From NCBI GenBank assembly GCA_947589245.1, contig CANQBD010000015.1:1-38125 (forward strand): a stretch of DNA of 38,125 nt. Direction: 5' to 3'. The position numbers and the translations under genes were made by a program. The stretch is from an uncultured Anaeroplasmataceae bacterium. Lineage in GTDB: Bacteria > Bacillota_I > Bacilli_A > Acholeplasmatales > Anaeroplasmataceae. Each line of letters starts with the position of its first letter. Within the stretch, counting starts at the first letter, position 1. The notes under the pieces are model-generated. The model made no database searches. It was not told where the DNA came from and saw only the letters and a program-made list of their open reading frames with translations. This document shows, piece by piece, positions 1 through 38,125 of this stretch.

Positions 1-1
1 A

Positions 2-30
2 TTGTAATATTTTTAATTTTAGCATATAAT
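2..30 (+). promoter_or_regulatory. Sigma-A promoter of the first tandem-repeat RNA
   Basis: The -35 box TTGTAA (2-7) and -10 box TATAAT (25-30) are separated by exactly 17 nt. The 31 nt at 1-31 recur identically at 1503-1533 in front of the second repeat RNA, and GTAGAAATAC follows at the same distance in both (41-50 and 1543-1552). The predicted start of transcription is near 37. Homology could extend upstream of the window. Confidence 0.85.
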
Positions 31-60
31 AAGAATGTAGGTAGAAATACCACATAAAAT

Positions 61-180
61 CTCGGTGATTCGCTACCGTATAAAGGCGAACCTAAAAAAT
101 CTCGGTGATTCGCTACCGTATAAAGGCGAACCTAAAAAATCTCGGTGATTCGCTACCGTATAAAGGCGAACCTAAAAAAT
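61..180 (+). repeat. Tandem repeat array, 3 x 40 bp
   Basis: Three consecutive identical 40-bp units lie at 61-100, 101-140 and 141-180. Each begins CTCGGTGATT and ends CCTAAAAAAT. The preceding AAAAT (56-60) looks like the tail of a partial unit. There are no spacers, so this is not a CRISPR array. The unit length and copy number fit ToxI-type antitoxin arrays. Confidence 0.97.
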
Positions 181-185
181 CATAG

Positions 186-219
186 AAAAGGACATTAACA
201 TTATTTTAATGTCCTTTTT
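186..219 (+). terminator. Rho-independent terminator between antitoxin RNA and toxin gene
   Basis: The 13-bp perfect stem pairs AAAAGGACATTAA (186-198) with TTAATGTCCTTTT (206-218), with a 7-nt loop and a T run. In type III systems this terminator is leaky and lets a minority of transcripts reach the toxin ORF. Confidence 0.9.
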
Positions 220-280
220 CCTTGTAAAAGAACGCGTCTGATAAGATAATTATCTAAAATACGAGAAAAAGGTGATGGCA

Positions 281-910
281 ATGATTTTATATAAAATAAC
301 AGATGAATATATATCTTTTTTGGCCGATAATGATAGCAAAGTTTTGTCTAGTCATGAGAAGGATAGAACCTTTCAAAGGCCACATTTGGGCATTGTCATA
401 AACAATTCTAATATGCCTTACTTTATTCCTTTGTCTTCTCCAGATCAAAAGGACTATATTAATGGTAACCCTAGAAAGTCAACTCTTGCCATTAAACGAT
501 TAAATTTTCAAAACGAATTTGTTGGGAAATTACTTTTAAATAATATGATTCCGGCTCCAAAATCAGAAATCTAGCCTATAGATTTATCTTTTTCTAATAA
601 AACCGAGAACGAAAAAAAATATATTCATTTGTTAAAAAAACAATTAGCAGCCATAGCATTAATAAAAAAAGAAATAAATACAAGTGCAAATTTGGTATAT
701 AGTCAAAAACTTAATGAAACCAATAAAAATTATTGGAAAGAAAAAATAGTGCCTGGATACTTAAATGCAACAGTAGACTTCACATTATTAGAACAAAAGT
801 GTTTAGAGTGGATTGCTAAACAAGGCACAAATAAAAATATCTTAACAGAACAAGACCTATTAAAAAAAATAAAAAAGTGCGATACAAAGAAGCCGAACCA
901 TATACATTAA
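281..910 (+). pseudogene. toxN: ToxN/AbiQ-family type III toxin endoribonuclease, interrupted by an amber codon
   Basis: Start ATG 281 follows AAAAAGGTGAT at about 6 nt; GTG 272 and ATG 275 are poorer. The reading frame gives 97 residues, then TAG at 572-574, then stays open in the same frame to TAA 908-910. The N-terminal half has ToxN/AbiQ features: ITDEYISFL with Y10, D18-SKVL, RPHLGIVI, the PLSSP motif with S52/S53, and NNMIPAP near residue 90. The C-terminal half (YIHLLKKQLAAI, then VDFTLLEQKCLEW) matches the family's usual ending. Family members are about 170-200 aa, so the amber codon removes roughly half the protein. No good restart site is visible after it; the first is TTG 629, with no Shine-Dalgarno. 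Readthrough is possible, but UAG is a normal stop for neighbouring genes (e.g. tmk). The family would cleave its own ToxI repeats and cellular RNA, and some members abort phage infection. The likely state here is an inactivated toxin. Confidence 0.85.
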
Positions 911-1125
911 TTGGATCAACTTTTAGAATGGACGGAGAAGAATTCATAATTCAAGATTTAGAATTGTTGCTTAGACAAACAAAAGACGTGGCAACGTTAA
1001 AAAGGATCTCTGATGGACAGATCTTCCAAGATAAAGATTTTGCATCGACCAAGCCTTTTAAATTGAATTTACAAAGTCCAACGCAAACCAAAAATCTAGT
1101 CCATCACAATTCAAAAATAAAATGA
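877..1125 (+). pseudogene. Coding remnant downstream of toxN, possibly a frameshifted C-terminal extension
   Basis: An 82-codon frame opens at GTG 877, has no Shine-Dalgarno, and overlaps the last 34 nt of the toxN frame in another phase. The crossover falls in an A-rich run (861-876), the kind of place where indels occur. The peptide includes EPYTLIGSTFRMDGEEFII and a lysine/serine-rich tail. Short domains of this flavour occur in large proteins of Bacillota conjugative elements, but I cannot assign a family from sequence alone. It is either a fragment left when the toxin-antitoxin locus landed in a mobile-element gene, or the original C-terminal extension of the toxin separated by a frameshift. 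It has no start signal of its own, so independent translation is unlikely. A terminator follows immediately. Confidence 0.45.
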
Positions 1126-1127
1126 AA

Positions 1128-1165
1128 AAAGAGGTTGTAAAAATTTTCACAACCTCTTTCTTTTT
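1128..1165. terminator. Bidirectional terminator between the toxN remnant and the small peptide gene
   Basis: AAAGAGGTTGT (1128-1138) pairs with ACAACCTCTTT (1149-1159), an 11-bp stem with a 10-nt loop. T-rich tracts lie on both strands, so it can serve the plus-strand toxin unit and the minus-strand peptide gene that ends at 1168. Confidence 0.88.
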
Positions 1166-1167
1166 GT

Positions 1168-1239
1168 CTAAATAATATCAAACAGACTAGTAAGGGCAGT
1201 CCAAATCACTGCGGCCAAAAAATTTGTTAAAATTGTCAT
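1168..1239 (-). CDS. Small hydrophobic peptide (23 aa), possible type I toxin-like peptide
   Basis: The minus-strand frame starting at ATG 1239 encodes 23 residues: a short polar start (MTILTN), then a nearly continuous hydrophobic helix (FLAAVIWTALTSLF) ending DII. The Shine-Dalgarno AAAAAGGAG lies 9 nt upstream, the best in this patch. An in-frame ATG at 1260 would add seven polar residues but overlaps a TATAAT (minus strand, 1259-1264), so a short leader and start at 1239 are preferred. A strong terminator follows the stop within 10 nt. One predicted membrane segment and small size recall type I toxins or small membrane regulators, but there is no recognisable antisense RNA and I do not assign a family. 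The signals around it make it more credible than a chance ORF of this length. Confidence 0.5.
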   Translation of the reverse strand: MTILTNFLAAVIWTALTSLFDII

Positions 1240-1260
1240 TGACGAGTTCTCCTTTTTCAT

Positions 1261-1502
1261 TATAGTTTTATTTATTATTAAATGTGTATGTTAAATTGAA
1301 ATTGTAAAATTGAAATGGAACAGGTTCCCCAAAAATTCCAGCGTTTCAAGCTGCACCTATTTGTGAAATATAAGTGCTTGGTTTCGTTAGTCAAACAAAA
1401 AATATAAAACAATCATCTTTTTCGAATGACAAAAAATCTTCTCTACAAAAGAGGAGCTAGAAGCCTATATTAAATAGGTTTTCATAAAAAAGTAAATTTA
1501 CC
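1261..1502. other. Intergenic stretch with relic sequence, no intact gene
   Basis: No full ORF is present. The plus-strand frame ending at a TAG near 1482 reads FSTKEELEAYIK for its last codons, like the tail of a lost protein-coding gene, with a stop shortly upstream. The segment AAGCCTAT...ATAGGTTT just before position 1490 can form a weak hairpin. The region looks like debris between the two repeat-RNA units. Confidence 0.4.
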
Positions 1503-1503
1503 A

Positions 1504-1532
1504 TTGTAATATTTTTAATTTTAGCATATAAT
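1504..1532 (+). promoter_or_regulatory. Sigma-A promoter of the second tandem-repeat RNA
   Basis: TTGTAA (1504-1509) and TATAAT (1527-1532) are 17 nt apart. The sequence is identical over 31 nt (1503-1533) to the first repeat-RNA promoter at 1-31, although the transcribed repeats that follow are unrelated in sequence. Confidence 0.85.
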
Positions 1533-1560
1533 ATTGGTGTAAGTAGAAATACTTCCTTAT

Positions 1561-1665
1561 TAGCTGTTCCGAATCAGGTTAAAAATCGTTATGGTTAGCT
1601 GTTCCGAATCAGGTTAAAAATCGTTATGGTTAGCTGTTCCGAATCAGGTTAAAAATCGTTATGAT
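1561..1665 (+). repeat. Tandem repeat array, 3 x 35 bp
   Basis: Units lie at 1561-1595, 1596-1630 and 1631-1665, each starting TAGCTGTTCC. The first two are identical and the third differs only at the end (ATGAT instead of ATGGT). There are no spacers. Confidence 0.96.
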
Positions 1666-1667
1666 AG

Positions 1668-1698
1668 AAAGACATGCTCTAGAAGTGTGTCTTTTTTT
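1668..1698 (+). terminator. Terminator of the second repeat RNA
   Basis: AAAGACATGCT (1668-1678) pairs with AGTGTGTCTTT (1684-1694) through 11 pairs including two G-U, with a 5-nt loop, then a T7-type run. Confidence 0.88.
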
Positions 1699-1842
1699 GC
1701 TATAATAAAACTAGAGGTGATTTTTGTAGCAAATGTATGGCTTAACAAGTAAGGGCTAAGTAACTTAATACTTAGCCTTTTTCATTCTCAAAAATTCAAA
1801 AAGAATTAGAAGAAGAATGGGTCATATTAAAAAGAAAGGTTT
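1699..1842 (+). other. Toxin deletion scar with a second terminator
   Basis: After the repeat-RNA terminator comes AGAGGTGA (1713-1720), in the place where a toxin Shine-Dalgarno would be. It is followed by only an 8-codon frame (ATG 1733 to TAA 1757-1759) and another hairpin terminator (AAGGGCTAAGTA 1751-1762 with TACTTAGCCTT 1769-1779, then T5). Beyond it an open stretch ending at TAG 1863-1865 encodes a short charged tail (KELEEEWVILKRK) with no start. I read this as the two ends of a deleted gene, but the pieces are too short to identify. Confidence 0.4.
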
Positions 1843-2301
1843 TTAATTGGTTAAATAGATATTAGCCATTAAAACAGATGCATACACAGTCCATATAATA
1901 TAAGGTAGAATAAACCAGAATCCTTTTTTACCTAGTTTAAATGTTGATATGAAAGCAAAGATACCTGTAATACAGGAGGTAAAAGTTACTACAAAGGATA
2001 AGAATAAATTTTTATCTAAGAAGAATACTTTATTGAAAAAGAAACTAATGGCATAGTTAACCACAAAATAAAAGATCACTTCAGAGGTTATTGTTTTATC
2101 GGCAATTTTAAAAGCCAAATATAAACTAAATAAAACATAAAGAATTGGCCAGGCAATGCCAAATAAGGCAGCTGGTGGTGCAAAGAAAGGTTTATTTAAA
2201 GAATTATAATATTCTACATCTGATTTATATAGTAGAGCTGGCACAAAATATAGAAATAATAATATACCAAACGGAATTGCAACTTTTAAAAATTTTTTCA
2301 T
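1843..2301 (-). CDS. tspO: TspO/MBR-family tryptophan-rich sensory protein
   Basis: This is a 152-aa membrane protein of the TspO/MBR (peripheral benzodiazepine receptor-like) family, of usual length (about 155-160 aa). It has five hydrophobic segments, the characteristic YNSLNKPFFAPPAALFGIAW motif between the first and second, and the aromatic LPYIIWTVYAS region in the last. Family members bind porphyrins and related tetrapyrroles and are linked to stress responses; the role here is unknown. The start is ATG 2301, preceded at 6-7 nt by AGAGGTG; GTG 2310 is less likely because it lies inside that signal. The gene is convergent with the repeat-RNA region and monocistronic. Its leader contains a 9-bp hairpin at 2332-2354. 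Confidence 0.9.
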   Translation of the reverse strand: MKKFLKVAIPFGILLFLYFVPALLYKSDVEYYNSLNKPFFAPPAALFGIAWPILYVLFSLYLAFKIADKTITSEVIFYFVVNYAISFFFNKVFFLDKNLFLSFVVTFTSCITGIFAFISTFKLGKKGFWFILPYIIWTVYASVLMANIYLTN

Positions 2302-2331
2302 TGTTGACACCTCTACTAATAGTTTATTGCA

Positions 2332-2354
2332 AAAAAGAATAAAACATTCTTTTT
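2332..2354. promoter_or_regulatory. Hairpin in the tspO leader/upstream region
   Basis: AAAAAGAAT (2332-2340) and ATTCTTTTT (2346-2354) form a perfect 9-bp inverted repeat with a 5-nt loop, about 30 nt upstream of the tspO start codon. It could be an operator or a weak terminator; the sequence does not decide. Confidence 0.4.
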
Positions 2355-2484
2355 ATTGGATATTTTTAATCGACAAATTCTATGATATAATTAAAAAGCC
2401 TTTTACTCTATCAAATCTTTGATAAGCCTATTTGGGAAGAAATATATTGTAGGGCGTATTCAAATTATAACATCTAAATGATGA

Positions 2485-2513
2485 TATAATAGTTATGTTG
2501 TACTCATAACTAT
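2485..2513 (+). promoter_or_regulatory. -10 element with overlapping inverted repeat upstream of the HPt gene
   Basis: TATAAT (2485-2490) is followed by a perfect 9-bp inverted repeat, ATAGTTATG (2489-2497) and CATAACTAT (2505-2513), separated by 7 nt. The repeat overlaps the -10 box and the expected transcription start, a position suited to a repressor or to a 5' stem-loop. The -35 region is weak. Confidence 0.5.
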
Positions 2514-2580
2514 GAACAATAGTTTTTAAAGAAGGAGAATATATAATCTTAAGTACAATTTGATTATATTACGTGATAAA

Positions 2581-2943
2581 ATGACATTAAAGGAATGCTA
2601 TAAAGCAATTGGCGGTAATTATGCTGATGTTGTTAATCGTTTTGGGGGAGAAAGATTAGTTTTTAAATATATTTATAAGTTTTTAGATGATGAAAGTTAT
2701 AATCTCTTAATTAAGAGTTTGGAAGACAAAGATTTTGAACAAGCCTTTAGAATGGTCCATACTCTTAAAGGTATTTGTCAAAATTTAAGTTTGACAAGAT
2801 TATATGATTCATGTTCTTTACTTACAGAAGAGTTGCGTGGAGGTTGTGGCAAAAATTATTTAGTTTATTTTAATAAATTAAAGTTAGATTATGAAGAGAT
2901 TATCAAAATAATAAAAACGTTCAAAAAAGAAAATGAGGACTAA
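2581..2943 (+). CDS. HPt domain phosphotransfer protein
   Basis: This is a 120-aa single-domain histidine phosphotransfer protein. An all-helical sequence carries the motif VHTLKGICQNL, with H60 as the expected phosphorylated residue, followed by the RLYDSCSLLTEELR helix. It would relay phosphate between receiver domains of a multistep phosphorelay, and the hybrid kinase 135 bp downstream is the obvious partner. The start is uncertain. A good Shine-Dalgarno GAAGGAG lies at 2531-2537, but no ATG, GTG or TTG follows at normal spacing. TTG 2560 is 22 nt away and ATG 2581, which matches where HPt domains usually begin (MTLKECY), is farther. The leader may fold to bring them together, or the original start may be lost. 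No response regulator with an output domain lies nearby. Confidence 0.82.
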   Translation: MTLKECYKAIGGNYADVVNRFGGERLVFKYIYKFLDDESYNLLIKSLEDKDFEQAFRMVHTLKGICQNLSLTRLYDSCSLLTEELRGGCGKNYLVYFNKLKLDYEEIIKIIKTFKKENED

Positions 2944-3009
2944 TTTGCATCTGAATTTTGACACTTTTTGTGCAAAAAATATTATATTTTGTAAGGTTTT
3001 GTCAGGTTG

Positions 3010-3038
3010 TTGATTTTAGTATATATAAAGGGTATAAT
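3010..3038 (+). promoter_or_regulatory. Sigma-A promoter of the hybrid histidine kinase
   Basis: TTGATT (3010-3015) and TATAAT (3033-3038) are separated by 17 nt, 40 nt upstream of the kinase start codon. The kinase can therefore be expressed independently of the HPt gene. Confidence 0.75.
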
Positions 3039-3078
3039 TTCATTAAAAAGATAGAAACAAGACAAAAGGGGAGATAAT

Positions 3079-5154
3079 ATGTTTAGCAAAAGAAAATTAT
3101 TGCTAACTATTTTTGGCTTTGTCGGTCTAACTGTTTTATCAGTGTTACTTGTAGTCTTTTTTAATAAAACACGAAGCACTGTCGATGAAGTAAAAATAGA
3201 ACATTTAGAAAAAATGACAGTTAATGTCGGTGAATTTACTAATGATTTAATTGAAAGTAGTTATGAGAAATTAGCTTTATTAGAGGCTTCATTCAATCGT
3301 TTGGTAAATAGTGAAAATGATGTAATGGAGACCATAAAGGTTCTTCAAAGCGATTTAGAAGAGGAGTTATTGATAGTAGTTGGATCAAATAATAATGTTT
3401 ATGGATATGAGACACTTAATTTAGAATTAACTGGGCGATACCGCCGATTAATTTATAATATTGATTCAAGGTTGTATTTTTTATTTATTAAGGATTGTAA
3501 TAATTATTCTTTTGTTAGTAAAATTGGTTATGCTATACCAGCTAGTAAAATTAATGAGAGCTTGTCCGTTAAAACCTTAGATAAGGGATTTCATACTTAT
3601 TTATTAGCCTCCGATTATAATCTTTTATTACATTATTCGCAAGCCGACGGCTCTGGTTTAAGATATAATAATTTGAGTGAGTTTGTTAGGTTAATGGGAG
3701 AAAACAATTTAAACACAGAGGAAATAAAGGTTGTAACGGAAAATGTTGATAATTCTAAATATTATGTTTCTTTTATTAAATTAAATAATGATTGGTCAAT
3801 TATTCTTATGGTTGATTCAGTTAATCTTGGCGAAGATTACATGGGAATTATTAATAATACAAATCGTATTTTTCTTATTTATATTTCAATTGTTTTAATT
3901 GGTTTTTCGATTTTATATTTTATTATTTTTGCGTTATTAAATCGTAAAAAAGCCTTATCAACGCAAACTGCTATCAATAATCAATTAACGTTAGCTATTG
4001 AGGCTGCCAATAAAGCAAACAAAGCTAAATCAGAATTTCTTTCAAGAATATCACATGATATCAGGACACCCATGAATGGAATCATGGGCATGGTAAATTT
4101 AGCCAAGAAGAATTTAGATAATAAAGAATATGTGGCCGATTGTTTAAATAAGATTACAACAACTTCTGATCACTTATTGTCACTTTTGAATGATGTGTTA
4201 GATATGTCTAAAATTGAAACGGGCAAAATCATTATCAGTGAAGAACCATTAAATATACTTGATTTAATCAACGACTGTTCTACAATTGTAGAAAGTAGTA
4301 TTGATGCTAAGAATGTTGTATTTAATAAATCAATTAATATAACCAATGAATCAATATTGGGCGATAAACTTCATTTAAGACAAATTCTAATCAATGTATT
4401 AGGTAATGCTGTTAAGTTTACTAAAGATGGTCATATCGATTTTGAAGTAAGTGAAGAAGAAATTGGTGATGAAATATCTAAATTCGTTTTCGTTATAAAA
4501 GATACTGGTATAGGAATGAGTAATGAATTTCAAAAACATATTTACGAACCATTTGTTCAAGAAGATAATCAAAATGCTAGGACAAAATATATGGGTTCTG
4601 GCTTAGGAATGTCTATTGTCAAGCAGCTTATTGATAAGATGGGCGGTTCGATATCATTAACCTCTGAATTGGAAAAAGGAACTTGTTTTACAATTGCGAT
4701 TACATTTAGGCTGAATAAGAATAAGCCGTATAAATTAGCTGAAACAGCTGATCTTTCTTTATTGAAGGGAATGCACGTTCTTTTGGTTGAAGATAATGAA
4801 ATTAATATGGAAATTGCCTCAAGTATGTTAGAGGCAGTTGGAATAGAAGTCACTAAAGCATGCGATGGAATTGAGGCTATTAGAGAATATGTAAATCATG
4901 ATATTGATTATTTTGGGGCTATTCTTATGGATGTTATGATGCCTAGACTTAATGGTTTGGATGCTACTAGAAAAATTCGCTTAGCTAAGCGGGAAGATGC
5001 CAAAACAATTCCTATTATTGCGATGACAGCTAAAGCTTACAAAGAAGATGAAGAGGAAGCAATCAGGGCTGGTATGAATGAACATGTAACCAAACCAATT
5101 GAATTTAATTGTGTCTATGAATTATTGTTAAAATATCAAAAAAATAAGAGTTAA
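3079..5154 (+). CDS. Membrane-bound hybrid sensor histidine kinase with receiver domain
   Basis: The protein has 691 aa. Domains in order: membrane helix about 8-28; extracytoplasmic sensor about 30-260 of no evident family (possibly Cache-like by size); second membrane helix about 262-288; HisKA with the H box SHDIRTPMNG (H326); HATPase with HLRQILINVLGNAVKFT (N box), DTGIGM and GSGLGM; then a receiver domain from about 565 with acidic pair E571/D572, phospho-acceptor D618 (ILMDVMMP) and a conserved lysine in the VTKPIE motif. All catalytic residues are present. The expected flow is H326 to D618 to H60 of the adjacent HPt protein and then to an unseen response regulator. ATG 3079 follows GGGGAG at 6-7 nt. 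The signal sensed is unknown. Confidence 0.92.
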   Translation: MFSKRKLLLTIFGFVGLTVLSVLLVVFFNKTRSTVDEVKIEHLEKMTVNVGEFTNDLIESSYEKLALLEASFNRLVNSENDVMETIKVLQSDLEEELLIVVGSNNNVYGYETLNLELTGRYRRLIYNIDSRLYFLFIKDCNNYSFVSKIGYAIPASKINESLSVKTLDKGFHTYLLASDYNLLLHYSQADGSGLRYNNLSEFVRLMGENNLNTEEIKVVTENVDNSKYYVSFIKLNNDWSIILMVDSVNLGEDYMGIINNTNRIFLIYISIVLIGFSILYFIIFALLNRKKALSTQTAINNQLTLAIEAANKANKAKSEFLSRISHDIRTPMNGIMGMVNLAKKNLDNKEYVADCLNKITTTSDHLLSLLNDVLDMSKIETGKIIISEEPLNILDLINDCSTIVESSIDAKNVVFNKSINITNESILGDKLHLRQILINVLGNAVKFTKDGHIDFEVSEEEIGDEISKFVFVIKDTGIGMSNEFQKHIYEPFVQEDNQNARTKYMGSGLGMSIVKQLIDKMGGSISLTSELEKGTCFTIAITFRLNKNKPYKLAETADLSLLKGMHVLLVEDNEINMEIASSMLEAVGIEVTKACDGIEAIREYVNHDIDYFGAILMDVMMPRLNGLDATRKIRLAKREDAKTIPIIAMTAKAYKEDEEEAIRAGMNEHVTKPIEFNCVYELLLKYQKNKS

Positions 5155-5181
5155 TTGTTGTATTTTTTAGATTTGTTTGCA

Positions 5182-5210
5182 TTGTAATTTTAGTGGTATT
5201 GTATTATAAT
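5182..5210 (+). promoter_or_regulatory. Sigma-A promoter of the aldolase operon
   Basis: TTGTAA (5182-5187) and TATAAT (5205-5210) have a 17-nt spacer, the same boxes as the repeat-RNA promoters. The aldolase start is 40 nt downstream. Confidence 0.8.
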
Positions 5211-5250
5211 AATACCTAGAAAGAATTACTTTTAGGAGGAAAATTTAATT

Positions 5251-6120
5251 ATGCCATTAGTTAATGTTAAAGAAATGATGGAAAAGGCTAGAAATGGCCA
5301 TTATGCTGTAGGTGCATTCAATATTAATAATCTTGAGTGGACAAAAGCTATTCTTCAAACTGCTGAAGAATTAAAAGCACCAGTAATTTTAGGTGTATCT
5401 GAGGGTGCTAACAAATATATGACAGGTTATAAGGTAGTAGCAGATATGGTTAAAGCTATGATTGAAACTTTAAATATCACAGTTCCTGTAGCCCTACATT
5501 TAGATCATGGTACATACGAAGGAGCTCAAAAGGCTTTAGCAGCTGGTTATTCATCAGTAATGTTTGATGGTTCTCATTATGGAATTGAAGAAAATGTGCA
5601 AAAGACTAAAGAAATCGTTGCTTTAGCTAAGAAATTAGGTGCCACTGTTGAAGCAGAAGTTGGTTCTATTGGTGGTGAAGAAGACGGTGTTACCGGTCGT
5701 GGTGAGGTTGCTGATCCACAAGAATGTAAAAAGATTGCTGATTTAGGTATCGATATGTTAGCTGCCGGCATTGGTAATATTCATGGTCAATATCCTGCTA
5801 ATTGGCAAGGTCTTGATTTTGATACTTTAGCTAAGATTAAAGAAACTTGTGGTAATATGCCACTTGTATTACATGGTGGTACAGGTATTCCTGAGCATAT
5901 GATTAAAAAAGCAATTTCTTTAGGTGTATGTAAAATCAATGTAAATACTGAATGTCAATTAGCTTTTGCAGCTGCAACTAGAAAATATATTGAAGAAGGT
6001 AAGGATTTAGAAAAGAAGGGCTTTGACCCACGTAAGTTACTTGCTCCAGGTGCTGAAGGCATCAAAGAAACAGTTAAACAAAAGATGGAAATGTTTGGCT
6101 GTATTGGTAAAGCAAATTAA
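5251..6120 (+). CDS. fba: Class II fructose-bisphosphate aldolase
   Basis: This 289-aa zinc-dependent aldolase interconverts fructose 1,6-bisphosphate with dihydroxyacetone phosphate and glyceraldehyde 3-phosphate in cytoplasmic glycolysis. Family marks: GAFNINNLEW, the metal and catalytic LHLDHGTYE region near residue 80, EAEVGSIGGEED, IHGQYP, and the phosphate-binding LHGGTGIP and INVNTECQ segments. Length is normal. AGGAGGAAAA lies 8 nt before ATG 5251 and a strong promoter precedes it. A stem (6128-6154) with little T tract separates it from the isomerase gene, which would lower downstream expression. The same family includes tagatose-bisphosphate aldolases; the glycolytic role is inferred. 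Confidence 0.95.
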   Translation: MPLVNVKEMMEKARNGHYAVGAFNINNLEWTKAILQTAEELKAPVILGVSEGANKYMTGYKVVADMVKAMIETLNITVPVALHLDHGTYEGAQKALAAGYSSVMFDGSHYGIEENVQKTKEIVALAKKLGATVEAEVGSIGGEEDGVTGRGEVADPQECKKIADLGIDMLAAGIGNIHGQYPANWQGLDFDTLAKIKETCGNMPLVLHGGTGIPEHMIKKAISLGVCKINVNTECQLAFAAATRKYIEEGKDLEKKGFDPRKLLAPGAEGIKETVKQKMEMFGCIGKAN

Positions 6121-6127
6121 TAATTTT

Positions 6128-6154
6128 AAAGGGCCGGATGTAAATTCGCCCTTT
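6128..6154 (+). terminator. Weak intercistronic hairpin after fba
   Basis: AAAGGGC (6128-6134) and GCCCTTT (6148-6154) form a 7-bp stem with a 13-nt loop, followed by only a few T. It probably acts as a partial terminator or mRNA-end stabiliser inside the operon. Confidence 0.5.
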
Positions 6155-6176
6155 ATGTTTAAAAAGGAGTAAAAAT

Positions 6177-6812
6177 ATGAAAATAGCTTTAATTAATGAA
6201 AATTCTCAAGCAGCAAAAAATGAGCTTATTTATAACACATTAAAAAATGTTGCTGAAAAATATGGTCATACAGTTGATAATTATGGTATGTATAACGCTG
6301 AAGATGCTTCTTTAACCTATGTTCAAAACGGATTACTTGCGGCTATTCTTTTAAATTCAGGGGCTGCTGATTTTGTTGTCACAGGCTGTGGGACTGGTAG
6401 TGGTGCTATGTTAGCTTGTAATTCTTTTCCTAAGGTGTTATGTGGTTTAATTGTTGACCCATCTGATGCTTATATGTTTGGTCAAATTAATGATGGTAAT
6501 TGCGCAGCTTTTCCTTTTGCAAAGGGTTTTGGTTGGGGAGCAGAATTAAATTTAGAGTATTGCTTTGAAAAACTTTTTAATGGTCCTAGAGGTCAAGGCT
6601 ATCCACGTGAAAGAGCTGTTCCCGAACAAAGAAATAAAAAGATTTTAGATGGTGTTAAGGAAATCACTCATACGCCAATGCTTGAAATTTTAAAGAAAAT
6701 TGATCAACAATTTTTGTTAGATACTATTAATCGAGATAGTTTTAAAAAGTATTTTTTTGCTAACGCTAAAGATAAAGAAATTATTAATTATTGTAAAGAT
6801 TTATTAAAATAG
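6177..6812 (+). CDS. RpiB/LacA/LacB-family sugar-phosphate isomerase
   Basis: This 211-aa cytosolic protein has the RpiB/LacAB fold in the first ~145 residues: the N-terminal KIALINENSQ strand and the VTGCGTGSGAMLACN motif, with the active-site cysteine in the GCGTGSG segment. A C-terminal extension of about 60 residues follows. Members interconvert aldose and ketose phosphates (ribose 5-P/ribulose 5-P, allose 6-P, or galactose 6-P/tagatose 6-P). The longer form (about 210 aa, with FAKGFGWGAELNL) is a recognised Bacillota subtype whose exact substrate I cannot state. Placement after a class II aldolase suggests sugar-phosphate metabolism. AAGGAG lies 8 nt upstream of ATG 6177. Confidence 0.82.
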   Translation: MKIALINENSQAAKNELIYNTLKNVAEKYGHTVDNYGMYNAEDASLTYVQNGLLAAILLNSGAADFVVTGCGTGSGAMLACNSFPKVLCGLIVDPSDAYMFGQINDGNCAAFPFAKGFGWGAELNLEYCFEKLFNGPRGQGYPRERAVPEQRNKKILDGVKEITHTPMLEILKKIDQQFLLDTINRDSFKKYFFANAKDKEIINYCKDLLK

Positions 6813-6828
6813 AAAAAGAGTTGATTTT

Positions 6829-7863
6829 ATGAAAATTACAATTAATATGCTTTCCAAAGCTGATAGCGTTGATGGGCAAGGTGTTGGTAGTGCCTATTTA
6901 GAACAAGTGGCTTTGGTAAAAGAAGAATTATCTGAGTTTTTTGAGGTATATGTAAATTCTAAAAAGAAGACAGACATTGTTCATGTCCACACGGTAAATC
7001 CTAGTTTCTATAGAAGAATGAAAAATAAAAAAACCATAGGTGTTATGTATTGTCACTTTTTACCGGAAACTCTAGATGGATCAATTAAATTACCTAAATT
7101 AGCGTTTTATGTTTTTAAAAAGTATGTAGTTGGGTTTTATAAAAAAGCTGACTATTTAGTTGTAGTAAATCCTATTTTTATTGAACCATTAAAAAAATTA
7201 GGTGTTAAAGAGGAAAGAATAAGATATATTCCTAATTATGTATCTAGTGAACAATTTTATCCTTTACCTGAAGATGAAGTGGCTGTAGTTAAAGAACAAT
7301 ATAAAATCCCTAATAATAAGTTTGTTGTCTTAGGCTGTGGTCAAGTTCAAACTAGAAAAGGTGTCATGGATTTTGTTGAGGTTGCAAAGCGGAGTCCCGA
7401 CAAAATGTTTGTTTGGTGTGGTGGTTTTAGTTTTGCTGGAATCACTGATGGTGCTAAAGAACTAAAAAAGATAATGGAAAATCCTCCCTGTTCAAATTTA
7501 ATATTTTTGGGCATAATCCCTCGTGATCATATGAATTTAATGTTTAATGTGGCTGATTGTCTTTTTATGCCTTCTTTTAATGAGCTTTTTCCTATGTCCA
7601 TATTAGAAGCTGTAAGAAGCAATAAACCCGTTGTACTTCGTGATTTAGATCTTTATAAGGATATTTTATGGGATAATTATTTAGCTGGAAATAATGTTGA
7701 TGAATTTGTTAAATTAATTGACAATTTAGCTAAGGATAAGGATTTATATAAAACTTATCAAGAAAAGTCTAAAAAGATTGCTGATTTTTATTCTAAGGAA
7801 CATGTTAGCAAGATTTGGAAAGATTTTTATACAGAGATTTATCAAAAAAAGCATAATAACTAA
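6829..7863 (+). CDS. GT4-family glycosyltransferase, CpoA-like (probable glycolipid synthesis)
   Basis: This is a 344-aa GT-B glycosyltransferase. The N-terminal domain contains DIVHVHTVNP. The C-terminal nucleotide-sugar domain begins near residue 160 with LGCGQVQTRKGVMDF and includes the acidic FNELFPMSILEA segment (E-x7-E-type motif). There is no membrane helix; a basic patch suggests peripheral membrane association. Layout and motifs resemble the streptococcal CpoA group, which adds a second sugar to glucosyl-diacylglycerol, so membrane glycolipid synthesis is the best guess, by similarity only. It starts 16 nt after the isomerase gene and ends at a bidirectional terminator. The Shine-Dalgarno before ATG 6829 is modest (AAAGAG). 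Confidence 0.78.
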   Translation: MKITINMLSKADSVDGQGVGSAYLEQVALVKEELSEFFEVYVNSKKKTDIVHVHTVNPSFYRRMKNKKTIGVMYCHFLPETLDGSIKLPKLAFYVFKKYVVGFYKKADYLVVVNPIFIEPLKKLGVKEERIRYIPNYVSSEQFYPLPEDEVAVVKEQYKIPNNKFVVLGCGQVQTRKGVMDFVEVAKRSPDKMFVWCGGFSFAGITDGAKELKKIMENPPCSNLIFLGIIPRDHMNLMFNVADCLFMPSFNELFPMSILEAVRSNKPVVLRDLDLYKDILWDNYLAGNNVDEFVKLIDNLAKDKDLYKTYQEKSKKIADFYSKEHVSKIWKDFYTEIYQKKHNN

Positions 7864-7864
7864 T

Positions 7865-7896
7865 AAAAAGAAGATTGCTTCAACAATCTTCTTTTT
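7865..7896. terminator. Bidirectional terminator between convergent operons
   Basis: A perfect 13-bp stem pairs AAAAAGAAGATTG (7865-7877) with CAATCTTCTTTTT (7884-7896), with a 6-nt loop. It serves the glycosyltransferase on the plus strand and malic enzyme on the minus strand. Confidence 0.92.
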
Positions 7897-7902
7897 ATTT
7901 AT

Positions 7903-9084
7903 TTATTTGCAAACTTTAGTATTTATAGCAGTCTCTTTAACTGCTTTAGCAACTGCTTTAACAACGCGCTTATCAAAAGCAGAAGGAACAATGTAGTCAC
8001 ATGCTAGCTCCTCATCGGTTAAAACACCAGCAATTGCGTAGGCGGCTGCCAGTTTCATTTCATCATTGATTTTAGTTGCTTTAGCTTCTAGCACCCCTTT
8101 AAAGATACCTGGAAAAGCTAAAACATTGTTGATTTGATTAGGATAATCTGAACGTCCTGAACCAACGATGTATGCGCCAGCCTCTTTAGCATCTAAATAG
8201 CTAATTTCCGGTGTTGGATTAGCCATCGCAAAAATGATTGGTTTTGGTTTCATTGATTTAACCATTTCTTTTGATACTAAATTACCGGCGGATACACCAA
8301 TGAAGGCATCAGCATTTTTCATGATAGATGCGAGAGTATTATCGTGTTTAGGGGGAGTAGAATAGATTTTTTGATCTAACATTTCTTGAATTAAGAAATT
8401 ATAAGAAGAATATTTAGCTTTATCAACGACACCATTTAAATTATATGCGTAAATGGTTTTAGCGCCTAGCTGCTTTAAAATTTTAGCAACCATTGAACCA
8501 GCTGCCCCTGTTCCAGATATTACAATTGTCATATCTTTAAGTTTACGCTTAGTTAGTCTTTCAATATTGATAAAGGCTGCCGCAACAATAATTGCTGTCC
8601 CATGTTGATCATCGTGAAAAACAGGAATATTTAAAATTTCTTGCAGCTTTCTTTCTATTGTAACGCATTGAGGGGCCGCAATATCTTCTAAATTGATAGC
8701 ACCTAATGATGGTTCTAATATTTTACAAGTTTTAATAATTTCTTCAGGCTTCTGGGTAGCAAGGCATAACGGTATTGAATCAACTCCGGCTAGTTCCTTA
8801 AGCAATATTGATTTGCCTTCCATAACCGGAAGAGCAGCATATGGGCCAATATTTCCTAAACCTAAAACGGCAGAACCATCGGTAATTACAGCAACCATGT
8901 TACCTTTAGAAGTATAGGTATAAATAGAATCCGGATTATTTTCAATTTCTTCACAGACATAGGCAACACCGGGAGTATAAGCCAAAGCCAGCTCTTGGAG
9001 ATTTGATACTTTAACCTTTGCTTTTATTTCTAATTTACCACAATTGTTTTTGTGTAATGCTAGTGCTTCCTTCTTAATGTCCAT
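7903..9084 (-). CDS. Malic enzyme (malate dehydrogenase, oxaloacetate-decarboxylating)
   Basis: This 393-aa protein is the short bacterial malic enzyme (no phosphotransacetylase-like extension). It decarboxylates malate to pyruvate with reduction of NAD(P). Visible marks: LALAYTPGVA, the metal and substrate segment NIPVFHDDQHGTAI, the dinucleotide-binding ISGTGAAGSMVA, and FAMANPTPEI. The start is ATG 9084, with GGAGGT 5-6 nt upstream; the longer frame to 9120 is rejected. It overlaps the end of the fumarase beta gene by 11 nt, so the two are translationally coupled. With the fumarase it forms a fumarate to malate to pyruvate route. The cofactor (NAD or NADP) cannot be decided from sequence alone. 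Confidence 0.93.
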   Translation of the reverse strand: MDIKKEALALHKNNCGKLEIKAKVKVSNLQELALAYTPGVAYVCEEIENNPDSIYTYTSKGNMVAVITDGSAVLGLGNIGPYAALPVMEGKSILLKELAGVDSIPLCLATQKPEEIIKTCKILEPSLGAINLEDIAAPQCVTIERKLQEILNIPVFHDDQHGTAIIVAAAFINIERLTKRKLKDMTIVISGTGAAGSMVAKILKQLGAKTIYAYNLNGVVDKAKYSSYNFLIQEMLDQKIYSTPPKHDNTLASIMKNADAFIGVSAGNLVSKEMVKSMKPKPIIFAMANPTPEISYLDAKEAGAYIVGSGRSDYPNQINNVLAFPGIFKGVLEAKATKINDEMKLAAAYAIAGVLTDEELACDYIVPSAFDKRVVKAVAKAVKETAINTKVCK

Positions 9085-9607
9085 TTTGACCTCCAAAAAG
9101 ATTGTTATTGTTTTGATCAATTGCTACTATTAAGGGAAAATCCTTAACTTTTAAACGTTTAATGGATTCTGTCCCTAAATCTAAAAAGGCAACCTCTTCT
9201 AAAGAAACAACACATTTAGAAAGTAAGGCGCCACAGCCACCTGTAGCTACAAGATAGAGAATTTTATTATCCATATAAATTTTAGAACATGCTTCACTTC
9301 GAGGCCCTTTTCCAATTGTTCCTAAAATATGTAGTTTTGGCATAAGAGCGGCAAAAGTGTCCATTCTTATTGAAGTGGTTGGACCAATAGAACCGACCAC
9401 TTGGTTTGGCTTAGCAGGAGTTGGGCCAGCATAGTAGATAAAAGTATTAGAAAAGTCAACTGGCAAGGTCTCATTATTTTTAAGCATGTTGGCAATACGT
9501 ATATGAGCAGCATCTCTAGCTGTGTATAGCGTTGCAGTAAGCTCAATAATATCACCAGCTTTAAGGTTTTTTAATTTTTTCAAATCTTCAGGAAGTTTTA
9601 TTTTCAT
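9074..9607 (-). CDS. fumB: Class I fumarate hydratase, beta subunit
   Basis: This 177-aa protein is the C-terminal (beta) domain of class I fumarases and tartrate dehydratases. It includes DIIELTATLYTARDAAH, YYAGPTPAK, IGPTTSIRMD, IGKGPRSEAC and the GGCGAL loop. With the alpha subunit it makes the iron-sulfur fumarase that hydrates fumarate to malate. The start ATG overlaps the alpha stop in ATGA (4 nt). The symbol is used in the sense of beta subunit. An L(+)-tartrate dehydratase role is the main alternative, but the adjacent malic enzyme favours fumarase. Confidence 0.88.
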   Translation of the reverse strand: MKIKLPEDLKKLKNLKAGDIIELTATLYTARDAAHIRIANMLKNNETLPVDFSNTFIYYAGPTPAKPNQVVGSIGPTTSIRMDTFAALMPKLHILGTIGKGPRSEACSKIYMDNKILYLVATGGCGALLSKCVVSLEEVAFLDLGTESIKRLKVKDFPLIVAIDQNNNNLFGGQNGH

Positions 9608-10440
9608 AAAATTACCTCCTTGTGTCTAGCAACATGGCATTGAAGATTGACAGCGACCGGTAAAGAAGCTATATGACAGGGGTAAGTATTTATTTTGACA
9701 GCTAAGGCAGTTGTTTTACCTCCTAGACCCATTGGTCCGATATTGAGTTTATTAATTTCCTCTAAAAGTTCTATTTCTAGTTTGTGAACTTCTCTATCAG
9801 CTGATTGATCATCAATAGGGCGAAGAAGAGCTTCTTTAGCTATGAGACAAGCCTTTTCTAAATTACCACCTATGCCTACGCCTACAACAAGTGGTGGACA
9901 AGCCTTACCGCCAGCTTTACAGATGACATCTTTTATAAAATCCTTAATTCCCTTAATTCCATCAGCTGGGTTAAGCATTTTAACGGCACTCATATTTTCA
10001 CTACCTGCACCTTTGGGACAAACGGTTATTTTTAGGTTATTACCTAAAGTTGTTTTCAGATGAATTATGGCAGGTGTATTATCGTTTGTATTAATTCTAG
10101 TCAAGGGTGAAGCGACAACACTTTTTCTTAAATATCCTTGAGTATAACCTAAAGCTACACCTTTATTTATTGCCTCTTCGAGACTACCATCAATATAAAC
10201 TTCATTACCTAATTCTACAAAAATGACAGCCATTCCTGTATCTTGACAAATGGGTAAATTTTCTTTTATAGCTAACTCATCATTAGTAATAATTTGGGTA
10301 AGTATTTCTTTAGGCAAATCTTTTTCATTTTTTTTACTCTTTTTAAGGGCTGTTAAAATATCATCATTGATAATGGTTGTTGATTCGATACAAAGTCTTG
10401 CAACTTCCTGGGTAATTACGCTTGTTTGAATTGTTTTCAT
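9604..10440 (-). CDS. fumA: Class I fumarate hydratase, alpha subunit
   Basis: This 278-aa protein is the iron-sulfur-binding alpha half of a two-subunit class I fumarase. Cluster cysteines are expected in LPICQDTG, VCPKGAGSEN and KACPPLVVGVGIGG. NIGPMGLGGKTTALAV and LPVAVNLQCHVARH are also family marks. Such enzymes carry an oxygen-labile [4Fe-4S] cluster. The start is ATG 10440, with GAGGTGG 3-9 nt upstream. It is the first gene of the minus-strand operon. Its upstream region, shared with a divergent gene, has TATAAT (minus strand, 10496-10501) with TTGATT 19 nt away. Confidence 0.9.
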   Translation of the reverse strand: MKTIQTSVITQEVARLCIESTTIINDDILTALKKSKKNEKDLPKEILTQIITNDELAIKENLPICQDTGMAVIFVELGNEVYIDGSLEEAINKGVALGYTQGYLRKSVVASPLTRINTNDNTPAIIHLKTTLGNNLKITVCPKGAGSENMSAVKMLNPADGIKGIKDFIKDVICKAGGKACPPLVVGVGIGGNLEKACLIAKEALLRPIDDQSADREVHKLEIELLEEINKLNIGPMGLGGKTTALAVKINTYPCHIASLPVAVNLQCHVARHKEVIL

Positions 10441-10504
10441 AATCCACCTCACTTTTTATAATTATATCACAATATATTAATTTAGAAAAATAACTATTAT
10501 ATAC

Positions 10505-10533
10505 TTGAACAAGTTATTTAAATCAATTAAAAT
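10505..10533 (+). promoter_or_regulatory. Divergent promoter region between the fum operon and a membrane protein gene
   Basis: For the plus strand, TTGAAC (10505-10510) and TAAAAT (10528-10533) are 17 nt apart. The minus-strand -10 candidate for the fum operon (10496-10501) lies just outside it, so the promoters are back to back and partly overlap. A perfect 12-bp palindrome, ACTTGAACAAGT (10503-10514), covers the plus -35 box and could be an operator serving both directions. Confidence 0.6.
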
Positions 10534-10569
10534 ATTATCACAAAATCTCAGTTTAGAAAGGAGGATACC

Positions 10570-11535
10570 ATGAAAGCTTTAATAGATAAGTATCGCAATT
10601 TTTCTTTTGAAGAAAGAACCTTATTTACGACAAAATTTTCGATTGCTTTACATGCCTTATTAGCTTTAGGGAAATTTATTATAGCGGGCTTTTATGGTGT
10701 TTTTTTCTTTGTGGCTGGATGTGTAAATGTTTTTTTAATGCTTGCCAAATTAGAATGCTATTTAGGTGTTAAATCAGAAAAAAGAAGCTTCGAGACAAGA
10801 AACAAGCTAATTGCCGGATTTTTACTTGCTGCTAGTTTAGTTTATATAGTATATATGGCGCGCTTTGTTTTATGGGATGCTAGGCCAATAAATTATTCAG
10901 AATTTTTAGGGATCAATATTGCATTTATTTCCTTTATTGAATTAGGTTTTGCTATCAAAGGGTTATTTAATTCTTTTGGGAAAGGGCATTATTATCGGAA
11001 CATTAAAATAATTAATTTTGCTTCAGGATTAACAGCGATTGTTTTGACTGAGGTAGCAATTATGTCTTTTGCTTCTCAAAATGATACAAGATTAATTAGC
11101 GGTTGGTCTGGAATCGGGGCAGGGATTGTAATACTATTGTTAGCAATTTTTATTTATTATGCGCCACGAACAAGCATTATTGATCGAGAACACAATGTTT
11201 ATCAAAAAGTTGAAGCAGACAAGCTGAATTTGCCTATAGTTGATAATCGACTTAGTTTGACAATGGTTAAAGGGTATTGGTATGGTAGTTATATTTATGA
11301 GGCAATCTATGCCAACGACATTATCGATGGTCATATTTATAAAACTAAAACAAAGCTTTGGAGTTTGCCGCTTTGGCTAAAAATTATTTTGATTATTTTT
11401 TCTGAAATTCTAATATTTGTTTATGCTTTTGGAGCTATTATATTTTATTTTAGGTCAATATTTGTTATTGAGAAATTAGATGCTTTAATGAAAGCCAATG
11501 GTTTTGAAAAAATTACTACAGGAATAGGTAATTAA
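10570..11535 (+). CDS. Multi-pass membrane protein of unknown function
   Basis: This 321-aa protein belongs to no family I recognise. It has a short amphipathic N-terminus with FEERTLFTTK, then about six hydrophobic segments within residues 22-196, a soluble region of about 70 residues (200-268), and a last membrane helix near 270-296. The central part is rich in aromatic and small residues. ATG 10570 has AAAGGAGG at about 5 nt and a good promoter. It is monocistronic: a terminator overlaps its stop codon. Divergent position next to the fum operon is the only context. Confidence 0.75.
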   Translation: MKALIDKYRNFSFEERTLFTTKFSIALHALLALGKFIIAGFYGVFFFVAGCVNVFLMLAKLECYLGVKSEKRSFETRNKLIAGFLLAASLVYIVYMARFVLWDARPINYSEFLGINIAFISFIELGFAIKGLFNSFGKGHYYRNIKIINFASGLTAIVLTEVAIMSFASQNDTRLISGWSGIGAGIVILLLAIFIYYAPRTSIIDREHNVYQKVEADKLNLPIVDNRLSLTMVKGYWYGSYIYEAIYANDIIDGHIYKTKTKLWSLPLWLKIILIIFSEILIFVYAFGAIIFYFRSIFVIEKLDALMKANGFEKITTGIGN

Positions 11536-11549
11536 CTTATTCCTTTTTT
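11520..11549 (+). terminator. Terminator overlapping the end of the unknown membrane protein gene
   Basis: AGGAATA (11520-11526) pairs with TATTCCT (11538-11544), with an AT-rich palindromic loop and then a run of T. The stem begins inside the last codons of the ORF. Confidence 0.75.
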
Positions 11550-11600
11550 ATTTGGTATTTTTTACAAGTGTGTGTCAAATAATATTTATGGGTGATTAGT

Positions 11601-12791
11601 ATGGAAGAAGAAGGAATATCATTGGCGGAAATTTGGCGTTTGATAATGAAAAAGAAAATTGCCGTTAGTCTTATTTTTGGTATTGCAACCATATTAATTT
11701 TTGTAATCATTAATTTTGGTTATAATAATATGGTTGTTAACTATGAGGCAAAATTTAATTATCGTTGGTATGGTATTGAAAATAACACTTATGCTAATGG
11801 GCAAATTTTTAATTATTATGATATTATCAACAAAGATAATTTATCTAAGGCTAAATCAACAGCCGCCGAATTTAAAGATGTTAATGTTGATGAATTAGGT
11901 AAAAATATTCATATTGAAATAAATGAGAATCATTATATTTTAACGATAGAGGGTAATTTTTTTGCTAATGATAATCAGGCTAGAAGGTATATAACAGCTT
12001 TAATTAACATTCCTTATGAAAATGCTATAAATTTAAAATTTGATTTTACAGTTAATTTAGAAGGATATCAATCTTCTGAGAAAATAAATATTAAATTAAA
12101 TTATTTAGAGGCTCAAGAACAACTTTTACTGCGAGGCTATCAGGGAATGATTGCTTATTTTGGTAATGTTAATGTTGCTGAGGGCAATCTTCAAAAATAT
12201 TATGAAGAGTTACAAGTTTTTAGTAATAGTCAGCAACTTAATCAATTACGATATCTTGCCTATAAAAATTCTTATCTAAGTAAAGAAGAGTTTTTAAAAA
12301 TTCAAAATGAACTAGAAGCTTTAGAAACTGAAAAAAATATTCTTATGAAAAGAAAAAATTTATTATTAGAATCAATTAAAGAAATATATGAAAGCTCACC
12401 TAATAATCCTTATATTGATACAGCTTTAACAACTTATGTTGAGAGCTTGCATGAAATAGATTTAAGGTTAACGGATATTGATGAAGATGTTAACTTAATT
12501 AATGAAGCTTTAGGTGGTGGATATCAAGAAGAAGATAGTGAAGCTTTTTTAGAAGAATTAGATGAATATGCTAAAACTTTAAAAGATTATAGCGAGAAGT
12601 ATGATGAAAGTGTTAAAGAAGTTTTAAGACAGAATACCTTTGCCAATGTTATTAGTTTTAAGGTTTTAAATAAAATTAACAAATCAATGAGTGTAATTAT
12701 TAGCTTAGTATTAGGTGTTTTAACCAGCTTTGTGGTAGGCTTTATCTTAGGATATCAAGAGGAGAAAAAACAAAAAGAGCTTGAATTTTAA
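11601..12791 (+). CDS. Wzz-like chain-length-determinant-type membrane protein
   Basis: This 396-aa protein has two membrane helices at its ends (about 19-39 and 365-387). A large extracytoplasmic part lies between them and contains a long charged coiled-coil-like stretch (about 170-340). The N-terminal ISLAEIWRLIMKKK followed by a helix is typical of polysaccharide copolymerases (Wzz/Wzc type). The protein ends in a short basic tail without a tyrosine-kinase domain. Such proteins set the length of polysaccharides made by Wzy. The likely partners are the Wzy-like genes about 17 kb downstream, a link I infer from topology only. The start is ATG 11601, with GGGTGAT 5-6 nt upstream; GTG 11592 lies within that signal. 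Confidence 0.6.
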   Translation: MEEEGISLAEIWRLIMKKKIAVSLIFGIATILIFVIINFGYNNMVVNYEAKFNYRWYGIENNTYANGQIFNYYDIINKDNLSKAKSTAAEFKDVNVDELGKNIHIEINENHYILTIEGNFFANDNQARRYITALINIPYENAINLKFDFTVNLEGYQSSEKINIKLNYLEAQEQLLLRGYQGMIAYFGNVNVAEGNLQKYYEELQVFSNSQQLNQLRYLAYKNSYLSKEEFLKIQNELEALETEKNILMKRKNLLLESIKEIYESSPNNPYIDTALTTYVESLHEIDLRLTDIDEDVNLINEALGGGYQEEDSEAFLEELDEYAKTLKDYSEKYDESVKEVLRQNTFANVISFKVLNKINKSMSVIISLVLGVLTSFVVGFILGYQEEKKQKELEF

Positions 12792-12803
12792 AGAAAAATC
12801 AAT

Positions 12804-12832
12804 TTGTTTTTTTGAAAAAATTGTGTTAAAAT
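12804..12832 (+). promoter_or_regulatory. Candidate promoter upstream of the MATE gene
   Basis: TTGTTT (12804-12809) and TAAAAT (12827-12832) have a 17-nt spacer. The transcript would begin near 12839, about 20 nt before a strong terminator hairpin. Confidence 0.55.
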
Positions 12833-12858
12833 TTAGTAAAAGTGAGTGGCACTATAGG

Positions 12859-12900
12859 GGTGTGTAAGTCCAACTAGGATTTACACACCTTTTTATTTTT
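12859..12900 (+). terminator. Strong terminator/attenuator in the MATE leader
   Basis: A 13-bp stem (12859-12871 with 12877-12889, one G-U) with loop AACTA is followed by T5 and T7 runs. The Shine-Dalgarno and ATG of the MATE gene begin only 14-22 nt after the stem, leaving no room for a promoter. Any MATE transcript must therefore read through it. Either this is only the terminator of the Wzz-like gene with leaky readthrough, or it is a regulated attenuator. Confidence 0.85.
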
Positions 12901-12911
12901 TTGGAGGAAAT

Positions 12912-14312
12912 ATGGAAATTTTAAAAGACAACAAAATGGGGCTAAAACCTATTCAAAAATTAATTTGGTCTATGGGTCTACCCATGATTATTTCAATGAT
13001 TTTACAATCTGTCTATAACATTGTAGATACGGCTTTTGTTATTAATATGGGAGAAGATGGTGTGGCAGGTAATTTGGCTTTAACCTATGCTTTCCCTATT
13101 CAACTTCTGATTATCGCTATCGGGGTTGGGACAGGAATTGGCTTAAATGCAATGCTATCTAAGAAATTAGGTGAAAAGGATATTGAGGGGCTAAAAAAGA
13201 TAGTTGGGAATGGTATTTTTTTAGGTTTTTGTATCTATTTGGTTTTTTTGATCTTTGGTTTAATTGGTTGTCGGGCCTTTATTAGTATGCAAGCTGGGGA
13301 CAATCCTCAAGTTATTGAAATGGGAACACAATATTTAAGGATATGCTGTTGTTTATCCTTTGGTTCAATAGGTTATACTATATTTGAACGTTTTTTACAA
13401 AGCACAGGGAAGACTTTGTTTTCAACTATTTCGCAAATAAGTGGAGCTTTAACTAATATTGTTTTGGACTATCTCTTTATTTATCCTTTGAACATGGGTA
13501 TTGTTGGAGCAGCTTACGCAACAATAATTGGTCAAATTGTCTCTTTATTAGTGGCAATAATTTTTCATTATGGCTTTAATAAGGAATTAAAAAACAGTTT
13601 TAAAGTAATTATCCCTAATTGGCATATAATTAAAGGTATTTATCGCATTGGCATACCTGCTGCCTTGATGCAAGGATTACTTTCAATTATGATGCTGGGA
13701 GTAAATTTGATTCTAAGCACATCTAAAATAAATGCGGAACTATTACAGGGTAGCTTCGGTATTTATTATAAGATAATGCAGTTTGCACTATTTGCCGTGT
13801 TTGGAGTTTCAAATACGATTATTTCTATTTTAGCTTATAATTATGGAATAGGTAATAAAAAAAGAGTGTCTGAATGTATTAAATATGGGTTGTTAGATTC
13901 GGCTATTGTTGCTTTAGCTATTACTATATTGTTTGAATGTTTGGCAAATTATTTAGCGTTTGTCTTTGGTATGGTTGGCGGTGCTCAAGAACAATTAACA
14001 AGTGTTGTTGTCGTGGCAATTAGAATTTGTAGTATTAGTTATGTCTTTATGGCAATAAGTGTTGCTATTCAAGGAATTTTACAAGCCTTAGGATATGCCT
14101 TGCTTCCTTTATTAATCTCTTTATTAAGATTATGTATTTTGGTTTTCCCAATAACGTATTTATTTACTTTATCTGACACGGCTTGTTATAGCTGGTGGTG
14201 GACATTTGTTATTGTTGAAGCTATTACTTGTTTTATTGCCCTCATTATTTTAAAATTCGTGTATAAAAAGAAAATAGAAGATAGGCAAGAAATTAAAAAA
14301 GCTACGTATTAA
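12912..14312 (+). CDS. MATE-family multidrug/sodium antiporter-type efflux protein
   Basis: This 466-aa polytopic protein has about 12 predicted membrane helices in two homologous halves. It has the N-terminal family pattern PIQKLIWSMGLPMIISMILQ followed by YNIVDTAFV, GVGTGIGLNAMLSK after helix 2, and a matching PAALMQGLLSIMM in the second half. Members export drugs or metabolites using sodium or proton gradients; the substrate is unknown. GGAGG lies 6 nt before ATG 12912. Expression needs readthrough of the terminator at 12859-12900. It is not followed closely by another gene on the same transcript. Confidence 0.93.
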   Translation: MEILKDNKMGLKPIQKLIWSMGLPMIISMILQSVYNIVDTAFVINMGEDGVAGNLALTYAFPIQLLIIAIGVGTGIGLNAMLSKKLGEKDIEGLKKIVGNGIFLGFCIYLVFLIFGLIGCRAFISMQAGDNPQVIEMGTQYLRICCCLSFGSIGYTIFERFLQSTGKTLFSTISQISGALTNIVLDYLFIYPLNMGIVGAAYATIIGQIVSLLVAIIFHYGFNKELKNSFKVIIPNWHIIKGIYRIGIPAALMQGLLSIMMLGVNLILSTSKINAELLQGSFGIYYKIMQFALFAVFGVSNTIISILAYNYGIGNKKRVSECIKYGLLDSAIVALAITILFECLANYLAFVFGMVGGAQEQLTSVVVVAIRICSISYVFMAISVAIQGILQALGYALLPLLISLLRLCILVFPITYLFTLSDTACYSWWWTFVIVEAITCFIALIILKFVYKKKIEDRQEIKKATY

Positions 14313-14386
14313 TTGCTTCTATTAGAGGTAAGCTGGAACAATATTTAAAAGAAACTTTTTATAAAAATAAAAAATGTCAAATTCAT

Positions 14387-14410
14387 ACTATTTTATTTTT
14401 AATAAATAGT
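14387..14410. promoter_or_regulatory. Inverted repeat before tmk
   Basis: ACTATTT (14387-14393) and AAATAGT (14404-14410) form an AT-rich inverted repeat about 30 nt upstream of tmk, next to a TATAAT-like sequence (14412-14417). It may belong to the tmk operon promoter; no convincing -35 box is visible. Confidence 0.35.
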
Positions 14411-14441
14411 TTATAATTGTAATAGAAGTGTGGTGATTGTT

Positions 14442-15062
14442 ATGAAGGGAAAATTTATTACCTTTGAAGGTGGCGAATGTAGCGGAAAAACAACAATTAT
14501 CAATGAGGTTTGTAAAGTATTAAAAGAAAGCGGAATACCTTTTATTTCAACTAGAGAACCTGGTGGAGTTGATATTGCTGAACAAATCAGAGGTATTATT
14601 TTAGATGTTAATAATACCAAAATGACTGAGGAGACAGAAGCCTTACTTTATGCTGCAAGTCGTACTCAACACTTAAAGGAACGAGTTATTCCAGCAATTG
14701 AAGAAGGTAAAGTCATTATTTGTGATCGATTTTTGGATTCTTCACTAGCATATCAAGGATATGCCAGAGGGTTAGGAATAGATGCCATATTAAATATTAA
14801 TTATTTTGCTTTAAATAATTTACCAGACTTGACTATTTTTATTGATGTAAAGCCCGAAGTGGCTTTGGAACGTTTAAAAATTAGAAATAAAAATGATCGT
14901 TTAGACTTAGAAGGAATAAAGTTTCATAATGCGGTTTATGAGGGATATTTAGAGGTTTGTAAGATGTATCCTAAGCGTATTATCAAGATCGATGGCAATC
15001 GAGACCTTAAGTCTATTTGTAATGATTGTATTGCCAAGATCTTAGAGTGTATTGGAGGATAG
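14442..15062 (+). CDS. tmk: Thymidylate kinase
   Basis: This 206-aa P-loop kinase phosphorylates dTMP to dTDP for DNA synthesis. It shows the P-loop FEGGECSGKTT (the usual GPDGAGKTT-like motif, here with cysteine), the REPGGVDIAEQIR substrate motif, DRFLDSSLAYQGYARGLG (DR-x3-SS-x-AYQ) and a C-terminal lid segment RLDLEG. The start is ATG 14442 after GGTGATT; the upstream GTG codons lie in the ribosome-binding site. It is the first gene of a tight operon with holB, ricT, trmN6, a TerB-like gene and rsmI. The order resembles the Bacillus tmk region without yaaQ, yaaR and yabA. Confidence 0.96.
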   Translation: MKGKFITFEGGECSGKTTIINEVCKVLKESGIPFISTREPGGVDIAEQIRGIILDVNNTKMTEETEALLYAASRTQHLKERVIPAIEEGKVIICDRFLDSSLAYQGYARGLGIDAILNINYFALNNLPDLTIFIDVKPEVALERLKIRNKNDRLDLEGIKFHNAVYEGYLEVCKMYPKRIIKIDGNRDLKSICNDCIAKILECIGG

Positions 15063-15068
15063 TTGTTT

Positions 15069-16028
15069 ATGAATGTTAAAAAAATGATTGAAAATCAAAA
15101 GAATATTTTTAATCTTTTAAAACATAGTAAACAAAATAATCGCTTATCTCATGCCTATTTATTTTATGGGGCTGAGGGAGTTGGAAAAAAAGAAATGGCT
15201 TATGCCTTAGCTTGTCTTGAATATTGTCCTAATGGTGGTTGTCTAGAGTGTGACGTTTGTAAAAGTATTATTGAAGGTAAACATTTAAATGTGGACTATA
15301 TTGGTATTTTAGATAATAAAAAATTAATTTCTAAGGAACAAATTACTGAACTTCAAGAAGAGTTTTCTAAGACATCACTAGTTGATGGCCAAAGAATTTA
15401 TATTGTTGATGGAATAGATACAGCTTCAACTTCGGCTCAAAATAGTTTATTGAAATTTATTGAAGAGCCAATTAATAATACGGCTACAACGGGAATTTTT
15501 ATTGCTGAAGATTTATCTAATGTTGTTTCAACCATCATATCGCGGTGTTCACTAATTCATTTTCCTTCACTAAGCATTAAACAATTAGTTAATAATCTTG
15601 TTGAGAATGACATTAATTTATTAGATGCTAGTTTAGCTAGTATAATAACTAATAATAGTGAAGAGGCAATTATGTTAATTGAAAGTAACAACTTTTTGAT
15701 TAGCAAAAAATTTTTCTTGGATTTTTTAGAGCTTTCAAATTCAAAAGAAGCGGTATTATTTTATATTAAAAATTCAGATATTTTAGTTATAGAAAATATA
15801 AGCCTGTTCTTTAAATGGTTGATTGCTTTTTATGAGGATTTATTTAAAGTTGACGACAAAGATAATTTGATTTTGACTAGTTTATATGATAAAATGAATG
15901 TATATTTAAAAAAAGGTTATAATCGTTTAAAAGAAGAATTTTCTTTAGTATTGGAATTGTATTCTAAACTTGATTATAATGTTATAGCTAAAAATGTTTT
16001 TCACTCACTTATTGTTGGGTTATTTTAG
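15069..16028 (+). CDS. holB: DNA polymerase III subunit delta'
   Basis: This 319-aa clamp-loader subunit has the N-terminal AAA+ domain: RLSHAYLFYGAEGVGKKEMA (modified P-loop, as usual for delta'), four zinc cysteines in CPNGGCLECDVC, DGIDTASTSAQNSLLKFIEEP in the Walker B/sensor region, and ISRCSLIHF. With tau/gamma and delta it loads the sliding clamp. ATG 15069 lies 10 nt after GGAGG (15054-15058); TTG 15063 is less likely. It is 6 nt from tmk and 11 nt from ricT. Confidence 0.93.
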   Translation: MNVKKMIENQKNIFNLLKHSKQNNRLSHAYLFYGAEGVGKKEMAYALACLEYCPNGGCLECDVCKSIIEGKHLNVDYIGILDNKKLISKEQITELQEEFSKTSLVDGQRIYIVDGIDTASTSAQNSLLKFIEEPINNTATTGIFIAEDLSNVVSTIISRCSLIHFPSLSIKQLVNNLVENDINLLDASLASIITNNSEEAIMLIESNNFLISKKFFLDFLELSNSKEAVLFYIKNSDILVIENISLFFKWLIAFYEDLFKVDDKDNLILTSLYDKMNVYLKKGYNRLKEEFSLVLELYSKLDYNVIAKNVFHSLIVGLF

Positions 16029-16039
16029 GATGTGATAGA

Positions 16040-16888
16040 TTGAAAGCTATTAGAGTTAAGTTTAAATCAGTAGGTAAAAGATATTTTTTTGGTACTGCTG
16101 GTTTTGATTTAAAAGATGGCGATAAAGTAATTGTCAATACTATTCGTGGTATAGAGCTTGGTGTTTGTTGTGGAAAGGTGTTTGAATTAGATGAACACGA
16201 TTTAACTTCTGAGCTTAAAGATATTGTTAGAATTGCTACCAAGAATGATATTGAAAATTATGAAAAAAATAAAACTGAAGAGGAAAGTATAATTACTACT
16301 ACCAAAGGTTTAGCAAGAGAATATGAATTACCAATTAAAGTGCTTGAGGCAGAATATACTTTAGATCGTTCAAAGCTTATTATCTATTTTGAAGCTGAAA
16401 ATCGGGTTGATTTTAGAGAGCTAGTAAAGAGGTTGGCTGAAATTTATCATACTCGTATTGAGCTAAGACAGGTTGGTTCAAGAGATGGAGCTAAGGTTTT
16501 TGGTGGTATTGGGCCTTGTGGTTTAATTGTTTGTTGCAAGACATTTATTACGGAATTTGATAATGTTTCTGTAAAAATGGCTAAGAATCAAAACTTATCT
16601 TTAAACCCTATTAAAATCAGTGGTAATTGTGGTAAATTATTGTGCTGTATTAATTATGAAAATGAATTATATCAGGAATTAAGGAAATATGCTCCTGATA
16701 TAGGTGATATTGTTAAAACCATTGATGGTCCTGCCAAAGTTTTGGCCTGTGATGTTTTAAATCGTAATTGCAAGGTTAAATATTTAGACGAGGAAAACAA
16801 ATTTGGTTATTTGAAATTAGAGGACATTGAATTTGTGCGCAGCATGGATAAGCGCAGGGATGAAGAAGATGCCGATAGTATTGAATGA
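16040..16888 (+). CDS. ricT: PSP1-domain protein RicT (YaaT)
   Basis: This 282-aa protein contains the PSP1 domain with a cysteine-rich core: GIGPCGLIVCC and SGNCGKLLCCINYE. In Bacillus, RicT with RicA and RicF forms an iron-sulfur-binding complex that stimulates RNase Y mRNA maturation and affects sporulation and biofilm genes. The partners are not in this window. The start is TTG 16040, preceded by AGGATGTGAT; no in-frame ATG fits and the family start matches. The last 20 nt overlap trmN6. The conserved slot between holB and trmN6 supports the call. Confidence 0.92.
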   Translation: MKAIRVKFKSVGKRYFFGTAGFDLKDGDKVIVNTIRGIELGVCCGKVFELDEHDLTSELKDIVRIATKNDIENYEKNKTEEESIITTTKGLAREYELPIKVLEAEYTLDRSKLIIYFEAENRVDFRELVKRLAEIYHTRIELRQVGSRDGAKVFGGIGPCGLIVCCKTFITEFDNVSVKMAKNQNLSLNPIKISGNCGKLLCCINYENELYQELRKYAPDIGDIVKTIDGPAKVLACDVLNRNCKVKYLDEENKFGYLKLEDIEFVRSMDKRRDEEDADSIE

Positions 16889-17600
16889 GCTGTTGGGCAA
16901 GCCCCTTCTTAAAATTTATCAAGATACGGATCGGTTTAATTTTTCGCTTGATTCAATTTTGCTTGCTGATTTTGTTACAATAACAGCTCGTACTAAGCGT
17001 ATTTGCGATTTGTGTTCTGGTAATGCTCCCATTCCGCTTTATTTATCTTTGCGTAGTAAAGCTAAGATTATAGGTGTCGAAATCCAAGAAAGTGTTTATG
17101 ATTTGGGTGTTAAATCAGTTGCCTATAATGGTTTAGAAAAACAAATTGAATTAAAGCAGGCTAATCTTAAAGGAATTGCCAATGAGATAGGTTCAAATTG
17201 TTTTGAGGTTGTAACTTGTAATCCGCCATTTTTTAAAATCGGTGACAATAATTTAAATCCTAATGATAGTAAGGCAATCGCCAGACATGAAATAATGGCA
17301 ACCTTAGATGATGTTGTTAAAGAGGCGAGCTTATTATTAAATTCAAAGGGACGTTTCGCGATGGTTCACAGACCCGATAGGCTTTTAGAAATTTTAGAGG
17401 TTTTTAAAAAATATCATATAGAGCCTAAACGTTTAAGATTTGTTTATCCTAAAATTAATAGTGAATGTAATCATATTTTAATTGAAGGAATTAAAAATGG
17501 TAGTGCAGGTGGACTTGTTGTCCTTCCACCTTTAATAGTTTATGAAAATGAAAAATGGACAAAAGAGGTTATAAGAATTTATAATTGTGAAAAGGAGTGA
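16869..17600 (+). CDS. trmN6: tRNA1(Val) adenine-37 N6-methyltransferase (YabB/TrmN6 family)
   Basis: This 243-aa SAM-dependent methyltransferase has the Rossmann motif I near ICDLCSGNAPIPLYL, an acidic GVEIQ after strand 2, and the amino-methyltransferase catalytic motif CNPPFF. The YQDTDRFNFSLDSILLADF start is typical of YabB/TrmN6 proteins, which methylate N6 of A37 in tRNA1(Val). Start ATG 16869 has AGGGATGAAG upstream and overlaps ricT by 20 nt; ATG 16860 is an alternative that adds three residues. Confidence 0.88.
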   Translation: MPIVLNELLGKPLLKIYQDTDRFNFSLDSILLADFVTITARTKRICDLCSGNAPIPLYLSLRSKAKIIGVEIQESVYDLGVKSVAYNGLEKQIELKQANLKGIANEIGSNCFEVVTCNPPFFKIGDNNLNPNDSKAIARHEIMATLDDVVKEASLLLNSKGRFAMVHRPDRLLEILEVFKKYHIEPKRLRFVYPKINSECNHILIEGIKNGSAGGLVVLPPLIVYENEKWTKEVIRIYNCEKE

Positions 17601-17605
17601 ATTCT

Positions 17606-18013
17606 ATGTTTTTAAGTCTTTTAAATAAAAAGGAAATGTTAAAATTTATTGATTTGGCGATTTACATGGTGGACATTGATGGTGAGCCAACTCAATATGA
17701 AAAAAGAATTTTAACAAAGATGATAGCTGAGCTTGATCAAGTAAAGGATGAATATTCTTTTCGTTTAACTGATTCAGTTGAAAATACGATTGAATTCTTT
17801 ACTGATTGTAACAAGGTTGTTAAGAATGTTGTTTACTTAAATCTTGTTATTATTTCAATGGAAGATGATTTATATAATACTTCTGAGCTATTATTCTTAG
17901 AGAAAATTCAAAAGAAGTTTGGTATTTCTGCTGAAAAGCGTCGTGAATTAATCTCTGTTGTTTATGCAGAACGCGATTTAAGAGAAAAGGCTAATCGTAT
18001 TATTAAAAACTAA
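17606..18013 (+). CDS. TerB-like small helical protein
   Basis: This 135-aa, all-helical soluble protein has a TerB/DjlA-like pattern: an acidic loop in YMVDIDGEPTQYEKRIL and a later DDLYNTSELLFLEKIQ helix pair, reminiscent of repeated metal-binding EF-hand-like turns. Its function is unknown. The start is ATG 17606, with AAAGGAG 9 nt upstream; GTG 17597 touches the signal and is rejected. It sits between trmN6 and rsmI, with its TAA overlapping the rsmI ATG, so it is probably co-translated. The TerB assignment is by pattern and only moderately certain. Confidence 0.6.
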   Translation: MFLSLLNKKEMLKFIDLAIYMVDIDGEPTQYEKRILTKMIAELDQVKDEYSFRLTDSVENTIEFFTDCNKVVKNVVYLNLVIISMEDDLYNTSELLFLEKIQKKFGISAEKRRELISVVYAERDLREKANRIIKN

Positions 18014-18852
18014 TGAGAATTAGAAGTTTTGATGCTGATAAAGCCATTTTATATTTAGTGGCTACTCCAATTGGCAATTTAGAAGATATTACGTTTAGAG
18101 CTATTAATATCTTAAAAAGCGTTGATAAAATTTATGCTGAAGACACACGTAATTCTTTAGTTTTATTAAATCACTATGGCATAAGCACCCATCTCGAGAG
18201 CTATCACGAATTTAATCAAGAGCTAAAAGGGGAACAGATATTAAAAGAATTAGAAGAAGGTAAAAAGCTAGCAATTATTTCTGATGCTGGTTTGCCGGTT
18301 ATTTCTGATCCGGGTTTTAGGATTGCAAAGCTAGCTATTGAAAAGGGAATTGCTGTTTCAACAATTCCGGGACCTTCAGCCGGGATTAGTGCGTTAATTG
18401 CTTCAGGTATAGCTCCAACTCCTTTTACTTTTTATGGTTTTTTAGATTCTAAAAAAACTAAAAAAAGAAAGGAATTAGAAGATTTAAAGCATTTAACAAA
18501 TACTTTAATTTTTTATGAGGCTCCACATAGAATTGTTGAAACTTTAGAGCTTATGTTAGAGATTTTGGGAAATCGTAACATTTGTTTAGCTAGAGAGCTT
18601 ACCAAAAGCTATGAGGAATTTATAAGAGGTTCTATTAGTGATGTTTTAAAGCAATTGCCAGTTAAAGGTGAGATAGTTCTAATTGTTGAAGGAGCAACGG
18701 CTGAATTAAATATTGATAATCCTCTTGCAAGAATTGATGAGCTTATTTCTTTAGGAACTAAACCAAATGATGCCATTAAAGAAGTAGCTAAAGAGATTAA
18801 TGTCAGCAAAAGTGAATTATATAAAGATTATTTAGAATATAAAAAGAAATAA
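18013..18852 (+). CDS. rsmI: 16S rRNA (cytidine(1402)-2'-O)-methyltransferase
   Basis: This 279-aa tetrapyrrole-methylase-fold enzyme methylates the ribose 2'-OH of C1402 in the ribosomal decoding site. Family marks: LYLVATPIGNLEDITFRA, AEDTRNSLVLLNHYGI, ISDAGLPVISDPG, the SAM-contact segment IPGPSAGISALIASG, and FYEAPHRI. Normal length. Its ATG overlaps the preceding stop (TAATG). It corresponds to yabC in the Bacillus order. Confidence 0.95.
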   Translation: MRIRSFDADKAILYLVATPIGNLEDITFRAINILKSVDKIYAEDTRNSLVLLNHYGISTHLESYHEFNQELKGEQILKELEEGKKLAIISDAGLPVISDPGFRIAKLAIEKGIAVSTIPGPSAGISALIASGIAPTPFTFYGFLDSKKTKKRKELEDLKHLTNTLIFYEAPHRIVETLELMLEILGNRNICLARELTKSYEEFIRGSISDVLKQLPVKGEIVLIVEGATAELNIDNPLARIDELISLGTKPNDAIKEVAKEINVSKSELYKDYLEYKKK

Positions 18853-18865
18853 GGAGGTCTTTCTT

Positions 18866-19396
18866 TTGGGCTTTACTAATGAATATACCTTATTAAGAGA
18901 TAAGTCAAATGTTTTTAAAAGCATTAATTATGATAAAGTAATGAAAATGCTTAATCATTTTAAAACTGGTGTAATTTTTGTTGGTGGACCTTGGTGTAAG
19001 AATTGTCAAGCAGTTGTTGGGATAGTCAATAAGGTTGCTAAAGATAATAAGCTTAAAACAATTTATCATTATGATCCCCATTTTATTAATGTTTTCAAAG
19101 AAGAAGTGGATTTGCGTGATTGTAAGGATTTGGAAACTAAATTAAAATATTATGAGTTTATTGAAAAAATAGAATTTAAAAGTGACAAATATGTTATTGA
19201 TACCTTAATACCAAGATTAAATGTTCCGGCTATTATTGGTATTAAAAATGGTATTTGTGTTGGTGTAATTGATGAAGAATACATTTATGATGCAGCTGGT
19301 CTTCACGTTGAAGAAAATCTTGAAGATAAGACTGTAGAATATTCTAATAAATTAACAGAATTATTTAAAAAAGTTAAAGAGAAAAACAAGCTATAG
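18866..19396 (+). CDS. Thioredoxin-like protein with a WCKNC motif
   Basis: This 176-aa cytoplasmic protein has a CxxC redox site in FVGGPWCKNCQAVVG. It lacks a signal peptide or lipobox, so it is an intracellular thioredoxin-fold protein rather than a secreted one. A cis-proline candidate is in RLNVPAIIGIKNG. The rest differs from classical thioredoxin (about 105 aa) by an insert of about 40 residues (about 75-120), giving a larger protein of unknown partner. The start is TTG 18866, with AAGGAGG 8 nt upstream. It is the last gene of the tmk operon, 13 nt after rsmI, and is followed by a terminator. Confidence 0.78.
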   Translation: MGFTNEYTLLRDKSNVFKSINYDKVMKMLNHFKTGVIFVGGPWCKNCQAVVGIVNKVAKDNKLKTIYHYDPHFINVFKEEVDLRDCKDLETKLKYYEFIEKIEFKSDKYVIDTLIPRLNVPAIIGIKNGICVGVIDEEYIYDAAGLHVEENLEDKTVEYSNKLTELFKKVKEKNKL

Positions 19397-19418
19397 ACTA
19401 CATTTGTAGTCTTTTTTG
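19395..19418 (+). terminator. Terminator of the tmk-rsmI operon
   Basis: AGACTAC (19395-19401) pairs with GTAGTCT (19406-19412), with loop ATTT and then a T6 tract. It begins at the stop codon of the thioredoxin-like gene. Confidence 0.9.
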
Positions 19419-19438
19419 TTATATTCTAGTTTAGTTTC

Positions 19439-19467
19439 TTGTAATTTATTTTTTTTGGTTGTATAAT
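19439..19467 (+). promoter_or_regulatory. Sigma-A promoter of the M16C peptidase
   Basis: TTGTAA (19439-19444) and TATAAT (19462-19467) have a 17-nt spacer. A second TATAAT follows at 19471-19476. Confidence 0.8.
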
Positions 19468-19496
19468 TTCTATAATGTAAGAAAAGGAGAAAGATT

Positions 19497-22382
19497 ATGG
19501 CTAAATATACAAAAATAACTTCTAAATTTATTGATGATATTCAATCAACTGTTACTATTTATAAGCACAATAAAACGAATGCTCGTATTTGTACGATTGC
19601 AAATGATGATAATAATAAGGTTTTTTCAATAGCTTTTAGAACACCACCAATTAATAATGGTGGTCTTACTCACATTTTGGAGCATTCAGTTTTATGTGGT
19701 TCTAAAAAATATCCTGTTAAGGATCCTTTTGTTGAGCTTTTAAAAAGTTCTTTAAATACTTTTTTAAATGCTTTTACTTTCCCAGATAAAACTATGTATC
19801 CTTGTGCAAGTCAAAATGATAAAGACTTTAAAAATTTAATGAGCGTTTATATGGATGCTGTTTTTTATCCTCAAATTTATGCTCATGAAGAAATATTTAT
19901 GCAAGAAGGTTGGCATTATCATCTTCTAAATGAAGAAGATCCAATCGTTTATAATGGTGTTGTATATAATGAAATGAAGGGTGCTTTTTCTGATCCTCAA
20001 CAAATTTTAATTAGAAATTTGATGCATTCTTTATATCCTGATACTGCTTATGGGTTTGAATCAGGTGGTGATCCTAAATATATTCCTGATTTAACTTATG
20101 AGGAGTTTAAAAATTTTCATCAAAAGTTTTATCATCCATCTAATTCCTATATTTTCTTATATGGTAATTGCGATATGGAAGAAAGAATGAATTGGTTAGA
20201 TGAAGAATATTTGAAGAATTTTGAGGCCATTGATTTTGATACCACTTTAAAATTTCAAAAACCTTTTAAAGCTCCAATTAGTTCTACAGGCTATTATCCT
20301 GTTGCTAAAGAAATGTCTTTGGATCATAAAGCATTTTTATCTTATAATGTAGCCTTTCCAACAACCTTAGATACTAAGTTAATGATGGCTACGAATATTT
20401 TAGTGGATGTTTTATTGAATAATCCGGGCGCACCTTTAAAACAAGCTTTAATCGATGCTAAACTTGGCGATGATGTGATGGCTTTCTTTGATGATGGCGT
20501 ATTACAACCTTTATTAAGTATTATTGTTGTTAACTCAGATGAAGCTAAAGAACAACAATTTATTGATTTAGTTAATCAAAGTTTAAAGGATATTTTAGCT
20601 AAGGGCTTAGATCACGAGGCTTTAAAATCCTTAATTAATTTCCAAGAATTTAAAGTTCGAGAAGGTAAATTTGGTCAATTTCCTAAGGGCTTAGAATTAG
20701 AGATTAACTGTTTAAGTTCTTGGTTATATAATGAGGATGAGCCTTTCTCTAAATTAGAAAATTTAAAATATTTCCCAGAACTAAGAAAAGATATTGAAGC
20801 TGGTTATTTTGAAAAAATCATTCAGGATTATATTTTAAATAATAATCACAAAACTTATGTAAAACTATTGCCATCTTATACTATTAGTGCCGAAAATGAA
20901 GAGGCATTAGCTAAGAAATTAGCTGATTATAAAGCATCTCTTAGTCAAGCTGAAATTAAGGCTTTAATCAAGAAAAACCAAGATCTAGCTCTTTATCAAT
21001 CTACACCTTCAACTAAAGAAGAGATTGATACTTTACCAAAGTTGGAATTAAAAGATTTAAATAAATTACCAGAAAGACTTAATCTTGAAGTTATAAATGG
21101 TAAATATCCTGTTTTATTTAGTGAATATTTTACTAATGATATTGCCTATGTCAACTATCATTTTGATATTACTGGTATTGATGCTGAAGGCATTGCTTAT
21201 GCTAAATTATTATCTGATCTTTATAGTAACCTATCAACAAAATCCAAAACTTATTTTGAAATTAATCAAGTTATTCAAAATTATTCTGGTGGTTTAGGTT
21301 TCTCTGTTAGAGCTTATCAAACAAATAAGCGTGAGTGTAAGGTGAGATTTACCATCAGTTCTAGTGCTTTAACTAAGAATTTTAAGGTTGTAAATGATTT
21401 AATTGAAGAAATCTTAAAATCAACTGATTTTACGGATTCTAAGCGTTTATTTGAAAGAATTAGTGAGTTAAATGTGGCTCAAGAAATGAGCATAGTTAAT
21501 CGTGGTCATGTCATAAGTGCAGTTAGAGCTGCTTCCTATGCTGATGAATGTTATTATTTAAATGATGCTGCAGATGGTATTGGCTATTTAGACTTTATTC
21601 ATGATGTTTGTACTAACTTTACAAAGAAGCAATCTGCAATTGTCAGTGCACTTAAGGATATTGCAGCTAAAATATTCAATAAGAATAATTTGGTTGTTGG
21701 TTTTACCGGCAGCAAAGAGTCTTTAACTAAAGTGTCACCAATATTAGATGGCTTTTATAGTGGGCTTGATGATAAATTATATCGTTTTAAATCCGAGTTT
21801 AAAGGTCAAAATTTGAGTGAAGCAATTAACACTCAATATGATGTAAATTTTGTTGGTCGTGCAGGGTCTTATAAGGGTGAATTTAATGGGGCAATGCTAG
21901 TGCTAAATAATGCTTTGAGCTTAGATTATTTATGGCTACAAGTTCGTGTTCATGGTGGTGCTTATGGTTGTATGCTTAACACTCCTCAAACAGGTGGGAT
22001 TGTTTTTACTTCTTATCGTGATCCTAATATTGAAAGAACAAATCAAGTATATGAGGATGTAGTAGACTATATTAAGAATTTAAATCCTAGTGAAGAAGAT
22101 TTATTGAAATATAAGATTGGGGCTATTGGTGGTTTAGATCCGGTTCTTCATAATAGTTCAAAGGGAGCAGCTGCTCAAGCCGATTATTTTTCTTTAAACA
22201 CTTATGAGCTTCAGGCTAAATATCGTAGTCAGGCATTAGAGGCCACAGCCAAAGATCTAGCAAATTTAGCGCCTTTATTTGCTGAAGCCTTGAGCTCTAA
22301 GCAATTATGTGTAATTGGTAATGCTAAGAAAATTGCTGATACAAAAGATTTATTTAAAGAAGTAAGAAATTTAGTAAAATAA
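19497..22382 (+). CDS. M16C-family zinc metallopeptidase (presequence protease-like)
   Basis: This 961-aa protein is of the PreP/falcilysin type (M16C). The inverted zinc motif HILEH gives ligands H59 and H63 and catalytic E62. The third ligand is E159 in YNEMKGAFSDP, 96 residues after H63, the spacing I recall for PreP. Length fits the four-domain peptidasome. There is no signal peptide, so it is cytosolic and would degrade unfolded peptides. The C-terminal half has a catalytically dead duplicate domain with the arginine/tyrosine loop (VHGGAYG...TSYRDPN) that binds substrate. AAAGGAG lies about 8 nt upstream of ATG 19497. It is monocistronic between a promoter and a terminator. Confidence 0.93.
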   Translation: MAKYTKITSKFIDDIQSTVTIYKHNKTNARICTIANDDNNKVFSIAFRTPPINNGGLTHILEHSVLCGSKKYPVKDPFVELLKSSLNTFLNAFTFPDKTMYPCASQNDKDFKNLMSVYMDAVFYPQIYAHEEIFMQEGWHYHLLNEEDPIVYNGVVYNEMKGAFSDPQQILIRNLMHSLYPDTAYGFESGGDPKYIPDLTYEEFKNFHQKFYHPSNSYIFLYGNCDMEERMNWLDEEYLKNFEAIDFDTTLKFQKPFKAPISSTGYYPVAKEMSLDHKAFLSYNVAFPTTLDTKLMMATNILVDVLLNNPGAPLKQALIDAKLGDDVMAFFDDGVLQPLLSIIVVNSDEAKEQQFIDLVNQSLKDILAKGLDHEALKSLINFQEFKVREGKFGQFPKGLELEINCLSSWLYNEDEPFSKLENLKYFPELRKDIEAGYFEKIIQDYILNNNHKTYVKLLPSYTISAENEEALAKKLADYKASLSQAEIKALIKKNQDLALYQSTPSTKEEIDTLPKLELKDLNKLPERLNLEVINGKYPVLFSEYFTNDIAYVNYHFDITGIDAEGIAYAKLLSDLYSNLSTKSKTYFEINQVIQNYSGGLGFSVRAYQTNKRECKVRFTISSSALTKNFKVVNDLIEEILKSTDFTDSKRLFERISELNVAQEMSIVNRGHVISAVRAASYADECYYLNDAADGIGYLDFIHDVCTNFTKKQSAIVSALKDIAAKIFNKNNLVVGFTGSKESLTKVSPILDGFYSGLDDKLYRFKSEFKGQNLSEAINTQYDVNFVGRAGSYKGEFNGAMLVLNNALSLDYLWLQVRVHGGAYGCMLNTPQTGGIVFTSYRDPNIERTNQVYEDVVDYIKNLNPSEEDLLKYKIGAIGGLDPVLHNSSKGAAAQADYFSLNTYELQAKYRSQALEATAKDLANLAPLFAEALSSKQLCVIGNAKKIADTKDLFKEVRNLVK

Positions 22383-22396
22383 TAATAGTTGAAAAC

Positions 22397-22430
22397 AAGG
22401 CATATTTAAGAAAACGAATATGCCTTTTAT
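22397..22430 (+). terminator. Terminator of the M16C peptidase gene
   Basis: AAGGCATATT (22397-22406) pairs with AATATGCCTT (22417-22426), a 10-bp stem with a 10-nt loop, then T4. The 234 nt from here to metG hold only a promoter candidate (TATAAT 22630-22635, weak -35). I see no T-box or other riboswitch there. Confidence 0.88.
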
Positions 22431-22664
22431 AATGCAATTTAGGGGAAAAATATTCTTAAAAGAAGGGGTATATAGTTAAATTTCTATTTAATTATTTTCA
22501 TGTTATATCTAGAAAAATCTATTGAATATTTTTATAGTAATTGCAAATAAATGGTTACTAGTAAAATCATTTGTTTTTAAATAATTAGATGATTTCTTTA
22601 AAAATCTAGTGAAAAAGTAAAATGGTTGTAGTATAATTTTAATTAATTGCAAGGGGTGATATTT

Positions 22665-24584
22665 GTGGCCGAAAAATTTTATTTAACTACCGCAATAGCA
22701 TATACTTCAGCAAAGCCGCATATTGGTAATGTTTATGAGGCTATATTGGCTGATACTATTGTGAGATATAAAAAAAAGTGTGGTTATGATACCTACTTTC
22801 AAACGGGTACTGATGAGCATGGTCAAAAGATTCAATTAAAGGCTGAGGCTCAGGGTATTTCACCACAACAGCATGTTGATAATATTTCTAATGAAATTAA
22901 GAAGACTTATAAATTAGTCAATGTAAATTATGATCATTTTATTAGAACAACTGATGATTATCATGTAAAAGAAGTGGCTAAGGTATTTGAGCGGCTTTAT
23001 AAAAAGGGTGACATTTATAAGGGTTCTTATGAAGGCAATTATTGTGTTGATTGTGAATCTTTTTTTACTAGTAAAGATCTAGTTGATGGTTGTTGTCCTG
23101 AATGTGGTGCTAAGGTTCAATTAATGAAAGAGGAAGCTTATTTTTTAAGGCTTGTTCCATATCAAGAGCGTTTAGTTAAATACATTAAGGAACATCCTAA
23201 TTTTATTCAACCTGAAGCTCGAAAAAATGAGATGTTAAATAATTTTTTAGCTAATCCGTTACCTGATTTATGTGTTTCGAGAACATCTTATACTTGGGGT
23301 ATTCCGGTAAGCTTTGACCCCAAGCATGTTACTTATGTTTGGATTGATGCTTTATTAAATTATATTACCGGTATTGGATATCATGTTGATGGCAAATCAG
23401 AAGAGCTATATCAAAAATATTGGCCTTGTGATATGCATTTAATTGGTAAAGATATTTTAAGATTTCATACAATTTATTGGCCAATCATTTTAATGGCTTT
23501 GGACTTACCTTTACCTAAGCAGGTTTTTGGGCATCCATGGGTTTTGATGAATCACAACAAGATGTCTAAGTCTAAGGGTAATGTTATTTACACTGATGAG
23601 CTAGTTGATATTTTTGGTGTTGATGCTGTTCGTTATTATGTTTTACATGAGATTCCTTTTGCTGCAGATGGTAACATAACATATGAATTGGTTTGCGAAA
23701 AATCTAATTCGGATTTAGCTAATACTTTAGGTAATTTAGTTAATAGAACAATGGCTATGGGTCAAAAATATTTTGGTGGCAAAGTAACTAAAGGTGGTCA
23801 AACTGAATTTGATAAAGCTTTGGAAGAGCTGATAGCTTCTACAGTTGTTGATTATAAGCGTTTAATGGATGAATATCGGGTTGCAGATGCGATTGAAGAA
23901 GTTATGAAGCTTTTAAGAGCTTCTAATAAATATATTGATGAAACAGCTCCTTGGAGCTTAGCTAAAGATTCTAATAATTTGGCAGCCTTATCGAGTGTTT
24001 TATATCATTTATTTGAAGCTATTAGAATTGCGGGTACTTTGTTAGAACCAGTTATTCCGGCAACAGCTCAAAAAATATTTAAACAAATAAATTCTAGTTT
24101 AACAAGTTTTGATGATTTGGTTTATGGTAGACAAGAAGAATACATCATTGGTGTAGCGGAGGTTTTATTTAAACGTTTAGATTTAAATAAAGATGTTTTA
24201 GATATTGTTCTTGCTAGAGAAGAGCAGAATAAAGAACAGGTCCAAACACCCAGCAAACCTTTAGTTACAATTGATGATTTTGCTAAGTTAGATTTTGTTG
24301 TTGGTAAAATTTTAGAAGCTAAGAAGCACCCTAAAGCTGATAAGCTGTTAGTTTTCAAAGTAGATATTGGGACTGAGGTACGCCAAATTGTTTCGGGTAT
24401 TGCTAAGTTTTATAAACCGGAAGAATTGGTTGGTAAAAAAGTGATTGTTGTCAAAAATTTAAAGCCAATTGTTCTTCGGGGGGAAGATTCTTATGGAATG
24501 CTTCTTTGTGCCGCTAATGCGGATGATAGTGCTTTAGAACTTGTTAATATTGAAAATATGAATGCTGGAGATATAGTAAGCTAG
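22665..24584 (+). CDS. metG: Methionyl-tRNA synthetase
   Basis: This 639-aa class I aminoacyl-tRNA synthetase attaches methionine to tRNA. It has the HIGH-type motif PHIGN (H19), a zinc knuckle with cysteines in CVDCESFF and CCPECG, the KMSKS loop (K299-S303), and a C-terminal dimerising tRNA-binding (Trbp/OB) domain starting near FAKLDFVVGKIL. The start is GTG 22665, with AAGGGGTGAT upstream. The longer TTG 22647 frame runs through that signal and is rejected. The gene is followed without a gap by a YitT-family gene, so the two are cotranscribed. Confidence 0.97.
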   Translation: MAEKFYLTTAIAYTSAKPHIGNVYEAILADTIVRYKKKCGYDTYFQTGTDEHGQKIQLKAEAQGISPQQHVDNISNEIKKTYKLVNVNYDHFIRTTDDYHVKEVAKVFERLYKKGDIYKGSYEGNYCVDCESFFTSKDLVDGCCPECGAKVQLMKEEAYFLRLVPYQERLVKYIKEHPNFIQPEARKNEMLNNFLANPLPDLCVSRTSYTWGIPVSFDPKHVTYVWIDALLNYITGIGYHVDGKSEELYQKYWPCDMHLIGKDILRFHTIYWPIILMALDLPLPKQVFGHPWVLMNHNKMSKSKGNVIYTDELVDIFGVDAVRYYVLHEIPFAADGNITYELVCEKSNSDLANTLGNLVNRTMAMGQKYFGGKVTKGGQTEFDKALEELIASTVVDYKRLMDEYRVADAIEEVMKLLRASNKYIDETAPWSLAKDSNNLAALSSVLYHLFEAIRIAGTLLEPVIPATAQKIFKQINSSLTSFDDLVYGRQEEYIIGVAEVLFKRLDLNKDVLDIVLAREEQNKEQVQTPSKPLVTIDDFAKLDFVVGKILEAKKHPKADKLLVFKVDIGTEVRQIVSGIAKFYKPEELVGKKVIVVKNLKPIVLRGEDSYGMLLCAANADDSALELVNIENMNAGDIVS

Positions 24585-24585
24585 T

Positions 24586-25467
24586 ATGAATAAAAAAGTA
24601 GTATATGATAATATTTTTAGAATATTTATCGTTTTAGTTTCATCAACAATTTATTCTTTGGCAGTTGTTTGGTTTTTAGAACCGGCTAATTTAATATCAA
24701 CAGGATTAACGGGTTTAGGTCAAATTTTAAATAGATTATTTTCATCTATTAATGTGACAATTCCTATTGGTGTCTTTATTTTAGTCACAAATATTCCGCT
24801 TTGTATTTATGGTGCCAAAAATGTATCTTTAAAGTTTGTCGCTTATACAATGCTTTCCGTTTTAGTTCAATCATTTTGGTTGATGGGCTGGGATTGGTTA
24901 AAGGTTGATTTTGGCATTAATCCTGATGACCGTTTCTTTCTTTCCTTTATGGGTGGTTTAGTCAGTGGCTTCGCTATTGGTTTAGCAATGCGCTATGGCA
25001 CTTCGACCGGTGGTGTTGATATTGTGGCTCAGGCTATGGCTTTAAAGAAAAACATTTCCATTGGTGTCTTTTCGATGATTATCAATATAGTTCTTGCAAT
25101 AATTGCAGGGGGAATCATGCAGGGCTCATGGGGAGTCACCTTATATACTTTTGTTTGCATTATTGTTACAAATATTGTTGTTGATAAAATTCATACGGCA
25201 TATAATTATTTGCGAATTGATGTTATTTCTAATGATGCAGATTTAGTTGCAGATGCTTTAGTCAATGGGATAAATAGAGGTTGTACTATTACAAAAGTTA
25301 AAGGAGCTTATACGAAAGAAGAGAAGTATGATTTATTTATGATTATTTCTTCTTATGAATTAAGTAAAGCTGCCGAAATTATCAAAGAAACTGATCCAAA
25401 GGCTTTTATGACAGTTTCGCCAATTAAACGTATTTTTGGTCAATTCTTTAAGCATACAATAATTTGA
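24586..25467 (+). CDS. YitT-family membrane protein
   Basis: This 293-aa protein has five to six membrane helices in the first ~205 residues (YitT_membrane domain) with the family loop YGTSTGGVDIVAQ. A cytoplasmic DUF2179 domain (about 205-290) includes NRGCTITKVKGAYTKEEKYDL. The biochemical function of the family is unresolved. The ATG is 2 nt after the metG stop and lacks its own strong ribosome-binding site, so translational coupling to metG is likely. A terminator follows. Confidence 0.9.
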   Translation: MNKKVVYDNIFRIFIVLVSSTIYSLAVVWFLEPANLISTGLTGLGQILNRLFSSINVTIPIGVFILVTNIPLCIYGAKNVSLKFVAYTMLSVLVQSFWLMGWDWLKVDFGINPDDRFFLSFMGGLVSGFAIGLAMRYGTSTGGVDIVAQAMALKKNISIGVFSMIINIVLAIIAGGIMQGSWGVTLYTFVCIIVTNIVVDKIHTAYNYLRIDVISNDADLVADALVNGINRGCTITKVKGAYTKEEKYDLFMIISSYELSKAAEIIKETDPKAFMTVSPIKRIFGQFFKHTII

Positions 25468-25489
25468 ATTGTTAAGATTTTTAAACAAG

Positions 25490-25520
25490 AGTTCCTTAGG
25501 CTTAGTCTAAGGACTTTTTT
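25490..25520 (+). terminator. Terminator of metG-yitT
   Basis: AGTTCCTTAG (25490-25499) pairs with CTAAGGACT (25507-25515) with one bulged T, then T6. Confidence 0.85.
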
Positions 25521-25595
25521 AATGGTTTAAAATGTAATGCTTTAAATTTATCTAAAAAATGCCTTTTTAAGTATTTTATTTTAAAGGTTTTTGGT

Positions 25596-25635
25596 TTGAC
25601 TAATTGATAATTTAAGTATATACTTATATTATCAA
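25596..25635 (+). promoter_or_regulatory. Promoter with a 32-bp palindromic operator for the c-di-GMP/polysaccharide operon
   Basis: TTGACT (25596-25601) and TATACT (25619-25624) are exactly 17 nt apart, the closest match to consensus in the window. A near-perfect 32-bp palindrome (25604-25635; outer arms TTGATAAT/ATTATCAA, core AAGTATATACTT, one mismatched pair) covers the spacer and the -10 box. Bound protein there would block RNA polymerase. No dedicated repressor gene is adjacent. Confidence 0.75.
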
Positions 25636-25662
25636 CTATTTTGCTATAAAGGGGACAACAAA

Positions 25663-28026
25663 ATGCGTTTAAAGGATTTAAGATGGCATATTTTAGCTTG
25701 TATTATTCTTGTAATTTCATATGCAGCATTAGCTTTTTGTTTTTATCTACCTGTAAGAGCAAAGGCAATATCTTCAATGGAACTTCTTACTATTGAAGCC
25801 GTAAACAATGACATTCAATTAGCACAAGAGACTATTGAAAGCTACAATGAACGCTTCCAAGCCGGTAATATTGGTGGTTTCATTACGGATTTTGATAAGA
25901 CATCTTATGCTTCAAAGGTTAATAATCAAGAATTTATTATTGCTGAAGCTAATTTAGTTTTAAACGATAGTGCTAATCGTGAGCTTTATGTTTTTTATTA
26001 TAATGCTTTAGCTTCTAATAATGATGAGCTTGGTGGTTATATTCCTTTAAAGGATATTATTAATTTTTCAGCTCATCAAATTGTCATTTTTAATGCAACT
26101 GATGGTATTAAATTTAATTCAATTAGTGATCAAGCTGTTGGTACAATGGGCAATCTTTTAGGTGATGAAAAATTCATTAATAATTTCAAGGCGGCTTTTG
26201 ATAATGGTTATTCTAAGGTTTATCGTATTTCTGATGTTGAAGGAATATTGGCTGTAAATTCATTTTATGATCTTTATTTTGGAGTATTCATTTCTTTAGA
26301 TTCGGCTTTTTTTTCAATTGAATGGGTTATGGTTCAAGCTGTTAGCTTTTATGTAGTTGGTGTTTTAATTTTAATAGCAATTTTAGTAATTGTAATTTTG
26401 GGTTGCCGCAAGGCTTCAATACTTTTAAGAATTAATAAAAGAGCTGTTGATTCTAATAATGCTATTGTAATTAGAGCGAAAAAGAATGGCGATATTATTT
26501 TTGTTAATCGAATATTTAAAAGAATCGTTAATTTAAAGGAAATAAATAATTTAAATGAGTTTTTTGAGGTTGATACTCAAAAACCTATTGTTAATTTTTT
26601 TGCTGACCGTAAATTGATTAAGTGTCAATACACGCTTGATGGGGTAACAAAATATTTTCAATTAACGCCAATCATTTCATTAGGAAGTTATTATTTAATT
26701 GGCAGTGAAATTACAGATGAGTTCTTAAGAATTCAAGCCTTAGATGCTTTGAATGGTAAAAATGAATATACTGGTTGTAACAATAACTTTGCTTTAAATA
26801 CTTTATTTCCTTCGATTATTTCTAAAACTAACACTAATTTAGCGTTTGTTGAATTTTCTATTTTCCATTATTATGATATTATTTCTTTATTTGGTGATGA
26901 TTCTTTCCATTTATTATTGCAAGAGCTTTTGAGTATTTTAAGATCAAGATTTGAGAATACGGATATTTTCCAAACTAGAGATGAAAAGTTTGTTGTCTTA
27001 TTTCCAAATAACGATTTAAAGGATGTTACGAGAAGTGTAAATGAAACAGTAGAATTATTACGTAAACCGATTTTAATTAAGAATAACAATATCTATGTCA
27101 AATTGAAAATTGTAATTTGTAATATTGAAAAGACAAGCTTAAATGCTATTGATTTAACAGAAATTAAAAGACGTATTGATTTGGCTTACGCTAGTATTGT
27201 TGATTATTATGATAAAGATGTTGTTGTTTATAATGAAGCTATGGAAGGTGTAATAAGCGCAAGAACTCAAATGGAAGAGGATTTAAAAAAAGCTATTGAA
27301 AATAAGGAATTTGTACAATATTTACAGCCTCAAGTTTCGTTAAGTTCAAATAAGATAGTAGGATTTGAATCTTTAATTAGATGGAATAATCCTAAATATA
27401 TTAAGCGTTCACCTCAAGGTTTTATTGAGTTATCTGAACAAAAAGGGTATATTTTGGATATTTCAAGATTTATTATTGACAATACTTTTGATTTGGCTAA
27501 AAAATTAGAGAAATACAATGTAACCATTTCTTTAAATCTTTCACCAATTCAAATTTTACAGGTTGGTTTTGTTAATGATTTAAAGGCCAAGTTTGATGAA
27601 TATAAATTAAAGCCAGGTAGTATTGCGTTAGAAATAACAGAAACTTTCTTAATGGAAAATGTTTCTTTAGTTAATGAAAAGCTTAAGATTTTAAAACAAG
27701 CTGGTTTTCAGATTCATCTTGATGATTTTTGTATGGGGTATTCATCAATGGCATACCTCAAGGATTTACCGGTTGATACAATTAAAATTGATTATGAGTT
27801 TACAAGGTATGTTGATACCAACAAGGTCAACTATTCAATTGTCAGCTGTATTGCAACTCTAGCCAAAGAATTAGGACTAGATGTTATTGTTGAGGGTGTT
27901 GAAACGGAAGCTCAACAAGCGGTAGTTAAAAAGCTTGGTTGTCAAATTATTCAAGGCTTTTTAATTAGTAAAGCTGTACCATATGATGAAGCTATTAAGC
28001 TTCTTAAACAATACAACGAAAGGTGA
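25663..28026 (+). CDS. Membrane sensor GGDEF-EAL protein: dead GGDEF, probably active c-di-GMP phosphodiesterase
   Basis: This 787-aa protein has membrane helices near 8-30 and 224-248 with an extracytoplasmic sensor between them. A PAS-like segment (about 262-365) follows, then a degenerate GGDEF domain in which the signature is TRDEKF (438-443), so cyclase activity is not expected. A C-terminal EAL domain (about 540-785) follows. The EAL domain keeps the metal and catalytic set: E569 in FESLIRW, N in LNLSPIQ, E in EITE, D687/D688 in DDFCMG, K and D in IKIDYE, E in VEGVE and Q in IIQGF. It should hydrolyse c-di-GMP to pGpG, perhaps controlled by the sensor. It is the first gene of the polysaccharide operon, 7 nt from a second EAL gene. 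The start is ATG 25663 after AAAGGGG. Confidence 0.92.
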   Translation: MRLKDLRWHILACIILVISYAALAFCFYLPVRAKAISSMELLTIEAVNNDIQLAQETIESYNERFQAGNIGGFITDFDKTSYASKVNNQEFIIAEANLVLNDSANRELYVFYYNALASNNDELGGYIPLKDIINFSAHQIVIFNATDGIKFNSISDQAVGTMGNLLGDEKFINNFKAAFDNGYSKVYRISDVEGILAVNSFYDLYFGVFISLDSAFFSIEWVMVQAVSFYVVGVLILIAILVIVILGCRKASILLRINKRAVDSNNAIVIRAKKNGDIIFVNRIFKRIVNLKEINNLNEFFEVDTQKPIVNFFADRKLIKCQYTLDGVTKYFQLTPIISLGSYYLIGSEITDEFLRIQALDALNGKNEYTGCNNNFALNTLFPSIISKTNTNLAFVEFSIFHYYDIISLFGDDSFHLLLQELLSILRSRFENTDIFQTRDEKFVVLFPNNDLKDVTRSVNETVELLRKPILIKNNNIYVKLKIVICNIEKTSLNAIDLTEIKRRIDLAYASIVDYYDKDVVVYNEAMEGVISARTQMEEDLKKAIENKEFVQYLQPQVSLSSNKIVGFESLIRWNNPKYIKRSPQGFIELSEQKGYILDISRFIIDNTFDLAKKLEKYNVTISLNLSPIQILQVGFVNDLKAKFDEYKLKPGSIALEITETFLMENVSLVNEKLKILKQAGFQIHLDDFCMGYSSMAYLKDLPVDTIKIDYEFTRYVDTNKVNYSIVSCIATLAKELGLDVIVEGVETEAQQAVVKKLGCQIIQGFLISKAVPYDEAIKLLKQYNER

Positions 28027-28033
28027 TGATTAA

Positions 28034-29515
28034 ATGTTTTTAGCAGATTTGAATAGTGGAACTACTATTTTAATTAGTTCTATTGTTGTTGTTCTTACGA
28101 TCATTTTATCAATAGTGATTTTTATCTTTATTAAAAAGAATTTAAAGCATTTTAAAGAAGAGGATGAGATTATTGTTGATAATGCTACAACAAAATCACA
28201 AATGCTTAAATTAATTAATAAGCACATTAAAAAGGTTGGTAATTTTGGTGCTGCTACTTTTTTGTATGTTGATATTGATGCTTTTACGGATTATAACGAA
28301 TTATTTGGCACTAAAGCTTGTGATGAAATTTTAAGAGAAGTTGCTACAAGAATTATTAGAGTTTTACCTTATAAGGCCAGCTTAACACGTTATGAAAATG
28401 ATGAATTTTTAATTTTTATTAAAGATGAAGATAATGTGTCTCATAATGAGAAGCTTTGTACCAAAATTTTAGAAGCGGTAAATTTGCCATTTCAAGTATT
28501 GCCAAATGAAAGTTTAAAGATGACAGCTTCAATTGGAGTGTGTACTTTTCCTCAAGCTGGAAATAATATAAAAGAGATTTTAGCTAATCTAGAGCTTTCT
28601 ACCTATGTTTCAAAGCGCGATGGTGGTAATAAGTTTACTAACTATTATGCTACTCTTTCAGAAGAAGAAAAGGATAATATGGCCTATTATAAAGAAATTA
28701 AAGAGGCAATTCAAAAAAAGGAATTCGTTTTATATTATCAGCCAATTATCGATTTTAAGAATCGGGTTATTTGTGGTGCTGAAGCTTTAATGCGTTGGAA
28801 TCATCCCACTCAAGGTGTTTTATCACCTCAAAAGTTTATTAAGGTTATGGAACAATCAGGTGATATTCGTTGGGTTGGTGAATGGGGTATTGATACAATG
28901 ATTAGATTCCAAGAGTCTCTTCATCAAAAGTATCCTGAGCTACCACTATTTTTCTCACTTAACCTTTCAACAAAACAATTATTAAATCCCAATTTGGCTA
29001 ATACGCTAATCAATATTGCTTCTAAGCATAATGCTAAGCCTAGCAATTTTATGTTTGAAATTACAGACTTTATGATTTATGAAAAAATAGGTGTTATTAA
29101 AACTAATATCTTCAAATTAAAAGACTACGGATTTAAGATTGCGGTAGATGGTTTTGTCTTAGATGGACAATCAGTTCAATCAATTCAACGTAGTCCGGTT
29201 GATGTAGTTAAGCTTGGTAGAGGATTCTTAAAAGATATTGATAATAATTATATGCGTGAAAAATTATTAGAAATATTAAAAGAATTTTCTAATAACAATA
29301 ATCGAACTATTATGGCTGAGGGTATTGAGGATGCTAGGGCTGTTAACTATGTTAAAAGTCAAGCATTAGAGATTGGGTCTGGCTATTATTTTGCTAAGCC
29401 TTTAGCTGGTAATGACTTTGAAGAATACATTGATAAAAAGGGTTGGCAAGCTCAATTAGATGAGGTTGCAAGCTTAGAAGATGCTAAGAAATATAATCAA
29501 GAAAATTCTGACTAA
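28034..29515 (+). CDS. GGDEF-EAL protein with both domains degenerate, possible c-di-GMP receptor
   Basis: This 493-aa protein has one membrane helix (about 10-33) then GGDEF (about 55-205) and EAL (about 215-465) domains. The GGDEF signature is ENDEF (E121-F125), missing both glycines. In the EAL domain E250 (AEALMRW), the asparagine of NLSTKQ and E of AEGIE remain. The DD pair is D372-G373 (VDGF), KxD is K393-L-G395, and the QG glutamine is replaced (GSGYYF). Loss of these metal-binding residues predicts no phosphodiesterase activity. Such proteins often act as c-di-GMP-binding effectors or scaffolds. ATG 28034 has AAAGGTGAT upstream. It lies between the active EAL protein and polysaccharide polymerase genes, where an effector would make sense (inference). 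Confidence 0.9.
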   Translation: MFLADLNSGTTILISSIVVVLTIILSIVIFIFIKKNLKHFKEEDEIIVDNATTKSQMLKLINKHIKKVGNFGAATFLYVDIDAFTDYNELFGTKACDEILREVATRIIRVLPYKASLTRYENDEFLIFIKDEDNVSHNEKLCTKILEAVNLPFQVLPNESLKMTASIGVCTFPQAGNNIKEILANLELSTYVSKRDGGNKFTNYYATLSEEEKDNMAYYKEIKEAIQKKEFVLYYQPIIDFKNRVICGAEALMRWNHPTQGVLSPQKFIKVMEQSGDIRWVGEWGIDTMIRFQESLHQKYPELPLFFSLNLSTKQLLNPNLANTLINIASKHNAKPSNFMFEITDFMIYEKIGVIKTNIFKLKDYGFKIAVDGFVLDGQSVQSIQRSPVDVVKLGRGFLKDIDNNYMREKLLEILKEFSNNNNRTIMAEGIEDARAVNYVKSQALEIGSGYYFAKPLAGNDFEEYIDKKGWQAQLDEVASLEDAKKYNQENSD

Positions 29516-29541
29516 TTAAAGTGTTTTTGAGGTAAATGGTA

Positions 29542-30831
29542 ATGATTGAAGAAATTAAGGAACAAAAATTGAATTATATATTATATACTTTTATGATTGC
29601 ATTTGCCTCAGCTTTATTATGGGCTTTTGCAAAATCTTTTGCTATGCCGGTAATTATGATATCTTGTGCTATTGTTTTACTTTGGAAAAATGATTTAAAA
29701 TATGGTTTACCATTTATTGTCAATTTTTTGTTTGTAAATGGTAAAATTGCTGCCTCTAGCGATATAGATATTGGTCTAATTGTTGGTGGTGTGGTTTTGA
29801 TTATTACGATAATTGTTTTTATTCTTCGTAATAAATTGAAACTAAAACTTGGCTATTTTGGGTTGAACCTGTGGATTTTAGCCATTTTAGCTTTAGTGCC
29901 GGTTCTTTGGAGTGAGATTGCTACAGGTGCATTTTACTTTTTATATTTAAGCTGGCTGGCTTATTTAGTGGTTTATTTGTTTTTTGTTAATTCAATTAAA
30001 GAAGATATAAAAGAAGAATTTTCATATACTATGGAAGGTTTAATTATTTTACTTTCTTTAGAGTGCTTACTATCTATCTTTCGATTAAAGGTAACAGGTG
30101 GTAGCTTAAATGATATTTATTCACTTGGCTGGGGTATTTGTAATGAAGCCGGAATAATGCTTTGTGTAGCTATTCCTTTTGCCTTTTATAAATTTTATAC
30201 AACGTTAAAAACTAAAGAAAATATTTTACATTTAGGGGTTTTATTATTAGGAGTTATTGGTATTGTAGCAACGCTAAGTAGAGGGACTATTATTTTTGCT
30301 GCATTAGAATATGGCCTAATGATTTTATATATGCTTCTTAATAAAAAATTATATAAGACAACTATTATTTTGGTCATCTTAGGATTAGCATTGGTGTCTG
30401 TTGTGGTTGTTTGGAAATTTGATTTCTTTTTGGGACACGCTATTGATTTTATTGATAATAATGGTCGTTTTGATTTATATAACAAAGCTTTGTTTGCTTT
30501 AAATAAAAATCCTCGCAATTTTTTATTTGGCGCCGGTTTTGCTTTTGATACTGATTTTAAAGATGCAGTATTTGTTTGTCACTCAACCATCTATGAAACT
30601 TTAGTTTGTATGGGGGTTGTCGGTTTAATATTTTTACTTATTCACTTTGCCTTAAAATACAACTTAGTAATGAAGAAACCAAATAGTTTTAATAGCATTA
30701 TGCTAATCGGCTTTATTGTTGTTGACTTATATGGTTTAATTGACAATACTTACCATATGTATTATTACATGATTATCTTAGTAATGATTTTAGCTGTTAT
30801 TGAAAAAGCGAACAAATTGGGGGTGGAGTAA
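29542..30831 (+). CDS. O-antigen ligase/polymerase-like membrane protein (Wzy/WaaL type)
   Basis: This 429-aa polytopic protein has about 10-12 hydrophobic helices. The family landmarks are ATLSRGTIIFA, followed after two helices by a periplasmic loop with NNGRFDLYNKALFALNKNPRNF and FLFGAGF. This loop pattern (R-x-D...G-x-G) is typical of the Wzy_C/O-antigen ligase superfamily that polymerises or transfers lipid-linked glycans. ATG 29542 has GAGG 9 nt upstream; ATG 29536 is too close to it. The stop overlaps the next start by 1 nt (TAATG). Whether it is a polymerase or a ligase cannot be told. Confidence 0.8.
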   Translation: MIEEIKEQKLNYILYTFMIAFASALLWAFAKSFAMPVIMISCAIVLLWKNDLKYGLPFIVNFLFVNGKIAASSDIDIGLIVGGVVLIITIIVFILRNKLKLKLGYFGLNLWILAILALVPVLWSEIATGAFYFLYLSWLAYLVVYLFFVNSIKEDIKEEFSYTMEGLIILLSLECLLSIFRLKVTGGSLNDIYSLGWGICNEAGIMLCVAIPFAFYKFYTTLKTKENILHLGVLLLGVIGIVATLSRGTIIFAALEYGLMILYMLLNKKLYKTTIILVILGLALVSVVVVWKFDFFLGHAIDFIDNNGRFDLYNKALFALNKNPRNFLFGAGFAFDTDFKDAVFVCHSTIYETLVCMGVVGLIFLLIHFALKYNLVMKKPNSFNSIMLIGFIVVDLYGLIDNTYHMYYYMIILVMILAVIEKANKLGVE

Positions 30832-33629
30832 TGCGCAAAAAATTTTATATTTTTGTCCTTATATTAATATCTGCCTTTGCGATTTTTTTGGTTGCTATTC
30901 CTTATGTTTTTGATGTAAGAACAAAGGATTATTCATCTGATTTGGCTTTTGAAACTAGGCCCAGCATTGAAGAAGTAAATTTATTGTATGATTATTCTAA
31001 TTCCCAAGAAATAGACCAAAGTCTATTAGGACGTATTTCCTTAAATTACAAGTTTAAAACTACTAAAAGCAACAGGGCTGTTTTGCCTTTTTACGCTGTC
31101 TTAAATCAAAATCACGAAAGCTATCAAACGATGAGTGGTAAAGATTTTGAAGTGTTTGCTGATGGGGAAGAACTTAGTTATCAGACTTTATATGGCGATG
31201 ATAGTTTAAATTCTGATTTATCTCGTTATAATTTTGAAGATTTAAAAAAAGTTATTTATGAGGCTAAAAGTGATAATTCAAAGTATTATGTTTATACTTT
31301 TAATTTAAATGGTCAAAGATTAGGTATTGATCATTATGCCGTTAATTATAATGCTTTAATTACAATTAATTTAAAGGTTTCTAATTTGACTAAAAAAGAA
31401 TTAAGAGAACTTGAGAATACTGAATTTTATAATAAAGCTGTTTTGGTGCCTACTGATGCTACTTCAATAATTGTTAGTAGGGTTGAACTTGATGATTATT
31501 TTACTATAGTTCAAGAAAAAACCGAATTAAATGGTAGTAAAGAATTATATAGTTATCTATTTAGAAATTATAATGTTGATTTTGAAGATGTATCGTTGGT
31601 TGCGGAAAATGAAATAGCTCCTTTATTTGAAAATAATGGTTTTAATTCCCTCAGCTTAGATGATTTTGTTAATAAACAACGTTTAATGTTGTTTGAATTT
31701 GAAGTTCCCCAGGACATTAATGAATTATCAATTTCATATAATAACGTTTCTGGTATGGATAGTAGATATGAAACACCACAATATGAGGTTGAATTTCATT
31801 ATAATCGTAAAAATTATGAAGATACGACAAGCTTTAATATTACCTATAAACTCGATGATAAGAATAAAAATATTAATTTTACGGTCTTTGAATTAGAAAA
31901 AAACGGGAATAGTTATAGTCGGCATTTTGAAGAATTACCACTAGAGGTTAAAATTTATTTTAGTGCTTCTGTGGAATCTAAAAAAACAATAGATACTTTG
32001 AAAATAGAATTATCTGGTTTTTCTAAGTATATTATTTTGCCTTTCTTATTAATTGTTTTGGTGATTGCTTTAATAATGGATATTATTAATAGAATTAGTA
32101 AAAAACAAGAAGAAAAAGTTTTTGGGTTAAAATATATTTTTCAATTTTTAAAAGATAAAATAGTAAATTATTTTCCTGAGATATTAACGTTCTATATGCT
32201 TGGCTTTAAATTCTATACCTTATATACAGGTGATTCATCATTAAATATAACTAATGCTATTATTTTAATTATATTTATTTTTGCGTGCTTTATTTATTTT
32301 GTTTGTAAAACAATGAATAGTGTTAATTATTTAAAACTATTATTTTATACTATTTTAGCTTGCTTTGTTGGTTTTGTAGTTGAAGATTTGGCTTTTATTA
32401 TGTTAATAGCACTTGGAGTGTGCTTTGCAGATAAAGGACCAAAGCCTTTCTTAAAAGCTCTTTATTTAAGTATTATCTTTTTCTCATTACAAACAATAAT
32501 TTTTAGTGCATTTGGAATAATAAAAGATGAGATTTTTCATGTGTGGAATATGGAAACTTGGGAAATTTTAGATTTTGAACGTCATTCTTTAGGGTTTTCC
32601 CATCCCAATACGGTGTCACTATTTTTATTTGTTGGTTATTTGAGTTTAATGCTTTACAAAAAAACTTCCTTTTGGGAAAGAATTGGTTTGATTTTATTAA
32701 CAGTAGTTATATATTATTTAACACGTTCTAGAACGGGATGTTTATGTGTTGTTATTTTGTTAATACTAGATATCTTATCTGATGTTTTCAAATTCAAAGG
32801 AAAGTGGAGATATATAATTGTACCTATGTTTCCGGTTTTAACAATTTTAACCTATTTGGCTGCTAAGAATTATACTAATTTTCAAAGTATAAATTATTTG
32901 TTGAGTGGGCGCTTATCAATCATATTCACATATTTAGAGAAAGATTGGTTAACTATTTTTGGAGCATCTGGCATATCAAGTTCTTTATATGAATTGGTAC
33001 CGATTGATAATCTTTATATGAATGTTTTAATTTTCCAAGGATTGCCATGCTATTTAATTTATCTTTTGATTTATGTTATTGCCTCATATAAAGCTGCTAA
33101 AACAAATAATGCCAAGATGTTTTTTGGGCTATTAATATATTTTGTTTTTTCTTTAACTGAGGCTACTTTAATGAGTTATTCTTGCGCTATTTTTGTGGCA
33201 TTATTATTTATTACAACCCTAGGTGACAAATATTATATGGATGGAAGATTAATTGAAAGAAAGCCACGTACTTCATATAGAGTTTTATATATTGTTAAAT
33301 CTTTAGAGGGACTAGTTTTTGATGAAACTTGTAGTAATGTTGTTTTCGTTGTTGGTTCCCAAAAAGGAGTAGAATATATTAATCAAACAAAAGTAGTTTA
33401 TGTTAATAGGTGGAATATATTAAAACAGTTATCCGAATATATAAAATATTTTGATCCTGATGACATTCATTTTTATTATCCAAATAAGTTGGGGTCCTTT
33501 GCTTTATTGAGTATGGTATTTAAGGGGAATTTAATTTTGCATATTGATAATGAATATAAATCAACTTCATCATGGAAAGCCCATAAAGGAAGATTAATGG
33601 CTAAAGCTTCTCGGGTTGTGGAGGTATAA
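30831..33629 (+). CDS. Large Wzy-like membrane protein with extracytoplasmic N-domain and a partial glycosyltransferase C-terminus
   Basis: This 932-aa protein is unusually long for Wzy. Residues 6-26 are a membrane anchor. Residues about 28-400 form an extracytoplasmic, beta-rich-looking domain of unknown family. Residues about 402-422 are a second membrane helix. Residues about 445-805 carry roughly ten helices with polymerase-like features (HSLGFSHPNTVSLFLF and TRSRTG). From about 812 a soluble cytoplasmic tail reads like the first half of a GT-B glycosyltransferase (VLYIVKSLEG, FVVGSQKG, FDPDDIHFYYPNK, LILHIDNEY) but ends before any nucleotide-sugar domain. A downstream GT could complete it or the tail could be a relic. 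ATG 30831 has GGGGTGG upstream. The 3' end supplies the next gene's GGAGG. Confidence 0.72.
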   Translation: MRKKFYIFVLILISAFAIFLVAIPYVFDVRTKDYSSDLAFETRPSIEEVNLLYDYSNSQEIDQSLLGRISLNYKFKTTKSNRAVLPFYAVLNQNHESYQTMSGKDFEVFADGEELSYQTLYGDDSLNSDLSRYNFEDLKKVIYEAKSDNSKYYVYTFNLNGQRLGIDHYAVNYNALITINLKVSNLTKKELRELENTEFYNKAVLVPTDATSIIVSRVELDDYFTIVQEKTELNGSKELYSYLFRNYNVDFEDVSLVAENEIAPLFENNGFNSLSLDDFVNKQRLMLFEFEVPQDINELSISYNNVSGMDSRYETPQYEVEFHYNRKNYEDTTSFNITYKLDDKNKNINFTVFELEKNGNSYSRHFEELPLEVKIYFSASVESKKTIDTLKIELSGFSKYIILPFLLIVLVIALIMDIINRISKKQEEKVFGLKYIFQFLKDKIVNYFPEILTFYMLGFKFYTLYTGDSSLNITNAIILIIFIFACFIYFVCKTMNSVNYLKLLFYTILACFVGFVVEDLAFIMLIALGVCFADKGPKPFLKALYLSIIFFSLQTIIFSAFGIIKDEIFHVWNMETWEILDFERHSLGFSHPNTVSLFLFVGYLSLMLYKKTSFWERIGLILLTVVIYYLTRSRTGCLCVVILLILDILSDVFKFKGKWRYIIVPMFPVLTILTYLAAKNYTNFQSINYLLSGRLSIIFTYLEKDWLTIFGASGISSSLYELVPIDNLYMNVLIFQGLPCYLIYLLIYVIASYKAAKTNNAKMFFGLLIYFVFSLTEATLMSYSCAIFVALLFITTLGDKYYMDGRLIERKPRTSYRVLYIVKSLEGLVFDETCSNVVFVVGSQKGVEYINQTKVVYVNRWNILKQLSEYIKYFDPDDIHFYYPNKLGSFALLSMVFKGNLILHIDNEYKSTSSWKAHKGRLMAKASRVVEV

Positions 33630-33631
33630 TG

Positions 33632-34672
33632 ATGGAAACAATTTTTATAAATGGCAAATATTTATCTCAAAGGGTTACTGGTGTTCAAAGATATGCGAGA
33701 GAGGTTGTAAAACAATTTGAATCTGCTGAATGTTATAAGAATTGTCATTTTGTTGTAGTTTGTCCAAGAGATGCAGTTATACCTGAGGGATATAAGCACG
33801 TTAAATATGTAAAGATTAATAAAACGGGTTACTTTTTTGAACAATTATCATTACCAAAATATTTAAAAAAACATAAAGCTAAAATATTACTTAATATGTG
33901 TAATTTGGCTCCTATTAAGTTTCCTGGAGCAACTGTTGTTCATGATTTAAATATTATTGATAATAAGAATTTTTATAGTTTCACTTATCGAACTATTGTT
34001 AAATTTATTAATAGAAGAAATATAAAAAAATATAAGCCTCTTTATACGGTTTCAAATTTTTCAAAAGAAAGAATTAGGGATTGTTATAAATTAAAAAATG
34101 ATTCGATCATTACCACTTATGCTGGTGTTTCTTTAAGAGATAAAATTATTGATTTTAGTTCTAAATTTGCTTTTGTTAATGAAGATTTTTATTTGACTGT
34201 TGGGAGTTTTAATAAAACTAAGAATTTAAAATATATAATTGAAGCTGCCCAAAACAACCCAACAAAAACTTTTGTAATAACAGGGGGAACGGGGAAGGTT
34301 TATGCTGATGAAAATTTAGAAGCTGGGGATAATGTTATATTTACTGGGTATATAACTGATGAAGAGTTAGATTTTCTTTATAGTAAATGCCAAGCTTTTA
34401 TATTTCCAAGCTTTTATGAGGGATTTGGAGCTCCGCCTCTTGAAGCAATTGCTTGTGGTTGTAGAAGAATTATTTTATCCAATATACCCGTATTTAAAGA
34501 AATATATGGTGAATACGTTAGCTATTGTGATCCGTATGCTGTTAGTACAATTGATGATTTATTAGCTAAATCAAAAGTAATTAGTGAAGAAGAGGCTAAA
34601 GAATTATTAGAAAAATATTCTTGGTGTAATGTTGCCAAAATTTTATTTAATGGCTTAGGAGGTAAGAACTAA
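33632..34672 (+). CDS. GT4-family glycosyltransferase
   Basis: This 346-aa GT-B enzyme has an N-terminal NGKYLSQRVTGVQRYAREV loop and HDLNIIDN acceptor-side domain. The C-terminal domain has YLTVGSFNKTKNLKYII, GTGKVY, FTGYITDEELDFLYSKC and the catalytic FYEGFGAPPLEA (E-x7-E). This resembles mannosyl-type transferases of polysaccharide loci; donor and acceptor are unknown. ATG 33632, 7 nt after GGAGG, is preferred over the adjacent ATG 33629. Its end overlaps the next gene (TAATG). Confidence 0.9.
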   Translation: METIFINGKYLSQRVTGVQRYAREVVKQFESAECYKNCHFVVVCPRDAVIPEGYKHVKYVKINKTGYFFEQLSLPKYLKKHKAKILLNMCNLAPIKFPGATVVHDLNIIDNKNFYSFTYRTIVKFINRRNIKKYKPLYTVSNFSKERIRDCYKLKNDSIITTYAGVSLRDKIIDFSSKFAFVNEDFYLTVGSFNKTKNLKYIIEAAQNNPTKTFVITGGTGKVYADENLEAGDNVIFTGYITDEELDFLYSKCQAFIFPSFYEGFGAPPLEAIACGCRRIILSNIPVFKEIYGEYVSYCDPYAVSTIDDLLAKSKVISEEEAKELLEKYSWCNVAKILFNGLGGKN

Positions 34673-35763
34673 TGAGGGTTTTGTTTTTGACTAATGTTCC
34701 TTCTCCTTATCGTGTTGATTTTTTTAATGAAATTGGTAAAGCAGTTGATTTGACAGTTGTTTTTGAACGTGAAAATGCGAAATCAAGAAATGCCGAATGG
34801 ATCAGTGACAACTTTAAGAATTTTAAGTATTTCTTTCTAAAAGGTATTAAGTATGGTGATGACGGTTTAATATCTTTTAAAGTTAAAAAGTTTTTAAAAA
34901 AAGATTTTGATATTATTATGTTTGGCAATTATCATACGCCGACATCAATAATTGCTGCCAGATATTGTATTAAGAAAAAAATACCTTATGCTTTAAGTGT
35001 AGATGGCATTTTTAAGCATGATAATGAGAATAAATTCAAATTAAAGATGAAGAAGAAAATTTTTTCTCAGGCTGAGTTTTTTGTTACATCTGGTAATTAT
35101 AGTGTAGATGTAATTAAATATTATGGCGGAAGTAATTGCTATATATATCCTTTTACTTCGGTTCATGATAATTATGTTTTAAATAAACCTATCTCTATAG
35201 AGGAAAAACAAAAGTTAAAAAATGAATTAAATTTGAAGAATAATTTAATTTTATTTGTTGGCCAAACTATTGCTCGTAAAGGAATAGATATATTATTTAA
35301 AGTTTTTTCTAATTTAAGTAATTGTCAGTTGTTAGTAATTGGTGGTACACTTAATGAAGAGTATCAAAAATTAAAAAGAGAGTTAGCTATTGATGTTGAT
35401 GTTATTCCATTTTTAAAATCTAAGGAATTAGAAAAATATTATTTAGCTTCAGATGTTTTTGTTTTACCAACAAGAGAAGATCAATGGGGGCTTGTTATTA
35501 ACGAAGCTTTAGCTAAAGGTCTGCCAGTTGTTTCGTCCACTATGTGCTTGTCTTGTTATGAAATGATTAAAGATAACGGCTATATGGTTGAAGTTGAAGA
35601 TATAGATGGTTATGTTAAGGCCATTAACAATATTTTTAATTTGTCAGCAGAAAAGTATTCTTTGTTGCAAGAAAATGCAATTAAAGTGGCCAAAGAATAT
35701 ACAATTGAAAAAATGGCTGAGCGCCATGTTGCAATATTCAAAGAAGTGATTTCAAAGAGGTGA
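34672..35763 (+). CDS. GT4-family glycosyltransferase
   Basis: This 363-aa GT-B enzyme begins MRVLFLTNVPSPYRVDFFNE, the pattern of many capsule and exopolysaccharide transferases. The acceptor domain has IIMFGNYHTPTS. The donor domain carries ILFVGQTIARKGIDILFKVF, DVFVLPTREDQWGLVINEA (E-x7-E type with an aromatic insertion) and GLPVVSS. The sugar specificity is unknown. It is translationally coupled to the preceding glycosyltransferase by TAATG. The flippase gene follows. Confidence 0.9.
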   Translation: MRVLFLTNVPSPYRVDFFNEIGKAVDLTVVFERENAKSRNAEWISDNFKNFKYFFLKGIKYGDDGLISFKVKKFLKKDFDIIMFGNYHTPTSIIAARYCIKKKIPYALSVDGIFKHDNENKFKLKMKKKIFSQAEFFVTSGNYSVDVIKYYGGSNCYIYPFTSVHDNYVLNKPISIEEKQKLKNELNLKNNLILFVGQTIARKGIDILFKVFSNLSNCQLLVIGGTLNEEYQKLKRELAIDVDVIPFLKSKELEKYYLASDVFVLPTREDQWGLVINEALAKGLPVVSSTMCLSCYEMIKDNGYMVEVEDIDGYVKAINNIFNLSAEKYSLLQENAIKVAKEYTIEKMAERHVAIFKEVISKR

Positions 35764-35786
35764 TTATTTTGCAGGAAGGAAAAAGG

Positions 35787-37211
35787 ATGACCAAAAACAT
35801 TTTAATAGTTACGATTAGTAACATCGTCAGATTAGTTGCTGGTATGGCCATTGGTCTTGTCATTCCTAAGTTTCTTTCTGTGGAGGACTATGGATGTTAT
35901 AAAACCTATACTTTGTATATGACATACATTGGATTATTTTCGCTTGGTTTAATTGATGGTATTTATTTAAAGTATGGTGGCAAGAAATACGAAGAGCTTG
36001 ATCGCGGTAAATTTAGGTGTTATATAAGGGCTCTATTTTATTTACAGTTAATAATGGCCGTTATTTTATTTGTGATTTCTTTTTTCTTTATGAAAGGGGA
36101 ATCAAAGATAATCTTTGTTAGTATTGCAGTAAACTTAATTGCTCAACAATTGCTGACATATTTTGCACAAGTTTCTCAGCTTGCTAGTCAATTTACTTTA
36201 TTATCAGTTTTTAATATTTTTTGGAGTGTCATTACGTTAATTGGTGTTGGTTTGATTTATATTATTCCGGAGGCCAATTATCTTACTTATATAATTATTG
36301 TTATAGCATCGAACTATCTTTTGTTGATTTTTTATTTCGTAACCTATCATGATATTATTTTTGGCAAAGCTCAAAAATTAAAGGATGAAAAGCAGGAAAT
36401 CATTTATTTGATGAAGCTTGGTTTGCCTTTATTGGTTGCCAATTTAGTTTCAACATTAATTTTAAGTTGTGATCGTATTTTTATTGAAAGAATCTATGAT
36501 ATTGAGCAGTTTTCTTATTATTCATTTGCTTATAGTTTGTTTTCAATAGCTAATACGTTTATTACAGCTGTTTCAATGGTCTTATACCCTATGCTCAAAA
36601 AGATGGGAGAAGACAATGTTAAAAATGCGTATAACAAGGCAATTGCCTTAATGTTAATAATTGTATTTGCTGGTCTTTCAGCCTATTTTCCACTTTGTGC
36701 ATTTATTAATTGGTATTTGCCTAAATATAATGATTCCTTACCAGTTTTTAGAATTATTTTACCAGGACTAGCTGTATCCTCTTGTATTAGTGTCGTAATG
36801 CAAAATTATTATAAAGTGGCTAATAAAAATTTATCTTTCTTTATAAAAAGTTTAGTTATTTTAGGTATTGCTGTTGGAACCAATTTGATAGCAATTTATG
36901 TTTTTAAAGAAATTATTTATATATCAATTGCTTCAGTTATAACATTATTTATTTGGTATTTTGTAACGGAATTTTTCTTTATTAAAGAATATAAGGCTAA
37001 CACAATTAAAAATACTATCTTTTTAATTTGTGCAACTGCAGTCTTTTATTTGGTCAGTATGATTGAAAACAATTTAATTGCGTTTTTTGTTTATGTTTTG
37101 GTTGTCGGTGGTTTTATTTGTGTCTTATATTATAAACTATTACGCAGCTTCTTAAGAGTTTTTTTAAAAAAGAACAGTAATAATACAGACAATCAGTCAA
37201 ATAATTTATAA
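35787..37211 (+). CDS. Wzx-type polysaccharide flippase
   Basis: This 474-aa protein has about 12-14 membrane helices of the MOP/polysaccharide transport superfamily. It has the N-terminal pattern NILIVTISNIVRLVAGM...PKFLSVEDYGCYKTY and a matching second half with LVSTLILSCDRIFIERIY. It would flip undecaprenyl-diphosphate-linked repeat units across the membrane for Wzy polymerisation. The start is ATG 35787 after GGAAGGAAAAAGG. TTG 35769 behind AGAGGTGAT, which would overlap nothing essential, is a possible alternative adding six residues. It is the last gene of the operon; no clear terminator precedes the yebC promoter. Confidence 0.88.
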   Translation: MTKNILIVTISNIVRLVAGMAIGLVIPKFLSVEDYGCYKTYTLYMTYIGLFSLGLIDGIYLKYGGKKYEELDRGKFRCYIRALFYLQLIMAVILFVISFFFMKGESKIIFVSIAVNLIAQQLLTYFAQVSQLASQFTLLSVFNIFWSVITLIGVGLIYIIPEANYLTYIIIVIASNYLLLIFYFVTYHDIIFGKAQKLKDEKQEIIYLMKLGLPLLVANLVSTLILSCDRIFIERIYDIEQFSYYSFAYSLFSIANTFITAVSMVLYPMLKKMGEDNVKNAYNKAIALMLIIVFAGLSAYFPLCAFINWYLPKYNDSLPVFRIILPGLAVSSCISVVMQNYYKVANKNLSFFIKSLVILGIAVGTNLIAIYVFKEIIYISIASVITLFIWYFVTEFFFIKEYKANTIKNTIFLICATAVFYLVSMIENNLIAFFVYVLVVGGFICVLYYKLLRSFLRVFLKKNSNNTDNQSNNL

Positions 37212-37220
37212 CTAAATTTG

Positions 37221-37249
37221 TTGAATAATAATACACTTTAGTGTATAAT
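37221..37249 (+). promoter_or_regulatory. yebC promoter with internal palindrome
   Basis: TTGAAT (37221-37226) and TATAAT (37244-37249) are 17 nt apart. ATACACT (37231-37237) and AGTGTAT (37240-37246), separated by TT, form a 16-bp palindrome covering the spacer and the start of the -10 box, a likely operator position. Confidence 0.75.
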
Positions 37250-37295
37250 CTAATGGTGAAATTTAAAAAGAATTAATTGAAAGGTCGTGTAAAAT

Positions 37296-38024
37296 ATGGG
37301 AAGAGCCCATGAAGTTCGTGCTGCATCTATGGCAAAGACAGCTGCAATGAAATCAAAAAAATATGCAAAGTGGGGAAAGGAGATTTTCCAAGCTGCTAAG
37401 TCTGGTGTACCCGACCCTGAAATGAATCAAAATTTAAAGAAAGTAATTGAACGTGCTAAAAAGGATCAATGTACTGCTGATGTAATTAAGCGTGCAATTG
37501 AAAAAGCTAAAGGTGTTACTTCAGGTGCTTCTAAAGAAAAGACTTATGAGGGCTATGGTCCAGGTAATGTTGCGATGATTGTAGAATGTACTACAGATAA
37601 TGACAATAGAACATATACTGATGTTCGTACTGCTTTTAATAAAGCTGGTGGTACTATTGGTACTTCAGTAGGATATTTATTTAGCCGTAAAGCTAAGTTT
37701 GTTTTTACAGACTTATCAGAGGATGAAGCCATGATGGCTTTAATGGAAAATGATGCTGATTGTGAAGAAATTAAAACCGATGAAGCTGGTAATACGGTAA
37801 TTTTAGCAGATCCAAAAGATTTTGAATCAATTAAAGCTGCCTTAGAAGCTGTTAAAGCTGATATTGAATTTGATGAAGCTGCAGTTAGTTTGATTCCTTC
37901 AAATTATGTTGATTTAGATGAAGATCATGAAGCAAAATTTAGAAGATTACTAGATTTATTATCTGAACTTGATGATGTTCAAGATGTATATCACAATGCA
38001 AATATTGATTTAGACGAAGAATAA
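37296..38024 (+). CDS. yebC: YebC/PmpR (TACO1) family protein
   Basis: This 242-aa three-domain protein begins MGRAHEVRAASMAKTAAMKSKKYAKWGKEIFQA in pattern (read here in pieces: MGRAHEVRAASMAKTA, then YAKWGKEIF). It continues with AGGTIGTSVGYLF and the acidic C-terminal SNYVDLDEDHEAKFRRLLDLL. Length is normal (about 240). The family is described as DNA-binding regulators; the YebC/TACO1 group is also linked to translation of difficult proline stretches. Some members are YebC II with PmpR-like roles, and I cannot decide between them. AAAGG lies upstream of ATG 37296. It has its own palindrome-bearing promoter. Confidence 0.93.
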   Translation: MGRAHEVRAASMAKTAAMKSKKYAKWGKEIFQAAKSGVPDPEMNQNLKKVIERAKKDQCTADVIKRAIEKAKGVTSGASKEKTYEGYGPGNVAMIVECTTDNDNRTYTDVRTAFNKAGGTIGTSVGYLFSRKAKFVFTDLSEDEAMMALMENDADCEEIKTDEAGNTVILADPKDFESIKAALEAVKADIEFDEAAVSLIPSNYVDLDEDHEAKFRRLLDLLSELDDVQDVYHNANIDLDEE

Positions 38025-38049
38025 TGATAATAATTAAGGCTATTCATAT

Positions 38050-38125
38050 TGTATAGTACCCCTAAAGTTGGACTAGAGTAAAATCTAGAAAGACTTAGGG
38101 GTATTTTTTTATGAAATTAAAAGAT
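38050..38125 (+). mobile_element. Probable left end of an IS3-type insertion sequence (truncated by window)
   Basis: TGTATAGTACCCCTAAAGTT (38050-38069), followed by GGAC, looks like the terminal inverted repeat of IS3/IS150-type elements (starts with TG, GTACCCC...AAAGTTGGAC). An ATG at 38111 begins MKLKD, as for an orfA helix-turn-helix protein. The piece also contains an imperfect stem, CCCCTAAAGT with ACTTAGGGG, enclosing CTAGA...TCTAG, followed by T7. It can therefore terminate transcription coming from yebC. Only 76 nt are visible, so a plain yebC terminator followed by another gene remains possible. Confidence 0.5.

Follow-up and report, generated by a model that had tools for sequence, protein, structure and literature searches.

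In a gut bacterium related to Anaeroplasma, a 932-aa protein combines in a single chain an anchored extracytoplasmic domain, a Wzy-like polytopic membrane core, and a C-terminal tail that, judged by profile comparison, descends from half of a GT4 glycosyltransferase. With moderate confidence, we read it as a working Wzy polymerase that has captured an external domain and retained the GT4 remnant as a docking or stability module. The gene occupies positions 30831..33629 on the forward strand of the window (the whole 38,125-nucleotide stretch of DNA that was analysed).

Results

The open reading frame begins with ATG, and the opposite strand across 30831-33629, in the one frame that was read, is rich in stop codons. 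Hydropathy analysis placed an N-terminal anchor at residues 5-23 (TM1, 30843..30899) and a second helix at residues 401-419 (TM2, 32031..32087), with no transmembrane helix between them; the extracytoplasmic domain fills this interval (residues 28-397, 30912..32021). A charged linker of low conservation (9-27% identity) directly follows TM2. Further transmembrane segments run from residue 473 to about 798 within the Wzy-like region (residues 448-800, 32172..33230), for which hydropathy, BLASTP, and invariant residues are the evidence. The chain ends in a soluble tail of approximately 120 aa (residues 812-932, 33264..33626) preceded by a basic stretch, so that the positive-inside rule would place the tail in the cytoplasm. 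All of these features lie on the forward strand.

Searches of the 932-aa protein against Pfam (to E 0.1) and NCBIfam returned zero families, and PDB sequence searches with the whole protein, the tail, and the ectodomain gave no direct match. AlphaFold2 models built from a three-sequence alignment were of low confidence, with a mean pLDDT of 38 for the ectodomain and 54 for the Wzy region with the tail. In the second of these models, the tail begins (pLDDT 51-76, lower elsewhere) with strands followed by a helix, another strand, and another helix, an order compatible with a Rossmann half. Foldseek comparison of these low-confidence models with the PDB found nothing at E < 0.001.

Directly upstream lies a 431-aa protein, designated Wzy1 (29536..30831). 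It matches Pfam Wzy_C (E 1.1e-8), which substantiates the claim of a preliminary description of this DNA that one operon holds two Wzy-type proteins. Downstream, on the same strand, follow two GT4 glycosyltransferases, GT4-A (347 aa, 33629..34672) and GT4-C (363 aa, 34672..35763), and a Wzx-type flippase (483 aa, 35760..37211; Pfam Polysacc_synt). Given Wzy1, two GT4 enzymes, and a Polysacc_synt flippase as neighbours, we assign the operon to the Wzx/Wzy type. The window's genome yielded no PF02397 priming transferase for the first step of the pathway, a point against our reading. A repeat scan of the operon returned weak AT-rich matches and nothing more.

Orthologues spanning the full length (920 and 924 aa; 54% and 41% identical to the 932-aa protein) were found with the same layout in the same operon in two Anaeroplasmataceae species of another genus. 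Their loci, from Anaeroplasma MAGs, match the window in gene neighbours and order. Since two other species carry it in the same operon, the architecture is not an artefact, and the unusual arrangement described earlier (anchor, outer domain of about 370 residues, polymerase-like helices, and tail) was borne out by hydropathy and by these two proteins. Its distribution is narrow. The two species were the only further carriers of a full-length relative among 55 Anaeroplasmataceae genomes, and none was added by 160 genomes of the order, 395 of the class, or a pattern scan, built on the alignment, across 84,980 species. Ten congeners of the source also lacked the gene. A contig scan by single sequence gave no match; the same scan by alignment recovered both orthologues.

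Among the three orthologues, the Wzy core is the best-conserved large part (64/50/43% identity), the ectodomain is 36-50% identical, and the tail, at 41/22/19%, is the least conserved part apart from the short linker. Fourfold sites over the gene are only 29-32% identical between orthologues, a near-saturated divergence.

The closest relatives of the core are stand-alone Wzy-like proteins. A 385-aa protein (L057 11620-12777), encoded in the corresponding operon of a different genus beside the same GT4-A, GT4-C, and flippase, is 27-29% identical to the core (BLASTP E 1e-24 to 1e-29, best 3e-29). A 460-aa protein from another family of the class (L013 1264-2646), encoded beside sugar genes, matched at E 3e-10. 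Neither has the ectodomain or the tail. Positions unchanged across five relatives include G588, H591, N593, SRTG 633-636, S692, R694, DN 726-727, and E777. These matches and shared motifs sustain the earlier identification of the core as Wzy-like, and the core belongs, by sequence, with the stand-alone Wzy-like proteins of polysaccharide operons. No Pfam Wzy model, Wzy_C included, matches the core, and the stand-alone relatives L004 and L013 likewise miss Wzy_C. The core profile did match a second Wzy group, represented by L061 (P 1.3e-4, against 0.67 for a flippase control), which is itself related (E 4e-40) to a protein with a Pfam Wzy_C match (L058 14110-15585).

Polymerase activity of the core is inferred from family and operon. 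The Pfam family Wzy_C spans both polymerases and O-antigen ligases, and sequence alone does not separate the two for this core. The protein could instead be a WaaL-like ligase that moves the finished polymer to an acceptor held by the ectodomain, with Wzy1 as the polymerase. The presence of two Wzy-like proteins in one operon, of which Wzy1 has the Wzy_C match, speaks for this division of labour. However, the nearest relatives of the core are Wzy-like proteins of similar operons that have no ectodomain, and the G040 locus has two Wzy-like genes with no ectodomain in either, so that we regard a ligase as unlikely, though not negligible.

Profile searches with the ectodomain retrieved stand-alone proteins of 425-443 aa from one genus of another family, each composed of a signal peptide, an ectodomain, and a transmembrane helix, together with an 888-aa congener protein and two proteins of about 300 aa. 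The three-orthologue ectodomain profile matched these exported proteins at P 1.8e-7 over profile columns 16-366; eight profiles made for unrelated purposes, used as controls, and the tail profile gave P 0.12-0.81. The outer domain proposed earlier thus has boundaries set by hydropathy at residues 28-397 and homologues among exported anchored proteins. Three of its distant relatives (L051-L053) match DUF4424 (PF14415) at E 3e-5 to 3e-3, below the Pfam cut-off, and neither the 932-aa protein nor its orthologues match PF14415. On this basis the ectodomain is probably DUF4424-like. DUF4424 is a 19-stranded beta-sandwich (PDB 4g2a) that resembles the auxiliary domains of M1 aminopeptidases and has been proposed to work in multi-component enzyme complexes (PMC3848476). 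None of the stand-alone ectodomain genes lies within a recognisable polysaccharide operon; the domain therefore looks recruited from elsewhere and was apparently captured from outside the polysaccharide genes. A role of the ectodomain as a stand-in for a missing Wzz was considered and is unsupported, since the genome encodes PF02706 proteins at other loci.

The GT4 enzymes of these loci are of three kinds: GT4-A, GT4-B, and GT4-C. The tail profile matched GT4-B at P 7e-5 and the N-terminal domain of six GT4-B members at P 3e-5. An origin from the neighbouring GT4-A or GT4-C was rejected, neither giving a profile match (P 0.22 and 0.17, respectively); all non-GT4-B profiles (these two GT4 classes and five controls) fell at 0.17-0.9. 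The best of 40 column-shuffled tails reached P 0.04 against GT4-B. Taken singly, the tails of the two orthologues (L010 and L011) barely match GT4-B. In the alignment of the tail with GT4-B, 'FDPDDIHFYYPN' of the window pairs with 'FDPDYIYFHYPN' of GT4-B. The GG of the GT4-B motif 'PHIGGIE' (GGxE) is deleted in all three tails, and the chain stops at 'VVEV', just ahead of the GT4-B 'ATSP' that leads into the donor half. At the profile level, the tail is a remnant of the N-terminal half of GT4-B. The earlier view of it as a GT-B acceptor half was right about this N-terminal origin but not about an intact half, the GG loop having been lost too. With that loop and the whole donor half gone, the tail is almost certainly non-catalytic by itself.

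The domain cut falls at a gene boundary, as would be seen if a frameshift or an assembly error had truncated a complete GT4 domain. This explanation is effectively ruled out: three independent assemblies share the end point, and no leftover GT4 C-terminal half is present downstream in any frame. Activity in trans, through pairing with a neighbouring GT4's donor half, is hardly credible to us either. GT4-A and GT4-C do lie immediately downstream, but nothing supports the pairing directly, both enzymes have N-terminal halves of their own, and the tail has no GG loop.

A functionless relic, created when a GT4-B gene lost its C-terminal half as the GT4-A gene was placed behind it, deserves more weight. 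The tail stops exactly at the next gene, and its last codons contain the GGAGG ribosome-binding site of GT4-A (33620..33624 on the forward strand), an arrangement shared by all three species. It evolves faster than the ectodomain and the Wzy core, its GT4-B signature is almost gone in the 41% orthologue, and downstream there is no remnant of a C-half. Both orthologue-bearing relatives also possess intact GT4-B genes, adjoining the operon in G024 and elsewhere on the contig in G037. In the window's own genome (a 92.6% complete assembly), a GT4-B search with the L006 query matched a C-half only, and one with the L011 query came back empty. Against a relic, the tail is stop-free and of similar length in three species whose fourfold sites are near-saturated, and the likeness between orthologous tails is far above that of shuffled sequences (z = 22.6, 5.0, and 4.4). 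A functionless tail would be expected to have been lost in at least one of the three species. We consider a relic a serious possibility, yet one that we rather doubt, and favour a retained docking or folding module because the tail persists at saturated divergence and because complete Wzy-GT4 fusions recur in the family.

These fusions came to light in a search for relatives of GT4-A, which turned up open frames much longer than a GT4. They encode proteins of 771 aa in G052 (L058 8762-11077), 805 aa in G011 (L061 4100-6517), and 736 aa in G045 (L062 5996-8206). In the 771-aa protein, the one run against Pfam, Wzy_C covers residues 212-346 and Glycos_transf_1 residues 605-739. The idea that homologues with a complete C-terminal glycosyltransferase might exist thus held in part: none was found among the orthologues, and three complete Wzy+GT4 fusions occur in other species of the family. 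Their GT4 is the orthologue of the next gene, GT4-A, and not of GT4-B, the parent of the tail.

The Wzy parts of the fusions fall into two lineages, one formed by L058 and L062 (mutual E 4e-55) and the other by L061, whose Wzy part is 42-43% identical to its unfused neighbours. In the GT4 tree, the fused state takes three changes, and strongly supported branches force two of these; with 10 GT4-A rows, gain and loss of the fusion are indistinguishable. Since the fusions of three species stem from at least two Wzy lineages, the joining of polymerase and transferase recurs in the family. Polymerases and GT4 enzymes have thus been joined, or separated again, repeatedly in Anaeroplasmataceae, and the tail of the 932-aa protein looks like one more case, a degenerate one that involves a different GT4. 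A literature search of open papers found none that deals with Wzy-GT4 fusions or with the capsule genes of Anaeroplasma.

Discussion

In the mechanism that we favour, the enzyme would serve a Wzx/Wzy-dependent surface polysaccharide pathway together with the second Wzy, the two GT4 enzymes, and the flippase of its operon. Going by its family and operon, the membrane core (residues 448-800) would join lipid-linked repeat units at the membrane's outer face. The ectodomain, anchored by two helices, would most likely hold or guide the growing chain or contact partner proteins. On the cytoplasmic side, the N-terminal half of a GT4-B may once have been fused to, or inserted behind, the polymerase, and its remnant would most likely be kept close to the glycosyltransferases of the operon as a docking or folding module.

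A bolder version would have one chain link three stages of assembly: a GT4-derived cytoplasmic dock gathering the repeat-unit glycosyltransferases, the Wzy polymerase, and an outer domain serving as a built-in co-polymerase that controls chain length. We find it improbable, and treat as equally speculative the notion that such a chain is one outcome of a tendency across Anaeroplasmataceae to fuse polymerases with transferases.

Wzx/Wzy pathways are thought to act as loose complexes of separate proteins. Recurrent Wzy-GT4 fusions within one bacterial family and a persisting dead half-domain are natural hints as to which of these proteins touch, and both allow a possible physical coupling between repeat-unit assembly and polymerisation to be tested simply. 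Anaeroplasma is described as having no cell wall; because this lineage is related to it, its polysaccharide could form the principal layer at the surface.

Each part of the protein has a known counterpart. The tail aligns to the N-terminal domain of the GT4-B enzymes encoded at these loci (L006 733-1848, L011 1434-2558), but lacks their GG loop and their entire donor half. The complete fusions (L058, L061, and L062) also place a polymerase-like part before a cytoplasmic GT4 domain in one chain; in contrast to the window's protein, their GT4 is complete and orthologous to GT4-A, they have no ectodomain, and they belong to other Wzy lineages. The ectodomain is homologous to the exported anchored proteins L051-L056, although neither these nor DUF4424 proteins are fused to a polymerase, and its link to DUF4424 is indirect and sub-threshold. 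It shares the layout of two helices around a large outer domain with the Wzz-type co-polymerases (PF02706), whereas neither the 932-aa protein nor its orthologues match PF02706 in sequence. Wzz co-polymerases bind Wzy, as reported for WzyE-WzzE (PMC10030265).

As in the Wzy/O-antigen ligase superfamily (PF04932, Wzy_C), the protein has a polytopic core with the motifs HxN, SRTG, S-x-R, DN, and E, encoded in a Wzx/Wzy operon. Unlike its members, it adds an ectodomain anchored by two helices and a half-GT4 tail to a core that has no Pfam match. Since relatives share it and full-length polymerase-transferase fusions occur in other species of the family, we see in the protein a genuine, though modest, departure from a familiar design.

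Complete Wzy+GT4 fusion proteins are carried by three other Anaeroplasmataceae species, with at least two Wzy lineages involved: a 771-aa protein at locus L058 (8762-11077, minus strand), an 805-aa protein at L061 (4100-6517, plus strand) and a 736-aa protein at L062 (5996-8206, minus strand). An ectodomain of the same kind as that of the 932-aa Wzy-like protein was found in an 888-aa protein of a congener of the window's species (genome G010; L051, 5484-8150, minus strand), which also has a number of TM helices and, at its C-terminus, a zinc ribbon. It also occurs as a stand-alone gene in tandem copies in genome G391 (L055, 483-1820 and 2285-3616, plus strand), the first of which is broken into two ORFs.

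Judging from sequence, mannose-6-phosphate-isomerase-like and GDP-mannose-dehydratase-like parts appear to be fused in single plus-strand ORFs at the Anaeroplasma locus L010 (17250-19205, 651 aa) and at locus L060 (5972-7885, 637 aa).

The window genome, G000, contains an undecaprenyl diphosphate synthase-like gene (L073, 7317-8042). No PF02397 priming phosphoglycosyltransferase was found in its 92.6% complete assembly; the enzyme is present in two relatives. The gene for the pathway's first step may either have escaped recognition or be missing from the assembly.

Directly upstream of the window's polysaccharide operon, 20 bases from Wzy1, are genes for two GGDEF-EAL proteins (25663-28026 and 28034-29515) whose GGDEF motifs look degenerate. 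The 1.28 Mb genome yielded several GGDEF matches. This neighbourhood was not seen at L010 or at L011, a second Anaeroplasma locus. The polysaccharide is possibly under c-di-GMP control.
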